A stretch of 59,205 nucleotides of DNA from a virus, in IMG/VR virus record IMGVR_UViG_3300032242_000711, positions 1 to 59,205 of that record; one strand, given 5' to 3'. The position numbers were made by a program, and so were the translations under genes. The notes below the pieces were generated by a model. That model worked only from the letters and a program-made list of their open reading frames with translations, was not told where the DNA came from and did not search any database. Below are positions 1 to 59,205 of this stretch, in pieces (the stretch's first letter is position 1; the number at the start of each line of letters is the position of its first letter).

Positions 1-129
1 ATGAACAAGCTCACCATCTTTCCAGTATTCTACCCAAGTGGTCAGTTCGTTGTCGTCCTCAAACGTGCCATCCTTGCGTTCAAGCAACGAGTCATCCATG
101 TCGCCGTAGGTGGTGGTAACGATAGCCAT
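1..129 (-). CDS. Hypothetical protein, N-terminal part only (cut by window edge)
   Basis: The ATG lies at 129-127 and shares its A with the TAA stop of the upstream gene (TAATG), so the two are translationally coupled. The 43 visible residues begin MAIVTTTYGDMDDSLLER and end WVEYWKDGELVH at the window edge. They are acidic and without membrane segments. I do not recognise a function. Its place between a beta-rich structural protein and the tail-fibre genes suggests a small virion or tail accessory protein (inference). Confidence 0.7.
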   Translation of the reverse strand, partial: MAIVTTTYGDMDDSLLERKDGTFEDDNELTTWVEYWKDGELVH

Positions 130-548
130 TACGCGATCCTTATGATTGCTGAAGTGTTTGTAGCTGCGGGGAACTGCACAGTGAATGTCGTGGTGGATGT
201 CTTGTCCCCACCAAAATCAAGTATGCACACCGTTTTGTTTCCGTTGGTCACGTCATAGATCAGAGCGCCACGAGCCGTGAGTGCACCAGACCAAGACACA
301 TTGGCAAACGAAATATAGGCCACATTGCCAGAACTACCTGTCGTAGGTGTTGTCGTTACCGTCAGGCTTTTTCCACCAGCCGTGTACCCAGTCCCGGTAA
401 TTTCATTGGTAGATGTGTACGTTGCAGTAGTTGCATCTAACGTAGCATTGGCCGTGTACAGGGCAATTTTGAAAGCATCCGTATTGAAGTTATACGCGCC
501 GTTCATCAGCCCTGTTTTGAACGCATTTGTTGCGGTTTGGGTAAGCAT
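129..548 (-). CDS. Beta-rich virion structural protein
   Basis: This 139-residue protein is rich in Thr, Ala, Asn and Gly (stretches such as TATYTSTNEITGTGY), a composition typical of beta-sandwich tail or decoration proteins. It starts MLTQTATNAFK at the ATG that overlaps the previous stop as TGATG; a TTG one codon earlier is less likely. It sits directly after the head-tail adaptor gene and before the gene running off the left edge. Assignment to the virion rests on position and composition, not a recognised family. Confidence 0.75.
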   Translation of the reverse strand: MLTQTATNAFKTGLMNGAYNFNTDAFKIALYTANATLDATTATYTSTNEITGTGYTAGGKSLTVTTTPTTGSSGNVAYISFANVSWSGALTARGALIYDVTNGNKTVCILDFGGDKTSTTTFTVQFPAATNTSAIIRIA

Positions 549-1219
549 CAAGTCACCGCCTGTCTATATTGGCCAGACCTGTAGGCATCCTGACGCTCCA
601 TACCATCACCCAGACGTTTAGCCAACGCAAGTGCTTCTTGGTACTTGGTGTTGTAGAACGCCATGATGTCTTGCTCACCCTTCATGTAGGTATAGGCTTC
701 AACCAACGAGCCATACAACAGCACGCTGTCAAAGTTATCGCCTAGCCATGTTTGCCCGCTAGAAGCGGTTGTGATCGACTCTGGGTAGTAGTAATAGTGA
801 AGCTCAACCGTGTAATTTGAACCCGGCTTTGGCCCCAGAATGAACGACAGTTCATTGGTAATGGTGCTACCAGAAACCGTAGGACCGAACAACGCATAGT
901 ACTTTGGCAACCCAGTATCACTTGGATTGGGATAGGCTTCGCGGATGTAGTTCACATCCTTGTTCAGCAAGTACTGATAGCTGCCATCAGTGTCGATCAC
1001 CGCCAGCGAGTACGGGGCCAAGAAGTCATTAGGAGCCGACAAATAGATTGTTGTCGAGGTCACCGTGCCCGTCATGTTTTTACGCAGTGACGGGAATTGA
1101 ACGGTGTTGTATATACGCTGCTCAGCCTGCGACACAAACACGGGGATTTCGTTTATAAAATCCTGTTCCGTGTTTTCAGTGTATGCACTGATTGCGGCTT
1201 TGAGCTGCGTATAGTTCAT
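548..1219 (-). CDS. Head-tail adaptor / tail tubular protein A-like
   Basis: The 223-residue protein opens with MNYTQLKAAISAYTEN, then helices with a QAEQRIYNTVQFPSLRK signature, a short beta segment, and the LNKDVNYIREAYPNP motif. I associate this arrangement with small podoviral connector proteins of the T7 gp11 / P22 gp4 type, which sit between the portal and the tail hub. Length and position (downstream of the capsid and gp4-like genes, before the tail proteins) fit. The start overlaps the upstream stop as ATGA, indicating coupled translation. Confidence 0.65.
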   Translation of the reverse strand: MNYTQLKAAISAYTENTEQDFINEIPVFVSQAEQRIYNTVQFPSLRKNMTGTVTSTTIYLSAPNDFLAPYSLAVIDTDGSYQYLLNKDVNYIREAYPNPSDTGLPKYYALFGPTVSGSTITNELSFILGPKPGSNYTVELHYYYYPESITTASSGQTWLGDNFDSVLLYGSLVEAYTYMKGEQDIMAFYNTKYQEALALAKRLGDGMERQDAYRSGQYRQAVT

Positions 1220-1494
1220 GCCATTGGGCCTCGTGACATCAGACCTTTAGTGGCTGCGCCAGTGCCGCGCATTTTGATGCCAGTGGTCTTTGTGGGTTCA
1301 TTACCAGCAGACTTGCTGTAAGCCCCGACAGACATATCCACGGTATCAACTTTGCTCTTGTTGGGACGAGCATCAAACTGAGCGTAGCCTTCTTTGCCAC
1401 GGCCAGCATACGAGTCCGCAGGCAAGTTGTCGCGGTTAGCACCGACCTTAACAGGTGGGCTGTTCTTGGTAGTGGGTTTGACTTGGGCAACCAT
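1216..1494 (-). CDS. Small basic protein of the connector cluster
   Basis: A 92-residue protein rich in Lys, Arg, Gly, Ser and Thr, predicted largely disordered, with no domain I recognise. The ATG at 1494 overlaps the previous stop (TAATG) and its own stop overlaps the next start (ATGA), so it is locked into the structural operon. It is one of about eight tiny basic proteins between the capsid and tail genes. Confidence 0.65.
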   Translation of the reverse strand: MVAQVKPTTKNSPPVKVGANRDNLPADSYAGRGKEGYAQFDARPNKSKVDTVDMSVGAYSKSAGNEPTKTTGIKMRGTGAATKGLMSRGPMA

Positions 1495-1685
1495 TACTTG
1501 CTCCCAGATTTCTGGTTCATAGCACGGGCCAAGTTACGACCATACTTGCGACGATCCATGCCAGTAGGGCCACCTTTTTTCAGCTTCAAGGTAGTGCCCT
1601 TGCCGCCTTTATGCTCTTGAGCATCGTGCTGTTTGAAAGCCTTTTTGATGAGGGCTTTGTCTTGCTTGATATCTTCTTTGTCCAT
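1494..1685 (-). CDS. Small lysine-rich protein
   Basis: A 63-residue, very basic protein containing KGGKGTTLKLKKGGPTGMDR. The KKGG(P)xG motif recurs in the neighbouring small protein at 3245-3493. It is likely to bind nucleic acid or an acidic partner in the virion, but no family is recognised. Confidence 0.65.
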   Translation of the reverse strand: MDKEDIKQDKALIKKAFKQHDAQEHKGGKGTTLKLKKGGPTGMDRRKYGRNLARAMNQKSGSK

Positions 1686-1695
1686 GACCGACTCC

Positions 1696-2127
1696 TTATG
1701 TCGTTACTACCGTTACTGTACCAACTTGCACGCCTAAAGCCAAGTCATTTGGCGTCAATACGGCATCAAATTGTTCTGATCCCCCAACCGGGTTCCAACC
1801 CCACTGAAATATGCGGCTACCCTCACTGGGGTATCCAACCGCTCGTTCTCCAGTGCCGCCGTTCAAAGCAATCTGCAATCCTGTCGTGCCCGCCTCATAG
1901 TAGCTCACATCAGGACGTGGTTCGCGCACAGCCTGTGGGTCGTAGACTGGGTACATACCCAATTGCAACTGAGGCTGATCTGGTTCCCAGCACTCTGGGC
2001 AAACCTTGATACTGACCATCTTGGTCTTGATCGTGAGCTTGCGCAATTCCTTGAGCATGTACCGCTGGCCACAGCGATCACACTCTGCAATGGAAAATTT
2101 ACCAGAAGCGTACTTAGGCCCAGCCAT
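1696..2127 (-). CDS. Zinc-ribbon-containing phage protein
   Basis: The 143-residue protein has two CxxC pairs, C16-x2-C19 (CDRCGQ) and C43-x2-C46 (CPECW), about 24 residues apart, the layout of a zinc ribbon. The C-terminal half is Gly/Thr/Val-rich and probably beta-structured. It lies between the gp4-like connector gene and the small basic proteins, with an AGGTGA ribosome binding site. Zinc binding is inferred from the cysteines. Its role could be structural rather than regulatory, given its place in the virion operon. Confidence 0.7.
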   Translation of the reverse strand: MAGPKYASGKFSIAECDRCGQRYMLKELRKLTIKTKMVSIKVCPECWEPDQPQLQLGMYPVYDPQAVREPRPDVSYYEAGTTGLQIALNGGTGERAVGYPSEGSRIFQWGWNPVGGSEQFDAVLTPNDLALGVQVGTVTVVTT

Positions 2128-2130
2128 ACA

Positions 2131-3072
2131 TCACCTGTAGAACTGAACCCGTGGAACAAACCGATCATTGGCCTTGTCGCGGTCTTCTTCCGCAGCCAGC
2201 TGGAACTGTTGCTCGTATTCTGCCTTCAGCCCCATAACTCGATTAGGGTCAATGTTTGGCAACTTCATAGACAACTTGTAAGCCAGCCCGGCCACCATGC
2301 ATTCCAAGAAACGGAATGGAATGTCTTGGGTCTTAACGCCTGTGCCAGTATCTTGGATGCGCCGCATGCGCCAGTACACCATTGTGTAGTATGGGTTGCC
2401 CGCAGAGCCTTGGTTGGGCACAGGCCAGATGTTTACGCATGGCAGGTTCTGCACCGTGATGGCCGAGCCTACTGCATGAGTTGCGGCTGTTGTGCCGTTC
2501 TGCCCACGAGCGCAGTACAAGAGAGTGCTGTTGACCGTATCCACCGCAGAGTAGCAAATGACTTCTGTGCCCACCAAAATAAACCCAGTAGAACCCAACT
2601 CAGAGATGTTGGTAACCGGAATGGTCGTAGCATCTGCGCTCAACGTACTTGTTCCACCAATTTGTGCGGCGGTCAAATTAGACTCGCCAGACTGGCGGTT
2701 GATCCAGAACTGAATTGGACGGCCCGTGGCGTTCTTGTTGGGGATCGTGGAGTACGTAGACTCGCTGATCCGGTTGATGTTGATGTCAGACTGGTTTGTG
2801 CCGCTACCTGTGCGGGTTACTTGATCCAACAAATCAATCGTATCGGTGGGCAGCGCGTAGATGATCTGGTTAGGGTAGAGCGGAATCTGCCCCTCTTCAA
2901 TCGTCCACAAGTTGATGCCACGGTTGGCCCACTCGATGGTCAACAAGTTAAGGCTACGCCGCGCCGTGCGGAAGTTATATCCCGTGCGCAGTTCCTGACC
3001 ACAACGCTCGAACGCCTCCTCAATGAGGTCATTGACATCAAGGTTGAAGACGGACGTTCCGGTTGTGGTCAT
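2131..3072 (-). CDS. Head-tail connector / packaged-DNA stabilisation protein (P22 gp4-like)
   Basis: This 313-residue protein has an N-terminal helical part with DLIEEAFERCGQELRTGYN followed by ARRSLNLLTIEWANRGINLW, the hallmark I associate with the P22 gp4 connector family. A beta-rich insertion (about residues 120-200) precedes a helical C-terminus. Such proteins form a ring under the portal after packaging and retain DNA. The start overlaps the stop of the preceding small gene (ATGA). A long open frame on the opposite strand is only its shadow. Confidence 0.7.
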   Translation of the reverse strand: MTTTGTSVFNLDVNDLIEEAFERCGQELRTGYNFRTARRSLNLLTIEWANRGINLWTIEEGQIPLYPNQIIYALPTDTIDLLDQVTRTGSGTNQSDININRISESTYSTIPNKNATGRPIQFWINRQSGESNLTAAQIGGTSTLSADATTIPVTNISELGSTGFILVGTEVICYSAVDTVNSTLLYCARGQNGTTAATHAVGSAITVQNLPCVNIWPVPNQGSAGNPYYTMVYWRMRRIQDTGTGVKTQDIPFRFLECMVAGLAYKLSMKLPNIDPNRVMGLKAEYEQQFQLAAEEDRDKANDRFVPRVQFYR

Positions 3073-3245
3073 TTCATGCCCTTAAGGGTTTCCGCAAGAC
3101 GTGCGCGTTGACCAATTTTACCGGGCTTTTTAGCGGCAGCAGCCAGCTTTTTAGCGGGAATAGGTTTACCCGGCTTAGCGCCTAACTCTTTGCGCAAAGC
3201 CCCGGGCTTTTTGATTGCGTCTTTGATCCAATTTTTGGTAGCCAT
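3069..3245 (-). CDS. Tiny lysine/alanine-rich protein (58 aa)
   Basis: A 58-residue reading frame starts ATG at 3245 (MATKNWIKDAIKKPGALRK) and ends with TGA overlapping the ATG of the gp4-like gene. It is highly basic, with AKKLAAAAKKPGK and GQRARLAETLKGMK, and fills what would otherwise be a gap in a tightly packed operon. Function unknown; it belongs to the cluster of small basic proteins around the connector genes and may bind DNA or the acidic lumen of the connector (inference). Confidence 0.7.
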   Translation of the reverse strand: MATKNWIKDAIKKPGALRKELGAKPGKPIPAKKLAAAAKKPGKIGQRARLAETLKGMK

Positions 3246-3493
3246 TACTTTTTCGCAGTCTTTGCAGATTGGACAAATGCTTGCGCAGTTGGAGCGCCCT
3301 TTGAACCCGGCTTGCGCATATGCTCACCGGAACCTTGGGCTATCCTTTTACGCTTGGCGTTAATGTTGGCATACAGCCCAACTGGTCCACCTTTTTTATA
3401 TTCGGTGAAGTCAGTGTTATCACGGCGTGCTTTACGCGCACCTTTAGGCATTTTGGAGGGGGAGATATCCCCCATACCACGGCTGGCCAACAT
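3245..3493 (-). CDS. Small basic protein with KKGGPVG motif
   Basis: I choose the ATG at 3493 (MLASRGMGDISPSKMPKG), two bases after the upstream stop, giving 82 residues; an in-frame start ten codons earlier would run into the upstream gene. The protein is basic and contains EYKKGGPVGLYANINAKRKR, echoing the KKGGPTGMDR of the gene at 1494-1685. Function unknown; probably a minor virion or assembly component. Confidence 0.65.
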   Translation of the reverse strand: MLASRGMGDISPSKMPKGARKARRDNTDFTEYKKGGPVGLYANINAKRKRIAQGSGEHMRKPGSKGAPTAQAFVQSAKTAKK

Positions 3494-3495
3494 GA

Positions 3496-3690
3496 TTACT
3501 TCTTGGCCATACCACCACCGCACAGTGCCATCACATGATCCATGTGGGGCTTGTGGCCAGCAGCTTGTTTTTGAAACACGTTTTTGTAGTGTTTATGGTC
3601 GCCAGTCTCATGCTTGGAAATGAAGTCGTCGTGACGCTTCATGTCGGGGCCAGACATGGGTTCCATTTGTTCTTTAACCATAGGTCGCAT
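3496..3690 (-). CDS. Small His/Met-rich protein
   Basis: The ATG at 3690 is preceded by a strong AAGGAG site, giving a 64-residue protein beginning MRPMVKEQMEPMSGPDMKRH. It is unusually rich in histidine and methionine (HETGDHKHYKN, HKPHMDHVMALCGGG), which could bind metal, but this is only suggested by composition. A longer in-frame start upstream would overlap the previous gene and lacks a comparable site. Confidence 0.6.
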   Translation of the reverse strand: MRPMVKEQMEPMSGPDMKRHDDFISKHETGDHKHYKNVFQKQAAGHKPHMDHVMALCGGGMAKK

Positions 3691-3700
3691 AATGAACTCC

Positions 3701-4024
3701 TTAACAAATTTTGCCACGGGTTTTGCCACGAGCGGCAATCCCATCAGCGCGTGAAGATGCTGTACCACCAGCAGCCATTTTAGTTACTGGGGCCATACCC
3801 ATAGGTTTTCCAGAATCGGAGAACTTCATGTATTTAGCTGTACCACCAGACTTCATACCTACGGTTTTGTTGTAGGCTTTAGTGGTGTCGGCTTGTTCGC
3901 GGTCAGCTTTAGTTTGCTGCTCCATCTCGTACCGTTGTGCAGGCGTAATGTAATCCGCATTGGACTCGTCTGTGCGTTGAGGATTTACAAACCCACGCCC
4001 AGCACCAGCTTCTTTTTTAGCCAT
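3701..4024 (-). CDS. Small basic protein with ARGKTRGK tail
   Basis: The 107-residue protein starts MAKKEAGAGRGF behind an AAGGAGG site. The C-terminus reads RADGIAARGKTRGKIC, nearly matching SRDGIAERGKTRGK in the next gene, so the two look like partial paralogues. It is Gly/Lys/Ser-rich and probably flexible. Position in the structural operon suggests a virion or assembly role; no family is recognised. Confidence 0.65.
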   Translation of the reverse strand: MAKKEAGAGRGFVNPQRTDESNADYITPAQRYEMEQQTKADREQADTTKAYNKTVGMKSGGTAKYMKFSDSGKPMGMAPVTKMAAGGTASSRADGIAARGKTRGKIC

Positions 4025-4039
4025 GATGGCCTCCTTAAA

Positions 4040-4420
4040 TTAGCAGGCTTTGCCGCCGCGCTTCATGCCTTTAGCGCCGCTCATGATGCCAACGGTTTTG
4101 CCGCTGTCACCCATGTTTTTGCCGCGAGTTTTGCCGCGCTCTGCGATGCCGTCACGGCTTGGAGCGCCAGTTTTGACTTTACCCATTTTTTCGGTTGTCA
4201 TACCGCGACGCTCACTCACACCAGTCATGCCAGTAGTGCTGCCGCCTTTAGCCATTTTCTTCGTTGCCATATCGCCACCTTTTGAAAATTTGCGGCCCTT
4301 GTCCGCGTTAGAAAAATCTTTGCCCACAGACTGTGGGACGCCTACTTTCTTGGCAAACGATGGCGAGTGCGCAATCGCTTCCATGAAGTTGTGCTGCTTC
4401 TTGCTGCTACTTGGCATCAT
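4040..4420 (-). CDS. Small basic Gly/Lys-rich protein, paralogue of neighbour
   Basis: A 126-residue protein with a helical N-terminus (KQHNFMEAIAHSPSFAKKVG) and a repetitive basic C-terminal half with SRDGIAERGKTRGKNMGDSG and AKGMKRGGKAC. It shares the RDGIA(E/A)RGKTRGK element with the gene immediately downstream. The start overlaps the previous stop as ATGA. Function unknown. Confidence 0.65.
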   Translation of the reverse strand: MMPSSSKKQHNFMEAIAHSPSFAKKVGVPQSVGKDFSNADKGRKFSKGGDMATKKMAKGGSTTGMTGVSERRGMTTEKMGKVKTGAPSRDGIAERGKTRGKNMGDSGKTVGIMSGAKGMKRGGKAC

Positions 4421-4656
4421 CGCCCCGCTTGGATGAGTTGGTCAATCTTTGCTTCAAGTTTGTTAAAGCGTTGGTCAATGTGATCAGTAATGCGCTGAAT
4501 TTCTGTTTGAGTAACGTAATCACGGGCGACCTCCTCGCGTGTCTTGTTGAGCAAGATGTCGATGCGCTTTAACTCGGCAAACTTTTCTTTCAAAGTCATT
4601 CCGATGAGCGTGGTTACAAGAGTCAGCGCCGCTGACCAAATGGTGTTGAAATCCAT
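4417..4656 (-). CDS. Small membrane-anchored coiled-coil protein
   Basis: The 79-residue protein has an N-terminal hydrophobic segment (residues 5-20, IWSAALTLVTTLIGMTL) followed by a charged, heptad-like helix to the end (ELKRIDILLNKTREEV, DHIDQRFNKLEAKIDQL). A signal-anchor plus coiled coil recalls i-spanins or small tail/membrane proteins, but the lysis genes lie far away, so I leave the function open. It is the only clear membrane protein in the head half of the operon. Confidence 0.65.
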   Translation of the reverse strand: MDFNTIWSAALTLVTTLIGMTLKEKFAELKRIDILLNKTREEVARDYVTQTEIQRITDHIDQRFNKLEAKIDQLIQAGR

Positions 4657-4926
4657 TTAGCATTTCCACCTTGCAAGGGAAGCCGCCTTGCGGGTGGGCT
4701 TTCCGTTTTCGTCTTTCATCGGGCCGGGCATGCCAGACATGCGGGCGCAGAACGAATCCTTGCGCTTGCCGCCTTGAGGCTGGGGAGCCTTCAAGTTGCT
4801 GCCTGTTTCCCGGTTGTACTTGGCGCGGCCCTTGGCAGTCAGACCTGCACCTTTCGATACAGGCAGCTTCTCACCACGGCCAACAGCCAGTGATGGGCCT
4901 TTTTTCTTGGGCGCTGCTTTAGCCAT
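4657..4926 (-). CDS. Small basic protein (AKGRAKYNRETGS motif)
   Basis: The chosen ATG at 4926 starts MAKAAPKKKGPSLAVGRG, overlapping the preceding gene by eight bases, and gives 89 residues; an earlier in-frame start would bury the N-terminus in that gene. Conserved-looking elements are LTAKGRAKYNRETGSNLK and SFCARMSGMPGPMKDENGKP, which I have seen as short conserved phage proteins of unknown role. Highly basic. Confidence 0.65.
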   Translation of the reverse strand: MAKAAPKKKGPSLAVGRGEKLPVSKGAGLTAKGRAKYNRETGSNLKAPQPQGGKRKDSFCARMSGMPGPMKDENGKPTRKAASLARWKC

Positions 4927-5407
4927 AGAACACCGTAGCTGCAATGTTTGTTGGAACGCCGCAGTAAATACCGTTGGCGGACAGAATACCTTCGCCGGGA
5001 ACAATCACACTAACAGGGACGCTGTTTGTAATGTCAATTTCCATCAAGACGTTGGGGTAGATACTTACGTTACCGCTCTGCGAACCAGAGGCCACCGTTA
5101 CTGTAAATGTGGTCACGCCAGTCACAGTGACTGTGTAAGGCCCAGTTGCAGCACCGCCAGTGGTAAACACCAACAATACACGCATGCCGGTGGACAACCC
5201 ATGACCAGTAGACACTGTAACGGTACATGTAGTCGTGGACACACTATAGGTTCCACTGATGTTAGTGTTGTCTGTAAATGCAACATTGGCGGCAGTGCCA
5301 GAAGAGGTATTCGACACTACAGCGCCCTTAAGGCGGGTGCGGCCTGAATATACCAATCCAGAGCTACCCACCATAATGTGTTGGGATTTAACGTCTGTCT
5401 GCATCAT
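4919..5407 (-). CDS. Beta-rich virion structural protein
   Basis: This 162-residue protein starts at the ATG seven bases after an AGGAG site (MMQTDVKSQHIMVG). After a short N-terminal strand it is dominated by Thr/Val/Ser repeats such as TTTCTVTVSTGHGLSTG and GPYTVTVTGVTTFTVTV, typical of an Ig-like or beta-sandwich decoration or tail protein. It follows the capsid genes in transcription order, so a capsid-surface or head-completion role is plausible. Confidence 0.7.
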   Translation of the reverse strand: MMQTDVKSQHIMVGSSGLVYSGRTRLKGAVVSNTSSGTAANVAFTDNTNISGTYSVSTTTCTVTVSTGHGLSTGMRVLLVFTTGGAATGPYTVTVTGVTTFTVTVASGSQSGNVSIYPNVLMEIDITNSVPVSVIVPGEGILSANGIYCGVPTNIAATVFYG

Positions 5408-5450
5408 AATCAATCTCCTGTAAAACGGGGGCCGAAGCCCCCGAGATCAA

Positions 5451-5936
5451 TTAGGCTTGGCTAGGGTTGGCAGCGCCATCAGAACCGCGCACTGTATAAC
5501 GGCAAGTCACAGTAGCTGCACCGCCGCTTGCTGTACCAGCGCAAGCATAGATCACTTGCACGATCAAGTCAGTCGAACCAACGTTCAACATAGTGCCAAC
5601 TTGTGCGGCTGTATAAGCCACGGTAGCGCGGCCAGTAGCCAAAGGTGTAGTCGATGCGCTACCAACGGTAGCCAACGAAGAACCGCCAGCAGTTTGAATG
5701 GTAATGGTGTTACCAGTGGTGCCCGAATAAGCAGTGGTAATGTCAACCAAGAAGTCTTGAATTTGAGCGCCAGCAGGCAACACAAACAATGTTACGGCGG
5801 AAGTGTCGTTAACGGTGGTTGTACCAGTCTGAGTAACAACGGTTGCGCCCATGTTACGGATCGTGCCAGCAGTGGTGCCAGTAGTATTCTTAACAGTACC
5901 AAGCAGCCAAGGGCCAAGGTGGGAAGCGAATGCCAT
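5451..5936 (-). CDS. Beta-rich virion structural protein
   Basis: The 161-residue Thr/Ala/Gly/Val-rich protein starts MAFASHLGPWLLGTVKN behind AAGGA. It has the composition of a trimeric head fibre or decoration protein (VLPAGAQIQDFLVDITTAY, TDLIVQVIYACAGT). It lies just after the HNH gene, which separates it from the major capsid gene. No named family is recognised; probably capsid or fibre associated. Confidence 0.7.
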   Translation of the reverse strand: MAFASHLGPWLLGTVKNTTGTTAGTIRNMGATVVTQTGTTTVNDTSAVTLFVLPAGAQIQDFLVDITTAYSGTTGNTITIQTAGGSSLATVGSASTTPLATGRATVAYTAAQVGTMLNVGSTDLIVQVIYACAGTASGGAATVTCRYTVRGSDGAANPSQA

Positions 5937-6029
5937 GATATGTCCTTCATGCAGTTAAAGGTGCATCAATCTTGCATGACGTCCGCCGGGACGGTTTGAT
6001 ACACCGGAAAGCCCGGATAGCCCAATATA

Positions 6030-6632
6030 TCACTGCTCTGCGGGGTGTGCAAGCAGTTTGTTGGACTTCGCAAGATTTTCTTCTTGGGTAATGACGCGCA
6101 GGTTCCACGACACATGCAACCCACATACGGCTTCGCCGCGCAGTGGGACGATGTGGTCAACTACATACTGCTCCCCAGTGGTCTTTGTCATGGTAATAGC
6201 AATCTGATAAATCTGGCGAATTTCAGATTTTTGTTTTCGTGTCAGCCACGGCGGGGTAGCCTCTCTATGTTTGCGGCGACGAACCTTGTTGTCAGCCAGC
6301 ACTTGGGTTTTGTTAGCGGCTTTCCACGCATTTCGGTATTCCCGCAATTGCGCAACGGGGCGTGTAGCTGCGGCTTGTTTTACCTGCTCATGGTTTTCGG
6401 CGTACCACTCATGCTTGCGGTCTTTAACATCTTCTCGCTTGTTGTACTCCCGAAAATACTCTGCGCGGGTTTCCGCAGCTTGTTGCCACTCCACCTTGAG
6501 GCAGTCAATACACGCGCCTTTGGTCTTGCGCGGGGCAATGTGCCCATGCTTGCATGGCTCTCCAGTGAAATAGTATTTGGCCCCCGTTGCTTTGGCGTCT
6601 GCGCGGGTCTTAGGTAAGTTGGCGGTGTCCAT
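6030..6632 (-). CDS. HNH endonuclease (probable homing endonuclease)
   Basis: The 200-residue protein has an N-terminal zinc-finger-like C27-x-H29...C41-x2-C44 motif (GEPCKHGH, GACIDC), a long charged helical linker, and a C-terminal HNH nuclease core: VVDHIVPLRG (D159, H160), GLHVSWNL (H173, N177) and QEENLAKSN (N186, N191). It has its own AGGAG site. It is placed between the major capsid gene's terminator and the next structural gene, as free-standing homing endonucleases often are. The nick/cut target is unknown; a packaging HNH partner for terminase is less likely because it is distant from the terminase genes. Confidence 0.88.
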   Translation of the reverse strand: MDTANLPKTRADAKATGAKYYFTGEPCKHGHIAPRKTKGACIDCLKVEWQQAAETRAEYFREYNKREDVKDRKHEWYAENHEQVKQAAATRPVAQLREYRNAWKAANKTQVLADNKVRRRKHREATPPWLTRKQKSEIRQIYQIAITMTKTTGEQYVVDHIVPLRGEAVCGLHVSWNLRVITQEENLAKSNKLLAHPAEQ

Positions 6633-6680
6633 ATATGCTCCTGTGACTTAGTAACAGGTAATGTACACGAAAAACTCAGA

Positions 6681-6707
6681 AATGAAAAGAGGCCCCGAAG
6701 GGCCTCT
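6681..6707 (-). terminator. Rho-independent terminator after the major capsid gene
   Basis: On the minus strand AGAGGCCC-TTCG-GGGCCTCT is followed by TTTTCATTT: an eight-pair stem with a stable tetraloop and a T tract, just beyond the capsid stop codon. It would end or attenuate transcription so that capsid mRNA exceeds downstream messages. Confidence 0.88.
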
Positions 6708-6732
6708 AAAATTAGGTCTTTCGACCCAATTA

Positions 6733-7644
6733 TCAGGACGCGCCGGGCGAACCGAACATGCCCAGAGGGTCAGACCAGCCGAAGCTGTAACGCTCACGAG
6801 ACTTGTAACGGACGTTACCCGTATCGAAATCACCGTCCATTGAGTTTTGCAATGGAGTGCGCTCGAAGTGCTTCATACCGTTAGGCACATCGGTGGTCAG
6901 ATACCAGCCGTTGTTGTCAGTCAAGAAGTGGTTGACTGTATAGCCTTCAGGGATAGAACCGTTGTTCTTCAAGGCGTTGATGTCGTTGTCGGTTGTACCA
7001 ACGCGCAACTCGGTTTCGAGCAGGCGGGTAGCCACGAACATCAATGCTGGAGGAACAATCAGCTTCTTAGGCTTGGCAGCGATCAACAGACCACGTTCAT
7101 CAGTCCAAGCGGCGATCTGAATAACGGCGGCTTCCAAAGAAGTCTCGTTCAGGTCGGCTGCAACCGATGGGGTGTTGCTGTTGGTACCACCAGACACCAG
7201 TGGGTGAGCGGTGCTAAACAAAGCCACGCCGTCACCACCTTGGTAGCCATTGTTGAAACCGTTGTTGATAACGGCAGCAGCTTTGACTTGCTTGGTGTAT
7301 GCCATAGCACGAGCCAGAGCCTTGGTGTAACGAGCGGACAACGAGTCATACAAGTTGTCTTCGATAGCTTCTTCAGTCAAGCTGAAGCCCAAAGCGATGG
7401 TTTCGTGGTTGTAACGAGAAGTCCATGCTTCCTGTGCGTTGTCATAACGGATGGCAGAGCCTTCGTTCTTGACAGGTGCGGCAGAGAAACCAGACAGTTT
7501 CGTTTCTTCTTCAAAGCTACGCTCAGATGTCTCTGTTTCGTAGATTTCTTTGTGCTCTTCGCCGTAGCGTGCATACTCCAAACCGAACAAAGCGTTCAGG
7601 CCGGGCAGCAATTCCTTGAGCAGTTGTGCGCGTGAAATAGCCAT
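6733..7644 (-). CDS. Major capsid protein (HK97-fold, Mu gpT-like)
   Basis: The 303-residue protein begins MAISRAQLLKELLPGLNALFG, followed by the acidic E-loop-like stretch EIYETETSERSFEEETKLSG, the TIALGFSLTEEAIEDNLYDSL helix, and ALFSTAHPLVSGGTNSN, features I associate with the Mu gpT-like HK97-fold capsid family. A strong AAGGAG site precedes the ATG and a terminator follows the stop, consistent with very high expression. It forms the icosahedral shell. Scaffold and portal genes lie upstream in the same operon. Confidence 0.88.
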   Translation of the reverse strand: MAISRAQLLKELLPGLNALFGLEYARYGEEHKEIYETETSERSFEEETKLSGFSAAPVKNEGSAIRYDNAQEAWTSRYNHETIALGFSLTEEAIEDNLYDSLSARYTKALARAMAYTKQVKAAAVINNGFNNGYQGGDGVALFSTAHPLVSGGTNSNTPSVAADLNETSLEAAVIQIAAWTDERGLLIAAKPKKLIVPPALMFVATRLLETELRVGTTDNDINALKNNGSIPEGYTVNHFLTDNNGWYLTTDVPNGMKHFERTPLQNSMDGDFDTGNVRYKSRERYSFGWSDPLGMFGSPGAS

Positions 7645-7655
7645 GATTTATCTCC

Positions 7656-8513
7656 TTAAGCGGCGTAGTAGTTGTGAACGCCAAAGTTCAATTTGACCAG
7701 AACTTCTGGAGACTGAACCAAGACAATCGTTGCACCAGCAGAAGGCGTAGTGGTCACAGCAGCACTGATGGTCAGTGTAGTGTTACCAGTGGTGGACACA
7801 GTAGCGGCAGTAGCCACGTTTGCGCCAACGCCCAATTGCTGAAGCTGACCACCAACCAATTGGAAGATGTCAGTGCCAACGGGGATCACTTGACCAACAG
7901 TCAGACCGGACACAACGAAAGAAGTTGTGGTGGTACTAACGAAGGTTGCAGAGGTGCTGACCTGTGTATCAGGCACGAGACTCAAGATACGGAAAGCGCC
8001 GCCAGAACCAACAGCCGTAGTGGTGTTAGCAGCGACCAAACCAGCACCAGAGTTGCCAGTGGTAGTGCTACCAACAGGAGTGTTCTCCACAGCGTTCAGG
8101 CCAACCATTGCGGATGGGAACGAAGAGATGACGTTAGAAGAAGCCGAAGCCACTGCCACCATCTTGAACACAGTATCAGGATCATCAGCGATGATGGCCT
8201 GAATGTCGCCAGCAGCTGTGCTTGCAGGGTAATACTGCGAGAACAATTTCTGCTTAGTTGTAGGGTTTGTATAAGAACAACCCAAGAAGACACCAATGGT
8301 GCCCTTAGAGGTCAAGCTAGTGTTAGTAGCTGCCGGGATAACACAGCCAGCCGTAGAGCCAGTAGTGCCGAGAGTGACGAGGTCGCCGTAGAAAATGTTG
8401 GTGCCGTAGTTATACGCAATCGGGTATTGGCGAGTAGAACCCGCGTAGACCTGACCACCAATCAAGCTCTGTGGCAGCACGCCGTAAGGTGCCGATACAG
8501 TTGGATAAGCCAT
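7656..8513 (-). CDS. Capsid-associated structural protein (putative decoration protein)
   Basis: The 285-residue protein has an N-terminal part with AYPTVSAPYGVLPQSL and SRQYPIAYNYGTNIFYGDLV, then long Ser/Thr/Ala/Val-rich beta-prone stretches, ending VLVKLNFGVHNYYAA. It lies immediately upstream of the capsid gene with a perfect AAGGAG site, a location typical for decoration or head-stabilising proteins. The family is not named with certainty; a minor capsid role is inferred. Confidence 0.72.
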   Translation of the reverse strand: MAYPTVSAPYGVLPQSLIGGQVYAGSTRQYPIAYNYGTNIFYGDLVTLGTTGSTAGCVIPAATNTSLTSKGTIGVFLGCSYTNPTTKQKLFSQYYPASTAAGDIQAIIADDPDTVFKMVAVASASSNVISSFPSAMVGLNAVENTPVGSTTTGNSGAGLVAANTTTAVGSGGAFRILSLVPDTQVSTSATFVSTTTTSFVVSGLTVGQVIPVGTDIFQLVGGQLQQLGVGANVATAATVSTTGNTTLTISAAVTTTPSAGATIVLVQSPEVLVKLNFGVHNYYAA

Positions 8514-8531
8514 TTAAGACTCCTTGGAAAT

Positions 8532-8981
8532 TTAAAGACCTTTGCCAAAGCTGCTTGAGGATTTCCGCTCTTGGAAGATTGGCATCCGTGGGTCGCTTTG
8601 ACGCATCAAGTTGTTGTCTACAGCTTCCGTCTGAGCTTGTGTTTGCTTGGCAACAAAAGCGTTGCGCTGATCCACAAATTCAGTTGGAGTCTTGCAAAGC
8701 AACAACCCGCCGATCTCGATGTTGTCCTTGTAACGGGACGCGGGATCAGCTAACAGTTGGAATTTGGGTTGTTCCTCAATACCTACAGGCTCCCAACCTT
8801 CTCGTAGTTTGGACGAAAGGTTACGTGGGTCAGCGTTGTTAAGTGTTGAGACGCGAATCCAGCGATAGGCATACCCGGGCTGTCTGTCAGGCTCGGGCAG
8901 CAATTCAGGGTTCATCCACTGCTTTGGACGTTCTGCCATCACACGCGTTTCAAGTTCTCTTGTAAGTCTATTTTCAGCCAT
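8532..8981 (-). CDS. Hypothetical head-module protein
   Basis: The start at 8981 (MAENRLTRELETRVM) has GGAGG six bases upstream and overlaps the end of the scaffold gene; this gives 149 residues. It contains YAYRWIRVSTLNNADPRNL and KLREGWEPV, then DNIEIGGLLLCKTPTEFVDQ and a polar C-terminus. I recognise this only as a conserved phage protein from between scaffold and capsid genes; no function can be stated. Confidence 0.65.
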   Translation of the reverse strand: MAENRLTRELETRVMAERPKQWMNPELLPEPDRQPGYAYRWIRVSTLNNADPRNLSSKLREGWEPVGIEEQPKFQLLADPASRYKDNIEIGGLLLCKTPTEFVDQRNAFVAKQTQAQTEAVDNNLMRQSDPRMPIFQERKSSSSFGKGL

Positions 8982-9918
8982 TTCGGGCCTCCAATTCAAG
9001 TTGTGCCTTCACATATTGTTCGGGCGTCAAACCCAGCTTTTTGGCTAGATTTATTTGGCTCTGCTTCATTTTGACCTTGTTGGAGGCCGTACTCCGCGTT
9101 GCCGGGGCTACAACAGTTGTGGGTTTTGAGCCAGACTGTTTGCGGCCAGTTTGTTCTTCTTCCACGTCGCCAAAGGCATCGGGGAATCGTTTACGCATTG
9201 TTTTGTCTAATGCGCGATAATAGTCATCAGAACCAATTGGTACGCCAGTTTCTTTAAGCTCTTCATGCAAGCCTAAAGCGTAAGCGGTCATCCCCTTATT
9301 CCGACCAAACCAACTGTTGCGTTCTTGCCACGCTTCAGCTTTAGCGTCAGGTCTAGGGGCAGGTTGATACTGTACAGGTTGCTGTTGTACAGGAACTTCT
9401 TGCTCTTGTAAAGAGGGCATGCGAAAGTTTTTTGCCTGCATCAATTTGATGTTGGCCAACTGCAATGCCTGTTGAGCTTCCAATAATTTATCGGAATCCC
9501 CCGCTTCATAGGCTTCTTTATAAGCCCGTTTGGCCATTTCCAACTCCATACCAGCGGAGTTTTGGATGGTAGAAGCGTACTCTTTCTCGCCTGTAGTCAG
9601 GATTTGCTTGATACGCTTGTTCTCTTCAAGCAAGCGTTGCGCCAAAGTCACAGCTTCTTGCTGCTCCCGCAGGGCGGACTCTTTCTCACGGCGCTCATCA
9701 TGCCAAACCTTGCGCATTTGCTTGAGTTTGGTCTTGACGTTGTCGTCATATTGGTCAAGCTCGTCCCGTTCCAACTCCTCAACCAAAGGTTTTGGCAGGG
9801 GTTGGCGACCACGATCTTCTACAGGTGCGTCATCTTCAATCTCGATTTCAATCTCGACATTGTTTTTTGTGTCCTCGACTTCGTCGGGGAACTTAAATTC
9901 TTCAGCATCTAAAGGCAT
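8974..9918 (-). CDS. Putative scaffolding protein
   Basis: The 314-residue protein is acidic at its N-terminus (VEIEIEIEDDAPVED), has a long charged coiled coil (about residues 45-150, with KLKQMRKVWHDERREKESAL), a Pro/Gln-rich linker (PVQQQPVQYQPAP), and a basic C-terminal segment (KMKQSQINLAKKLGLTPEQYV). This resembles internal scaffolds, whose basic C-terminal helix binds the capsid lumen. Gene order portal - scaffold - capsid is canonical. No protease gene is obvious nearby. Confidence 0.7.
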   Translation of the reverse strand: MPLDAEEFKFPDEVEDTKNNVEIEIEIEDDAPVEDRGRQPLPKPLVEELERDELDQYDDNVKTKLKQMRKVWHDERREKESALREQQEAVTLAQRLLEENKRIKQILTTGEKEYASTIQNSAGMELEMAKRAYKEAYEAGDSDKLLEAQQALQLANIKLMQAKNFRMPSLQEQEVPVQQQPVQYQPAPRPDAKAEAWQERNSWFGRNKGMTAYALGLHEELKETGVPIGSDDYYRALDKTMRKRFPDAFGDVEEEQTGRKQSGSKPTTVVAPATRSTASNKVKMKQSQINLAKKLGLTPEQYVKAQLELEARNG

Positions 9919-9929
9919 TTTGTGCTCCT

Positions 9930-10358
9930 TTACTTACGTTTAATGCCACGAGGATCGTCCACAGTACCATCGACGCTATCGTCGTTAATCATGCGAAATT
10001 CCCGTCCGTGGATGACAAGGCGTGAGCCTGCGTTTGGTTTGACAAGGATGAAATCACCCTTCTTGCACCACGGGCCTGTAGGAAACTTGTTTTTGTCCAA
10101 GTAGCAGTCTGGCCCCAAATCAACAACAAATAAGACCGTTGTAAGAATCTCTTCGTTGCGCATAGTTTCATCAGCCTTGATAAGGCCAACTTCACTGTCT
10201 TCATACTTGCTCTCCGCTTCCGGAATGGCACAAAGGATTTTGTAGCCAGCAGGTCGCGGCAGTTGTTTGCCTTTTTCCTCTGCGGTGGCAGAGAAGTTGT
10301 AGGCTCCCACAACTTGGGGGTTGTTGACGTCTGTAGCCAACAGGATGGAATTAGTCAT
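9930..10358 (-). CDS. GroES-like co-chaperonin
   Basis: In this 142-residue protein residues 32-130 follow the GroES pattern: an initial strand GYKILCAIPEAESKYEDSEVG, a stretch ILTTVLFVVDLGPDCYLD corresponding to the V-x-x-V-G-x-G strand, then WCKKGDFILVKPNAGSRL and HGREFRMINDDSVDG, matching the 'GD-x-V...hydrophobic...D(I/S)' end of co-chaperonins. Phage GroES analogues such as T4 gp31 cap host GroEL to admit the capsid protein. Its position in the head operon just before scaffold and capsid supports that use. Alternative: a GroES-fold structural protein. Confidence 0.72.
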   Translation of the reverse strand: MTNSILLATDVNNPQVVGAYNFSATAEEKGKQLPRPAGYKILCAIPEAESKYEDSEVGLIKADETMRNEEILTTVLFVVDLGPDCYLDKNKFPTGPWCKKGDFILVKPNAGSRLVIHGREFRMINDDSVDGTVDDPRGIKRK

Positions 10359-10542
10359 CCGAATGCTCCAAATTTTTAGCGAGGTCTACGATGATTGCGC
10401 ATGCGGCTTCGAGACCCCGAAGCTGACCGCACACGTACTTGTATTCCTCAAAAGTTGCGCAATTCCCACGGTGCACTGCCTCTTGAAGCATTGCCATACG
10501 GTCCTTGTACTCGTTTAAAAGATACTCCAAGTTCTTATCCAT
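10351..10542 (-). CDS. Small helical protein (63 aa)
   Basis: A short acidic helical protein, MDKNLEYLLNEYKDRMAML, with RGLEAACAIIVDLAKNLE. It overlaps the portal stop codon and the GroES-like start, so it is translationally coupled to both. Small helical proteins right after the portal occur in many podoviruses; function unknown. Confidence 0.65.
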   Translation of the reverse strand: MDKNLEYLLNEYKDRMAMLQEAVHRGNCATFEEYKYVCGQLRGLEAACAIIVDLAKNLEHSDD

Positions 10543-13079
10543 TACTCACCTTTCGTCGGTTGTTTGGGTTGTTGCTGACGCATCTGGATGCGCTCCTGCA
10601 TATGACGCAACTGCTCCTCATGGCTCTTGTTTGACAACTGCGTGAGCACGTCAACACCCAAGTCCATGTACTGCCGCTGCTTGTCGTTCTGCATTTGCGC
10701 GATGTTTTTAACTGCATCCACCTTGATGCGTTTGTCATCGGTGGCTTGCTGCGCTTGGATGCGCTCGCGCTCGATCTGCTGCTGTGCTTGCTTAAGCTGA
10801 ATATCAGCCGCATCTTTCTGAGCCTTGCGTTGCTGGTCAGCTTGCTTGATCTGAAGCTCTTGCATCTGCATCTGCACCAGCGGGTCTTGTGCTTGCTTCT
10901 GTGCTTGCTGTTGAGCGGCTTCTTGCTGATTCTTCTGGACCAACCGCTGCGCTGCTTGCGCCAGCATAGGAGCCAACCGCGCCTCGACCTCGGGGTCCAT
11001 ATGCTCATCATCGCCATACTCATCTTTCTGAGGTGGCAGAGGCATACCCAACTCCTGCTCGATCTGACGGCGATACTCAAAGCCCAAGTGCTCGTTAATG
11101 TGAGCCATCATTGTGGACTGCAACTGCTGCGCCATCGGGTTGTTCTGGAGCAGCGACTGAATCTTGGGGTCTTGCATCGCAGACATGTGCACAACAATGT
11201 GTGACTGGTGGTCTTGAGTTAAGAACGCTTTGACAGGTTTGCCCGACAGCACGTTCTGGTTCTCCGTCACAGGGTCGGTTGGCCGCATGTCTTGGTCCAT
11301 CGGCACAAGTTTTTCGACGTCCTTAACACCCAACACCTCCAGCATCTGTCGATTGAGCAAGGGCAAGTTGTAGAGTTGTGGTGACTGCTGGGCCAACTGC
11401 ATCACAGCCTGATACTGCACGATCTTCTGCGCCATTGTTGAGGCGTTTGGATCGCTGACCGGGATGACATCCACGTCGTCATAGTCACTGCGCTTAGCTC
11501 TAGCCGAACCCTCGACTGGCTCGTAGTCGTAATCTTCTGGGGTGTACGCAGCGATGATCTCTTTGAGCAGACCCAACTCCTGCTTCATGCTGTAGTGCAC
11601 ACGGGCTTGGATAGCCGACATGTTTTTCAGCGTGCGCTCAAGGATAGCCAGCGTAGTGCCCACAGGTGCGTTCGCACTCATGTCACTCACATCCAAGTCG
11701 GTGGAGTTAGCGGCGCGGCGACCCTCGTCCACAATCTGGCCCAAGAGAGCCATCAAAGTCTGACTTGGCTCTTTATATGGCAGAGGCAACAAGTTATCGC
11801 GCAGTGCACCACTTGGCACGTCCACATCACGCCACTCGCCGGGAGAGATCGGTGTATCGTCACCCTTTACACGCAAGCCACGAGTTTTAAAGCCGCCGGG
11901 CAAGTTAGATAGCGTACCTGCATCCACCAACTGACGGATCAATGAAGTGCTGGACTTGGCAAATGCGCCGATCAGGTGGATCAGACCGAAATAATAAAAG
12001 CCAAAGCCGGGCACGTAGCCGTAGTGCACAAAGTGCTGGCGCTTCTGGTACGTCTCATCATCAGGTTCCCAGTTGCGGCGGATCGCCAAAACTTTGCCGG
12101 ACCCTTTCTCAAGCGTCACCACGTATGGCAGTGCGATACCGGTCGGGTTGCCATCCTCATCTTTGTGCTCGTAGCCAGCAAGATCAATGTCCACGTGCAT
12201 CTCAAGAATCTTATAGCGGTCATCACTTGTGGCTCTGAAGCCCAACTTCTCCGCAATCTTCTTCTCAACTTCATCCAACATGTTGTTGGGCGTGCCCAAG
12301 TCAATGTCCCGGTAAAACCCAGCTACTTGCAGCTTGGTCAAATCGTTCTCGGTCTTGCGCATCACGTGAGTCACACGCTCGGCAGACTCCAAGTTACTCG
12401 CGCCGTAGGGCACAACGATGTCTTCTGCGGGGACAAAGAGCGAAACCTGACGGTCAAGGTTAGGGTCAAAGTAGACTTTCTTGAACGCATTACCCGACAG
12501 ACCCAAGCCCCACAGCATGCGCTCGTGCTCGGGGCGGTACTCTTTCATCTCAATGGTCAGCTTGTAGTTCATGTCGTCTGCGACACGCACGGCTGATGCC
12601 TTCTTGGCTGGAGTCTCTCTACCCTTGATTTTTGTCTTCACAGGACCAGCGGCGGGGAATGTAGCCATCATGGTCTCAGACTGGAACTTGACCAGCGCCT
12701 CAGACAGCATCGGGTGGTACACACCGCAAGCACCTTCCCAAGGCTCGGCCCGCTCCTCAATCTTCATGCCCAGCAACTCAAGGCCGTCCACATAAGTTTG
12801 CATCCAGTCTTTGCGGCTGCTCACGTCGTCGCCATAGTCAGACAGCAAGTTACTAGACAGGGACTCTAATACCGACTCTGATACATCTTCTGCAAGGTTG
12901 GCGTTGAAGTCATCTTCCGACTCCCCGTCAGGCTTGATCTCAATCTCCATCCCATCCATACCGATGCGCACGGCCTCGGGGTCTTCGATCTCAATCTCAA
13001 TGTCAGGCTCAGTATCCGCCTGCGCCATCAAATCTTCAATCCCTTGGGGGGCCGCATACAGTGACTTTTCAATTGCCAT
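10542..13079 (-). CDS. Portal protein (P22-like, podoviral)
   Basis: At 845 residues this is long, as expected for P22-type portals. The N-terminus is very acidic (EPDIEIEIEDPEAVRIG). The core has WMQTYVDGLELLGMKIEERAEPWEG-type sequence, GLGLSGNAFKKVYFDP, and FVPAEDIVVPYGASNLESA. The last 150 residues are a Gln-rich coiled coil (QQQAQKQAQDPLVQMQMQEL), corresponding to a portal barrel. It forms the dodecameric DNA channel to which terminase docks. A GAGGTGA site precedes the ATG; large terminase is directly upstream. Confidence 0.87.
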   Translation of the reverse strand: MAIEKSLYAAPQGIEDLMAQADTEPDIEIEIEDPEAVRIGMDGMEIEIKPDGESEDDFNANLAEDVSESVLESLSSNLLSDYGDDVSSRKDWMQTYVDGLELLGMKIEERAEPWEGACGVYHPMLSEALVKFQSETMMATFPAAGPVKTKIKGRETPAKKASAVRVADDMNYKLTIEMKEYRPEHERMLWGLGLSGNAFKKVYFDPNLDRQVSLFVPAEDIVVPYGASNLESAERVTHVMRKTENDLTKLQVAGFYRDIDLGTPNNMLDEVEKKIAEKLGFRATSDDRYKILEMHVDIDLAGYEHKDEDGNPTGIALPYVVTLEKGSGKVLAIRRNWEPDDETYQKRQHFVHYGYVPGFGFYYFGLIHLIGAFAKSSTSLIRQLVDAGTLSNLPGGFKTRGLRVKGDDTPISPGEWRDVDVPSGALRDNLLPLPYKEPSQTLMALLGQIVDEGRRAANSTDLDVSDMSANAPVGTTLAILERTLKNMSAIQARVHYSMKQELGLLKEIIAAYTPEDYDYEPVEGSARAKRSDYDDVDVIPVSDPNASTMAQKIVQYQAVMQLAQQSPQLYNLPLLNRQMLEVLGVKDVEKLVPMDQDMRPTDPVTENQNVLSGKPVKAFLTQDHQSHIVVHMSAMQDPKIQSLLQNNPMAQQLQSTMMAHINEHLGFEYRRQIEQELGMPLPPQKDEYGDDEHMDPEVEARLAPMLAQAAQRLVQKNQQEAAQQQAQKQAQDPLVQMQMQELQIKQADQQRKAQKDAADIQLKQAQQQIERERIQAQQATDDKRIKVDAVKNIAQMQNDKQRQYMDLGVDVLTQLSNKSHEEQLRHMQERIQMRQQQPKQPTKGE

Positions 13080-13087
13080 AATTCACC

Positions 13088-14599
13088 TCAGTAGTATTCC
13101 CGCTTGCGTCGAAACTCGCGGGGGTCGTCTTGTTCATCGGAGTCTAATTGAATGAAGCCACCGCGCCGGTAGCGCAGTAGTGCCTGACTCATCGAGTCCA
13201 CCATGTCGTCATGCTCGCCTGACGGGAAGCTGGCTACTTCTTCTACCAGTTCTTCCGCCCAGTGCGTATTAGGCACCCATACTCGCCCAGATGCAAATAG
13301 GTCAGCCACGGCATTCAACCGTGCTATTTTGTCATTACCTTTGCTTGGTGTGAACTCTTGCACGGGGATACCCATGGCCCGAAGCTCAAAAATAAGTGGG
13401 CTTCCCGCCGCTTTGGCTTCCACAATGCACGAATCTGGTTCCCATTCTTTGTACTCTTCGTAGGCCCGGGCCTTGAGTTCTGGGAACTCCATGCGCTTTT
13501 TGAACGCATTGAGCAAGATAATATTGGACTGCGGCCTGCCCGTGTCATCATCCTTGTGAAACACACCCCATGTTGTGCACGCGCTGTAGTCGGCCCGCTC
13601 TGACTTAAGAAACGCCGTATCCCATGACTGGATCACAAAGTCGCAGTATGGTGGGCTGTCATCTTCCCAAGTCTTCCACCACTCCCGCTTGATGATCGCA
13701 CTGACATCGGACGTGGGCTGCTGCATGTACTGCGCCATCCACTTACCCGAAGGCAATTCATTGCGCAGGGACTCCAATTCTTTAATTGACCAGAACCCGG
13801 GCCACAGTGGCCTGCCCGAAGGCAAGATGGCTGGAAACTCAATCACGCGCCACTCATCTCCGTCACGCTGGGCAGCAGCTTTGAGCGCTTGGCCGGTCAA
13901 GTCCTTCTTAGACCAGCGCGTCATCACAATCACAATAGCTCCGCCCGGCTGGAGACGCTGACGCGGACCTGACGTATACCACTCATACGTCTTGTCGTAA
14001 ATCTCGGGGTTGGTTTCCGCTATGGTTGCTTCTTGTTCCGAGTGAGGGTCGTCAATAATGAGGATGTCCGCGCCTTTACCCGTAACCGCACCACCCACAC
14101 CAATCGCAAAATAGTCTCCACCATAGTTAGTCGCCCACCGGCCAGCAGCTTTAGAGTCAGACTGTAGTGAGACTTCCGGAAATATGTCTTTATAGCGGTC
14201 AGAATCAACGAGGTTCCTCACTTTCCGGCCAAAACCCACCGCCAATTCGGCAGTGTGGGACGTCTGAATCACCTTTTTGCCCGGGTACATCCCCAAAAAC
14301 CACGCTGGAAGCAAGTAACTGGCAAACTCAGACTTGGTATGCCGTGGCGGCATGTTAATAATGAGCCGTTTGATCTTGCCCTCGGCCACTTGTTGGAAGG
14401 CTTCTGCCATTTTCTCGTGGTGCCAACCATGAATGAAGCTCGGCCAAACGTATTTAACGAAGGCCATGAAGTCATTTGCTACAACTTCTTTAGTTTTGTT
14501 CCTTCGGGCCTCTGCAATCAACGCACCAACCTTTTGTTTGGCGGCATCAGGCAATGTTGGCAGCAGTTTTTCTGCTTGGGCCAGCAATTCAGGACTCAT
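13088..14599 (-). CDS. Terminase large subunit
   Basis: The 503-residue packaging motor has an N-terminal ATPase with a deviant Walker A MPPRHTKS (residues 83-90), Walker B ILIIDDPH (179-186) and coupling motif VIVMTRW. The C-terminal RNase H-like nuclease has IQSWDTAF, CIVEAKAAG and GEHDDMVDSMSQAL acidic motifs. The domain order and length match the psiM2-ORF9-like terminase family. It cuts concatemers and pumps DNA into the prohead through the portal encoded next. The start is preceded by AAGGGG and overlaps the small subunit gene. Confidence 0.95.
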   Translation of the reverse strand: MSPELLAQAEKLLPTLPDAAKQKVGALIAEARRNKTKEVVANDFMAFVKYVWPSFIHGWHHEKMAEAFQQVAEGKIKRLIINMPPRHTKSEFASYLLPAWFLGMYPGKKVIQTSHTAELAVGFGRKVRNLVDSDRYKDIFPEVSLQSDSKAAGRWATNYGGDYFAIGVGGAVTGKGADILIIDDPHSEQEATIAETNPEIYDKTYEWYTSGPRQRLQPGGAIVIVMTRWSKKDLTGQALKAAAQRDGDEWRVIEFPAILPSGRPLWPGFWSIKELESLRNELPSGKWMAQYMQQPTSDVSAIIKREWWKTWEDDSPPYCDFVIQSWDTAFLKSERADYSACTTWGVFHKDDDTGRPQSNIILLNAFKKRMEFPELKARAYEEYKEWEPDSCIVEAKAAGSPLIFELRAMGIPVQEFTPSKGNDKIARLNAVADLFASGRVWVPNTHWAEELVEEVASFPSGEHDDMVDSMSQALLRYRRGGFIQLDSDEQDDPREFRRKREYY

Positions 14600-15185
14600 T
14601 TTTGTCCCCTTCTTGCACGTTTACGGGGCCAAGTTCCTCATCCATGTCGATTTCTGCAATGGATTTGGGCGTTTCCTTGGGCGTCACGTCAATTACTTCG
14701 CCTGTAAACAACTCCAGAGTCTTCTTAAGCTCTGCTTCGATGTCACTCATGGTCCGGTGCGTCACGGTAATGTCGATCCGCTCACTGAACAGCCCCACAT
14801 TTGACACTTTGCCCAGCAACTCCAACGACTTCAAACGCACTTTGGGGTCCGGGTCTGCCGTTTCTGCAATCAATTTGTTGGTCACGTAGTTACGCAGCCT
14901 ACGCCCCACATCCAAAACCTCTTGATCCCATTCCGTCAGCATCGACTCCAAATTAAGTATGGTGCCCGGGGTTACTGCGCTGGGTTTTGGCATTTTTGCA
15001 GACGCAAAAATCCTGTGGCTTTCAGTTTTGTCTTGGGGGGTTATTTCTGGATTTAATCCATGCCCAACCAACGCCTCAATCGTTTTGAAATAGGCATGGG
15101 CTTTCTCTCGGAAGTCGTCAATTTCTTCCGGTGTGGTGTCGAAGGGCAGTGGTATACCGACTTCGGGTGTTGCAACAATGGGCAT
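14589..15185 (-). CDS. Terminase small subunit (putative)
   Basis: The 198-residue, mostly helical protein is the first gene of the leftward operon and directly precedes the large terminase with an 11-base overlap. Segments such as PGTILNLESMLTEWDQEV, ADPDPKVRLKSLELLGKVSN and RTMSDIEAELKKTLELFTG resemble small terminase-like DNA-recognition proteins of this phage type. Identity is by gene order and helical character; a clear helix-turn-helix is not visible. An AGGAG lies 13 bases upstream of the ATG. Confidence 0.72.
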   Translation of the reverse strand: MPIVATPEVGIPLPFDTTPEEIDDFREKAHAYFKTIEALVGHGLNPEITPQDKTESHRIFASAKMPKPSAVTPGTILNLESMLTEWDQEVLDVGRRLRNYVTNKLIAETADPDPKVRLKSLELLGKVSNVGLFSERIDITVTHRTMSDIEAELKKTLELFTGEVIDVTPKETPKSIAEIDMDEELGPVNVQEGDKNES

Positions 15186-15423
15186 AAGCGTTTGTAGCTC
15201 CTGCTAGATTGAGCGCACTGTAACACAAAAATATATGGGGGTGCAACAGGGGACCCAAAAACATGATGGGGGGTGTTTCTATAGCTACTGTAAACCCTAA
15301 CTGGCTACAAATTCAAAGGGGGTAGGGGGTACTGTAAAGTGCTATGGAAATTTGTAATTTAATGTGCAAATCACTATGTAGGGGACGAGCGGGTCCCATC
15401 AACCACAAAACGGGGGGTGGGGG

Positions 15424-15497
15424 TGTCGATAATCGGCTGGAGAAAATCAATTTATTATCAAGGTTAATAAAATAAAATAATGCTTGTCGATAATCGG
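15424..15497 (+). repeat. Direct repeat TGTCGATAATCGG (two copies), operator candidate
   Basis: TGTCGATAATCGG occurs at 15424-15436 and 15485-15497, start-to-start 61 bases, roughly six helical turns. Each copy contains the palindrome CGAT-A-ATCG. The right copy overlaps the -35 box of the early promoter, so a protein bound to both copies could repress it by looping (inference). Confidence 0.7.
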
Positions 15498-15511
15498 GAT
15501 TATGTTACATT
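15484..15511 (+). promoter_or_regulatory. Sigma-70-like early promoter
   Basis: TTGTCG (15484-15489), a 16-base spacer and TACATT (15506-15511). The spacer holds the perfect inverted repeat ATAATC-GG-GATTAT (15490-15503). Predicted start near 15518 gives a leader of about 50 bases to the first early gene. Confidence 0.65.
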
Positions 15512-15569
15512 AGAACTGTGGTGAATAACTCACTACACATTAACTTAACTAACTGAAAGAGAGAAACCC

Positions 15570-16091
15570 ATGTCAATCAATCAAGCCACTGAATATTCTA
15601 ATGTCGTCACCGCAGTGACTGCCGCAGTTCGCCAAGATATTAACACGGTTAATAAATGGCAAAACGCAGGCGCATCGGTTCGGGCATTTTTTGGAACTGA
15701 AACCGCCATTAACGAGGTGAAAGCCCAATTTATCGCTGATGCTATTATCCCCGCCATGGACAAAAAGCATGCCACTGCATTATTGAAAGAAACCGTTCGC
15801 AAAGGTAGTGCTGAATATAACGCATTGGACTCAGCGGGTCGGGATGCATGGGAAGCCACTAACACGGCCAAAAAAGACGCAAGGGCGGTCGCACATACTA
15901 TGTTTTCACGTGTCGTCAAGTATGCTTTTCCCCGTGAAAAAACTGAGTCAGAAAGCAAGTCATTGGAAACCAAATTGGCTTACCTTATCAATGAAGCAAT
16001 TGGCAAATGCGAGAAAGCCGAGGCCGCATCTTTTGACGTGCTCAAGACAATCGAGCATCTCAAGGCCGCTTTGTCCATCATCACAAAATAA
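15570..16091 (+). CDS. First early gene, helical protein of unknown function
   Basis: The 173-residue, largely helical, mildly basic protein starts MSINQATEYSNVVTAVTA with a GAGAG site upstream. It contains HATALLKETVRKGSAEYNAL and TKLAYLINEAIGKCEKAEA. I do not recognise a family. It has its own promoter (15484) and a terminator twenty bases after its stop, so it forms a single-gene unit at the head of the early region. This position often holds abundant host-takeover or DNA-binding proteins (inference). Confidence 0.82.
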   Translation: MSINQATEYSNVVTAVTAAVRQDINTVNKWQNAGASVRAFFGTETAINEVKAQFIADAIIPAMDKKHATALLKETVRKGSAEYNALDSAGRDAWEATNTAKKDARAVAHTMFSRVVKYAFPREKTESESKSLETKLAYLINEAIGKCEKAEAASFDVLKTIEHLKAALSIITK

Positions 16092-16092
16092 G

Positions 16093-16106
16093 TTAACACG
16101 TGTTAA
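16093..16106. repeat. Palindrome TTAAC-ACGT-GTTAA
   Basis: A perfect 14-base palindrome directly after the stop codon of the first early gene and before its terminator; member of the TTAAC-N3/4-GTTAA family found through the early region. Confidence 0.7.
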
Positions 16107-16110
16107 TCAC

Positions 16111-16134
16111 AGCCCACTTCGGTGGGCTTTTTCT
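16111..16134 (+). terminator. Rho-independent terminator of the first early gene
   Basis: AGCCCAC-TTCG-GTGGGCT followed by TTTTT: a seven-pair stem with UUCG tetraloop and a T run, 20 bases past the stop codon. Confidence 0.9.
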
Positions 16135-16221
16135 TCGCCCTCATTTTTGTGTCCCACATCTTTCATGATAGTTGGGGCGATGATGATGCAGGCGATGATG
16201 CAGATGAAGCACAAAGTACCT

Positions 16222-16543
16222 TGTTCCAGTTGTTCCGCGATGTTCCGGGCACTGGAACAAGCAAAAACGCTTGTAACTTGTTGTTTTATAAAGGTTTTTT
16301 TAATAAATATATTCTGATGTTCCGTTGTTCCACATATATAACATACCTAGCCGTTTCCCTTTTTAGGTTAACAGTGTTAACCAAGGGCTTTGTTCCTTCC
16401 AAAGAGGGTCTCGGAAAGTGCGTTTTTAGGGTGGAACAGCGGAACATCGCGACAACGAAGCGTCTAACATCATGATTTTAAACAACTTTTGCAATTCACC
16501 ACTTTTTGGAACAACAGCAACAAACCCCTGTTTTTCCGGAACA
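16222..16543. repeat. Cluster of 11 TGTTCC/GGAACA hexamers with long inverted repeats (origin or operator candidate)
   Basis: Between 16135 and 16595 I see no convincing gene. TGTTCC occurs at 16222, 16231, 16241, 16318, 16326 and 16391; its complement GGAACA at 16254, 16433, 16441, 16508 and 16538. Left copies face right and right copies face left. Larger inverted repeats include CTTGTTCCAGT / ACTGGAACAAG (16220-16230 / 16251-16261, perfect) and GATGTTCCGTTGTTCCAC / GTGGAACAGCGGAACATC (16316-16333 / 16431-16448, one mismatch). AT-rich DNA (16270-16345) lies between them. The layout suits an iteron-type replication origin or multi-site operator. Confidence 0.75.
16366..16382. repeat. Palindrome GGTTAAC-AGT-GTTAACC
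   Basis: A perfect inverted repeat with seven-base arms inside the hexamer array, and the longest-armed member of the TTAAC/GTTAA family. Confidence 0.7.
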
Positions 16544-16595
16544 AACCCTCAACCAAACACGTGTAAACGCGTTTTTTCTATGATTGGAGTCAAAA

Positions 16596-16808
16596 ATGCC
16601 AAATAACGCCCATCACTTTTGCCGTGAGTGTGGTGACGACATCCCCTCTGCTCGTTGGGCTTTGGGGTTCAAGCACTGCATGGTTTGTGGTCAAGCGCTT
16701 GCCAAGCAGAAAAAGCACACCATCGTGCCCATGCACAAGTCCAACTACATCGTGGTGACCGACCGCACCATCTTGACCGGAATCAACAACAAGCAACAGC
16801 GCAACTAG
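16596..16808 (+). CDS. Small zinc-ribbon protein
   Basis: The ATG at 16596 follows TTGGAG by six bases; the 70-residue product MPNNAHHFCRECGDDIPSAR has C9-x2-C12 and C28-x2-C31 (FCRECG, HCMVCGQ), a four-cysteine zinc site, then a basic tail. Such proteins bind nucleic acid or RNA polymerase; here it is the first gene after the candidate origin/operator array. Function beyond zinc binding is unknown. Confidence 0.72.
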   Translation: MPNNAHHFCRECGDDIPSARWALGFKHCMVCGQALAKQKKHTIVPMHKSNYIVVTDRTILTGINNKQQRN

Positions 16809-16846
16809 CGGCAATAAGTACCGCTACAACATCAACCCTAAACAAG

Positions 16847-16860
16847 TTAACAGGAGTTAA
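16847..16860. repeat. Palindrome TTAAC-AGGA-GTTAA over ribosome binding site
   Basis: The Shine-Dalgarno AGGAG sits in the centre of the palindrome and the ATG of the next gene begins exactly three bases after it. Confidence 0.75.
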
Positions 16861-16863
16861 TAA

Positions 16864-17076
16864 ATGACCAAAATTCTTCAGCTTCAAGAGTTCGCACGTG
16901 CCAACTACGAGCATGGTGGGCATTGGATATATGAGTGCTTCGACACAGGCGACTACCATGAGTTGCTTGAGTACTGCAACGGCAACGTGGACGATGCCAA
17001 GACCGCAATGCGTGAGCGTTGGGAGCGCATCGCTGAGCGTCAGCGTGAGTGCTCATTCGGTGATGGCGAGTTTTAA
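16864..17076 (+). CDS. Small acidic early protein
   Basis: The 70-residue protein MTKILQLQEFARANYEHGGH has a helix-rich sequence with HWIYECFDTGDYHELLEYCN and DDAKTAMRERWERIAERQRE. Its start is set by the palindromic ribosome binding site three bases upstream. No family recognised. Confidence 0.65.
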   Translation: MTKILQLQEFARANYEHGGHWIYECFDTGDYHELLEYCNGNVDDAKTAMRERWERIAERQRECSFGDGEF

Positions 17077-17101
17077 ATATATTATCAGGGAGTTAATAAA
17101 T

Positions 17102-17338
17102 ATGGAGAAACTGATGGACGACAAACCAACTGGATATAACACGGGCAAGGTGGTGATTGGTTGCAATTACACCAAGCCATTGTGCAAACAAAGCGATGAC
17201 GGTGAGTTCTGGCAATCTGTATTGCTTGGCGATTATCAAAAGCAACAACGATTTAATGTGCAGATAACTCTGTATGTGGTCGGTATATTATTGCTGATGA
17301 TTGTGTTGCTAACTACTTGTGCAAGTCGGACAATATGA
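17102..17338 (+). CDS. Small single-pass membrane protein
   Basis: The 78-residue protein begins MEKLMDDKPTGYNTGKVV at an ATG behind GGGAGTTAATAA. After a polar N-terminus (about 50 residues) it has one C-terminal membrane segment, VQITLYVVGILLLMIVLL, ending TTCASRTI. Likely cytoplasm-facing with a tail anchor. It is one of several early membrane microproteins; a role in modifying the host envelope or blocking superinfection is possible but unproven. Confidence 0.62.
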   Translation: MEKLMDDKPTGYNTGKVVIGCNYTKPLCKQSDDGEFWQSVLLGDYQKQQRFNVQITLYVVGILLLMIVLLTTCASRTI

Positions 17339-17541
17339 TTATTGACCGCAAAACAGGTAACGAGGTGCTTGTGGGTGACACGCTCATTCGCAAGGACTAC
17401 AAGGGGTTTCGCCATCGCTACGAGGTGGTCGAGATAATCTTGCCGCACACCATCCGTGTGAGAAAACTAAGCCAAGGCGACAGGTGGGTATACCTGACCA
17501 TGCCGCTGACTGCACTGCAACTGAACGAGGTGATGATATGA
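17335..17541 (+). CDS. Small early protein, possible SH3-like barrel
   Basis: Starts at the ATG overlapping the previous stop (ATGA). The 68 residues, MIIDRKTGNEVLVGDTLIR then YEVVEIILPHTIRVRKL, look like a short all-beta barrel. No family can be named. Confidence 0.6.
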   Translation: MIIDRKTGNEVLVGDTLIRKDYKGFRHRYEVVEIILPHTIRVRKLSQGDRWVYLTMPLTALQLNEVMI

Positions 17542-17753
17542 ACTGGAACTACCGAATTGTGAACTGCAAGTCGGATAACGGGGGCGATGATTGGTATTGC
17601 CTACAAGAAGTTTTCTATGACGAGAACGACAACCCGATCGGTTATTCCGACCCATGCACAGGCTCTGAGGACATGGAGTCTTTGAAATGGGTGTTTGAGA
17701 AGATGAACATGGCGATGACCAAACCCGCCCTACAAGAGGAGGACTTCAAATGA
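17538..17753 (+). CDS. Small acidic early protein
   Basis: ATGA overlap with the previous gene fixes the start (MNWNYRIVNCKSDNGGDDWY, 71 residues). It contains LQEVFYDENDNPIGYSDPCT and ends EEDFK; beta-rich N-terminus and helical C-terminus, and resembles small phage proteins with a 'WNYR(I/V)...E.Y.D....IGY' pattern. Function unknown. Confidence 0.62.
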   Translation: MNWNYRIVNCKSDNGGDDWYCLQEVFYDENDNPIGYSDPCTGSEDMESLKWVFEKMNMAMTKPALQEEDFK

Positions 17754-17842
17754 GACTGACACCGTGGGAACGCATCGAGCGTTGCGTTTTTCTTCTGTGC
17801 ATCGTTGTCGTTGCACTTGATCTTTACTACTGGAGACCATGA
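17750..17842 (+). CDS. 30-residue membrane microprotein
   Basis: An ATGA overlap starts MRLTPWERIERCVFLLCIVV, which continues VALDLYYWRP; the second half is a single membrane segment. It is below usual gene-calling size but is joined by overlaps to both neighbours, which supports translation. Confidence 0.5.
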   Translation: MRLTPWERIERCVFLLCIVVVALDLYYWRP

Positions 17843-18009
17843 TGGACAAGCATGACCTGAATGAGATCAACGAAGCGCTGGCCGAGATGGAGTTCATGTG
17901 CGCATCGGACATCGGCCATGAGATGCGTCTGCGCATCACTGCACTGTACGTCAAAGCCTTTATGTTGCGGCTCATGAATAGCAACTACAAACAAGTTAAC
18001 AGGAGTTAA
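17839..18009 (+). CDS. Small helical protein whose end overlaps a palindromic RBS
   Basis: MMDKHDLNEINEALAEMEFM begins inside the previous stop codon; 56 residues, helical, ending QVNRS where the codons themselves encode the TTAACAGGAGTTAA palindrome of the following gene. Translation through this site could regulate the next start. Function unknown. Confidence 0.55.
   Translation: MMDKHDLNEINEALAEMEFMCASDIGHEMRLRITALYVKAFMLRLMNSNYKQVNRS
17996..18009. repeat. Palindrome TTAAC-AGGA-GTTAA over ribosome binding site
   Basis: Second exact copy of the RBS palindrome, three bases before the ATG at 18013, and overlapping the end of the preceding small gene. Confidence 0.75.
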
Positions 18010-18012
18010 TAC

Positions 18013-18180
18013 ATGAAGAGTTATTTAGTGGAAGTAAAGCGTACAAGCTACATCACTATGACCGTGGAGGCTGGCGATAAGGACGAGGCCGAAGCAAAAG
18101 CGTGGCATGAAATTGAGTATGGTCGTGCCGACATCAACGATGCCCATTGGGAACTTGAATCAATTGAGGAGCAATCATGA
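18013..18180 (+). CDS. Small beta-alpha-beta protein (DpnD/PcfM-like shape)
   Basis: MKSYLVEVKRTSYITMTVEA then GDKDEAEAKAWHEIEYGRAD and HWELESIEEQS: 55 residues with the strand-strand-helix-strand pattern and 'EAEAKAW' helix that recalls the small DpnD/PcfM family. The match is by pattern only. The start is set by the palindromic RBS and the stop overlaps the next ATG. Confidence 0.6.
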   Translation: MKSYLVEVKRTSYITMTVEAGDKDEAEAKAWHEIEYGRADINDAHWELESIEEQS

Positions 18181-19106
18181 AACATTCAGCAACCCGTAGC
18201 TACGAGTTCTACAAAGCCAAGTGGGACAACACCAAACCTATTCGTGGTCGTGCCGAGGACGTGCGGCCTATAGGTAACCGCAAGCGTACTCATGAACTGG
18301 TTACGCAAAAGAAGTTGCTCAGTGGTGAGGTAAGTTACTGCGCCGTGATGCATGGCACTGAGGTTGTGGAGTACCACAACAATGGCGACATCACCCTGCG
18401 AACTGGTGGTTGGGCCACGCCATTGACCGCTGAGTATATGTACACGCACAGTCCGTTCGGTGCATGGAAGCAAGCCGGTAAGATTTGGGTGAAGGTTCCG
18501 CACGCTGGCTCGGTGCATCCAGACAGCAAGCTATTTGTGGACAAGGAACACAAGTTCATACCCATCGACCGAGAGTTGACCCTGCGGTATGTGGGTGACG
18601 AGTGCTATGAGGTTGTCGGCAAGAAGACCATAACCAAAGAAGTTGTGGATCGTGCGAAGGCCAAGGAGGCCCGCCAATGTGTGCAACCGTTCTTAACATG
18701 GGCCAAGGCGTTCTTGAAAATGTCCGATGGTTGGATCATGCATGAGACACGCAGGGAGTTGCTTACCTTTACGCAAGGCGATGGGTGGCCGCACTTTGAG
18801 TACAAATACCTCAAGTATGAGGACGTGTGCGATGCGGACCCTGAGAACTACGCATGGATCATGTGCCAAGTATTGAGGTGCGATGACTCGGTTCCTCACA
18901 TAGAGCAAAAAATTGCGGCCACGTACGAGTACCACTACACGATGGACAACAAAATAGTTCACACACATTCGCGTAGCTTCTACGACAGGCAGTATGACTT
19001 CAACCAATTAGTAACACGTGTTTATAAATTGGTTGCGTTGGGTGCCGACATACACAGGTACATAGAAGTTGAACCAACCAGCAAGATTGTGTGGAACGCC
19101 GTTTGA
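18177..19106 (+). CDS. Conserved early protein of unknown function (309 aa)
   Basis: The 309-residue soluble protein starts MKHSATRSYEFYKAKWDNTK. Notable segments are HNNGDITLRTGGWATPLTAE, PHAGSVHPDSKLFVDKEHKF and RRELLTFTQGDGWPHFEYK. It appears to be alpha/beta with many aromatic residues. I have no family assignment. It is the last gene before the promoter driving the MoxR/VWA genes, and its start is coupled to the preceding stop by ATGA. Confidence 0.75.
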   Translation: MKHSATRSYEFYKAKWDNTKPIRGRAEDVRPIGNRKRTHELVTQKKLLSGEVSYCAVMHGTEVVEYHNNGDITLRTGGWATPLTAEYMYTHSPFGAWKQAGKIWVKVPHAGSVHPDSKLFVDKEHKFIPIDRELTLRYVGDECYEVVGKKTITKEVVDRAKAKEARQCVQPFLTWAKAFLKMSDGWIMHETRRELLTFTQGDGWPHFEYKYLKYEDVCDADPENYAWIMCQVLRCDDSVPHIEQKIAATYEYHYTMDNKIVHTHSRSFYDRQYDFNQLVTRVYKLVALGADIHRYIEVEPTSKIVWNAV

Positions 19107-19140
19107 TTGGCGTTGACAAATACGAAAGTTTTTGTAACGC

Positions 19141-19169
19141 TTGACATAGGGTTAGCCCTATGCTATAAT
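19141..19169 (+). promoter_or_regulatory. Consensus sigma-70 promoter with palindromic operator in spacer
   Basis: TTGACA (19141-19146), exactly 17 bases, TATAAT (19164-19169): a perfect consensus. The spacer contains the inverted repeat CATAGGG-TTAG-CCCTATG (19145-19162), which reaches into the -35 box. A repressor dimer here would block RNA polymerase. Predicted start is near 19176, giving an 80-base leader to the MoxR gene. Confidence 0.9.
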
Positions 19170-19219
19170 GTTTATAACAGTGGTAAAGTAACCAACTGTT
19201 AGACGAGGTAGAAGTTTTA

Positions 19220-19233
19220 TTAACCGCTGTTAA
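19220..19233. repeat. Palindrome TTAAC-CGCT-GTTAA in MoxR leader
   Basis: Same family as the RBS palindromes but without the Shine-Dalgarno core; it lies in the untranslated leader about 20 bases before the MoxR ATG. Confidence 0.65.
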
Positions 19234-19255
19234 TCAGCAACAAGGAGAGTGCATC

Positions 19256-20329
19256 ATGTCAGTTATCAACTTTGGCCAGTCAGTGGCCTTGAATGAGTTT
19301 GCCCAAGCCATCAGCGTTGTGGGTAAGAAAGTAACAGTTATCGGCCAAGGCGAGCCGGGCATCGGCAAGTCAGCGATGCTTAAACAAATTAAGGCGCAAA
19401 ACCCCGAGTACGAGACAGCGTACATCGACTGCACCTTGCTTGATCTGGGTGACTTTGCGTTGCCCTACACGGTCGAGGCTGGCGGTATGCGTGTTACTAA
19501 GTTTGCACCGAACGCTCGGTTCAAGATGCATGGAGACAAGCCGGTCATCATCATGCTTGACGAGATCGGCAAGGCAATGAAGGCCGTGAAGAATGTGCTG
19601 TTGACTCTCATGCTGGAACATCGCATCGGTGATGACTACTTGCCCGAGGGTTCGATTGTGTTCGGCACGACTAACTTGTTGTCAGATGGTGTCGGGGATA
19701 TGCTCGAGGCCCATGCTCGCAATCGTGTGGCCTTGGTCACTGTGCGCAAGCCTGACCATGATGAGTGGATCGAGTGGGCAATCAACAACAACGTTGCGCC
19801 CGAGATCATTGCATGGGTCAAGCAGTTCCCTCATGCACTGGCAAGCTACACCGACCCAAGTCAGAAAGAGAATCCCTACATCTTCAACCCAACTCGTGCG
19901 GGGATGGGCGCGGTGGTTACACCAAGAAGTTTAGAGAAAGCTAGCGACATAGCAAAACAAAGGGATACGCTTGGTGATGCGTTGACCATTAGCTTGTTGA
20001 CAGGAACCATCGGTGAGAGTGCGGCCCGTGATATGCAAGCGTTCTTTACGGTGGTCGATAAGTTGCCCACGTGGGATGCGATCCTTGCATCGCCAACGAC
20101 AGCGAAGATGCCAACCGATGCGGTCGCAAGATGCATCTTGGTGTTCAGTGCTATCGCTCGGATCGAGAAGGACACGCTGTCCAAGTGGATGCAATACGTC
20201 CAGCGTATGGACAAAGAGTGGCAGGCGCTGTTTGCAACGAGTGTGATGAAGTCACCAAACAAGCAAGCGTTCTGTGTGATGAACAAAGAGTTCAAGGAAT
20301 GGGCACTGACCAACCAGTGGTTGTTCTGA
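19256..20329 (+). CDS. MoxR/CobS-type AAA+ ATPase
   Basis: The 357-residue protein carries Walker A GEPGIGKS (32-39), Walker B IIMLDEIGK (98-106), a sensor-1-like VFGTTNLLSDG, and the arginine region EAHARNRVALVTVRKP. Composition and length fit MoxR-family AAA+ proteins, which work with VWA-domain partners to remodel or load metal into targets (RavA-ViaA, NorQ-NorD, CobS-CobT). The VWA protein is encoded 17 bases downstream. It has a strong private promoter with an operator, so it is probably produced early and regulated. The phage substrate is unknown. Confidence 0.87.
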   Translation: MSVINFGQSVALNEFAQAISVVGKKVTVIGQGEPGIGKSAMLKQIKAQNPEYETAYIDCTLLDLGDFALPYTVEAGGMRVTKFAPNARFKMHGDKPVIIMLDEIGKAMKAVKNVLLTLMLEHRIGDDYLPEGSIVFGTTNLLSDGVGDMLEAHARNRVALVTVRKPDHDEWIEWAINNNVAPEIIAWVKQFPHALASYTDPSQKENPYIFNPTRAGMGAVVTPRSLEKASDIAKQRDTLGDALTISLLTGTIGESAARDMQAFFTVVDKLPTWDAILASPTTAKMPTDAVARCILVFSAIARIEKDTLSKWMQYVQRMDKEWQALFATSVMKSPNKQAFCVMNKEFKEWALTNQWLF

Positions 20330-20343
20330 TTAACAGGAGTTAA
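20330..20343. repeat. Palindrome TTAAC-AGGA-GTTAA over ribosome binding site
   Basis: Third exact copy, beginning at the MoxR stop codon and ending three bases before the VWA gene's ATG. Confidence 0.75.
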
Positions 20344-20346
20344 TAA

Positions 20347-21549
20347 ATGGCTAGCAAATTAACAGTCGAGCAACGTATCCAGAAGGATCACGTGTGGCTC
20401 ATGAAGAACCCGAAGTATTGCCTGTATTCAGGCATCTTGATGATCGGTAAGACCGAGGTCAAGGACGATGTGCAGACAGCTTGCACCAACGGACGCGATA
20501 CCTTTTATGGTCGGGCGTTCAGCGACAAGCTATCGGACAAGGAACGCAGAGGCATGATCTTGCATGAGAATTTGCACAAGGCGTTCAGGCACACAACCAT
20601 GTGGAAACATCTCTACAAGGACTGGCCGCAAGTGGCAAACATGGCGTGTGATTATGTTATCAACCTGTTAATAAATGACAGCGATACAGGTCATGTCGAT
20701 GTCAAGCTACCTGATGGTGGGTTGCTTGATGAGAAGTTCCGTGGGCTTGATGCCGGTGAGGTATTCCGCAGACTTAAAAAGGAAGCGGAGGACAACGGGT
20801 CTATCAACGTGAAGACTATTGATAACCCCGAGGGTCGAGACGTGCCGGTCGAGGAGGGCGGTGGGTTTGACGATCATGATTGGGAGAGCGCAGAAGGGAT
20901 GACCAACGAAGAGCGCGAGACACTTGCACGTGACGTGGACCAAGCGTTGCGCCAAGGTGCGATTCTAGCTGGAAAGATGTCTGCCAATGTGCCCCGAGAG
21001 ATTGAAGAGCTTACCGAAGCCAAGGTGGATTGGCGTGAAGCCATGCGTGAGTTCGTGACATCGTTTTGTCAGGACAAGGACGAGAGCACATGGCGGCGGC
21101 CATCCCGTAGGTGGATCGGACAAGATGTTTATATGCCTAGCTTGATCGGTGAGTCCGTCGGTCGCATCGTGTTGGGTATTGATATGTCAGGCTCGATTGG
21201 CCGTGAGGAGATCAGCGAGTTCTTATCCGAGGTCAAGAAGATTTGCGAGACTGTGCGGCCCGAGGGTATCGACTTGTTGTATTGGGACACAGACGTGTGT
21301 CAGCATGAGAAGTATGAACAAGACCAACTGGACAACTTGTTGTCAACAACCAAGCCCCGAGGCGGTGGTGGGACTGACCCGCAATGCATCGTGGACTACG
21401 TGATCGACAAGAAGATCAAGGCCGAGTGTGCGGTCATCTTGACCGATGGCTACGTGAGTTCGTGGGGTCAAGGTTGGCCATGCCCTACGTTGTGGGGTAT
21501 CACAACCGATATGGTCAGCGGCATTGGTAAGACGGTGCACATTGGCTAA
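20347..21549 (+). CDS. VWA-like protein with HExxH peptidase-like domain (DUF2201-like)
   Basis: The 400-residue protein has an N-terminal metallopeptidase-like helix with HENLHKAFRH (H73, E74, H77), an acidic linker (about 150-190), and a C-terminal von Willebrand A-like domain with the MIDAS pattern DMSGS (from D279), a GGGGTDP loop and ILTDGYVSSWG. This matches the DUF2201 / VWA-like arrangement seen beside MoxR ATPases. It is probably the partner or adaptor of the upstream ATPase, binding metal and protein targets. Whether the HExxH site is active cannot be seen from sequence. Confidence 0.83.
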   Translation: MASKLTVEQRIQKDHVWLMKNPKYCLYSGILMIGKTEVKDDVQTACTNGRDTFYGRAFSDKLSDKERRGMILHENLHKAFRHTTMWKHLYKDWPQVANMACDYVINLLINDSDTGHVDVKLPDGGLLDEKFRGLDAGEVFRRLKKEAEDNGSINVKTIDNPEGRDVPVEEGGGFDDHDWESAEGMTNEERETLARDVDQALRQGAILAGKMSANVPREIEELTEAKVDWREAMREFVTSFCQDKDESTWRRPSRRWIGQDVYMPSLIGESVGRIVLGIDMSGSIGREEISEFLSEVKKICETVRPEGIDLLYWDTDVCQHEKYEQDQLDNLLSTTKPRGGGGTDPQCIVDYVIDKKIKAECAVILTDGYVSSWGQGWPCPTLWGITTDMVSGIGKTVHIG

Positions 21550-21763
21550 CGAGAAGTATGGCTACGGCTGGTCTGATTTCCGTGGCATGTATGACAACGT
21601 GTCGGACTTTTTTGTTTACCGCAAGGTAGCGCAAGATGTCCAACCGTGGTACAGACTGAAGCGGATGCGCAAGTACCGCATCATGTGGGGCACTAGGGTG
21701 ATCGGGTCCGACCTAACGAGCGACGAGGCTGATGCCTTGTTGAAGATTCTGCAAACAGATTAA
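21542..21763 (+). CDS. Small protein with DEAxxLLKIL tail
   Basis: Start uncertain: I use TTG 21542 (reads (M)ANEKYGYGWSDFRGMYD), overlapping the VWA stop; ATG 21587 is an alternative. The C-terminus SDLTSDEADALLKILQTD resembles VMTKDEAIAMAKLLNA in the next gene, so the two may be divergent paralogues. Both sit between the VWA and DUF3150-like genes. Confidence 0.55.
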   Translation: MANEKYGYGWSDFRGMYDNVSDFFVYRKVAQDVQPWYRLKRMRKYRIMWGTRVIGSDLTSDEADALLKILQTD

Positions 21764-21773
21764 CAGGTGTTAA
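21760..21773. repeat. Palindrome TTAAC-AGGT-GTTAA over ribosome binding site
   Basis: Variant copy with a weaker Shine-Dalgarno (AGGTG), again exactly three bases before an ATG. Confidence 0.7.
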
Positions 21774-21776
21774 CAA

Positions 21777-22013
21777 ATGCGCAAGCAATGGTTTGACAGC
21801 CGAGCTGACGATGGTCAGTATTTCACAATCGTTATGAGAGAAGAAAGGAGATACAACATCAACATGTGGGCAACTGAAATCCGTATATGGTACGAGCCGA
21901 TCAGCTTTGCAAGTGCGAAGCACAAGAGCAAAGCCATGTACGGAGTGATGACAAAAGACGAAGCCATAGCTATGGCTAAATTACTTAACGCAACAGTAGG
22001 AGAGAGCAAATGA
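21777..22013 (+). CDS. Small protein related to its upstream neighbour
   Basis: A 78-residue protein, MRKQWFDSRADDGQYFTIVM, with alternating strands (INMWATEIRIWYEP) and the helix TKDEAIAMAKLLNATVG at the end. The palindromic ribosome binding site fixes the start and the stop overlaps the next ATG. Unknown function. Confidence 0.65.
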   Translation: MRKQWFDSRADDGQYFTIVMREERRYNINMWATEIRIWYEPISFASAKHKSKAMYGVMTKDEAIAMAKLLNATVGESK

Positions 22014-22879
22014 TTCAGAACAGTGCAATGTTGGTTGACTTGAACATCAGCGTATGGACAGGTCGCAAGATGGACAAGAAAGTATCCGATGAGATCGGAG
22101 TGAGCAAGAACGCCAAGGGGCGGGTGGGCAACTATCATAAAAGTTTGCTCGGGCATGAGGGGCGGCTGGCTGATTTGCAAAAGCTGGTGTCGGCCATTCG
22201 CATTTGGCATTACGAGCAAACGTTGCCGTGGTCGGATGGTGGTTCACGCTTACTGCCAATGAAAAACTTCTTTGACTACAAGGCTACGTTGGCTAACTAC
22301 CAAACGCAGTTTGAAGAAGCCGTGGAATCGTTCTTGAAAGAGTACCCCATTCTGGTAAGTGCGGCGGCATTTCAGTTGGGTGATTTGTTTGACAGTGAGG
22401 AATACCCCGAAGCCCACAAGCTCGAAAGCAAGTTCAAGTTCAAGTACGTGTTCTTGCCTGTGCCCGAGGTGGGCGACTTCCGCATCGACGTAAGCGAAGC
22501 AGGAAAGGCTGAACTGAAAGAACAGTACGAGAAGTTTTACAGTGACAAGCTAGGCGAAGCCATGCAAGACGCATGGGACAGGTTGCATGAGTGCGTGGCG
22601 CGTATGAGTGACAAGCTGGCTAACACCCCGACACCCCGAGTGGGCAAGGACGGTGAAGAAAAGCACGTGCAGATTTTCCGTGACTCACTTGTCAACAATG
22701 CTGTGGACTTGTGCGAGTTGCTGACCAAGCTGAACGTGACCAACGACCCCAAGCTGGAGCAAGCACGCAAGAAGTTGGAGAGCGCGGTCAGTGGTGTGAG
22801 TGCCAAGGAGTTGCGTGAGAATGATTACTTGCGGCTTGGTGTCAAGGCCGAGGTCGATAAGATTCTGTCGATGTTCTGA
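22010..22879 (+). CDS. DUF3150-like protein
   Basis: The 289-residue protein opens MIQNSAMLVDLNISVWTGRK and continues with HYEQTLPWSDGGSRLLPMKN and FEEAVESFLKEYPILV. This N-terminal 'LNIS.WT.RK.D' plus 'YEQTLPW...G.RLLP' signature matches what I recall of DUF3150. It is mostly helical, has no catalytic motif I can see and ends near VKAEVDKILSMF. Its co-location with MoxR and VWA genes suggests a substrate or adaptor of that machine (inference). Confidence 0.72.
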   Translation: MIQNSAMLVDLNISVWTGRKMDKKVSDEIGVSKNAKGRVGNYHKSLLGHEGRLADLQKLVSAIRIWHYEQTLPWSDGGSRLLPMKNFFDYKATLANYQTQFEEAVESFLKEYPILVSAAAFQLGDLFDSEEYPEAHKLESKFKFKYVFLPVPEVGDFRIDVSEAGKAELKEQYEKFYSDKLGEAMQDAWDRLHECVARMSDKLANTPTPRVGKDGEEKHVQIFRDSLVNNAVDLCELLTKLNVTNDPKLEQARKKLESAVSGVSAKELRENDYLRLGVKAEVDKILSMF

Positions 22880-22893
22880 TTAACAGGAGTTAA
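22880..22893. repeat. Palindrome TTAAC-AGGA-GTTAA over ribosome binding site
   Basis: Fourth exact AGGA copy, starting at the DUF3150-like stop and three bases before the next ATG. Confidence 0.75.
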
Positions 22894-22896
22894 TAA

Positions 22897-23100
22897 ATGC
22901 CAAATGATCTTGATGCAATGCTAGAGATGGCGACAAGCATCGCCATTGTGCTTGGGTTCCTTGTGTTTATTTGCCTGTGTGCGTGGATGTTCCCAACCAT
23001 GACCGAAGCTAAACGAGTGGACTGCGCAATGGCTGAGTTCAGTCCTGACGTAAGTCTTGAAATCAAACAACTGTGCCGAGAGGCGAGGAGTAAGAAATGA
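22897..23100 (+). CDS. Small single-pass membrane protein
   Basis: The 67-residue protein MPNDLDAMLEMATSIAIVLG has one membrane span (SIAIVLGFLVFICLCAWMF, about 14-32) and a soluble C-terminus of 35 residues ending REARSKK. It follows the MoxR/VWA/DUF3150 genes with the palindromic ribosome binding site. Function unknown. Confidence 0.7.
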   Translation: MPNDLDAMLEMATSIAIVLGFLVFICLCAWMFPTMTEAKRVDCAMAEFSPDVSLEIKQLCREARSKK

Positions 23101-23258
23101 ACCTGAACCAAGGCGCAGTGGCGCAACATTTGGTTGATGACTTGCTTGACAAGATTCACCAGTACGACGAAACGCTCTACATGTCCACGGTGATTGGTGT
23201 GTTGGAGATCGTCAAGCAACAACTGATTAACGATTCACTGGAGGATGCAGATGAGTAA
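23097..23258 (+). CDS. Small helical protein (53 aa)
   Basis: ATGA overlap fixes the start (MNLNQGAVAQHLVDDLLDKI). It has two helices with STVIGVLEIVKQQLINDSLE. Unknown function; too short for many gene callers but clearly within the coupled series. Confidence 0.55.
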   Translation: MNLNQGAVAQHLVDDLLDKIHQYDETLYMSTVIGVLEIVKQQLINDSLEDADE

Positions 23259-23475
23259 AAAAATGACAGACTGGTTCCCGCCAAACATCAAGCCCGTACA
23301 TGAAGGCGTGTATGAGGTTCGCTTTGTGTACAAAACCTTTGGAAAGTTGTACGCAAGGTGGGATGGCAACAAGTGGTCAAACTCATCATGGCTTTTAACA
23401 GGTTTACACCTTAAAGAATTTAAAGGCGCAGAGCAGAAAAAACTCTGGCGCGGGTTTACGAAGGAGCAGAAATGA
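23251..23475 (+). CDS. Small beta-rich protein
   Basis: The ATG at 23251 has GGAGG seven bases upstream. The 74-residue product MSKKMTDWFPPNIKPVHEGV, then YEVRFVYKTFGKLYARWDGN and KWSNSSWLL, resembles the 'WFP...KPVR.GVYE......YARWDG..W' pattern I recall from small phage proteins of unknown function. Confidence 0.68.
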   Translation: MSKKMTDWFPPNIKPVHEGVYEVRFVYKTFGKLYARWDGNKWSNSSWLLTGLHLKEFKGAEQKKLWRGFTKEQK

Positions 23476-23537
23476 CTGAACGCAAGTGGCCCGACAACTG
23501 GCCTTTTCCCCCATACCCATTACGAGGTGAAGCATGA
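23472..23537 (+). CDS. Possible 21-residue peptide
   Basis: MTERKWPDNWPFPPYPLRGE(A) lies between two ATGA-type overlaps. It is proline and tryptophan rich. Support is only the uninterrupted overlap chain and the AAGGAG just upstream, so it may be a translational linker rather than a functional gene. Confidence 0.35.
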   Translation: MTERKWPDNWPFPPYPLRGEA

Positions 23538-23629
23538 AACGACAAACCAAACTTGAGATTGCCGTAGCGGTGCTGTGTACCGTGTGTTCGTCAATGATCG
23601 CATGGAGGTTCTATGAGTGGATGGCGTAA
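23534..23629 (+). CDS. 31-residue membrane microprotein
   Basis: MKRQTKLEIAVAVLCTVCSS continues MIAWRFYEWMA: a basic start followed by one membrane segment. It overlaps the stop before it and the following gene's start, as in the 17750 microprotein, which it resembles in size and layout. Confidence 0.48.
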   Translation: MKRQTKLEIAVAVLCTVCSSMIAWRFYEWMA

Positions 23630-24635
23630 ACGAACCATTATGGAGATGGCGCGGGAGGCTGGCGCTATTGAAATGCGTGATAACGATTCAATGGGTTGGG
23701 GTTGTGAGTTTGAGTTACATCAACTTGAAGCCTTTGCCAAGCTGGTGCGTGAAGATGCTTTGGCACAGCCAGAACCTGTGCAGGAGCCATCAGGTTTTTT
23801 TCGCAGAGAAGACGCATGTGGCGATGAAGTTGGGCCGCCTGTCCCGTACTACCTCACGCCACCAGCACCTGTGCAGGAATGGATGAAGCCGAACCCTAAG
23901 TGCGACGAAGCGTGCCTGTTTCAATGCACAAAAGGGTTTACACAGTTTCCCGAGTGTGCCGCCACCCCACCCGCACAACCAGCACCCGGAGACATCCGAG
24001 CTTTGAAGCATCGCATTCATGAGCTTGAAGGCGAGGTTTTGGGCTACAAGCAGATGTTTGATCTCGCAGAAGAAAAGTTTAAGGGAGCACCTGTGCCAAA
24101 TGGATGGAAATTGGTTCCTGTGGAGCCGACAAGAGAAATGTGGACAGCCGTTAACAAACTGGACGATCAATGCGCGGCAGGTAACTATGACGGCAAAGGA
24201 TGCTCTATTCAGCAGGCGTGGAATTGTTTGCTTGACGCTGCACCTACCCCACCCGCACAGCCAGCACCTGTGCAGGAGCCTGTGGGGTGGATGGAAATGG
24301 TCGTAACAAACCTTGTGCGCGAAGGCGTTAACAAACATAAAGCGCGTGCGCTTGCAGAGCATTTTTATACTACCCCACCCGCACAGCCAGCACCGTACAT
24401 AGCTGTATCAAACGACCGCATGACTATTGACCCGCACACAGGCTATGTAAGCATTGGCACTGTGGCACAGCGCACATGGGTTGGTTTGTCGGATGAGGAG
24501 GCAGATGAAATATACGCCTCTGTACAGGAAGAAGTTAACGAGCATTGGGACAAGGGTGGCACAACCATGATGTTCCCCTTGACGTTATACAAAGCGATTG
24601 AAACCAGACTTAAGGACAAGAACAATGCCGCTTAA
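23613..24635 (+). CDS. Modular protein with repeated TPPAQPAP linkers
   Basis: The 340-residue protein starts MSGWRKRTIMEMAREAGAIE after GGAGG. Short modules are joined by repeated Pro/Ala linkers: TPPAPVQEW, TPPAQPAPGD, TPPAQPAPVQEPVG, TPPAQPAPYI. Modules include a coiled-coil piece (ALKHRIHELEGEVLGYKQMF) and a C-terminal AQRTWVGLSDEEADEIYASV domain ending ETRLKDKNNAA. I associate this architecture with prophage proteins of Burkholderiales, where it is of unknown role. The shared linkers suggest module shuffling by recombination. Confidence 0.75.
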   Translation: MSGWRKRTIMEMAREAGAIEMRDNDSMGWGCEFELHQLEAFAKLVREDALAQPEPVQEPSGFFRREDACGDEVGPPVPYYLTPPAPVQEWMKPNPKCDEACLFQCTKGFTQFPECAATPPAQPAPGDIRALKHRIHELEGEVLGYKQMFDLAEEKFKGAPVPNGWKLVPVEPTREMWTAVNKLDDQCAAGNYDGKGCSIQQAWNCLLDAAPTPPAQPAPVQEPVGWMEMVVTNLVREGVNKHKARALAEHFYTTPPAQPAPYIAVSNDRMTIDPHTGYVSIGTVAQRTWVGLSDEEADEIYASVQEEVNEHWDKGGTTMMFPLTLYKAIETRLKDKNNAA

Positions 24636-24810
24636 ACCACACCCAACAGACCCAGACAAGATGGTCTATTACAGCCGCCAGTACGACCTGCCACAGCGCA
24701 CATGGGTAGGCCTGACGGACAAAGAACTGGAAGAATTTTCAGATGCCGAGCTTGGGTCGTATGACCTGTGCCTCGAAGTCGAAGCCAAATTAAAGGAGCG
24801 CAACACATGA
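24625..24810 (+). CDS. Stand-alone QRTWVGL-module protein
   Basis: The ATG at 24625 overlaps the end of the previous gene and gives 61 residues: MPLKPHPTDPDKMVYYSRQY then PQRTWVGLTDKELEEFSDAE and ending VEAKLKERNT. Its second half is the same module that closes the upstream 340-residue protein (AQRTWVGLSDEE ... ETRLKDKN), so it looks like a detached or duplicated module. Confidence 0.68.
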   Translation: MPLKPHPTDPDKMVYYSRQYDLPQRTWVGLTDKELEEFSDAELGSYDLCLEVEAKLKERNT

Positions 24811-24953
24811 GATTTAGCGTCAAACTTTTTAAAGTTCGGTACGTTTTGAAAGTGTATTTTCCACCTGAGCGGTACATCAAATGGTTGCCAGCAATATTTT
24901 GGGCAAAAGTTGGCCCTGTAACAGTTCCAAAAGATAAGAACAATGCAAATTGA
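24807..24953 (+). CDS. Small basic hydrophobic protein (48 aa)
   Basis: ATGA overlap starts MRFSVKLFKVRYVLKVYFPP; the product is basic, aromatic and hydrophobic (YIKWLPAIFWAKVGPVTV) and could be peripheral to the membrane. No family recognised. Confidence 0.5.
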   Translation: MRFSVKLFKVRYVLKVYFPPERYIKWLPAIFWAKVGPVTVPKDKNNAN

Positions 24954-25140
24954 TACAGACATGAGCGCGATTGACAAAGCCATTGCAGACGCATTGACAT
25001 GCGGCACAGGGGTCATGAAGTTCAACTTCACAAATGGGTTGGTACTGTGTGACCATGTGCCAATCAAAGACTTCTTGCAATTCAGCGAAGAACTGAAATG
25101 GCGTTCAGAAATCTCTACTCATGAGGAGAAGAACGGATGA
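24943..25140 (+). CDS. Small early protein
   Basis: A 65-residue protein, MQIDTDMSAIDKAIADALTC, with KFNFTNGLVLCDHVPIKDFL, ending THEEKNG. Its last codons are also the ribosome binding cassette TACTCATGAGGAGAAGAAC for the next gene, a 19-base element repeated at 25334. Confidence 0.6.
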   Translation: MQIDTDMSAIDKAIADALTCGTGVMKFNFTNGLVLCDHVPIKDFLQFSEELKWRSEISTHEEKNG

Positions 25141-25358
25141 AAGTACACCACCTGAAAGATTGGGATGCCACTGCCATGCTCACCCATGCAATAGAACGCA
25201 TAGCGCCAGATCAGTCTTGCATTGTGCTGTTTTATGAAGACGATGAGCTGAAAACACTTTCGTCGCACGTAGACAACCAACATGCCGTATGGATGTACGA
25301 ACTGGCAAAGCTGGTCGTACTGCATCAATGTATTACTCATGAGGAGAAGAACACATGA
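25137..25358 (+). CDS. Small acidic early protein
   Basis: A 73-residue protein starting MKVHHLKDWDATAMLTHAIE at an ATGA overlap and ending CITHEEKNT. The end repeats the THEEKN(G/T) tail of the previous gene because both encode the same ribosome binding cassette, suggesting that small gene-plus-RBS units were duplicated or exchanged. Confidence 0.6.
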   Translation: MKVHHLKDWDATAMLTHAIERIAPDQSCIVLFYEDDELKTLSSHVDNQHAVWMYELAKLVVLHQCITHEEKNT

Positions 25359-25534
25359 TCGTCACCAAGGTCCGTGGCCAGGAAAAAGTCGGCAAGATTC
25401 TGATATCTGCATCTGAGGCACATGTCGCCAAGAGCTTGGGCCTACCGGTCGAGAAGTACATCAAGCTCCTGCTCGCCGACATTGCCAAGAAGCGCAGGTG
25501 GAAATGGTATTTCAAACAGCAGGAGAACACATGA
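25355..25534 (+). CDS. Small basic protein, possible ribbon-helix-helix
   Basis: A 59-residue protein at an ATGA overlap: MIVTKVRGQEKVGKILISAS then EAHVAKSLGLPVEKYIKLLL and basic ADIAKKRRWKWYF. The 'A...GLPVEKYIK..LA.IAKKRR' helix pair is reminiscent of small DNA-binding proteins, but this is only a pattern resemblance. Its base composition is slightly GC-richer than its neighbours. Confidence 0.55.
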   Translation: MIVTKVRGQEKVGKILISASEAHVAKSLGLPVEKYIKLLLADIAKKRRWKWYFKQQENT

Positions 25535-25710
25535 TTCTGACGCCCGAAGAAGATGAAGAATTCAACCGCATCGAGCGCGAATCTATCGCGCGCAAGATGA
25601 CGGTGGCCTACAACCTCAAGATGCAGCGCATGCGCGAAGAGGTCCCTGCAGGCATTCCATTTATCACCCCTGAAGAACTGCAAGAGTTTTTGAAAGACAT
25701 AGATGACTGA
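25531..25710 (+). CDS. Small acidic helical protein
   Basis: Fifty-nine residues from an ATGA start (MILTPEEDEEFNRIERESIA), helical and charged, ending LQEFLKDIDD. The TPEE..EF pattern appears twice (TPEEDEEF and TPEELQEF), suggesting internal duplication of a short helix. Unknown function. Confidence 0.55.
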   Translation: MILTPEEDEEFNRIERESIARKMTVAYNLKMQRMREEVPAGIPFITPEELQEFLKDIDD

Positions 25711-25876
25711 GCATCCCTATTCACCTTTTTTGTGGAAACAAGATCCCCGTCCGAGCATCATCCTGCAGGACAAGAACATCAAGGCATCAGAGACTGCACG
25801 CCGTCAAGGGCATCGGTCAAAGAACATTTCGTTCACGACCTATTCAAAAGCGCGGGTCGCCCCCAAAAGCAAGTAA
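25703..25876 (+). CDS. Small basic protein (57 aa)
   Basis: MTEHPYSPFLWKQDPRPSII, then SETARRQGHRSKNISFTTYS and a basic end RVAPKSK. It overlaps the preceding stop by eight bases. Short, probably DNA or RNA contacting by charge; no family. Confidence 0.5.
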   Translation: MTEHPYSPFLWKQDPRPSIILQDKNIKASETARRQGHRSKNISFTTYSKARVAPKSK

Positions 25877-25897
25877 CCAATTTTAAGGAGAGTGCAA

Positions 25898-26743
25898 ATG
25901 TTGAATCTGAAATTAAACGACAAAGTGTCCCCCACCATCGTCAGTATCTTGACGGAGTTCCGGCGGTCTCAAGTGAGCCGCTTCCCAATAGAAGTTGAGG
26001 CGCATGAAAACGATGCTTGCAAGGTACGGTTTGTAGATTCGCGGTTCCCAAACAACTCTTGGAGATTACACAACGTGTTGGCCAAGCTAGACATAGTGGA
26101 CTATGACAAACACAACAAGCCTGTATTCCAGATCACGTGCCGGTTGATTAACAACGAGAAGTACGTATCATACAACGAGTTATACAACACCAAAGAAACT
26201 AGCGATCCCAAGAAGCTGTTGAAGCTGTTGAAAGATTACGTCAAGCCGTACTCTGCACAAGAAATTGCGCACAAGAGTTATGAGGCTATAGATTTAAAGT
26301 TCAGTGCATGGACACATGAACCCTCTGAATTGTTTCAGGAGTGCACCCGGGGACTGACACGTAGCGACATAGCTGAAGAAGTTATACGGTTAAAGATGGC
26401 AGGGGTACAGTTCCACACAGAGAAGTTCCAGAGGGTTGCCGAGGAAGGGCTTGAGCATTACTACGAATCCAAGCGCCGCGCGAGTATAAAAAGTTGCAAG
26501 ACCCATGTGCTTGTGCAACCCGATTCGTCCGTGGTCATTACGACCCTGCCAAATGGGGCAGTGGAAACAGGCAACGCTACGTATGAAAACATGGAGACCG
26601 TACCGGTAGCCATACAGCAAGCTGTTGCTATGTTGCGCATGGTTGAGGCAAATACATTCGTTCCTGAGACAGGTATGAAAGTCAGCGACAACCGTTTTTG
26701 GGTTGAGGTAAACCCCGAGGAATTTAATTATTCAAACACTTGA
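25898..26743 (+). CDS. Conserved early protein of unknown function (281 aa)
   Basis: The ATG at 25898 has AAGGAG seven bases upstream (MLNLKLNDKVSPTIVSILTE). The protein has VRFVDSRFPNNSWRLHNVLA, a Lys-rich helical part (DPKKLLKLLKDYVKPYSAQE) and a C-terminal alpha/beta part with LRMVEANTFVPETGMKVSDN. I recognise no catalytic motif. It ends immediately before a promoter, so it closes the second early block. Confidence 0.75.
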   Translation: MLNLKLNDKVSPTIVSILTEFRRSQVSRFPIEVEAHENDACKVRFVDSRFPNNSWRLHNVLAKLDIVDYDKHNKPVFQITCRLINNEKYVSYNELYNTKETSDPKKLLKLLKDYVKPYSAQEIAHKSYEAIDLKFSAWTHEPSELFQECTRGLTRSDIAEEVIRLKMAGVQFHTEKFQRVAEEGLEHYYESKRRASIKSCKTHVLVQPDSSVVITTLPNGAVETGNATYENMETVPVAIQQAVAMLRMVEANTFVPETGMKVSDNRFWVEVNPEEFNYSNT

Positions 26744-26768
26744 CAAACCTATAAGAGTCCTATATATT
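26740..26768 (+). promoter_or_regulatory. Sigma-70 promoter abutting a start codon
   Basis: TTGACA (26740-26745), 17 bases, TATATT (26763-26768). The predicted +1, seven bases beyond the -10 box, is 26775, which is the A of an in-frame ATG. The resulting message would be leaderless. Confidence 0.85.
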
Positions 26769-26774
26769 ATGGAC

Positions 26775-27050
26775 ATGAACAGAAGATTTGTAGCGCAAGT
26801 GCGTGTTAACGAGGATGGTGAAATTTTGTACGTCTTGGCTTTGGACAACGAGTCCCTTGCCGTGAGACCGATTGAGCCTAGCAAAGCACCTGAGTTTCTT
26901 GTTGAGCGCGTTGCGCTGTTGCGCCTTTGTGAAATCAGCCCCGAGGAAGGAGAAGCTATCGGAAGAAAATTTTCAATGGAACGTTTTAATGTGTACTTGT
27001 CATTCGATGAGTACAAACAACTAATTGATTTAATCGGAGTGCAAAAGTGA
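26775..27050 (+). CDS. Small protein from a predicted leaderless mRNA
   Basis: I take ATG 26775 (MNRRFVAQVRVNEDGEILYV, 91 residues) rather than ATG 26769, because the promoter predicts transcription to start at 26775 and neither ATG has a ribosome binding site. The product has an N-terminal beta part and a helical part with EFLVERVALLRLCEISPEEG and FDEYKQLIDLIGVQK. Function unknown; by analogy with leaderless lambda cI a regulator is possible, but no HTH is obvious. Confidence 0.62.
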   Translation: MNRRFVAQVRVNEDGEILYVLALDNESLAVRPIEPSKAPEFLVERVALLRLCEISPEEGEAIGRKFSMERFNVYLSFDEYKQLIDLIGVQK

Positions 27051-27481
27051 AACACAAAAATTCTATTCCCCAACGCATCATGCGTGTGCTTGAAAGCCAC
27101 AGCATTGATGGCATGAAGCTGGCCGAAGTTGCCGATGCTTTAAAGGTAGACAATACAAAAATCTACGCCCCCATGTGGAAACTCAAAACCACAGGCAAGG
27201 TCAGTCTGAAGGATCACTATTACAGATTAACAACTGTTAATAAGCCTGATGCCCAAGAGTTGCCAATCACCATGCAAGAAGAACCACAGGACGAACCTGC
27301 TGACAATTCGGTTGCTACACACAAGCGCTTGATCGTGAAGCTACGCAAAGAAATTGAGTCTCTGAACGAGGCCAACAAGAAGTTGGGAGCAGACTGGCGC
27401 AATGCCCGTGAATCTTCCCTCCACTATGAGCGCTTGTATTTGGATACGCTTGCTGTTGTCAAGTACCTAGAATCCAAGTAA
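27047..27481 (+). CDS. Winged-helix plus coiled-coil protein
   Basis: Begins with GTG at 27047 overlapping the previous stop; 144 residues. Residues 5-60 (QRIMRVLESHSIDGMKLAEV, ADALKVDNTKIYAPMWKLKT, TGKVSLKDHYYRL) form a winged helix-turn-helix; residues 90-140 form a coiled coil (KRLIVKLRKEIESLNEANKK). This layout suits a dimeric DNA-binding regulator or replication accessory factor. A TTAAC-AACT-GTTAA palindrome lies within its coding sequence (27227-27240). Confidence 0.72.
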   Translation: MKHKNSIPQRIMRVLESHSIDGMKLAEVADALKVDNTKIYAPMWKLKTTGKVSLKDHYYRLTTVNKPDAQELPITMQEEPQDEPADNSVATHKRLIVKLRKEIESLNEANKKLGADWRNARESSLHYERLYLDTLAVVKYLESK

Positions 27482-27832
27482 ATGGCAACACCCGAGGCAA
27501 AAGTCAAGGCATTAGTGAAACGTGTGCTTACGAAGCACGGTGCCTACTTCTTCATGCCAGCTACACATGGATACGGTTCATCCGGTGTCCCTGATATTGT
27601 GGCTTGCATGAGGGGTAGGTTCATTGGTGTCGAGTGCAAAGCAAATGGCGGCAAGCCCACAGCCCTCCAGATGAAGAACCTGATGCAGATCGTTGACCAC
27701 GGCGGCATTGCGTTACTTGTTGATGAGACAGGTATTGGTGTGCTTGATATGCTATTCAGCACTTGGAACGACAACGGCATGCCTCCACAGGGATACATCT
27801 CCGAGTTGTTGAAAAAAAGCCATGAGAAGTAA
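27482..27832 (+). CDS. VRR-NUC domain nuclease
   Basis: The 116-residue single-domain protein has the PD-(D/E)xK core of VRR-NUC nucleases: GVPDIVACMRGRFIGVECKA (D38, E51, K53) and a following TALQ (Q63). Stand-alone VRR-NUC proteins are common in phages and are structure-specific or Holliday-junction-type nucleases. It begins directly after the previous stop and lies upstream of the polymerase and helicase genes, consistent with a part in recombination-dependent replication or junction clearing before packaging. Confidence 0.9.
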   Translation: MATPEAKVKALVKRVLTKHGAYFFMPATHGYGSSGVPDIVACMRGRFIGVECKANGGKPTALQMKNLMQIVDHGGIALLVDETGIGVLDMLFSTWNDNGMPPQGYISELLKKSHEK

Positions 27833-28031
27833 ACCCACAGATGGCACAGCACGAAGACTACTACGCATCATGCAAGGCAAATACGCAATGTCTGTGCATG
27901 ATGTTGCTAGGAATTTAAAGATCAGCACCCGACACGCATGGCGGTTCATCAGCCACCTTGAAGCAGAGGGTCTTATCTATCTACGATACCGGCAACGGTG
28001 TAACTATTACGCAATCAGGAGAAACAAATGA
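27822..28031 (+). CDS. Small winged-helix DNA-binding protein
   Basis: The 69-residue basic protein MRSKPTDGTARRLLRIMQGK has MSVHDVARNLKISTRHAWRF as a recognition helix-turn-helix and a wing ISHLEAEGLIYLRYRQRCNY. The small size suggests a repressor or accessory DNA-binding factor. It overlaps both neighbours by a few bases. Confidence 0.75.
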   Translation: MRSKPTDGTARRLLRIMQGKYAMSVHDVARNLKISTRHAWRFISHLEAEGLIYLRYRQRCNYYAIRRNK

Positions 28032-28330
28032 AGTTGGACAAATTGGCACAAGGTATAGCCCTCGCCCGATGGCAATTCAATCTGGACGCCACGGACATCT
28101 TGGTGCTGGACTATGCGGCAAGCGCAATCAAAGAGCGCAAGAGCGTAACTATCATGGAAATTGTGGATCAGTCGGGCATCGCGTCACCGGCAACCATCCA
28201 CGCAAGGATCAAGCAGCTATGCGACCAGCGCTACTTTGACAAGATCGCGCACCCGACCAACATGCGATACAAGATGTTGGAATTTGGACCTGCGTACACG
28301 CGGTTCATCGAAGGACTAAAAGGAGTTTGA
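28028..28330 (+). CDS. MarR-like winged-helix protein
   Basis: A 100-residue protein with FNLDATDILVLDYAASAIKE, SVTIMEIVDQSGIASPATIH and ARIKQLCDQRYFDKIAHPTN, a clear winged HTH (about residues 40-90) of the MarR type without its dimerisation helices complete. ATGA overlap couples it to the preceding winged-helix gene. Likely a transcription regulator of phage genes; the two adjacent HTH proteins may act on the palindromic operators (inference). Confidence 0.75.
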   Translation: MKLDKLAQGIALARWQFNLDATDILVLDYAASAIKERKSVTIMEIVDQSGIASPATIHARIKQLCDQRYFDKIAHPTNMRYKMLEFGPAYTRFIEGLKGV

Positions 28331-28331
28331 C

Positions 28332-28616
28332 ATGGCAGAACACAACAACGCGCCGGTAGATACCGAGGCTGTTTTAAAAGATATGTTTGACCAAGTAACC
28401 AAAGAAGTCACCAATGGTTTAGACGATGACTCTGTTGAGGTTGCGACCATACTGGATAGCAAGATCAATGAGCGTATTGATGCAATATTTAGGCATCATT
28501 GGAATACAAGGTTGCGCAGTTATATAAACGCACGTATCTCTGAAGAAATTGCAGAGCAAGCAATGCTATTGGGCAAACGCTTGGGTCAACTAAATGGAAG
28601 CCGAGGTGAATTATGA
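28332..28616 (+). CDS. Hypothetical helical protein (94 aa)
   Basis: MAEHNNAPVDTEAVLKDMFD begins after GGAG; acidic N-terminal half and a helical C-terminal half with WNTRLRSYINARISEEIAEQ. The stop overlaps the next ATG. Unknown function. Confidence 0.65.
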   Translation: MAEHNNAPVDTEAVLKDMFDQVTKEVTNGLDDDSVEVATILDSKINERIDAIFRHHWNTRLRSYINARISEEIAEQAMLLGKRLGQLNGSRGEL

Positions 28617-28924
28617 GCGAAGAAAAATTTTCAGGTGTTGATACGTTGGTCGAGCGCATGAAAACGCACCCCGAGGAGTTCTTTGAGACTGGCGATAAAC
28701 GAGGCCGTTGGTCGTTCGTGTACAAGGATTACTTCAGAGACGCGATGACCGAGATCGAGAAAGGTCGCTTGCATGAAGCCCTCAAGACTGTGCGCCGCAT
28801 GGAGTTCGATGCGATGGTGGTCAAAGAGTTGATGAAGGAAGAGCTAACCGAAGAAACAGTTGCAAATGAACTGTCGAATTTTGGTAAGGCAGTTGCCAAA
28901 GGTCAAGGCCAGAAAGTGAAGTGA
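28613..28924 (+). CDS. Hypothetical helical protein (103 aa)
   Basis: MSEEKFSGVDTLVERMKTHP and GRLHEALKTVRRMEFDAMVV indicate a charged all-alpha protein ending in basic GKAVAKGQGQKVK. It is conserved-looking within replication modules, but I cannot assign a function. Confidence 0.65.
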   Translation: MSEEKFSGVDTLVERMKTHPEEFFETGDKRGRWSFVYKDYFRDAMTEIEKGRLHEALKTVRRMEFDAMVVKELMKEELTEETVANELSNFGKAVAKGQGQKVK

Positions 28925-28926
28925 TA

Positions 28927-29367
28927 ATGAAATTCATAGAAAAAGTTTACCGCAGGTTTTGCGCAGATGAGGTTAAGCTGATGCTTGACCACATGGAAGA
29001 TAACTATGCTGATTTTGAAAGCGTCCTCAACCATTGGTCTGACATAGTTGACTCTAACGAATACACTGCTGTGGAGAGAGCCGCAATTAACCTTGCACGC
29101 AAACGACTACGCAAAGATGCAAAACGTCAGAGGTTGCTTGCAGACATTCTTACTCAGAAGCTCAACCCCAAGCAATCTCGAAGGGAAGAAATAGAGCAGG
29201 GTAGAAAATATGCAAGTGCATTGCATAGCAAAATACTAGCAGGCCAACAAAATATGTACAACAATCAACTTGCGCAATACGCTCAGCAGCAACACCAACA
29301 ACACATACAAACGCATGAAGAATACGCAAGGCAACAAGCGAACATGCTATACGGCAAACAACCATGA
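28927..29367 (+). CDS. Hypothetical protein with Gln/His-rich C-terminus
   Basis: I use ATG 28927 (MKFIEKVYRRFCADEVKLML, 146 residues), three bases after the previous stop. Helical basic N-terminal two thirds are followed by a Gln/His-rich tail (NNQLAQYAQQQHQQHIQTHE). Directly upstream of DNA polymerase with an ATGA overlap; function unknown. Confidence 0.65.
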   Translation: MKFIEKVYRRFCADEVKLMLDHMEDNYADFESVLNHWSDIVDSNEYTAVERAAINLARKRLRKDAKRQRLLADILTQKLNPKQSRREEIEQGRKYASALHSKILAGQQNMYNNQLAQYAQQQHQQHIQTHEEYARQQANMLYGKQP

Positions 29368-31205
29368 ACGTAATCACAATCGACTTTGAGACGTATTACA
29401 GCAAGGACTTTGGGTTCAAGACCCATACCACTGAAGAGTACGTGCGCGGGGACCAGTTTGAAGTTATCGGTGTATCTGTTGCCGTTGGCGATGCTGATCC
29501 TGTATGGTTCAGTGGGTCTGATGAAGACACACGACAATTTCTTATGCAGTTCAATTGGGCAGGCTCATTTGTGCTGGCTCACAACACGCAGTTTGATGGA
29601 GCAATTCTGTCGTGGCGTTACGGCATCAAACCAAAAGGCTGGCTGGACACACTGTGCATGGCACGTGCGATCCACGGTGTCGATGCGGGTGGTAGCTTAA
29701 AAATCCTAGCCGAGCAATACCATATCGGTGTCAAAGGTACTGAGGTGGTAAATGCGTTGGGCTTGCGCCGCAAAGACTTTCCCGAGGATCAGTTGGCGCA
29801 GTATGGCGAGTACTGCAAAAACGATGTGGAGTTGACGCGCACTTTGTTTCACAGGTTCATGCTGCCGGGAGTTGGTGAAGGCTTTCCTGTAAAGGAGTTA
29901 AAGGTTATTGACTGCACCTTGCGTATGTTTGTGGAACCCACACTGACGCTTGACTTGTCGATGCTGGAGGCGCACCTTGAGGGAGTCAAAGCCAAGAAGG
30001 CAACCTTGCTTGAAGCGGCGGCGGCAGACAAAGATACGTTGATGTCTAACGACAAGTTTGCAGAACTGCTGACCAAGCTCAACGTTGTGCCCCCTCAGAA
30101 AACAAGCCTGAGAACTGGCAAGAAAGCATGGGCATTTGCCAAGACCGATGAGGAGTTCAAAGCCCTCTTAGATCACCCCGATCCAAGGGTGCAAGCAGTG
30201 GTGGGCGCTCGGTTGGGAACCAAGACCACGTTGGAAGAAACACGTACACAACGCTTTATAGATATAGCCAAGCGTGGCCCTCTTCCAGTGCCTATCAAAT
30301 ACTATGCCGCACACACCGGAAGGTGGGGTGGGGACGACAAGATCAACTTGCAGAATTTGCCAAGTCGTGGGCAGAATGGTGGCAAGTTGAAACGAGCAAT
30401 TCAAGCCCCAGAAGGTTACGTCATCATCGACTCGGACTCATCACAGATTGAGGCGAGAACAGTTGCGTGGCTTGCGGGACAAACCGATTTGGTGGAGGCA
30501 TTTGAAAATGGGCATGACGTCTACAAGATCATGGCTACTGCTATATATGGCAAGGGGATTGAAGAAATCTCAAAAGAAGAAAGGTTCGTTGGTAAGACAA
30601 CAATTCTTGGCGCGGGGTATGGCATGGGAGCGCTCAAGTTCCAAACGCAACTCCAGACGTTTGGCGTTAATGTTACGTTGGATGAGTGTCAAAGGATTAT
30701 CAGTGTTTACAGATCGACTTATGACAAGATACCTGCGCTATGGCGACAAGGCCAAACTTGCATCGAAGCGATTGTTACAAACAGAGCGGCGACATTCGGA
30801 AACGTAAACGCAGTTCATTTTGATGCAACCCGCAAAGGGTTCCTTTTGCCAAGCGGTCTGTGGCAACGCTACGAAGGGTTGTACACAACAAGCACCCCAG
30901 AAAGCCGCACAGAGTACTGGTACAAAACACGCAAAGGCCCAGTGCGCATCTACGGCGGCAAGGTCGTTGAGAACATCTGTCAAGCTGTTGCAAGGTGTGT
31001 GATCGCTGAGCAGATGCTGTTGATTAGCAAACGGTACAAGGTTGTGCTGACGGTGCATGATGCCGTGGCCTGTATCGCCCCTGAAGCCCAAGCCAAGGAA
31101 GCGCAAGATTATGTTGAGCAATGTATGCGCTATCGACCAGAGTGGTGCAAGACGTTACCTCTCAACTGTGAATCGGGTGTCGGACAAAGTTATGGCGACT
31201 GTTAA
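29364..31205 (+). CDS. DNA polymerase I-like (family A) with 3'-5' exonuclease
   Basis: The 613-residue replicative polymerase has an N-terminal DEDDy proofreading domain: TIDFET (D7, E9), AHNTQFD (D78) and YCKNDVE (Y150, D154). The polymerase domain shows motif A DSDSSQIEAR (catalytic D358), motif B around RFVGKTTILGAGYGMG, and motif C VHDA (V564-D566). No 5'-3' exonuclease domain is present, as is usual for phage enzymes. It would replicate phage DNA together with the primase-helicase and helicase encoded downstream. Confidence 0.95.
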   Translation: MNVITIDFETYYSKDFGFKTHTTEEYVRGDQFEVIGVSVAVGDADPVWFSGSDEDTRQFLMQFNWAGSFVLAHNTQFDGAILSWRYGIKPKGWLDTLCMARAIHGVDAGGSLKILAEQYHIGVKGTEVVNALGLRRKDFPEDQLAQYGEYCKNDVELTRTLFHRFMLPGVGEGFPVKELKVIDCTLRMFVEPTLTLDLSMLEAHLEGVKAKKATLLEAAAADKDTLMSNDKFAELLTKLNVVPPQKTSLRTGKKAWAFAKTDEEFKALLDHPDPRVQAVVGARLGTKTTLEETRTQRFIDIAKRGPLPVPIKYYAAHTGRWGGDDKINLQNLPSRGQNGGKLKRAIQAPEGYVIIDSDSSQIEARTVAWLAGQTDLVEAFENGHDVYKIMATAIYGKGIEEISKEERFVGKTTILGAGYGMGALKFQTQLQTFGVNVTLDECQRIISVYRSTYDKIPALWRQGQTCIEAIVTNRAATFGNVNAVHFDATRKGFLLPSGLWQRYEGLYTTSTPESRTEYWYKTRKGPVRIYGGKVVENICQAVARCVIAEQMLLISKRYKVVLTVHDAVACIAPEAQAKEAQDYVEQCMRYRPEWCKTLPLNCESGVGQSYGDC

Positions 31206-31452
31206 ATTAACCAAGTGGCACGATGACATACGAGACGTATTGAAGCAGTCAGAGGACGGACTTACAATCAGCGAAATATCGTCAAAGTTGTTGCTTGACG
31301 AAGATAATTTGCGCATCTCAATACGTTCTATATTCGGCGTGTACATTGACCGTTGGAGTGGCCCCCATCGAGGGCAGTATGCGGCTATCTACATGTGCGC
31401 TGAAGTGCCAGAAAACGCACCCAAACCGGAGAAGAAAAATGAACGAGCATGA
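31192..31452 (+). CDS. Small winged-helix-like protein
   Basis: ATG 31192 lies inside the end of the polymerase gene (MATVKLTKWHDDIRDVLKQS, 86 residues). TISEISSKLLLDEDNLRISI followed by RSIFGVYIDRW fits a helix-turn-helix with a wing. Probably DNA binding; role unknown. Confidence 0.65.
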   Translation: MATVKLTKWHDDIRDVLKQSEDGLTISEISSKLLLDEDNLRISIRSIFGVYIDRWSGPHRGQYAAIYMCAEVPENAPKPEKKNERA

Positions 31453-31657
31453 AGATAACTTACGCGACCTTGCATCCATGTTTGCGATGGCGGGTCTGCT
31501 GATGAATAACGAAAATTACTCTATGCCAGAAGTTGTGGACAAAGCACATCAGCTTGCTGAGTACTGGATGAACGCCCGAAACCGAGAATCACTTGAAGAC
31601 CAAGGCATAGCCGTACTCAAACCCAAAAGGAAATATGAGCGAAAAACAACCGATTAA
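31439..31657 (+). CDS. Small helical protein (72 aa)
   Basis: Starts at ATG 31439, MNEHEDNLRDLASMFAMAGL, overlapping the preceding gene, and overlaps the next gene by 23 bases. The sequence has LLMNNENYSMPEVVDKAHQL and a basic end KPKRKYERKTTD. Unknown function. Confidence 0.65.
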   Translation: MNEHEDNLRDLASMFAMAGLLMNNENYSMPEVVDKAHQLAEYWMNARNRESLEDQGIAVLKPKRKYERKTTD

Positions 31658-32324
31658 ATACACGTGGTCGTATTCCTCCATTGACCTGTTCAAGCAGTGC
31701 CCGCAAAAGTACTTTCGTTTGCGCGTCCTCAAAGATGTTAAGGAGCCTGAGTCTGATGCCATGCGTTACGGCACTGCCGTACACAAAGTGGCCGAGGACT
31801 ACATCCGAGAAGGCACGCCCATACCAGAGCAATATGCGTTCATGCGTGAGCCGTTGGAGTCTTTGAAAAATTGTGAAGGCACGCACCTGTGCGAACACAA
31901 GATGGGATTGACGAAAGGGTTAGAGCCTTGCGACTTCTACGACAAAGATGTTTGGTGGCGCGGCATCGCTGACCTGATTATTCTTCAAGGCGAAGTGGCG
32001 CGGGTTGTGGACTACAAGACAGGCAAGTCAAGCAAGTATGCAGACACCAAGCAACTTGAGTTGATGGCGCTGTCGATCTTCAAGCATTTCCCCCAAGTCA
32101 AGAAGGTCAAGTCCGGTCTGTTGTTTGTGATTGCCAAGGATTTTGTGAAGGCCGACTTCAGTGCGGACAAGCAAGGGGTGCATTGGATGCGCTGGCTGGA
32201 AGACACTGCGCGGTTGGAGAAAGCGTTTGAGGTAAACGTGTGGAACGCACGACCTAACTTCAGTTGCAAAGATTGGTGCGTGGTTAAAGACTGCGTGCAT
32301 AACGGGAAAGGATCGTACCGGTGA
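31635..32324 (+). CDS. PD-(D/E)xK exonuclease (RecB/Cas4-like)
   Basis: The 229-residue protein begins YTWSYSSIDLFKQCPQKYF, the opening of RecB-family nucleases, with H50 in RYGTAVHKVAEDY, D113 in WWRGIADLIIL, D126-Y-K128 in RVVDYKTGKSS, and Q140 in TKQLELMAL. These are the metal-binding and catalytic residues of the PDDEXK_1 group. A conserved-looking CEGTHLCEHKMGL segment precedes the core, but a full Cas4 iron-sulphur cysteine set is not evident. Likely works in DNA recombination or host DNA degradation. Confidence 0.9.
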   Translation: MSEKQPIKYTWSYSSIDLFKQCPQKYFRLRVLKDVKEPESDAMRYGTAVHKVAEDYIREGTPIPEQYAFMREPLESLKNCEGTHLCEHKMGLTKGLEPCDFYDKDVWWRGIADLIILQGEVARVVDYKTGKSSKYADTKQLELMALSIFKHFPQVKKVKSGLLFVIAKDFVKADFSADKQGVHWMRWLEDTARLEKAFEVNVWNARPNFSCKDWCVVKDCVHNGKGSYR

Positions 32325-32644
32325 CTAAAATTGATGTGAGGCTTGGGCAATTAGGGCCAGATTCCGCCGTGTTTCATGACTTGCGCTACGCAAATGACCG
32401 CGAAGGCGGCAACAATAACGAGACAAAATTGGAAATTCGCAATTTATCAGGCAACACACTTGATGTACAGATTGGTTTCAATGAGCAAAATAAAAACGGC
32501 AAATGGCAATACAAATGGCGGTCGTTAAGCAATGTAGATGGAGTCAGAGTCAAAATTAGCGGGGCGTGCGAGAACGCAGAGTTTCTGAGCATGTTGCAGT
32601 TGATTCTTGAAACTGAGAAAATGGTAGACATCATCAAACCGTGA
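32321..32644 (+). CDS. Hypothetical beta-rich protein (107 aa)
   Basis: A GTG start overlaps the nuclease stop (GTGA). The protein MTKIDVRLGQLGPDSAVFHD, with TLDVQIGFNEQNKNGKWQYK, appears to be a beta sandwich followed by the helix NAEFLSMLQLILETEKMVDI. No family recognised. Confidence 0.65.
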   Translation: MTKIDVRLGQLGPDSAVFHDLRYANDREGGNNNETKLEIRNLSGNTLDVQIGFNEQNKNGKWQYKWRSLSNVDGVRVKISGACENAEFLSMLQLILETEKMVDIIKP

Positions 32645-32651
32645 GGCCCGT

Positions 32652-32942
32652 ATGGCAACCAAAACCCCCCGCAAGTACGCCCAAGCGGTCAAGTACGAAG
32701 ACACCCCAGAGCAGGTCAAGAACCGCGAGGAACGCAACCGTGCACGGTACAAGTTGTTGAAGGAAGGCAAGGTTCGCAAGGGTGATGGCAAGGACGTTGC
32801 TCATGTGAAGGCCGCTGACAAGGGCGGCACAATCAAAGACGGCGTGCGTGTAGAACCTAAGTCTGTAAATCGTTCTTTCAAGCGCGACAGTAAGGGTAAC
32901 CTCGTATCCGAAACCAGCAAAAAAGAACGTAAACGCGCTTGA
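32652..32942 (+). CDS. Basic protein with HNH-like decayed motif
   Basis: The 96-residue protein MATKTPRKYAQAVKYEDTPE, NREERNRARYKLLKEGKVRK, GDGKDVAHVKAADKGG and GVRVEPKSVNRSFKRDSKGN is strongly basic. The 'GDGK(D/E)V-x-H...N' arrangement resembles a phage family with an HNH-type finger in which several metal-binding residues are conserved; here the usual DHKDGNP is replaced by AHVKAAD, so activity is doubtful. It may bind DNA only. Confidence 0.68.
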   Translation: MATKTPRKYAQAVKYEDTPEQVKNREERNRARYKLLKEGKVRKGDGKDVAHVKAADKGGTIKDGVRVEPKSVNRSFKRDSKGNLVSETSKKERKRA

Positions 32943-33050
32943 CACGCCGTGTGGTCGGCTTAGAATAGCCAGTGAAATAAAAAGAAGCGAGTGACTGCCG
33001 TAAGCGGTCAACCAAACCTGAATGTGAAAAACCCACATTCGGGCTATTTG
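32943..33050 (+). ncRNA. Structured intergenic RNA candidate
   Basis: Between two genes lies a compact structure: outer helix AATAGCC (32964-32970) with GGCTATT (33042-33048) enclosing hairpin TGACTGC-CGTAA-GCGGTCA (32992-33010) and hairpin TGAATGTG-AAAAACC-CACATTCG (33019-33041), plus GCCG/CGGC just after the upstream stop. There is an A-rich single strand (GTGAAATAAAAAGAAGCGA). No poly-U tail follows, so a simple terminator is unlikely. It could be a cis-regulatory element, processed RNA or small RNA. Confidence 0.5.
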
Positions 33051-33069
33051 CTATTGGAGTGCAGATTCA

Positions 33070-33291
33070 ATGACAAGAAATGAGTTCATAGCTTTGTTGA
33101 AATTACAAGATCGGGATTTAATGATGTGCGATGTACACACAACAGTGCACAACGAAAAAGACAACCGATTTGCCGCTGACGTGGTAGATAAGAATTGGAA
33201 TGTTGTGATGAATGGCCCGACCGCAAAAACAAAATCCGCCGCTGTTCAAAGAGCAATCGCCAAATACTACAAGCGCTATGCAAATAATTGA
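33070..33291 (+). CDS. Small protein (73 aa)
   Basis: MTRNEFIALLKLQDRDLMMC, then NRFAADVVDKNWNVVMNGPT and a basic end AAVQRAIAKYYKRYANN. It follows the structured intergenic element and overlaps the helicase start. Function unknown; the 'NRNE(F)' start recurs in the primase-helicase (VSRNEFLSLVLPP). Confidence 0.65.
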   Translation: MTRNEFIALLKLQDRDLMMCDVHTTVHNEKDNRFAADVVDKNWNVVMNGPTAKTKSAAVQRAIAKYYKRYANN

Positions 33292-34825
33292 TAACAAAGC
33301 GCTGTTGCTGAAGGTCAAAGAGCCTACACGCATCACAACCGTTATACCCAAAGCCCGACAAGTTGGTGACAACGAAGTGCTGGTCAAGTGGGGCTTGGAA
33401 GAAGCGCAGGTGCTTAAAAACTTGCGCCTTAAAAACATCCCTTCACCCATCGACGCACACTACAACTGGCCGGGACTCTACAAACCGTTTGCACATCAAC
33501 GCACAACCGCATCGTTCCTGACAATGCACCGCCGTGCTTTTTGCTTCAACGAGCAAGGCACGGGTAAAACATCGAGCGTCATCTGGGCATCTGACTACCT
33601 GATAAACATTGGCATCATTCGGCGCGTCTTGGTTGTGTGCCCCCTGTCGATCATGTCGTCTGCATGGGAGGCTGACTTGTTTAAGTTTGCCATGCACCGC
33701 ACGTGCGCCATCGCACACAGCTATTCAAAAGAGAAGCGTATTGCCGCCGCACGTGGCGAAGCTGAGTATGTGATTTGCAATTTTGATGGGCTTGACATCA
33801 TCAAAGACGAGATCGTCAACGGTGGGTTTGATCTGATTGTAATTGACGAAGCCAATGCATACAAAAACGTATCTACAAAACGGTGGAAAACTTTGAACGC
33901 CATCATTCAGCCTGACATGTGGGTATGGATGCTGACCGGCACCCCCGCATCGCAGTCGCCTACTGATGCGTATGGCTTGGCTAAGATCATCAACCCATCG
34001 GGCGTGCCTCGGTTCTTTGGTGCGTTCCGCGATCAAGTCATGACCAAGATCACGCAGTTCAAATGGATTCCAAAAAAGTCTTCAGAGAACACGGTGCACG
34101 AAGCCTTGCAACCCGCCATCAGGTTCACAAAGGACGAGTGCCTTGACTTGCCTGACATGACGTACACAACTCGGGAAGTCCCTCTAACGCCACAGCAACA
34201 GAAGTTTTACGAAACCCTACGCAAGAACATGATGGCCGTGGCCGCTGGCGAAGAGATAACAACTGTTAATGCGGCGGCAAACCTTAACAAGCTGCTTCAG
34301 TTGTCGTGTGGCGCAGTCTATTCGGACAATGGTGAAACCATTTCGTTTGATGCCAAGACTCGCATGACCGCACTGCTTGAGGTCATTGAAGAAGCAAGCC
34401 ACAAGGTCATTGTGTTTGCCCCCTTTCGACATGCCATTGAGATCATCGCTGAAGAACTTAAGGTAAACAAGATACCGTGCGAAGTCATACACGGTGGCGT
34501 CAACGTCAACAAACGCACGGAGGTGTTCGCTAAATTTCAATCTGAGAAAGACCCGCAAGTATTGGTCATCCAGCCGCAAGCCGCCGCGCACGGAGTTACG
34601 CTCCACGCCGCCAACGTTGTGGTGTGGTGGGGGCCAATCACATCAACAGAAACATATCTACAAGCCAACGCACGTGTGCATCGTGCTGGCCAACGCAACC
34701 CCTGTACGGTTGTGCACATTCAAGGCAGCCCCGTGGAGAAACGCATCTACGCCATGCTGTCGGAAAAAGTGGACATCCATACAAGGCTGATCGACCTCTA
34801 CAAAAATATTGTCGAAACCACTTGA
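33278..34825 (+). CDS. SNF2-type superfamily 2 helicase
   Basis: From ATG 33278 (MQIIDNKALLLKVKEPTRIT, 515 residues) the motifs are: Walker A NEQGTGKTS (GTGKT 94-98), motif Ia LVVCPLSI, motif II DEAN (190-193, DEAN in place of DEAH), motif III LTGTPAS, and motif VI ARVHRAGQRNPC with the SNF2 'Q.NARVHR.GQ' signature. An in-frame ATG at 33212 would extend it inside the previous gene and is less likely. Such phage enzymes remodel protein-DNA complexes or branch-migrate forks during replication. Confidence 0.9.
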   Translation: MQIIDNKALLLKVKEPTRITTVIPKARQVGDNEVLVKWGLEEAQVLKNLRLKNIPSPIDAHYNWPGLYKPFAHQRTTASFLTMHRRAFCFNEQGTGKTSSVIWASDYLINIGIIRRVLVVCPLSIMSSAWEADLFKFAMHRTCAIAHSYSKEKRIAAARGEAEYVICNFDGLDIIKDEIVNGGFDLIVIDEANAYKNVSTKRWKTLNAIIQPDMWVWMLTGTPASQSPTDAYGLAKIINPSGVPRFFGAFRDQVMTKITQFKWIPKKSSENTVHEALQPAIRFTKDECLDLPDMTYTTREVPLTPQQQKFYETLRKNMMAVAAGEEITTVNAAANLNKLLQLSCGAVYSDNGETISFDAKTRMTALLEVIEEASHKVIVFAPFRHAIEIIAEELKVNKIPCEVIHGGVNVNKRTEVFAKFQSEKDPQVLVIQPQAAAHGVTLHAANVVVWWGPITSTETYLQANARVHRAGQRNPCTVVHIQGSPVEKRIYAMLSEKVDIHTRLIDLYKNIVETT

Positions 34826-34849
34826 CAATGTAAATGTAGGCTATATAAT
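34822..34849 (+). promoter_or_regulatory. Sigma-70 promoter before the late-early block
   Basis: TTGACA (34822-34827), 16-base spacer, TATAAT (34844-34849); the -35 begins inside the helicase stop region. Predicted start near 34856 gives a 26-base leader with AAGGAGAG before the ATG at 34882. Confidence 0.87.
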
Positions 34850-34881
34850 AGTTAGACCTTTTACAAACGAAGGAGAGTGTA

Positions 34882-35265
34882 ATGAGTGAAGAACCAACAG
34901 TTGAAAAGCTGACCCGCATCTACGTCAAGATTCGGGACAAGCGGCGCGAACTTGAGGAAGAAGTTGCCGCACTGAAAGAGAAGCAAGACACCGTTGCCGG
35001 TGAACTGCTTGAAATCTGCAAAGCGCAAGGCGCGTCAACCATCCGTACCGATTACGGCACGGTATCCAAACGGGTCACCAAGAACTACTGGACTAGTGAT
35101 TGGGATTCGTTCTACAAATTCATCAAAGACCATGATGCCTTTTCGTTGATGTTCCAACGAATCAACTCCGCGAACATGGCTCAGTTCCTTGAAGAAAATC
35201 CCGATTTACTACCGCCGGGACTCAATGCGGAAGTAAACCAAACCATCACCATTTTGAAACGCTAA
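34882..35265 (+). CDS. Hypothetical coiled-coil protein of the replication block
   Basis: The 127-residue protein MSEEPTVEKLTRIYVKIRDK has a strong N-terminal coiled coil (KRRELEEEVAALKEKQDTVA), a TIRTDYGTVSKRVTKNYWTS beta hairpin, then FYKFIKDHDAFSLMFQRINS and a C-terminal part. The combination is a familiar phage protein found just upstream of ssDNA-binding genes, of unknown function. First gene behind its own promoter, with AAGGAG. Confidence 0.75.
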   Translation: MSEEPTVEKLTRIYVKIRDKRRELEEEVAALKEKQDTVAGELLEICKAQGASTIRTDYGTVSKRVTKNYWTSDWDSFYKFIKDHDAFSLMFQRINSANMAQFLEENPDLLPPGLNAEVNQTITILKR

Positions 35266-35274
35266 GGAGAAACC

Positions 35275-36177
35275 ATGAGCAACGATCTCGCTATGTTGGA
35301 TGTAGGACTGCCTTCCTACCTGAAAGAACTTGAACTGGATGACGCAACCAAAGCCCTTATGGGTGGTAGCGGTGTTGGTTCCAAACGCATCTCCATCAAA
35401 GGTGGTGTATGGCGCATGATGGTCAACGGCAAAGAAGTTGCCAAGAACGAAGACCGTTCAATGAACGTAGTCATTGTTGCCGCTGCACCCAAGGTGTCGC
35501 GCACGTTTTATTTGAAGCAGTACTCTGAGGGCAACGAGCCATCCGCACCTGACTGCTGGTCTGCTGACGGTGAAGTGCCTGATGCCAAATCCATAATTCC
35601 GCAAGCTAAACGCTGCGTGGACTGCGATCAAAACGCCAAGGGTTCTGGTCAAGGCGATAGCCGCGCATGCCGTTACAGCCAACGTTTGGCAGTGGCGCTG
35701 GCCAATGACATCAAAGGCGATGTGTTCCAACTGACGCTTCCAGCCGCATCTATCTTTGGAGAAGGCGCTCCGGGAAAGTGGCCATTGCAGACATACGCAA
35801 AGATGATTGGTGGTAAGGGTATCCCAATCACTGCTGTGGTTACGGAGATGCGGTTCGATACGGACAGCGCTACACCACGTTTGACTTTCAAACCAGTACG
35901 TGTTTTGGAGAGCGAAGAGCACAAGACTGCTATTGAGCAGGGTCAGTCAGAGCCAGCAAAGCGTGCGATTACCATGACTGTGGCTGAAGCTGATGGCGTG
36001 AAGTTGCCAAAGCCCGAAGCACCCAAAGCAGAAGCCCCTAAAGCAGAAGCGCCCAAGCCTGAGAAGGTTGCCGCTGAGTCTGTGGAAGAACCCGTCAAGC
36101 GTGTCGCTAAGAAAGACGAGCCTGTTGCAGACAAGAAAGACCTGTCCAAAATCCTTGACGAGTGGGATGACGAGTAA
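35275..36177 (+). CDS. Candidate single-stranded DNA-binding protein with acidic tail
   Basis: The 300-residue protein has a folded N-terminal 225 residues including four cysteines (C94, C114, C117, C132; CVDCDQ) that could hold zinc, then a low-complexity linker of repeated EAPKAEAPKAEAPKPEK and a final acidic peptide ILDEWDDE. A globular domain plus flexible linker plus acidic, hydrophobic-tipped tail is the arrangement of SSB proteins such as bacterial SSB and T7 gp2.5, whose tails recruit polymerase. Placement between helicase and primase supports this; the family is not proven. Confidence 0.62.
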   Translation: MSNDLAMLDVGLPSYLKELELDDATKALMGGSGVGSKRISIKGGVWRMMVNGKEVAKNEDRSMNVVIVAAAPKVSRTFYLKQYSEGNEPSAPDCWSADGEVPDAKSIIPQAKRCVDCDQNAKGSGQGDSRACRYSQRLAVALANDIKGDVFQLTLPAASIFGEGAPGKWPLQTYAKMIGGKGIPITAVVTEMRFDTDSATPRLTFKPVRVLESEEHKTAIEQGQSEPAKRAITMTVAEADGVKLPKPEAPKAEAPKAEAPKPEKVAAESVEEPVKRVAKKDEPVADKKDLSKILDEWDDE

Positions 36178-36407
36178 TGGCTAAAGGTTACTCCACACTT
36201 ACAGTGCAGGAGGTTAACGAAGCAAATGCAAACCTGCTTGGTGTTAAGCTGGGCAGGATTTGTGTTGAGCGGGACATCCCTGTGACGGACGTATCAGACT
36301 TCTTTGGCGTGAGCCGAGTAACTGTTTATTCGTGGTTTCGTGGAAAGACAGTTGTTTCAGGCAAGCACGCCGACAAGATGCAAAAGCTGATTGCCAAATT
36401 GGCTTAA
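36177..36407 (+). CDS. Small helix-turn-helix protein (Cro/XRE-like)
   Basis: The 76-residue protein has DVSDFFGVSRVTVYSWFRGK (38-57), a typical helix-turn-helix, with flanking helices RICVERDIPV and HADKMQKLIAKLA. ATG overlaps the previous stop. Probably a transcription regulator of phage genes. It could bind the palindromic operators seen at 15490 or 19145, but there is no direct evidence. Confidence 0.8.
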   Translation: MAKGYSTLTVQEVNEANANLLGVKLGRICVERDIPVTDVSDFFGVSRVTVYSWFRGKTVVSGKHADKMQKLIAKLA

Positions 36408-36413
36408 CGGTTT

Positions 36414-36474
36414 GAGTGGGATAGGGTAGCTCCCGAAAAGGATGGGTGCCGTCACATCCCTTCCCTACTCTTTT
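36414..36474 (+). promoter_or_regulatory. Long hairpin with T tract in the primase-helicase leader
   Basis: GAGTGGGATAGGG pairs with CCCTTCCCTACTC (two mismatches), an inner GGATG...CATCC helix lies inside, and TTTT follows. It would act as an attenuator or partial terminator between the HTH gene and the primase-helicase gene. Confidence 0.6.
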
Positions 36475-36502
36475 ATAACAAATGACGGCGCAGAGGACGG
36501 CT

Positions 36503-39352
36503 ATGGTTTCAAGAAATGAGTTCCTCTCATTGGTGCTACCGCCACTTCAAGATGGCGAGCATTATTGCAGTTGGGGCAATAAAAAAGAAAATGGAGAAGA
36601 CGTAGTTCGACAGCGGTTTGCAACCAATATCGAAGACCTAAGTGATAAATCAGATGCACTGCAAGCAGACGGGTTTAACGCTTTTTACGGCATGGCCAAG
36701 TTTGGGCCTATTTCTAACGGACGGTTTGCGACCAACGCAATCGCGCTCAAGTCGTTTTTTATTGACTTGGATTGCGGTGAGGGTAAACCCTATGACACAT
36801 TAGATGCAGGGCTTGTTGCCCTCAAAGAATTTTGCAAGGCAACCAAGTTGCCCAAGCCAAGCATTTTGCAGTCTGGGCGCGGTGCACACGTGTACTGGAT
36901 TCTTGAAGAGCCGATGGCTAAGACCGATTGGAAGCCACATGCTGAGCAACTCAAGCTGTTGTGTGAGCAAAACAAGTTTGACATTGATCGCGCTGTACCG
37001 GCTGACGCGGCGCGTGTGTTGCGGATGCCAGAAACGAATCACCTGAAAGACCCAACCAATCCGATTCCGGTTGTGGTGTTGCACATGGCCCCGCTGATTC
37101 CCAACGCCAGAATGAAGGAACTGCTGGAGCCAGTACAAGACGTTTTGTCTGCGCTAGACCGAGCCGAATTTAAACGCCCACTGGACGCAGTGACTTTGGC
37201 CCTGATGGGCGCAAGCGAGTCCAAGTTTAAGACGATCTTGGTCAAGTCGGTTGAGGGCACAGGATGTAACCAGATTGCGCATATCTACCGCAACCAAGAA
37301 ACAATTGACGAGCCGCTGTGGAGGGCTGGCCTGTCGATTGCCCAACATTGTTCTGACCGCCACAAGGCTATCCACGTGCTGTCTAATCAGCACCCCGAAT
37401 ACAACGCCAACACAACTGAGAAGAAGGCCAACGAAACCAAAGGCCCGTACACGTGTGAGACATTCAAAAAGCTCAATCCTTCAGGTTGCGAAGGGTGCGC
37501 ACACAAATTTACTTCTCCGATCCAATTGGGTCGTGAGATCATTGAAGCGACTGAAGAAGACAACATCATCACCGACCTTGAGCCTGAAACAAAAGAGGCC
37601 AAGACTTACGTCATCCCCAAGTTCCCATTCCCATTTTTCCGTGGCAAGAACGGCGGTGTGTTTGTGCACACCAAGGACAAGGATGGCAACGACATTGACG
37701 ACATCATTTATCCATACGACTTCTATGTGGTTAAGCGGATGCAAGACCCCGACTTAGGGGAGACCTTGCTGCTCCGTTTGCACTTGCCAAAAGATGGTGT
37801 CAGAGACTTCATCATGCCTTTGGCCGGGGTTTTGTCCAAAGAAAAATTTGTGGCAACGATTGCCTCCCACGGTATTACCGCGCTTGGCAAGAAACAGGAC
37901 ACGCTGATGCAATACGTAGCGAAATGGGTTGAGGATTTACAGATGCGAGCAAACGCTGAAAAAGCGCACAAACAGTTTGGCTGGATTGAGGATGAGTCTG
38001 GCATCATCATTGGCGACCGAGAAATCAGAGCTACGGATGTTGTGTACAGCCCACCGTCTTCTCCGACACTTCCGCACGTGCCGTTGTTCCAACCCAAGGG
38101 CGACTTCCACGTATGGAAAGACACCATCAACATCTATGGCGGTGAGGGTATGGAGTACCGTGCCTTTGCTTTCTTTTTGGGATTTGGCACGATGCTGATG
38201 AAGTTCACGGCGCTTGACGGGTTCTTACTCAACTTGGTCAGCCGCGAATCAGGTTCAGGCAAAACGACCATCTTGCATGCTATCAACAGCATTTACGGCA
38301 GACCCAAGGAATTATTGCTGTCACCCAAAGACACATACAACTCCCGCATGAACCGCCTTGGCGTGATGCAAAGCATGGCTGTGACAATGGACGAGATCAC
38401 AAACATGCCGCCTGACCAAATGTCAAACCAAGTTTATGACGTGACTTCGGGTCGGGGTAAGAACCGCATGAAGCAGCACGACAATGCGGAACGCCTTAAC
38501 AACACCAAGTTTCAGACTGGGCTTATCACGTCATCCAATCGGTACGTTACCGATGCGTTGCTTTCCATCAAGGGCTTTCCCGATGGCGAACTGAAACGGA
38601 TTATGGAGATCAACGTTAAACCAGATGCCCGAGATGATGCTACGTGGGCACGGCAACACTTTGGTAGGTTGATGAACAACTACGGCCATGCTATTGAGCC
38701 GTTCTCTCAAGCGCTGGTTGGCCAACTGCCTATGGTCAAAGCCAAACTTGCAGAAGTGCAACTGCGCATCGAACAGGCCGCAGGCATCAAGAACGCTGAA
38801 CGGTACTGGGCGCTTATCAGTTCGTTGGCAATTGCTGGTGGGTCAATCTCTAAGCATCTTGGGTTGCATGACATACCGGTCAAGCCCGTGTTTGATTACG
38901 CAGTAAACCTTATCAAGGAGACTCGTACCCGCACACATGAATACATGTTTGATACTGATGAGTTTGTGGGTGGCTTTTTGCAGAAGCACTTCCATGAGAT
39001 TCTTGTTATCAACGGCAGTAAGGATATGCGCAACGGACTTGAGCATGCCCCCATCCGTGAGCCACGTGGCGCATTGACTGCGCGTTATGAGCCTGACACA
39101 AAGATGCTCTATATTGTGACCCGCACGTTTCGAGAAGATTGCGCAAAGATCATGGCTAACTACGAAGAGGTGATTGCCCCGCACCGCAAGAGTGGTGCAT
39201 TGGTGGACACCAAGAAAAAACGCATGACCGCTGGCACTGTTGCCAACACGCAAGCTCCCGTGAACGCGCTGTGGTTTGACACAACCAAGCTGGACTTCTT
39301 TAACGCAACCGCTTTGTTAGATGCAGATACTGGGACTGCCGATTCTGATTGA
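36503..39352 (+). CDS. Primase-helicase (AEP-type primase with DUF927-like helicase)
   Basis: I prefer ATG 36503 (GAGG six bases upstream); ATG 36482 would add seven residues. The N-terminal part has FFIDLDCG and SGRGAHVYWILEE, the catalytic Asp pair and 'GRG.HVYW' motif of archaeo-eukaryotic-type primases, then a cysteine cluster (CETFKKLNPSGCEGCAHK). The C-terminal half has Walker A ESGSGKTT (about residue 580), MAVTMDEITNMP and TSGRGKNRM, as in DUF927-type helicases. It would prime and unwind DNA at the fork for the family A polymerase. Confidence 0.87.
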   Translation: MVSRNEFLSLVLPPLQDGEHYCSWGNKKENGEDVVRQRFATNIEDLSDKSDALQADGFNAFYGMAKFGPISNGRFATNAIALKSFFIDLDCGEGKPYDTLDAGLVALKEFCKATKLPKPSILQSGRGAHVYWILEEPMAKTDWKPHAEQLKLLCEQNKFDIDRAVPADAARVLRMPETNHLKDPTNPIPVVVLHMAPLIPNARMKELLEPVQDVLSALDRAEFKRPLDAVTLALMGASESKFKTILVKSVEGTGCNQIAHIYRNQETIDEPLWRAGLSIAQHCSDRHKAIHVLSNQHPEYNANTTEKKANETKGPYTCETFKKLNPSGCEGCAHKFTSPIQLGREIIEATEEDNIITDLEPETKEAKTYVIPKFPFPFFRGKNGGVFVHTKDKDGNDIDDIIYPYDFYVVKRMQDPDLGETLLLRLHLPKDGVRDFIMPLAGVLSKEKFVATIASHGITALGKKQDTLMQYVAKWVEDLQMRANAEKAHKQFGWIEDESGIIIGDREIRATDVVYSPPSSPTLPHVPLFQPKGDFHVWKDTINIYGGEGMEYRAFAFFLGFGTMLMKFTALDGFLLNLVSRESGSGKTTILHAINSIYGRPKELLLSPKDTYNSRMNRLGVMQSMAVTMDEITNMPPDQMSNQVYDVTSGRGKNRMKQHDNAERLNNTKFQTGLITSSNRYVTDALLSIKGFPDGELKRIMEINVKPDARDDATWARQHFGRLMNNYGHAIEPFSQALVGQLPMVKAKLAEVQLRIEQAAGIKNAERYWALISSLAIAGGSISKHLGLHDIPVKPVFDYAVNLIKETRTRTHEYMFDTDEFVGGFLQKHFHEILVINGSKDMRNGLEHAPIREPRGALTARYEPDTKMLYIVTRTFREDCAKIMANYEEVIAPHRKSGALVDTKKKRMTAGTVANTQAPVNALWFDTTKLDFFNATALLDADTGTADSD

Positions 39353-39548
39353 ATGGAACAAGTTCAAGCCGGGCACATCGTTCTTTGTGCCTTGCTTGGA
39401 TAGCCGTGATGTTCGCCGGTTTGTCAGATCAGAAGCTAAGCGACTTGGCTTGACCGTTATATGCAAACAAGTCATTGAGAACCATGTCTACGGCTTGCGC
39501 GTTTGGCGAACAGACGGTATACTAGACACGCACTCTGCCTCTCCTTGA
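39321..39548 (+). CDS. Small basic protein, last early gene
   Basis: ATG 39321 begins inside the end of the primase-helicase gene and gives 75 residues: MQILGLPILIEWNKFKPGTS, FFVPCLDSRDVRRFVRSEAK and QVIENHVYGLRVWRTD. Basic alpha/beta protein that I recognise as conserved beside phage primases, with no known function. The early terminator begins eight bases after its stop. Confidence 0.72.
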   Translation: MQILGLPILIEWNKFKPGTSFFVPCLDSRDVRRFVRSEAKRLGLTVICKQVIENHVYGLRVWRTDGILDTHSASP

Positions 39549-39555
39549 AGAGTTT

Positions 39556-39584
39556 AGCCCCCTGTTAACGCAGGGGGCTTTTTT
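39556..39584 (+). terminator. Terminator between converging early and late operons
   Basis: AGCCCCCTG-TTAACG-CAGGGGGCT followed by TTTTTT. A nine-pair, GC-rich stem; the U tract serves the rightward early transcript only, and there is none for leftward transcription. It overlaps the stop codon of the polyvalent protein gene by two bases. Confidence 0.93.
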
Positions 39585-42500
39585 AATCCTCGTCCGAGAA
39601 AAACTCTTCACGAATTTCAGGCAGCAGCTTCTTATCAAATCGCACACCGTGGATCATTTGCTTCTCAGCAGCCTTTCGGGCGGCGATTGATTTTTGCAAC
39701 GTTTCCGCTGTGATGCGCTTGACTGGAAACTTTTGGTTAAACTCCGCAATCATGTCACGGGTTTCCTGTTGCATGTCGTAGTCACCAGCATGCTTGGCCA
39801 TGTCAAAACGATTGAGCAGTTGGGTGCGTCTAGCGTTAACCTCACGCTCGTATCCTTTGGCGGCTTGCAACTTCTCGTAAGTCGTAGACAGGTCAGCAGG
39901 GGCAAACCCAATGACTTGCATCAATGCGTTGTACGCGCTTACGTCTTCGTTGATTGCATCACCCTTCATGGTGACCGCGCCTTCAGTCAGATACCTAGCG
40001 CCCTTAAGGCCGTTACGCGCCCAGCTAGGCAGCAACGCTTCAACACCACGCTCTACGTGCCCTTCATTCATCGCCTTGATACCGCGCTCTACGTTGACTG
40101 CGTAAGAACCCAACGGGCCGAAGGCTTGCTGCATAGCAGACAGCGCGTAGCCGTGCTCTGCAATACCACGGGGGTCATCACGAAAAACTAAGTCGGTTGC
40201 AATACCAACACGGTTGGAGATTTCAAGGTTGGTGGCGTAATTGAGTGCGCCCTTATAAAACAACTCACCAAAGAACCGGCGCATCTCTTCATCGAAGTCA
40301 AACGGCTCATCATCTCCGAACAAAGCGTTGAGCATCGTAGCCAGTGTAGAAGCAGCGCCATAGAACGGCATACCTTTGACACCAGCAAGCACGGTAGCCA
40401 TACCGTACATTCCAATAAGTTGTCGCTGTGCGGCTTGACGTATGTCTTTGGTCTCGCCTTTGTAAGCCTGATGGAAAGAACGCGCTACCACAAATGCGCT
40501 GTTCCACGCAAAAGACTTGAAGGTAAAGAATACGCGGCCAATCGGGTGCTGCATCCAGCGCGGTGCAGTTGCCGCCAAGCCTGATGTGTGCGCATCTTTG
40601 GTTGTGTTAAGGGCGTATTGAACTGCGTTCGCCTCGTTCATACCCTTGGCTCTGGCCAAGTCATAGGCAGCAATTGCTGTGGTTGCACGGTTGTAGCGTT
40701 CGCTTGCGGCAAATGGAATAGATATGCCGTTCAAAAGTTTGGCGTACAGGCCGTTATATTGGGCAGTGCTTTGACGGCGACCTTCCAAAATCTCCCGAGC
40801 CATTGTGTGCTGAAGTTGGCCATGCTCCATCAACGTTTTGTACAAGTTGGCGTACCGTGGGCTTTTCTCCATGCCGTTGATAGCAACACGGCTGGCGTTC
40901 ATCATGGCAGATGACGCTTCAGCAAACCCAAACCTACCGCTGAGTATTGGCCACACCAGCATGGGCAACGAGGTCAAGTTGACGATTGCCGAAGAGATGT
41001 TGCCAGCAATGTACTCAAAGTAACTCAGGGCAGCAGCCGAGTGCACAAGGTTGTTGTAATTGGGGTTATGGAAAAACTCGCCCTGACGCAAAATAGTTTT
41101 GGCCGCTTCCTCAATCTGGAGGCTACCTGAGTTCTCACCCTGCGTGGCAATCTCACCAAGTGCCCGATCAATTTCTGGGGTGTACTCAGAGTTAGCCAGC
41201 TTGCGTGCCCAACGCACCATGATGTCACCATAATTGCGCACCATATCGCGCTCCATACCACGCACGTTCTTGGCTTTCATGAACTGCTTGAGGATGGACT
41301 CGCCGGGGAACAACGTCAGATAAGACTGATACACGCTGTCAAGTTGCTGTTGAGACGCCCCCTGCTTTTGCAGGTCAGCCATGACTTTGCCAATAAACGA
41401 AGTGGGCACCACGCCTTGCGACCGGTATGCAATGCTTTGCAAGTTCTGGTATGACTTGTGCGTTATGTTCTTAGGCGTGAGCATGGTGTCAATGAACTGT
41501 TGACGTTCACGCACTGACTCAAATGCAGAAGCTGCACGCTCTCCAGTCTGTGGGTCTGCATACTCAACCCAGAAATCACCGTGGCGCAAGAACGGGATGT
41601 AACCGGTAACGCCCTTGAGGTTTTGAAACTCGTTGGCCAGCCGGTCTTTAAGGGATATTGAGACGCTATTAATCAGCAACTCTTGGTATTGTTTCAAGGA
41701 ATTATCGTAATCTCCGCGCATCGTGTTGTACATGCCCTGCACATCAGCAGGCAACGTATTAAATTGAGCCTTTAATTTTTTATACGCGGCGTCTCGTTTA
41801 GCTTCGTTTGCTAAAAATTCTTGTTTCGCCACGGCGGACATTTTGTCCCACTTAGCTTGTGGAACTTGTTTGTATTTAAAAGGTTGGGACAAGTCAACTT
41901 CAGCCAGACGGGCGTCGATCGCCAAGTCACCCATGCGCTCTACCGCCTGCGGATGCTTCTTCTGGATGTCCACAAACTCGCGGTAATTGTCGTTGGCGGT
42001 TTTAATGCGCTGCTCTTGGACACCGTTGCGGCGCTCCAAAGCATTAAGAAGTTTTTGTATGCTTGGCAACTCTTTCTTGTAGAGCGTATTCAGGTTGTCC
42101 AGACGCAGCAAACCAAGACCGGCTTGCAGTATGTTGACATCCTTCACATTGGAAAAGGTGTTCTTAGTCTGGTTGATTGTCTGCCCAACGAGGTTAGGCA
42201 TTGCTTGGCCAATTTTGCCAACAGCTTGGAAATTACCCATACCCAAAAACATCTTTTGAGAAGCGCTAGCTTCTACGTCGCCTGAGATGTCTACGGCGTC
42301 GCTAACGAATTTAGTACCCACATCAAGCGCACTCTTACCAAAGCCAAAGAACTCAGCAATAGACTGCATGACGCGCTGGAACATGTTCCCACTGCGGGGA
42401 GCCTTGATGGTTTTGAGGATGGCTTGGAATTCGGGGTTGCCAATCAACTCAGAAGCAAACTCTTGCAAGTCTTGCGCACCATAAGCAGCGCCAAGGCGAT

Positions 42501-45500
42501 CTTGAATCTGCACGAAGAACTGCTGGAACTGTTTGGTCAGCGGATGGTTGGGGCTTGCCAGCACGTGCGAAACGGCAGCGTGTGTAACCTCATGCAAGAA
42601 CGTGTGCGCGTTCATCCCGTTCTGCGGATCAAGCGTGATCGTGTTGGTAGCTGGATCGTAAGAACCAGCTTTGCCGTCTTCGACTTTACCAATAACAACT
42701 TTGGCGTTGAGGTTCAACGAGCGGATGCGGCGCAGTACCTGCTTGATCTCAGGGTTTTTAATCCCATCAAGCAAGCTACGCAATAAGCCATTCACATCGC
42801 CGCGCTGTGCAAGTTGCATCTGTGCTTGGTCAAATGCTGGGCCGGTGTACTGTGGGAGAAACAATTTGCTGCCAAGTTGTTGGAACGCCTTACCCAACTT
42901 TGTTTTGCCGGTTGCTTCCGCTAACGCTGCATACGCTTCTTCTACCTCTTGGTCAGAAACGGCTTCAGGCTTTTCTAATGGGGCGGCCCTACTGGTTTCT
43001 ATTTCAGCTTTAATCTTGGCCACTTTGTCGGCAGCTTGCTTATCAAACTCTTGCATGCCCAAGCGGTTAAGCTCAGAGAGCATTTTGGTCTGCTCTTTAA
43101 CGGGCATTTGCTGCAAGCGTTGGAACATTTCCATCGCGTCTGGGCCAGAAGCGGCAATAGCCTCTTCAATCTGTTTAATCTGCTGCTCGTTTTTAGCCTG
43201 CTGTGGAGTGCCTTCGGATTCGCGCAGGGTCTCTACGGAATCCCTGTGCTGGGCAAACAAAGCTGGCAACCGCAAGAAGTTGTGCAAGTCCGTACCACGG
43301 TAGTTTTCCGTGGGCACTTCTTTGGCTTTGATCCCAGCATCTTTTGCTTTCTCATGCAGGCGGGAAGTCAACAGCGCATCAACGTTGGAGTCCACATCCT
43401 CAATGAACTTAGCCTGCTCTTCAGTAGCAGCCTGCCGACCTTTCTCAGCTTTGCTCAGATCAGTCTTTTCACGCTTGCCTAGCTCTCTTGGTTGTGCGGG
43501 AGCGGCAGGCAATTCTTTACGAGCGGCGTCAAGCGCATCAATTTGGGCAAAGGTTTCATCAGTTTGCGCATTAAGGTCATCTAACTTTTGGCGCAGCGGC
43601 GATTCATACGCTTCTGAAGGGGCTAGGTTATGCAGTTCTCCGGAAACTTTTTCCGTTTCTTCTGCGAGCGCATCAGCTTTAGCGATTAGTTTTGTACGCT
43701 CTTCAAGATTTTTTATATAATCCGCATCGTCTTTCGCACGCTCTTCACGATTTTTTATATAAGCCTCATCGCTTACTGGGACGGGCTGTTTTGCTTCTTG
43801 TCTTTGCGTTTCTGTTTGCTTGGTTTCAATGGGCGCAGCGCCAATTTCGGCTCCTTCTACTTTAGGTTGTTCAATTTCTTGAACTAATGCACGGGGTTGC
43901 TGTCCTTCTCTTGCAGCAGGGTACTCAGTAGCTGCTCCAGCAGGTACCACTCCATTGGGTTCAGTTGCTCCAGCGGCCTCGGGGGTGACTCCTGCACTGG
44001 GCTGGCTAACCACGCTAGGGCTTCCTCCAACTGGTGGTTCGACAGGTTTTGTAACATCAGTGGCTCCTTGGAACTCTGGTCGTGCAAGGTATGTTTCAAT
44101 CTTCTCACGGATGGGCTGACTCCGGTTTTCTACGTAGGCTTCCAGCGTGCGTTTGACTTCGGTAGCATCCTCTGGGTTAGTGATGTCTTTGCCTTCTAAT
44201 ATTTTGTTTTTGCGAATCAACGCGGTGTGACCCAGCCCCAAACCTTTAAGCACTTCGTCATTGACGACAGCGGGCATAGTCTGTGGCGTAAGTGGTTCTG
44301 GCTTTTTGACCAGCGTTGGCTCCGTGATAGTTGCCTCTGGAGAAGGGGCCGCCGCAACGGGTTGCACTCCACGCTTTGCAGCCAGCTTGTCCATTTCGCC
44401 ACGCACCTGACCAATTGTTTGGGCCAACGGCGATGGCTGTTTTGCTAACGACAAAAGGTCGGTGGGTACGTTTGTCAACTCACTCAATGATTTTTTCAGC
44501 TTCGCTTGCGCTTCTTTAAGCTCCGCAGCTTGGCGTTGCTCTTCTTGACGTGCGCGGATAGCAGCCGACTTTTCATCTTTGGTGGCCAGCTTTTCTGCCC
44601 CGGGCGTTAAGCCACCCTCGGGCGTGAACATTTCAAGCTGTTTGCCTTTAGGTTCTTTGGGTCCAGCAGGTTCTTGCTCTGGTGGTGTGTACAAAGCAGA
44701 GGCGGGTCCAGCTTCAAAACCGGGTAACTGCATCTGTTGTTCTTGCGCTTGGGCAGCTTCAATCTCAGCGGATTGACGGCGAACTTCTGCCGCTTGCTGG
44801 CGTTGGCCACGGCGCTCCAAAGCATCAGCGTACTCATTACGGCGCTCGGCAGCGGCCCGACCTTGTTCAACTGCGCCACCCAAACCACCAAATGCACCAC
44901 CGGACACTGCGCCCTTGATGCTGGACTCCATGATCCGGTCCCACTCTTTGCTACCAAACACGTGTGGGTGTTTATCAACAAAGTTCTCGGCAGCAATGCT
45001 GATGGCTTCTTGTGCGCCTTCGGTCAAACCTTCGGCAGGGATACCTGTAAGCGTTTCTGCGGTTACGGAGCGCAGCAACCCCTTGTCCATACCGGACTTC
45101 TCAAGAATCTTTTCAACAATACCTGCTTTGACTGGACCGCTGATGTTTTTCATCAAGCGTGCGGGAAGCACGGAATCTAATGCGGCTGATGCAGCACCAA
45201 AGATCGCGGCTGCGCCGGGGGCCAGTTGGCCTGTATTCTCATAGATGTTTTGGAATATTTCAGGAGCGTTTTGCGCATACGCGCCCAAGTAAGTACCAGC
45301 ACCGACAGCAGCAGCTTTTCCAGCAGCCGTAAGACCTGCACGGGTTGCAGCAACGCCAGCGCCAACGCCCGGAATCAAGGAAGTTGCAATGTTGGGAACT
45401 TGCTCACCAATGCTTTCGGCTAGGAACTTGGGTACGTCACTAAGCCCCTCAACATCTTTGTATGAACGGAATACCGGCGCGGCTTCGGCTTCACGTGCTT

Positions 45501-45798
45501 GGCGCTTAGCTTCTGCTTCGGCCAGTTGTTCTCTGGCAAAGTCATTAAAGCCCAGTGCGCTTGCGCCCATAGCTGGAATGATGTCGGTAAAGGTTGAGCC
45601 AAGTTCGCCCATCCCACGCTTAACCCCACGGCCAAACGTCTCCATGATGCCGGGGCCATACTCTTTTTGCAGGCGCTTGGTGTCCTCTGCGTCCACCTGT
45701 TGCTGAACAAAACCAAAAAGCGTGTTCTGGTCTGCGTTTTCTGGCCCCTCTACTTTGTAGACTTTTCCGTTTGGCGCTTGGACGTTATAGATTGGCAT
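39583..45798 (-). CDS. Giant polyvalent virion protein with HExxH metallopeptidase motif
   Basis: At 2071 residues this is the longest product. The N-terminus MPIYNVQAPNGKVYKVEGPE is a short domain common to phage polyvalent proteins. It is followed by a Gly/Ala-rich region with possible membrane helices (IPGVGAGVAATRAGLTAAGK), long coiled coils (about 320-1000), then NAHTFLHEVTHAAVSH (HEVTH at 1069-1073) as a zinc-peptidase motif, and a helical C-terminal region with RVFFTFKSFAWNSAFVVARS resembling LPD38. It is the last gene of the virion operon, probably ejected with DNA. Confidence 0.85.
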   Translation of the reverse strand: MPIYNVQAPNGKVYKVEGPENADQNTLFGFVQQQVDAEDTKRLQKEYGPGIMETFGRGVKRGMGELGSTFTDIIPAMGASALGFNDFAREQLAEAEAKRQAREAEAAPVFRSYKDVEGLSDVPKFLAESIGEQVPNIATSLIPGVGAGVAATRAGLTAAGKAAAVGAGTYLGAYAQNAPEIFQNIYENTGQLAPGAAAIFGAASAALDSVLPARLMKNISGPVKAGIVEKILEKSGMDKGLLRSVTAETLTGIPAEGLTEGAQEAISIAAENFVDKHPHVFGSKEWDRIMESSIKGAVSGGAFGGLGGAVEQGRAAAERRNEYADALERRGQRQQAAEVRRQSAEIEAAQAQEQQMQLPGFEAGPASALYTPPEQEPAGPKEPKGKQLEMFTPEGGLTPGAEKLATKDEKSAAIRARQEEQRQAAELKEAQAKLKKSLSELTNVPTDLLSLAKQPSPLAQTIGQVRGEMDKLAAKRGVQPVAAAPSPEATITEPTLVKKPEPLTPQTMPAVVNDEVLKGLGLGHTALIRKNKILEGKDITNPEDATEVKRTLEAYVENRSQPIREKIETYLARPEFQGATDVTKPVEPPVGGSPSVVSQPSAGVTPEAAGATEPNGVVPAGAATEYPAAREGQQPRALVQEIEQPKVEGAEIGAAPIETKQTETQRQEAKQPVPVSDEAYIKNREERAKDDADYIKNLEERTKLIAKADALAEETEKVSGELHNLAPSEAYESPLRQKLDDLNAQTDETFAQIDALDAARKELPAAPAQPRELGKREKTDLSKAEKGRQAATEEQAKFIEDVDSNVDALLTSRLHEKAKDAGIKAKEVPTENYRGTDLHNFLRLPALFAQHRDSVETLRESEGTPQQAKNEQQIKQIEEAIAASGPDAMEMFQRLQQMPVKEQTKMLSELNRLGMQEFDKQAADKVAKIKAEIETSRAAPLEKPEAVSDQEVEEAYAALAEATGKTKLGKAFQQLGSKLFLPQYTGPAFDQAQMQLAQRGDVNGLLRSLLDGIKNPEIKQVLRRIRSLNLNAKVVIGKVEDGKAGSYDPATNTITLDPQNGMNAHTFLHEVTHAAVSHVLASPNHPLTKQFQQFFVQIQDRLGAAYGAQDLQEFASELIGNPEFQAILKTIKAPRSGNMFQRVMQSIAEFFGFGKSALDVGTKFVSDAVDISGDVEASASQKMFLGMGNFQAVGKIGQAMPNLVGQTINQTKNTFSNVKDVNILQAGLGLLRLDNLNTLYKKELPSIQKLLNALERRNGVQEQRIKTANDNYREFVDIQKKHPQAVERMGDLAIDARLAEVDLSQPFKYKQVPQAKWDKMSAVAKQEFLANEAKRDAAYKKLKAQFNTLPADVQGMYNTMRGDYDNSLKQYQELLINSVSISLKDRLANEFQNLKGVTGYIPFLRHGDFWVEYADPQTGERAASAFESVRERQQFIDTMLTPKNITHKSYQNLQSIAYRSQGVVPTSFIGKVMADLQKQGASQQQLDSVYQSYLTLFPGESILKQFMKAKNVRGMERDMVRNYGDIMVRWARKLANSEYTPEIDRALGEIATQGENSGSLQIEEAAKTILRQGEFFHNPNYNNLVHSAAALSYFEYIAGNISSAIVNLTSLPMLVWPILSGRFGFAEASSAMMNASRVAINGMEKSPRYANLYKTLMEHGQLQHTMAREILEGRRQSTAQYNGLYAKLLNGISIPFAASERYNRATTAIAAYDLARAKGMNEANAVQYALNTTKDAHTSGLAATAPRWMQHPIGRVFFTFKSFAWNSAFVVARSFHQAYKGETKDIRQAAQRQLIGMYGMATVLAGVKGMPFYGAASTLATMLNALFGDDEPFDFDEEMRRFFGELFYKGALNYATNLEISNRVGIATDLVFRDDPRGIAEHGYALSAMQQAFGPLGSYAVNVERGIKAMNEGHVERGVEALLPSWARNGLKGARYLTEGAVTMKGDAINEDVSAYNALMQVIGFAPADLSTTYEKLQAAKGYEREVNARRTQLLNRFDMAKHAGDYDMQQETRDMIAEFNQKFPVKRITAETLQKSIAARKAAEKQMIHGVRFDKKLLPEIREEFFSDED

Positions 45799-45819
45799 TG
45801 GGGCATCCCATTATGGAGA

Positions 45820-47514
45820 TTAAGGCACCATTTTATATCCCGCATACGGGTTTTGTGTAAGTTGCCCTGCGCCCCCTGCATTACCTGTAAGGTAACGATT
45901 AACGTGCTTACCTATTTCATTTTCGTATGCGTTTTGGAATCTTGCGTCAAAAGTTTTGTCCGCCCCGGGAGCAGGGGTTTTTGAAAGATTAAGTTGTTTA
46001 GCAAGCGTGGTGCGCAACTCATTAGGGTCTACACGCTTTTCAGCTTCCATACGCAACCGCGCTATTTCATACTGTTTTAAGCCATCTTTGTTCATTGCAC
46101 CTAAAGCATGCCCAGCAAGTGAATATTTACCGGCAATCTCATGGCCAGCAAGTTGATACTGCCCCGCCAGATTAGTCCTGTCGAGGTCCGCCTGCGTGGT
46201 GTACCGAGTCTTTGTCATATCGTAAGCCTGCGCACGGTCGATACCATATGCTTTTGACAGCGCTTCAGTGACGTGCATATCACGGGCATCTTTACGATCA
46301 CTTGATTTTTGGATGTACTCAATGGCTTTATCGCGGTCACCAACAGCTTCCGCACGGCGTGCCTGCTCAATAAGCGACATCTCTTTGCGGTTTTCTTTCT
46401 CCGCTTTCTTGATATCTTTGGCAGCAGCTTGGTAGTCTTCCAACCCAGCCATCGCACCCGCGCCAATATTTACAAGGCCGTGCTGTGAAGTGCCAGCCAT
46501 CATGGCCAAGCCTGCTTTAAAAATAGCCATAGCTTTGGCATCTGCTTTATCAGCACCAAATGTTTTAGCTTCGTCTTCCAAAGTCTTTTGGTAGCCTTCG
46601 TATGCTTGGCCTTTGACACCTTTACGGGCTTCAGCAATAGCATCTTCAGCCAATTTATCTCGTGCGGCGGCGCGTTCGGTATACCCATCAGCACCTTCGT
46701 AACCGCCCAGCATCTCCATCGTTTGCGCAGTCATGCTCTTACCGGCTGGAGGAGTAAATTCATTTTGTGGTTTTATACCCATGCCCGGGAAGCGACCCGA
46801 AGCGCTTTGCCCGCCAATACCAAGACCACCTAACAACTGCTTAATGCCGTCTGCCACAGGGGGTTTGTTGTCCGCTGCTGGCGCAGGTGCAGGTGCCGCA
46901 GTTGCTGCTGGAGTTGCGGTAGAAGTTTCAGTTGGGGCAGCTGCCGTAGTTGGAGATAATATTCCCGGCTTAACAAAAGGATTTGTTGGCAACAATTGCC
47001 CACGTTGCGACAACAAACTTTGACGTTCCGCTTCACGTGCTTGAGCATTTTGTGCTTGTTGCTGGGCCTGCCGAGCGGCATCCGCCTGCAATACACGGCG
47101 CTTAAAATCATCAAACGACTCATTGGGGTCGCGCTGTACCAATGGGTTTACACCAAGAATTCCTTGACTCTGCGGTGTGCTAGGCATATTAAGGCTAACA
47201 GGCTGGTTTGGATTATCCCCAAACGCCACAATGCCGCCACCTGCATACTCTTGCGGCAAGTTAGAGGCAAGCGCAGACACCCCAGAAGGGCGGCGGTCAA
47301 GTTGCGCGGCTTGCGCCAATACTTCTTCTGCAATCGGAGGCTGGTTGGGCTGTTGCCCCATACCCATAGCTTGTGCCTGCTTTTGTTTTTGTATCTTGTC
47401 TTGGATAAGCGGGACACCGATATACGCAGGGATAGTGCCGTCTTGCACGCCCTGAGTAAGCTCTTGGACCGAATACTTCTGAGGGCTGCTTAAAATTTTC
47501 TGGGCTATGCTCAT
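45820..47514 (-). CDS. Internal virion protein candidate with GGGI motif
   Basis: The 564-residue protein starts MSIAQKILSSPQKYSVQELT. It has a Gln-rich helical N-terminus, a YAGGGIVAFGDN motif, an Ala/Pro-rich linker (TATPAATAAPAPAPAADNKP), and a helical second half (DYQAAAKDIKKAEKENRKEM). It lies directly upstream of the polyvalent protein gene. By position and composition it is an ejection or internal core protein; no enzymatic motif is visible. Confidence 0.7.
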   Translation of the reverse strand: MSIAQKILSSPQKYSVQELTQGVQDGTIPAYIGVPLIQDKIQKQKQAQAMGMGQQPNQPPIAEEVLAQAAQLDRRPSGVSALASNLPQEYAGGGIVAFGDNPNQPVSLNMPSTPQSQGILGVNPLVQRDPNESFDDFKRRVLQADAARQAQQQAQNAQAREAERQSLLSQRGQLLPTNPFVKPGILSPTTAAAPTETSTATPAATAAPAPAPAADNKPPVADGIKQLLGGLGIGGQSASGRFPGMGIKPQNEFTPPAGKSMTAQTMEMLGGYEGADGYTERAAARDKLAEDAIAEARKGVKGQAYEGYQKTLEDEAKTFGADKADAKAMAIFKAGLAMMAGTSQHGLVNIGAGAMAGLEDYQAAAKDIKKAEKENRKEMSLIEQARRAEAVGDRDKAIEYIQKSSDRKDARDMHVTEALSKAYGIDRAQAYDMTKTRYTTQADLDRTNLAGQYQLAGHEIAGKYSLAGHALGAMNKDGLKQYEIARLRMEAEKRVDPNELRTTLAKQLNLSKTPAPGADKTFDARFQNAYENEIGKHVNRYLTGNAGGAGQLTQNPYAGYKMVP

Positions 47515-47516
47515 GA

Positions 47517-49406
47517 TTAACCTCTTGTTGCGTTGTACAGACCCAAGGTATCTAAACCGCTTACTCGCGTAGTTTTAAAGTCTTTGGGCAGGCCACCAGA
47601 CGCGCCTTTGGCCAGTTGACTTAGACCATACCCAGCAGTGCCCAGACCCGCCAGTTGCGATGATAACGCTGGCGCTGCCTGATACGTTGTAGAAGTTTGA
47701 CCCGGAATAGCATACCCACGCAAAATCGCGTTGTACGCGTTGTATTGTTGCAGCGGATAATTCTGCGCTTGTGCGTAGTTGTTGATGGCGTTGTTGATGA
47801 TGTCTTGTTGAGCTTGTTGCTGCTGTGCGCCAACTTGGTTCTGCAACCCGATGATGCCTGTCTGAGCAGCCAACTGCTGCTGGCCCAGATTACCCAGATT
47901 ACTGGCGGCTGTATTACCCAGCCCATAACCCGACTGCGCAGCGCCCACACCCTGAAGACCCACGCCAGCACCTTGCATACCTTGCGCTGTGCCCTGAAGA
48001 CCTAAACCTGCACCTTGCAGTGCATACTGACCCGCATTGGTAGCTTGACCAACACCTTGCAGACCAACCCCAGCACCTTGCATACCCTGCGCCGTACCAG
48101 CCAACTGAGTATTGACAGCTTGCAAGCCTGTGTTGACGCCTTGCAAGCCTTGTGCTTGTCCGGCCAATTGAGTGTTGACACCTTGCACGCCCGCATTTAC
48201 ACCTTGCAATCCAGTTCCATAAAACTGATTGGCAGCATTAAGCCCACTGATGCCAGCCTGTTGCCCTTGCATGGCTGTACCGATGCCAGACAAACCCAGT
48301 TGACCGCCTTGCAGTGCGGTACCCAGACCTTGCTGAGCGCCTTGCAAACCTTGCAGATTAAGGTTTGAGCCATACTGCATATTTTGTATGGCGTTGTTGT
48401 ATGCAGTATTCAAGCCTGTGGCTTGGTTGGTGTTCATCAAAGACTGCAAAGCGCGATTGGCTTCTGCGTTTTCAATGGCCTGACGAGAGCCACCAAAGGC
48501 TCCAGCTTTAGCTGCGTTCGCACCGCGCTGGGTGCTTGCAATATCCGCTTGTCGTTGAGCCGCTTGGTTTTGGACGTCAATTACATTTTGAGCATACGGG
48601 TTCATATACTGCTGAACCGCATACGGATTGGTAATTTGGTTGGCGTAATTTGCCCCAGCGTTTGCGGCTTGCGCAGCGTAGTTTTGCGCTTGATTACCTA
48701 CATTTTGGCCATAGTATTGGGCATTCAAACCCATTTGACCAATGTCCGCAGCATTTTGCCCATACATTTGAGCAGCGGGAGCCAAACCAGCTGCTTGCTG
48801 GCCATAATACGCGGCTTGGTTAACTAGATTGCCGCCTTGATCTTCTCCAATTTGGCGACCCCTGCTTCCATAAAACAAGGCTTGATCTTTTAAATTCTGT
48901 CCTTGGCTTACAGCAAGGTTTTGTCCTGTAAGTCCAGATTGCTGGCCTTGGCCACCATAGCCGTATGCAGCATTTTGCAATGCGTTGGCATCTTGTGCGG
49001 ACTGTTGGGCGGCGTATTGGCCTTGAGCCAGACCCTGCATACCAGCGTTGTAACCCGCAGTACCGAACCCATAAGCCTGATCCGCAGACTGCATGCCACC
49101 TACACCTGCTGCGCCAGCAAGTTGGGACGCTTGGCCATACTGGCCGGGCACTTGTAAGTTAGCGGCGTTGACTTGAGCTTGTGTTTGAAGAGGGCTGAAA
49201 CCCGCTACATAATCTGCTGGATTGGCACTGTAAGGAACAAAAGGGGCAACCCCATTGATGTCAAACTGGCCTGTTTCTGCGTTGGGCTTGACATTAAAAA
49301 TTTGCTGCGTAGCACCGCCGATCAAACTTGTAACCTGTGGCTTGAGCCATTCAGGAATGTTTGACGTTACGGTTGTTGATTGTGTTGGGCCGCCTCCACC
49401 GCTCAT
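47517..49406 (-). CDS. Repeat-rich internal virion/tail protein
   Basis: The 629-residue protein is dominated by Gln, Gly, Ala and Asn. Residues about 390-490 are degenerate repeats such as AQGMQGAGVGLQGVG (twice), GLQGVNTQLAG and GVQGVNTQLAG; earlier parts repeat YGQQAA / YGQNA units. C-terminal GLPKDFKTTRVSGLDTLGLY is non-repetitive. Such low-complexity proteins occur in podoviral cores and may be flexible fibres through the tail during DNA ejection. The start overlaps the GNAT gene's stop. Confidence 0.7.
   Translation of the reverse strand: MSGGGGPTQSTTVTSNIPEWLKPQVTSLIGGATQQIFNVKPNAETGQFDINGVAPFVPYSANPADYVAGFSPLQTQAQVNAANLQVPGQYGQASQLAGAAGVGGMQSADQAYGFGTAGYNAGMQGLAQGQYAAQQSAQDANALQNAAYGYGGQGQQSGLTGQNLAVSQGQNLKDQALFYGSRGRQIGEDQGGNLVNQAAYYGQQAAGLAPAAQMYGQNAADIGQMGLNAQYYGQNVGNQAQNYAAQAANAGANYANQITNPYAVQQYMNPYAQNVIDVQNQAAQRQADIASTQRGANAAKAGAFGGSRQAIENAEANRALQSLMNTNQATGLNTAYNNAIQNMQYGSNLNLQGLQGAQQGLGTALQGGQLGLSGIGTAMQGQQAGISGLNAANQFYGTGLQGVNAGVQGVNTQLAGQAQGLQGVNTGLQAVNTQLAGTAQGMQGAGVGLQGVGQATNAGQYALQGAGLGLQGTAQGMQGAGVGLQGVGAAQSGYGLGNTAASNLGNLGQQQLAAQTGIIGLQNQVGAQQQQAQQDIINNAINNYAQAQNYPLQQYNAYNAILRGYAIPGQTSTTYQAAPALSSQLAGLGTAGYGLSQLAKGASGGLPKDFKTTRVSGLDTLGLYNATRG
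47941..48225. repeat. Degenerate tandem repeats within the 629-aa gene
   Basis: On the plus strand units such as CCAGCACCTTGCATACC(T/C)TGC (47968, 48070) and GCCTTGCAAGCCT alternate at roughly 100-base and smaller intervals, encoding GLQGVN/AQGMQGAG repeats. They are prone to slippage and assembly collapse. Confidence 0.65.
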
Positions 49407-49834
49407 AGTAGTACCTCGACTAAAGTATTTCTGGGTTCAAAGTTGTAACGCTTCCAAAGGCGCACAATGGACGGACGTCCGTATCCTTGTATTTTCGTCG
49501 CGCCACGCTGTTTCAGCAAGTCTTTTAACTGCGCCATCGTGTCTTCGCTGGAAATCAGTTTACCCCCAATTGCAGTTACAAACGCCACACGGTGCAGGGG
49601 GTAGTTGATAAATGATACGGTGCAGCAGCCGTGGATGACATTTTCCTCATCAATCGCCACCAAAAGCAGCCATTGCCCGCTGGTCAGGAACAGCTGAATA
49701 TGGTCAACCGTATAGCCAGCCGCCCAGTCAGGGAAATCCCCGCCCTTTTCCATCGCTTCCGCGATATAGGGCTGCACCATTGGCCACGTCTGGCTGACGT
49801 AGTTGGTGTCTACGTGTCGGACACTGAGGTTCAT
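49403..49834 (-). CDS. GNAT-like acetyltransferase-fold protein
   Basis: The 143-residue protein MNLSVRHVDTNYVSQTWPMV has strands WLLLVAIDEENVIHGCCTVS, then RVAFVTAIGGKLISSEDTMA, a helix QLKDLLKQRGATKIQGYGRP and IVRLWKRYNFEPRN. This is the topology and C-terminal 'RYNFEP' feature of GNAT domains; the acetyl-CoA loop (Q/RxxGxG/A) is poorly conserved, so activity is uncertain. GNAT-like proteins next to internal virion genes occur in podoviruses (T7 gp13 region). ATGA overlaps on both sides. Confidence 0.7.
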   Translation of the reverse strand: MNLSVRHVDTNYVSQTWPMVQPYIAEAMEKGGDFPDWAAGYTVDHIQLFLTSGQWLLLVAIDEENVIHGCCTVSFINYPLHRVAFVTAIGGKLISSEDTMAQLKDLLKQRGATKIQGYGRPSIVRLWKRYNFEPRNTLVEVLL

Positions 49835-51525
49835 CGGCGGCGCAGTAAAGAGGCAATCCCACCACGCGCCATATTGTTTGCGGAAGAATCAGAACTTGTT
49901 GCTTGTGCAGACGGAGTAGAAGCCGCAGCTTGCGCTGCATTGTAATTGGCAATAGATGTATCCATAATGCTTTGCGCATCAGTCAATGGCATGCTGGACA
50001 GTACTTGCTTTTCTGTATCAGTCAAAGGACGGCCATACGTTTGCATGGCGTATGCATCTAAAGGTGAAGTTGTAGGAGCGTTCGTGTCCGTAAACGGATT
50101 GGTTAGATCGGGAATAATTCCTAAAGCGCCGCTGCGAGTAATTGTTTCTGGCGCACCTATGTCTGGTCGTGGTGTTGAAGTAGGTGTTGGATTAGGAGAT
50201 GGGCCGGGGCCAGCCACAAGACCCGCCGCTGCACTAGCTGCCGCCGCTTGTTTGTTCCATGCTGCTGGGTCAGTGGAGCGCAAAAGCCAAGACTGTAAAT
50301 TGTCGCCAGTTAATCCTGTTTGAGCAGAGAACTGGGCTGCATACGCAGGGTCTGTCATAACCTTTTGGGCGGTTGTATAGGCTTCTTTGTTTGTGCCTTG
50401 ATACTTTTGCCAATTAGGGTCTTGCCAAGGCGCTATGTTAGCGCCCGGAGGACTGCTGGCCCCAGAAGAGCTAATAAGGTTAGCGCGGTCATTTGCCCTT
50501 GAATTTTGAGAAGACGCAATTGAAAGCACTTTGGGGTCAGTGTACGGATCAGTAACGCCCTGATCTTTAATAACTTCTGCGTTAGTTTTTCCAGTCATGG
50601 TGGGCTGCGCCAACCACCAAGTAATAAACGCTTTATTATCAGCGGCTGATGGCGTGTAGTTTGATGTGGCTGGGGTATTTGTATTTGTTGATGTATTATT
50701 TCCACCAGTAGTAAATCCGCCGGATGGACCCGGCCCTGTAACAAACCCATTTGTTGGCGTCCCTGCTGTTGGCCCCACAACAGGCCCGGGAGTAAACCCT
50801 GTTGCCGTAGCTCTAGGTGGATTGGAAGTCGAAGTCGAAGTCTGAGTTGGCGGGGATATTCGAGTTGCTGTTGGGCTTCCGTTTATGTACGCTTGCATCG
50901 CTGCAATCAGCGCATCAATCCCAGTAGGCGTGCCTGTTTGTGTTCCTGTCTGCGTACCTGTTAGCGCAGGAAACATACCGCCGGGTCCAAATATGGGTGT
51001 AGTCCCACCAGTTTGAGTTCCGCCAGTCTGAGCACCGGGAGTTTGAGTGCCATAACTGCCATAGCCACCATAGCCCATACCACTGCTGGCACTGATGTTG
51101 CCGCCCCTGTATGTGAAGGGATTGTACATGCCGCCCATGCCACCTTGACTGCCATAGCTGACACCGGGTGGAGCATAAGAGAACGGGTTCTGCAAATACT
51201 GAACGCCCTTGCCATATTGGCTGGCACCGTAGGGGGTGTCTACGTTGTAGTTCTGGTACGACTGCTGCTGGATGGGCTGGTAGTATTGAGGAGCAGATTC
51301 AAATTGCTGGTTTCCATTTTTATCATACGTAGCATTCCCTTTTTCATCAAGGATTGGCTTGTTGTAATCAAAAAAACTTGGCCGATACCCACTAGGCGGC
51401 GTTTCCATAGAGGCATTAAATGACGGATATAAATGGCTATACCCCAAGGAATTTTGAACTTGGTCCAAAGGAACAAGTCTTCCATCTACGTTATAACCCA
51501 AAGGCCCAGAATTTGTAGTAGCCAT
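49831..51525 (-). CDS. Pro/Thr/Gly-rich virion protein
   Basis: The 564-residue protein starts MATTNSGPLGYNVDGRLVPL. It has Tyr/Gly/Gln-rich repeats (YGGYGSYGTQTPGAQTGGTQ), TGTQTGTQTGTPTG, and Pro/Thr linkers. The helical segment DNKAFITWWLAQPTMTGKTN and the end MARGGIASLLRRR stand out; the latter repeats the GGI motif of neighbouring genes. Probably a disordered internal virion or fibre-like protein. Confidence 0.7.
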   Translation of the reverse strand: MATTNSGPLGYNVDGRLVPLDQVQNSLGYSHLYPSFNASMETPPSGYRPSFFDYNKPILDEKGNATYDKNGNQQFESAPQYYQPIQQQSYQNYNVDTPYGASQYGKGVQYLQNPFSYAPPGVSYGSQGGMGGMYNPFTYRGGNISASSGMGYGGYGSYGTQTPGAQTGGTQTGGTTPIFGPGGMFPALTGTQTGTQTGTPTGIDALIAAMQAYINGSPTATRISPPTQTSTSTSNPPRATATGFTPGPVVGPTAGTPTNGFVTGPGPSGGFTTGGNNTSTNTNTPATSNYTPSAADNKAFITWWLAQPTMTGKTNAEVIKDQGVTDPYTDPKVLSIASSQNSRANDRANLISSSGASSPPGANIAPWQDPNWQKYQGTNKEAYTTAQKVMTDPAYAAQFSAQTGLTGDNLQSWLLRSTDPAAWNKQAAAASAAAGLVAGPGPSPNPTPTSTPRPDIGAPETITRSGALGIIPDLTNPFTDTNAPTTSPLDAYAMQTYGRPLTDTEKQVLSSMPLTDAQSIMDTSIANYNAAQAAASTPSAQATSSDSSANNMARGGIASLLRRR

Positions 51526-51534
51526 GTTTTTTCC

Positions 51535-52581
51535 TTAAGCGGGCATGTACTTGCCGGGGTTAATCTCGCGGCCTTGAGACTTGCGGCCAGTGCGTGCTTG
51601 ACGAACTTTGTCCATCATGTGGTACAGCTGATTCGCACCTGCGTCTGTGGAACCATTACCAAGATGGGAGACCACATCGGCTGGAACAACAAATTCACCT
51701 TGGGCCAAACGAGCAGGGCGCTTACCAGCAATGCTGGCAGGGATGCTGTCAGACATACCATCGCCCGGACCTTCAAGCATACGACCACCATCAGAGTAGC
51801 TGCCCAGATCAGAAATGCCGCCGCTTGCCATATAGCTCACAGGGAATGAACCAGCTTCCCATGAGGACGGGTTGCTCTCGCCTTGAGCAGCGGGATTGTC
51901 ATTACCTACCACCATGTTATTGCCGCCCAAAGAAGTAATGCCGCCACCCGCATAAGGGCGTGAAGGCATGAAAGTGGCAGGGTCGTAGTGAAACTTCTTT
52001 AGCGGATTGTTTGTATCCTCACCGGGGAAATGCGGCATGTAACGCGCACCCGTAGCGCCAGCCAGTGCAGCACTACCCATCATCATCTTGTGGCCGCTCA
52101 TGTACCCAAGTGGGTCATTCATAGCTTGTTGGAAGCTAGAAACTGGCTGTGTTGGTAGATTTGCCGGGTTAAACCCGCCTGTATCAATAGAAGACATTGC
52201 CTGACCCGGCGCTGGTAAATTTGCCGGATTAAACCCACCTGCATCAATAGCTGACATTGCATTGCCAGTAGGCAAAGCGCCAATTCCCGCAGTTTGTGTG
52301 GCGGTTTGGGCAGCGGTTTGAGCGGCAGCGGTTTGAGCAGCGGCGGTTTGAGCAGCAGCTTGTGCGGCAGCATCACCTACACCAGAAACAACACCCGGTG
52401 TAGCACCGGAGACAGCGCCCGGCATAGCACCAGACATCATGCCGCCAAGGCCAGCACCAATACCGCCTGTTATGCCACCAAGCAAAGCGCCTTTGAGGGG
52501 ATCCCCGCCCGTAATAGCAGCAGAGCCACCACCCATAGCTGCGCTAAGCAGCATTGCTTCACCGATTCCAGCGTCTGCCAT
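51535..52581 (-). CDS. Gly/Ala-rich virion protein with conserved basic C-terminus
   Basis: The 348-residue protein has a glycine-rich, membrane-prone N-terminus (GALLGGITGGIGAGLGGMMS), an AAQTAAAQTAAAQTA run, a duplicated MS(A/S)ID(A/T)GGFNPANLP unit, and YAGGGITSLGG and MASGGISDLGS motifs. The C-terminus KRPARLAQGEFVVPADVVSH then DAGANQLYHMMDKVRQARTG is a conserved phage virion element that I have seen in podoviral internal proteins. A membrane-interacting ejection protein is plausible. Confidence 0.7.
   Translation of the reverse strand: MADAGIGEAMLLSAAMGGGSAAITGGDPLKGALLGGITGGIGAGLGGMMSGAMPGAVSGATPGVVSGVGDAAAQAAAQTAAAQTAAAQTAAQTATQTAGIGALPTGNAMSAIDAGGFNPANLPAPGQAMSSIDTGGFNPANLPTQPVSSFQQAMNDPLGYMSGHKMMMGSAALAGATGARYMPHFPGEDTNNPLKKFHYDPATFMPSRPYAGGGITSLGGNNMVVGNDNPAAQGESNPSSWEAGSFPVSYMASGGISDLGSYSDGGRMLEGPGDGMSDSIPASIAGKRPARLAQGEFVVPADVVSHLGNGSTDAGANQLYHMMDKVRQARTGRKSQGREINPGKYMPA
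52140..52260. repeat. Tandem duplication encoding GGFNPANLP units
   Basis: Two near-identical segments, each with GGTAGATTTGCCGGGTTAAA-like or GGTAAATTTGCCGGATTAAA-like sequence and CATCAATAG, about 60 bases apart, encode the doubled peptide MSxIDxGGFNPANLP. Confidence 0.65.
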
Positions 52582-52596
52582 AACAGGCTCCTTGTA

Positions 52597-52905
52597 TCAA
52601 ACTTTGATTTTAAGCACTTTGGTGGTGCTATCGTAATAAACCGAACCTACCCGTAGGTTAGCGTAATCTGCATCAGTGGGCAAGCTCACTTGAAACGTAT
52701 TTGGCGTTGCTGGGTTAGGCTCAATAAAGCTCAAACCAGAAATTACATGCGTCCCATTCCGCTGTGTAGCGCCCGACATTGGCCCAGCGTTACTGATCTG
52801 ATTGAAAAACAAACGCAAAGCATTTGTTAGTTTGTCAAAATACTGCTGATCATATGTGCTCGGTGGCAACGGCAGGTTGGGTGGGGTGACGTTATTCTGT
52901 GCCAT
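52597..52905 (-). CDS. Small virion protein (102 aa)
   Basis: MAQNNVTPPNLPLPPSTYDQ, then QYFDKLTNALRLFFNQISNA and a beta-rich C-terminus with VGSVYYDSTTKVLKIKV. The 'P..P......FDKL.N.LRLFFN' opening is common in phage proteins that trimerise through a helix before a small beta domain, so a minor tail or fibre protein is likely. Start shares bases with the hub stop (TAATG). Confidence 0.7.
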   Translation of the reverse strand: MAQNNVTPPNLPLPPSTYDQQYFDKLTNALRLFFNQISNAGPMSGATQRNGTHVISGLSFIEPNPATPNTFQVSLPTDADYANLRVGSVYYDSTTKVLKIKV

Positions 52906-54767
52906 TATCTACGTCCATCCTGACGGATATCAATACGTGGTGCACCCAACTGCCAAGATGTATTGATCTGGTTGGAACTGATCTTGAAGATCATCTGCCG
53001 CCCACGGAACCGTGTGTAAATCTGCCCCGTAAACTCTTCGGTGATGTAGTACGCATTACCCTTGACCACTGGCTGGCTTGCATCGCTGGTCACCCCAGAG
53101 CCTGAGTTAGCCAGTCCATACAGTTCCATCTTGACCGTAGGAGGAGTGCCATCAGGCGCGGCAGTGGAGTTATCAAACGTCAAGTCAGGCAGCATGCGCC
53201 ACACAAACGCAAAGTTGTGGCCGTCACCAATATCAAATTCAGACGATGAGATGAACGCAGAAATGGCTTTAGTGGTTCCGTTCTCCACATCGTTCATACC
53301 CGTTTCTTGGTTGACGATGTTTTGCGAATAGGTAGCAGCAATCGGGTTAGGCAATAAGCCAGTATCCAGCCATGCAGTGCGGCCCATCGTGCCGTAGTAC
53401 CACGTGTTTTCAAGGTAGTTGTACACGACATACTTATCCACAACCGTAGAGTTTGCCGAGCAATAGAACCACCAGACTTCGTTGAAACTCTCAACAGTGC
53501 CTGAGAACACCTGCTGGGCTTGCAGCAAATTCAAGTCACTGAATACGTAGCGGCGCAGATCGCAGTTGAGCGTTTGCACACGGCCATCGTATTTGTAGAA
53601 CTTCTCAGTCCCCATCCAGTACACAATACCGGAAGCCAACGACACGGCGTTTGGCCCCATGACGGAAATGTTGTCACCCAAGAGTTGGCTGCCCCACACA
53701 TAAGGTGGGCCAAGGTATTGCAGCGAATACACGGCTTGGTCGGTCAGCACCACAATTTCCTGACGGGTCTGAATGGCCGTGATGATCTGTGAGCCGTGAG
53801 ACAGACGAATACTGCCCGCTTGGTTGGTGGCTGCTGGCGTCCAGACGTTGGGGTTTTCTTGGTCTGACCAGCGGATCAGCATGGGGTCAAGAGTGCTCGT
53901 CCCGTAATCGTTTGTGCCAAACACAATCACAAACCGCGAGGTATCAGACACAATGATGTAGTTCTGAAAGAGCGGTGTATCCGCATCGCCTGTAGTGGTC
54001 AGGTTAACCCCGCGAGTAGTCACGCCAGCATTGGCAGACCAGTAATAGATACCCGCACCGCGAGGCCCATACACAAGGTCTTGGCCAAAGTTGTACTGGT
54101 TCCAAAGCTGCAAAGAGTTGATGGACGTGCCGCCCACACCCCAAGTGCCCTGACCCCATTTGCCGCCACCCCATCCTACCAAAGGCACTTCGGCGGCTGG
54201 GCCAGTGTTGATCTGATATTTGGCAGTGACTGTGCCACCACCGGGAGAGCCTGAAACGTCCGCAGCGGTAGCTGTAACTGAGACTTTGATGGTGTAGCTA
54301 TTGGTGTCTACTACCGTAATTTGGTACTCGGCATTAAGCACAGTACTGGTAACGTTACCACCTAGACCCGTAGCGCCAGTGAATGTAACAAAGTCGCCCG
54401 TAATCCCGCCGTGTGCCGCAGAAGTAACGGTAATAACAGAAGAGCCAAGAGTCGCAACAAACGGGTTGGTCAGTGTGCGTGTTGTACGAATAGGCGTGAT
54501 GTCGTAGTAAGCACCGCCTTGGTTGATATAGAACTTGAGGTTTGTGCCGACCCCAATCAGGTTTTGACCACCCAGAGTGATCCAGTTCCACAACGAACGG
54601 CAAATGCCTAGAAACGTATACCCGCTAAATGGAACCCAGCCCCCAATAACTTCGGGATTGCCTTGGCGAAAACGAACTTTGTCGCATTCATACCAGCCGC
54701 CCTCAGTGGTATAGCGTGTGTTTTCCCGGTTTACACCCGGCTTTAGCAGGATTTTTTGTAACGGCAC
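52905..54767 (-). CDS. Tail hub / DNA stabilisation protein (P22 gp10-like)
   Basis: A GTG start after GAGGTAG gives a 620-residue protein beginning MPLQKILLKPGVNRENTRYT, EGGWYECDKVRFRQGNPEVI, GGWVPFSG: the N-terminal signature I associate with phage stabilisation (gp10) proteins and the tail tubular protein B type. The rest is beta-propeller-like, including FVIVFGTNDYG, LMIRWSDQENPNVW and QEIVVLTDQAVYSLQYLG repeats. It would form the tail hub or nozzle below the connector. The endolysin gene is directly upstream. Confidence 0.82.
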   Translation of the reverse strand: MPLQKILLKPGVNRENTRYTTEGGWYECDKVRFRQGNPEVIGGWVPFSGYTFLGICRSLWNWITLGGQNLIGVGTNLKFYINQGGAYYDITPIRTTRTLTNPFVATLGSSVITVTSAAHGGITGDFVTFTGATGLGGNVTSTVLNAEYQITVVDTNSYTIKVSVTATAADVSGSPGGGTVTAKYQINTGPAAEVPLVGWGGGKWGQGTWGVGGTSINSLQLWNQYNFGQDLVYGPRGAGIYYWSANAGVTTRGVNLTTTGDADTPLFQNYIIVSDTSRFVIVFGTNDYGTSTLDPMLIRWSDQENPNVWTPAATNQAGSIRLSHGSQIITAIQTRQEIVVLTDQAVYSLQYLGPPYVWGSQLLGDNISVMGPNAVSLASGIVYWMGTEKFYKYDGRVQTLNCDLRRYVFSDLNLLQAQQVFSGTVESFNEVWWFYCSANSTVVDKYVVYNYLENTWYYGTMGRTAWLDTGLLPNPIAATYSQNIVNQETGMNDVENGTTKAISAFISSSEFDIGDGHNFAFVWRMLPDLTFDNSTAAPDGTPPTVKMELYGLANSGSGVTSDASQPVVKGNAYYITEEFTGQIYTRFRGRQMIFKISSNQINTSWQLGAPRIDIRQDGRR

Positions 54768-54775
54768 GGGCTACC

Positions 54776-55288
54776 TCATGTGGTCATTGTCGATGCAACG
54801 CTGGTGACTTCTGAAACCCGTCGCGCCCAGCCTTTGCCAAATGTACCCCACGTAGGTAAGTCAGTCAAGAATGACAGGCGGCGCTTGCCGTAATCTTCGA
54901 CCAGTTGTTTGGGGTTCATGGCGTTGACCGCAGCCAGTGTTTTGGGGCCAATACCGCCGTCAGGCTCGACACCCACGCAGGCTTGCAACCACTTGGCCGC
55001 ACGGCCCGGGCCAGAGTTGATAGCGGCATCAAACACCACGTAGTCAACACCTGCTGGCAGGTCGTCACCCTTTACCTTGTCCCAGTACTTGTTTTTGTAC
55101 AGCGGGGCAACATCGGCAGGGGTCAGCGCACGCATGGCTTTCTCGTCCACTGGGTGACCGCAGTGCTCTTCCCAGACAGTTTTGGTACAGCCAAGGTTTG
55201 TCATTCCGCCCGGGTCTTGGGGGTGGTTGACAAACCCACCTTCGTGTACGAGAACGGCGGCAAGGGCTTTTTGGAAGTTGTCTTTCAT
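54776..55288 (-). CDS. Endolysin, glycoside hydrolase family 108
   Basis: From ATG 55288 (MKDNFQKALAAVLVHEGGFV) the 170-residue enzyme has HEGGFVNHPQDPGGMTNLG, the family 108 catalytic signature with E16 as general acid, and the C-terminal peptidoglycan-binding-like DGGIGPKTLAAVNAMNP. It cleaves the glycan backbone of peptidoglycan. No signal peptide is seen, so release needs the holin encoded immediately upstream. An in-frame TTG eight codons earlier overlaps the holin gene and is less likely. Confidence 0.92.
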   Translation of the reverse strand: MKDNFQKALAAVLVHEGGFVNHPQDPGGMTNLGCTKTVWEEHCGHPVDEKAMRALTPADVAPLYKNKYWDKVKGDDLPAGVDYVVFDAAINSGPGRAAKWLQACVGVEPDGGIGPKTLAAVNAMNPKQLVEDYGKRRLSFLTDLPTWGTFGKGWARRVSEVTSVASTMTT

Positions 55289-55289
55289 G

Positions 55290-55751
55290 TCAGTGCTTGT
55301 GTGAGTTGCCAAAATAGTAGGACAGGATCAGCATGTTGGCGGCATCCAGCGAACCCAGCATACGAATCACAATCTCGCGCATGCCATCAGGAATGGCGTT
55401 GTTGAGCAGCAAAAGATTGACTGTGCCCCAGAGAATGAACATCCCAATGGCCAAGGTGGGGGTGACCATCTTGCTGTACCAAGGAGCCGCTGCGCTGGTG
55501 GCGATCTCCAACTCACGCTTACGTGCGCTGTCACGGTCAGCCGCATCCAGTCGGGCGTATTCCAACTCTAAGTCAGCCAGTTTCTGCGCCGCTTGTGGGT
55601 CACCGGAAATTGCCTTCGCAACAGCTTCCACAGAGTCTGAGACACCAAACTTAGCAGCGATAGCGGTAACAGCAGCGCCACCAAGAGGGCCAGCAACGGC
55701 AGTTGCCAGAGCAGGTGCAACGCCTTTAAGTAATCCGAGTAGTTCATCCAT
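55290..55751 (-). CDS. Holin (3TM, GTA-release type)
   Basis: The 153-residue protein has N-terminal hydrophobic GVAPALATAVAGPLGGAAVT, a charged coiled coil (AQKLADLELEYARLDAADRD), and two C-terminal membrane segments (MVTPTLAIGMFILWGTVNLL and IRMLGSLDAANMLILSYYFG). This is the pattern of the 3TM holin family for gene-transfer agent release. It is followed at once by the endolysin gene, forming a lysis cassette. Confidence 0.82.
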   Translation of the reverse strand: MDELLGLLKGVAPALATAVAGPLGGAAVTAIAAKFGVSDSVEAVAKAISGDPQAAQKLADLELEYARLDAADRDSARKRELEIATSAAAPWYSKMVTPTLAIGMFILWGTVNLLLLNNAIPDGMREIVIRMLGSLDAANMLILSYYFGNSHKH

Positions 55752-55760
55752 GATTTCTCC

Positions 55761-55910
55761 TTAAAAAGGTAAATAACTCAACGCCTTGTCCATCGCCCGC
55801 TTGGCAAGTGGTTCAGGCAGCACATACACAAAGTCCAAAAACCACCAGATGCAGGCAACGTAGCAGAACAGCTTGAACCACTTTTTGAAGCCTTCAACGA
55901 TTTCCTGCAT
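55761..55910 (-). CDS. Small membrane protein of the lysis cassette
   Basis: ATG 55910 gives 49 residues, MQEIVEGFKKWFKLFCYVAC, IWWFLDFVYVLPEPLAKRAM, with one Trp/aromatic-rich membrane segment. It overlaps the spanin-like gene before it and lies next to the holin. It may be an accessory holin, antiholin or outer-membrane-side partner, but no lipobox is present. Confidence 0.6.
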   Translation of the reverse strand: MQEIVEGFKKWFKLFCYVACIWWFLDFVYVLPEPLAKRAMDKALSYLPF

Positions 55911-56385
55911 GATCGCGTATCTGGTATATACCAAATCCAACCAAAGCAAGTAATAGGGCAGCGGCAAGTAATCCCACAACCAGTTCGATAGCTTCTTTAG
56001 CCTCTTTTTTGCGTTTAGCTGCGGCATCTTTTTCCTTCTTGGCAGCTTTGGCAAACTCGGCTTCCATCGTTGCAGCGCGGGCCTTGATGCGGTTCCAGAG
56101 CTCCATGTGGTTGGGGTAGAAGAGCTTGTTCTTCACGTCCTCTTCAAACTGCCTGCTGCGCTCAAGCGCCATTTCAATTTCCATCGCCTTGCCCAGCGCG
56201 GAACCTTTGAACGTGCCGTTCTTGGACTCAACTACAACCTGAAGCGCGTTGGCCTTGGCGTCAAAATATCGGCCCAGAAAAGGGCCAAGGGACTCCACGT
56301 TTTGCGCGGTGTTGGCCGCTTTTTTCACAAGATTGACTGCCGAGTTGATGGCGTCAAGTGCTTCAGATGGGTCGATCGGGATCAT
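55894..56385 (-). CDS. Coiled-coil membrane protein, possible spanin-like
   Basis: ATG 56385 with GGAG five bases upstream gives 163 residues (MIPIDPSEALDAINSAVNLV). The middle is a long charged helix (MEIEMALERSRQFEEDVKNK; AEFAKAAKKEKDAAAKRKKE) and the C-terminus is one membrane segment, LVVGLLAAALLLALVGFGIY. Position in the lysis cassette suggests a spanin- or Rz-related role, but the membrane segment is C-terminal rather than N-terminal as in classical Rz, so this is uncertain. Confidence 0.62.
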   Translation of the reverse strand: MIPIDPSEALDAINSAVNLVKKAANTAQNVESLGPFLGRYFDAKANALQVVVESKNGTFKGSALGKAMEIEMALERSRQFEEDVKNKLFYPNHMELWNRIKARAATMEAEFAKAAKKEKDAAAKRKKEAKEAIELVVGLLAAALLLALVGFGIYQIRDHAGNR

Positions 56386-56453
56386 ACTCACTCCAATTTG
56401 GGGCAGACTTCAACCCAACAGGACGGTCTGCCAGCGCCCCCTTTACCCCGGAG

Positions 56454-56636
56454 TTACGGGTTGGGTTGTTCAGGTTCCTCTGAAGGCGTAGGAATTTGTG
56501 GGATTGTCTGCGCTCTGATGGCTTGCACCAAGTCAGCAACTTGCTCATAAGGCGCTTTGGCCAGAGCAGACAAAATCATATTCACTGCGCCCAAAGGCAA
56601 AGTCAGGTTGATGGACGTGTTCAGTTCTTCACTCAT
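56454..56636 (-). CDS. Small helical phage protein (60 aa)
   Basis: MSEELNTSINLTLPLGAVNM, then ILSALAKAPYEQVADLVQAI and a Pro-rich end PQIPTPSEEPEQPNP. I recognise this as a widespread short phage protein found near tail and lysis genes ('...LPL..VN.IL.AL...PY.QV..LI..I'), of unknown role. Confidence 0.72.
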   Translation of the reverse strand: MSEELNTSINLTLPLGAVNMILSALAKAPYEQVADLVQAIRAQTIPQIPTPSEEPEQPNP

Positions 56637-56689
56637 ATAAAGTTCTCCAGTACCGCTGAGAAGGGGCAGCGGCGTGACCCCGTATTATT

Positions 56690-57016
56690 TTAAGCTGTGG
56701 CCCAAGGCAGTGCAGGCGACACCACTGGAGGATTGATCTGGTTGTCAATCTGAGTCTGCACAGCGGCTTCAGCAGAGGCTTTGTCCACGCCAGAACCCCA
56801 AATCCAACCCAGCACCTGATCCTGCGTCAATTGGGCGTAGGGGGTGTAGGGTGTGCCCGCAGCGTAAGTCACGCCGCAAGTGGAGTAGACCGAGCCAGTG
56901 TATGTGCCGTCAACACCAGAACAAGTCCAGTGTACGGTGAACACCACGTCAGTCTGACCCTCGGCTTGAGGGTAGCAGTCCATTGCGGTCACGCTCCATG
57001 TGATTTGAGTAGTCAT
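56690..57016 (-). CDS. Small tail-associated protein (DUF7936-like)
   Basis: A 108-residue protein MTTQITWSVTAMDCYPQAEG with QTDVVFTVHWTCSGVDGTYT and TPYTPYAQLTQDQVLGWIWG, ending in a helix plus NPPVVSPALPW. This is a familiar small protein next to tail-fibre genes, made of a short Ig-like sheet with a C-terminal helical hairpin; function unknown, possibly fibre attachment. It overlaps the end of the S74 fibre gene (ATGA). Confidence 0.78.
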   Translation of the reverse strand: MTTQITWSVTAMDCYPQAEGQTDVVFTVHWTCSGVDGTYTGSVYSTCGVTYAAGTPYTPYAQLTQDQVLGWIWGSGVDKASAEAAVQTQIDNQINPPVVSPALPWATA

Positions 57017-59073
57017 GCTTTTCCTTCCAGTGCCGTGAGGCGTTTGCGTAATGATTGAATTTCAGCTACAAGGTCAGCAATGACCTCAGAGCTACTTGCT
57101 TGCATTGCTTGATAAACAGGTTTGCCGTTTGCATCAATAGCGTCTTTTGCTCCTGTCACGCTGTCGGCATAAACTTCTTGGAATTTGTGAGCCAAAAAGC
57201 CACGGGTACGTTGACCGTTTGAGTTCCATGTGTATTCAATAGGCTCAAGCGCATCAATACGCTCACCAGAACCAGACACAGCACCAACAACAGTTTTTAA
57301 ACGATAGTCAGAAGTAACCCCGTAAGTTGTTGTTGTTCCATTGGTGGTAATTGTGCCAACCAATGTTGACCCACCATAATAAAAACCCGCCAAATATGGC
57401 GCAGTATTGTCCACTCGCAATAAAAGAGCACCAATTCCTGATGAGGTTGATGTCAAATAAGAAGATAAACCCCAAGTAGCTGCTGTCTGGCGCACTTCCA
57501 TTTTTGGAGAGCCGCCCCATGCGCTTGTAGTCCCCACCAGCAAATTCCCACTGGAGTCTATACGGGCACGTTCTGTTGCTCCACTACTGCGAAAAATTTG
57601 TGTGTCAGCATCAAAATAATTGGTACTAGTGTCGCCAATAATTATTTTTCCTGTAGCACCAAATACACGCAATACACCGCCAGTTGTTGTAGTCCCCACC
57701 AGCAAATTCCCACTGGCATCCAACGTCATCGCCTGAGTAAACGTGATGGCATTACCTGCTGTGCCAGAGGGAGCGATATACCATTGATGTGCGCCAGCGC
57801 TTACGGCATAACGAGATGCAGAATATGTTTCAATATATTTAAAAGCGTTATCGGCATTTGCGTATGCGTTTGATAATAATTCAATGCTGTCTGTTCCACT
57901 GTAATTTCCAATAGCGGCTTTAGTTCGAAACTGCATTGCTGAGTAATTTGCTCCCCAAGCACTCGGAGTAACACCCAGTCCAAGGTTACCGGAGCTGTTT
58001 AAGACTAATTGGTCTGTGCTTCCATCATTGGATACATACAACGCACCTCCAATATTGGTGATGTAACTTGTGCCAGATACTGCGCCTAAAAGAGAAAGAC
58101 CCGCAGAATTAACATAACCATTACCAATGGCTTTTGATGTCAATCTAGCACTAGGAGAACTCGTCCCAATACCCAACCCTGTGCTGGTCAGGCGCATTTG
58201 TTCGGCTGTATCTAAATACCAAGTATGAAATCCTCCAAAGCCAACCGATAACCCAACTTCATGCCGATATTCACCAGTCCCCGCTGTTGCTCTATCTCTT
58301 GCAAAAGCAGTGCCTGAATATTGAAAAATAGTTCCCGCCAATGTACTGCTTGAGGCGTTGTTAATAATTGCGTTAGGCGTAGTAGCGGCAACTGTCAGAT
58401 TATTCCCATCAAACGTCAGCGCAGAACCAGTAGCCAATGCACTTGTGGAGCTTGCGTAGACCACACCGTTAGCGGTGAAGGATGTTAGACCTGTTCCACC
58501 GTAAGTTGTTCCCAGCGCGTTTGTCAGGTTAAGCGTGTTGGCTGTAAGCGTGGTTCCGTTAAAAGTCAAGTTGGCAGAGTCAGTCTCAAGACCGCCTGTA
58601 GTGGAATACACCACACGGCCCGATGTCAGGCCAGTGTTGGTAATAGAAGAGAAAACCCCCGATCCAGCCGTGTTGCTGATCTTGATGAAGTCTGAGCCGT
58701 TCCATGCGCACAGAGCCGATTCGCCCTTGATGATGGTCACGCCTGTGGTTGGGCCTGCGCCTACCAGCTTGATGCTCTGTGTGCTTGAGCTTGCGTTGAT
58801 GACCGTGTAAATCTTAGACTGCGCTGGAGCCGTAATGTTTCGAGTAACCGTGCCGCCCGCTGTCCACAAGAGAATCGCTTCACGCGCTGTGTTGGCCGCG
58901 CCTGCCGTAGTGGTCAGCGTGACATCAGCATCAGTGCTCAGAGTGGTTGTGCCTGCAACAGCAGAGTCCAGAAGGGATGTAATACTTTGGTTAACTAAAT
59001 CACCCCATGTCCCTGAATTTTCACCAGTTACTGGAAGAGCCAAGCCCAAGAGTGATGTATATGCTGTAGTCAT
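57013..59073 (-). CDS. Tail fibre with C-terminal S74 chaperone/peptidase domain
   Basis: The 686-residue protein begins MTTAYTSLLGLALPVTGENS, GTWGDLVNQSITSLLDSAVA, a common N-terminal attachment domain. The shaft has beta repeats (SGNLLVGTTT). The C-terminal 100 residues are the intramolecular chaperone auto-processing domain (Peptidase S74): TSDYRLKTVV with a Ser-Lys pair, EPIEYTWNSNGQRTRGFLAH, FQEVYADSV, and a final coiled coil AEIQSLRKRLTALEGKA. The domain trimerises the fibre and cuts itself off. Binds host receptors. Confidence 0.9.
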   Translation of the reverse strand: MTTAYTSLLGLALPVTGENSGTWGDLVNQSITSLLDSAVAGTTTLSTDADVTLTTTAGAANTAREAILLWTAGGTVTRNITAPAQSKIYTVINASSSTQSIKLVGAGPTTGVTIIKGESALCAWNGSDFIKISNTAGSGVFSSITNTGLTSGRVVYSTTGGLETDSANLTFNGTTLTANTLNLTNALGTTYGGTGLTSFTANGVVYASSTSALATGSALTFDGNNLTVAATTPNAIINNASSSTLAGTIFQYSGTAFARDRATAGTGEYRHEVGLSVGFGGFHTWYLDTAEQMRLTSTGLGIGTSSPSARLTSKAIGNGYVNSAGLSLLGAVSGTSYITNIGGALYVSNDGSTDQLVLNSSGNLGLGVTPSAWGANYSAMQFRTKAAIGNYSGTDSIELLSNAYANADNAFKYIETYSASRYAVSAGAHQWYIAPSGTAGNAITFTQAMTLDASGNLLVGTTTTGGVLRVFGATGKIIIGDTSTNYFDADTQIFRSSGATERARIDSSGNLLVGTTSAWGGSPKMEVRQTAATWGLSSYLTSTSSGIGALLLRVDNTAPYLAGFYYGGSTLVGTITTNGTTTTYGVTSDYRLKTVVGAVSGSGERIDALEPIEYTWNSNGQRTRGFLAHKFQEVYADSVTGAKDAIDANGKPVYQAMQASSSEVIADLVAEIQSLRKRLTALEGKA
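57525..57716. repeat. 30-base exact direct repeat in the tail-fibre gene
   Basis: The same 30 bases, starting TTGTAGTCCCCACCAGCAAA and ending in CCCACTGG, occur at 57525-57554 and 57687-57716, encoding the repeated SGNLLVGTTT shaft motif. Recombination between copies would remove one shaft unit (162 bases). Confidence 0.9.
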
Positions 59074-59083
59074 GTTTAAAACC

Positions 59084-59205
59084 TCAAGTTACGACTTCTT
59101 CCCATGCGGGGGTCTGTGCTGTTTCAACACCGCTCCAAGCAGGCGTCTGCGAAGTACCGACATTTTGCCAGTTTGGAGTCTGCGTGTCACCTATTAACGT
59201 CCAAT
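59084..59205 (-). CDS. Tail protein with QTPxW repeats, C-terminal part only (cut by window edge)
   Basis: Only the last 39 residues are visible, ending WEEVVT. They consist of three repeats of about 11 residues ending QTPNW, QTPAW and QTPAW, a pattern I associate with tail-fibre-associated phage proteins. It immediately precedes the S74 fibre gene. Upstream sequence lies outside the window; joining straight to base 1 would not keep it in frame with the partial gene there. Confidence 0.7.
   Translation of the reverse strand, partial: WTLIGDTQTPNWQNVGTSQTPAWSGVETAQTPAWEEVVT

Follow-up and report, generated by a model that had tools for sequence, protein, structure and literature searches.

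The window that we analysed spans an entire IMG/VR record (complete, 59,205 bases), and comparison of the large terminase shows that this phage is kin to HTVC023P, DSL-LC04, and Pag-Yong1. Between the end of a gene at 16091 and the ATG of a zinc-finger gene at 16596 lies an array of short repeats (16222-16543; Table 1). Open reading frames that overlap this stretch look spurious. Terminase genes lie 1-3 kb from the array in this family of phages, and the direction of transcription changes over at the array. The gene on the left (15570-16091) encodes a fast-diverging protein of 173 amino acids with no family match; its high-confidence structural model is all-helical, and its cognates have 170-260 amino acids. 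We rejected this protein as the binder of the repeats because it is helical and lacks a DNA-binding fold. We also rejected the zinc-finger protein, which was not found beside the array in some of the relatives that carry one. Further to the right (19256-22879), the window encodes a MoxR-like AAA ATPase, a DUF2201 metallopeptidase/VWA-like protein, and a DUF3150 protein, and this trio is conserved beside the array in most relatives.

An earlier note had pointed to 11 copies of TGTTCC/GGAACA in this gene-free stretch, far above chance expectation, and this held up: the density of the hexamer is 65 times that in the remainder of the window, and 300 first-order Markov resamples gave at most 4 copies. 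None of the other hexamers in the window reaches 11 copies in 322 bases. The suggested count over the whole genome gave 42 copies, as compared to 35 expected, which is ordinary; the signal is therefore the clustering. As the note had also claimed, the left copies generally point rightward and the right copies leftward, with exceptions at 16254 and 16391. The inverted repeats that it described around the core are real (a perfect 11-nt pair, 16220-16230/16251-16261, and an 18-nt pair with one mismatch, 16316-16333/16431-16448), but the 11-nt pair lies inside the left outer block and does not flank the core. There is also a perfect 12-nt inverted pair (16236-16247/16440-16451).

Table 1. Features of the array, of the proposed initiator gene, and of repeat clusters in three relatives. 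Positions are in the window unless another genome is named.
Feature	Position	Strand	Remarks
Intrinsic terminator	~16112-16134		After the gene ending at 16091, before the array
Outer left iteron triplet	16222-16246	+	TGTTCC at 16222, 16231, and 16241, 9-10 bp apart; also in relatives
Lone inverted iteron	16254-16259	-	GGAACA at 16254; closes the left outer block
IHF-like site AAACAACAAGTTA	16274-16286	-	8 of 9 consensus positions; perfect at this place in many relatives
Further AT-rich run	16284-16317		
Inner left iteron pair	16318-16331	+	TGTTCC N2 TGTTCC, 8-bp repeat; copies at 16318 and 16326
AT-rich stretch, candidate unwinding element	16332-16345	.	Alignment with relatives (ATATATA in most close ones)
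Central palindrome GGTTAACAGTGTTAACC	16366-16382	.	Near the array centre; TTtACAatGTtAA-type dyads there in relatives
Extra core TGTTCC	16391-16396	+	Retained only in some relatives
Inner right iteron pair	16433-16446	-	GGAACA N2 GGAACA, 8-bp repeat; copies at 16433 and 16441
IHF-like site AATCATGATGTTA	16465-16477	-	8 of 9 consensus positions
Outer right block	16508-16543	-	GGAACA at 16508 and 16538; at least 3 copies in many relatives
Primase-helicase, proposed initiator	36482-39352	+	956 amino acids; DUF927 helicase domain (Pfam PF06048, E = 2.6e-21)
Predicted C-terminal winged-helix domain	38897-39349	+	Residues 806-956; AlphaFold2 pLDDT 77
TAGGAA repeat cluster	HTVC023P (L093), 11468-11790		
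TGGCACA repeat cluster	023Pt_psg01 (L091), 13575-13790		
GTCATAC repeat cluster	Pag-Yong1 (L094), 18106-18470		

We gathered relatives by a terminase-based search and found the array at the same place. Its geometry is nearly constant across dozens of relatives, while the flanks have diverged and the adjoining sequence is poorly alignable in places. This conservation of position supports the note's reading, which was that the array is either an origin of the iteron type or an operator bound cooperatively. In the alignment, a triplet with copies 9-10 bp apart is followed by one inverted copy, a spacer, the 8-bp pair (with ATATATA directly after it in most aligned relatives), and a core with a central dyad; the mirrored pair lies about 100 bp further on, and the mirrored outer block is about 66 bp beyond that. 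When we searched viral contigs by geometry only, we found the array in at least 119 contigs. Of 116 that were examined, 99 have one or more of the family's marker genes nearby and 17 have none.

The motif itself turns over. Relatives without TGTTCC carry TGTTTC, TGTTCAC (in L048, L053, and L059), TATTCT, or AAAGTTC at the same place. Most simply, TGTTCC would be the ancestral motif.

In each arm, an IHF-like site lies between the outer and inner blocks. Across 89 loci, 66 left arms have a sequence that matches 8 or 9 of the 9 IHF consensus positions (versus 47 of 445 shuffled left arms), as do 53 of the 89 right arms. These matches suggest that the array is probably folded by IHF.

Phages that are not related to the window have the array immediately 3' of VapE, Prim-Pol, or D5-type genes (contigs L131, L149, L186, L192, L108, L129, L120, L471, and L448). 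When we scanned 84,980 genomes of bacteria and archaea for the geometry alone, there were 21 matches, and in 12 of these a large gene or open frame ends 82-300 bp before the array, which is thus on its 3' side. All 10 of the large genes that were tested encode primase or helicase domains (VapE, D5, Prim-Pol, or DUF927), mostly as fused primase-helicases, and one array-adjacent DUF927 protein, from Thermosyntropha, has the helix-turn-helix domain of Cch. (Some matches to the pattern, in DNA that is unrelated or may be coding, were excluded from the argument.) Nothing argues more strongly for the array as the cis site of primase-helicases than this adjacency in independent elements. Because the same motif is found in genomes from several bacterial phyla, we disfavour the hypothesis that it is the site of one host regulator.

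The window encodes a primase-helicase of the D5/VapE/DUF927 type, as do SaPIs, PICIs, and P4, and homologues are encoded by most array-bearing family contigs of over 41 kb. By sequence, its helicase matches a pathogenicity-island protein (8tch). The best Foldseek match of its C-terminal domain is Cch (5dgk), which is a weak match (E = 0.07); a profile comparison of this domain with P4 alpha found no similarity. Its gene is not directly upstream of the array, as it is in the unrelated elements; instead, it is 20 kb away, while the terminase genes are just 1 kb away.

When genomes are compared, there is no protein whose overall identity follows the motif class, because the trees of TerL, TerS, and the primase-helicase are congruent and TGTTCC looks ancestral; the motif class fits the tree of TerS no less well than that of the primase. 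At the level of single residues, the primase-helicase has 117 conserved columns, four of which are missing from all of the TATTCT phages. Just one residue, R914 (codon 39221-39223, at the start of the predicted wing), is invariant in all 24 phages whose motif keeps the G and lost in all 11 TATTCT phages. In the alignments, phages with TGTTCC or TGTTCAC have KKR(M/L)xxG(T/W), whereas those with TATTCT have KK(S/A/C)(L/M)S(K/R)GS. Genomes G055 (AGTTCC/AGTTAC-type repeats) and G066 (TGTTCC/AGAACA) retain the G at position 2 of the motif, as their wing arginine predicts. This covariation points to the primase-helicase as the binder, but it is suggestive and not proof, because it represents essentially one evolutionary transition.

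Known systems offer close parallels. The annotated type-1 repeats of the satellite phage P4 ori are TGTTCACC, whose core is the TGTTCAC class of our arrays (the window itself has TGTTCC). As in the array, the short iterons of P4 run in both orientations as a triplet, an inverted copy, and a pair, and the crr repeats of P4 lie 3' of the alpha gene, much as arrays lie 3' of primase-helicase genes in the elements unrelated to the window. P4 alpha binds the ori repeats via a C-terminal winged helix (PMC4234260). In contrast to the mirrored array with its IHF-like sites, P4 has a single-sided ori and a separate crr, the triplet and the inverted copy have the opposite polarity relative to each other, and alpha is a Toprim/D5-type protein, whereas the window has a DUF927 protein. 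The SaPI and PICI systems are like the window in having two iteron sets around an AT-rich region and a DUF927 helicase with a C-terminal winged helix (predicted in the window). SaPI Rep uses its C-terminal domain to recognise iterons that lie downstream of the rep gene. Cch of SCCmec, a DUF927 helicase, is a relative of SaPIbov1 Rep, and the repeats that Cch2 binds follow the gene for Cch2 itself (PMC7581432). The origins of E. coli PICIs always have two iteron sets around an AT-rich region (PMC6092414). In these elements the origin is directly downstream of rep; the window's array also differs from theirs by its two IHF-like sites and by its mirror layout with fixed 8-bp inner pairs. What is new in the window's array is that it is mirrored, has IHF-like sites in both arms, and lies far from the proposed initiator gene.

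Because unrelated elements have the array beside primase-helicase genes, one motif class is identical to the core of the P4 ori repeat, and the wing covaries with the motif, the array is very probably the phage's origin of DNA replication, of the iteron type and probably bound by the phage's own primase-helicase, as in P4, SaPIs, and PICIs. As the earlier note had expected of an origin, the cumulative GC skew turns here (with a minimum at about 15-16 kb), but this is uninformative, since the genes change direction at the same spot, and we dropped it as evidence. In the mechanism that we propose, the predicted winged helix of the primase-helicase would bind the TGTTCC iterons, and host IHF would bend the DNA at one site per arm so that the outer and inner iteron blocks meet. 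Two opposed primase-helicase assemblies would form, one on each half of the array. These could open the AT-rich core and then load and prime two divergent forks, so that replication would be bidirectional.

Alternatively, the array might be a packaging initiation site (pac or cos) that is bound by the small terminase and IHF. P1 pac has hexanucleotide blocks on both sides as well as IHF, and lambda cosB has R sites and IHF. The window resembles P1 pac in having hexamer blocks on both sides, and it has IHF-like sequences between its repeat blocks; P1 pac itself is cut by PacA/PacB. An IHF-like site is not specific to packaging sites, since IHF also acts at origins. Those relatives that have other primases carry repeat clusters of their own near the genes for the terminase small subunit (HTVC023P, 023Pt_psg01, and Pag-Yong1), and residue N103 of TerS also covaries with the motif class (20 of 21), both of which would fit packaging. 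Many phages keep the primase, the array, and the terminase close together, so the neighbourhood by itself does not distinguish an origin from a packaging site. However, the nearly identical repeat in P4 belongs to a replication origin, and in unrelated elements the array adjoins primase-helicase genes. Also, the ends of relatives' contigs cluster 600-950 bp before TerL, just 5' of terS (22 of 80), and not at the array, although this evidence is indirect. We consider packaging unlikely and retain it because the terminase genes are so close.

It is more improbable still that the array is a cooperative operator or enhancer through which a regulator of the phage or its host controls the divergent operons. 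The array does lie between the terminase operon and the rightward block of genes, and in some relatives it is followed by strong promoter-like sequences. But its two halves cover more than 300 bp in a mirrored layout, the nearest gene on the left is terminated before the array, and elements from different bacterial phyla have the motif beside primase-helicase genes. It is hardly credible that the array is a centromere-like site, or another kind of site, that is read by the fast-evolving array-adjacent protein: a gene of this size that is aimed at the array does precede it in most loci of the family, but the model of the protein matches no DNA-binding fold, the protein is unrecognisable in some members of the family that have the same motif, and it is not seen beside the array in unrelated elements.

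More tentatively, and with less than even confidence, we suggest that the origin reading might extend to a widespread type of replicon: a mirrored, IHF-folded origin with face-to-face loading, whose specificity is set by an R914-to-G code and re-set by few changes. If so, the fixed geometry of the array would identify origins without a protein search, the code that links a wing residue to a base (R914 to the G of the motif) would predict which origin a helicase uses, and origin specificity would have been re-set in evolution by a few changes in both partners. Replication origins are known for only a minority of environmental phages, and the array provides a searchable signature, which picks out candidate origins both in phages that have not been cultured and in prophages from several bacterial phyla and ties them to one class of initiator. 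The natural swaps of motif (TGTTCC, TGTTCAC, TGTTTC, TATTCT, and AGTTCC) are material for studying how helicases read DNA and change their specificity.

We also noticed other repeated elements. The intergenic stretch 5' of terS (15186-15569 in the window) contains C-rich elements (CACCCCCACCCCCC and GGGACCC), and it is here that the 22 terminase-bearing contigs end; the homologous places are in L004, L009, L013-L015, L020, L021, L023, L024, and others. This stretch may be a packaging site or a mere spot where assemblies break. Phage-specific dyads recur close to genes and arrays. In the window they are TTAACAnnTGTTAA, at 16095-16106, at the central palindrome of the array (16366-16382), and at 16849-16860; in relatives they are TTCATATCATATGAAG, TTTCATACGGTATGAAA, or AATACTGTCTGACAGTATT (L045, L054, L065, and L074; L048, L053, and L557). 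All of these are possibly operators. Finally, the window has a second dense cluster of repeats, with 10-11 copies of CCTTGCA (47970-48370); this cluster lies inside a long gene on the minus strand (47517-49406) and probably represents a coding repeat.
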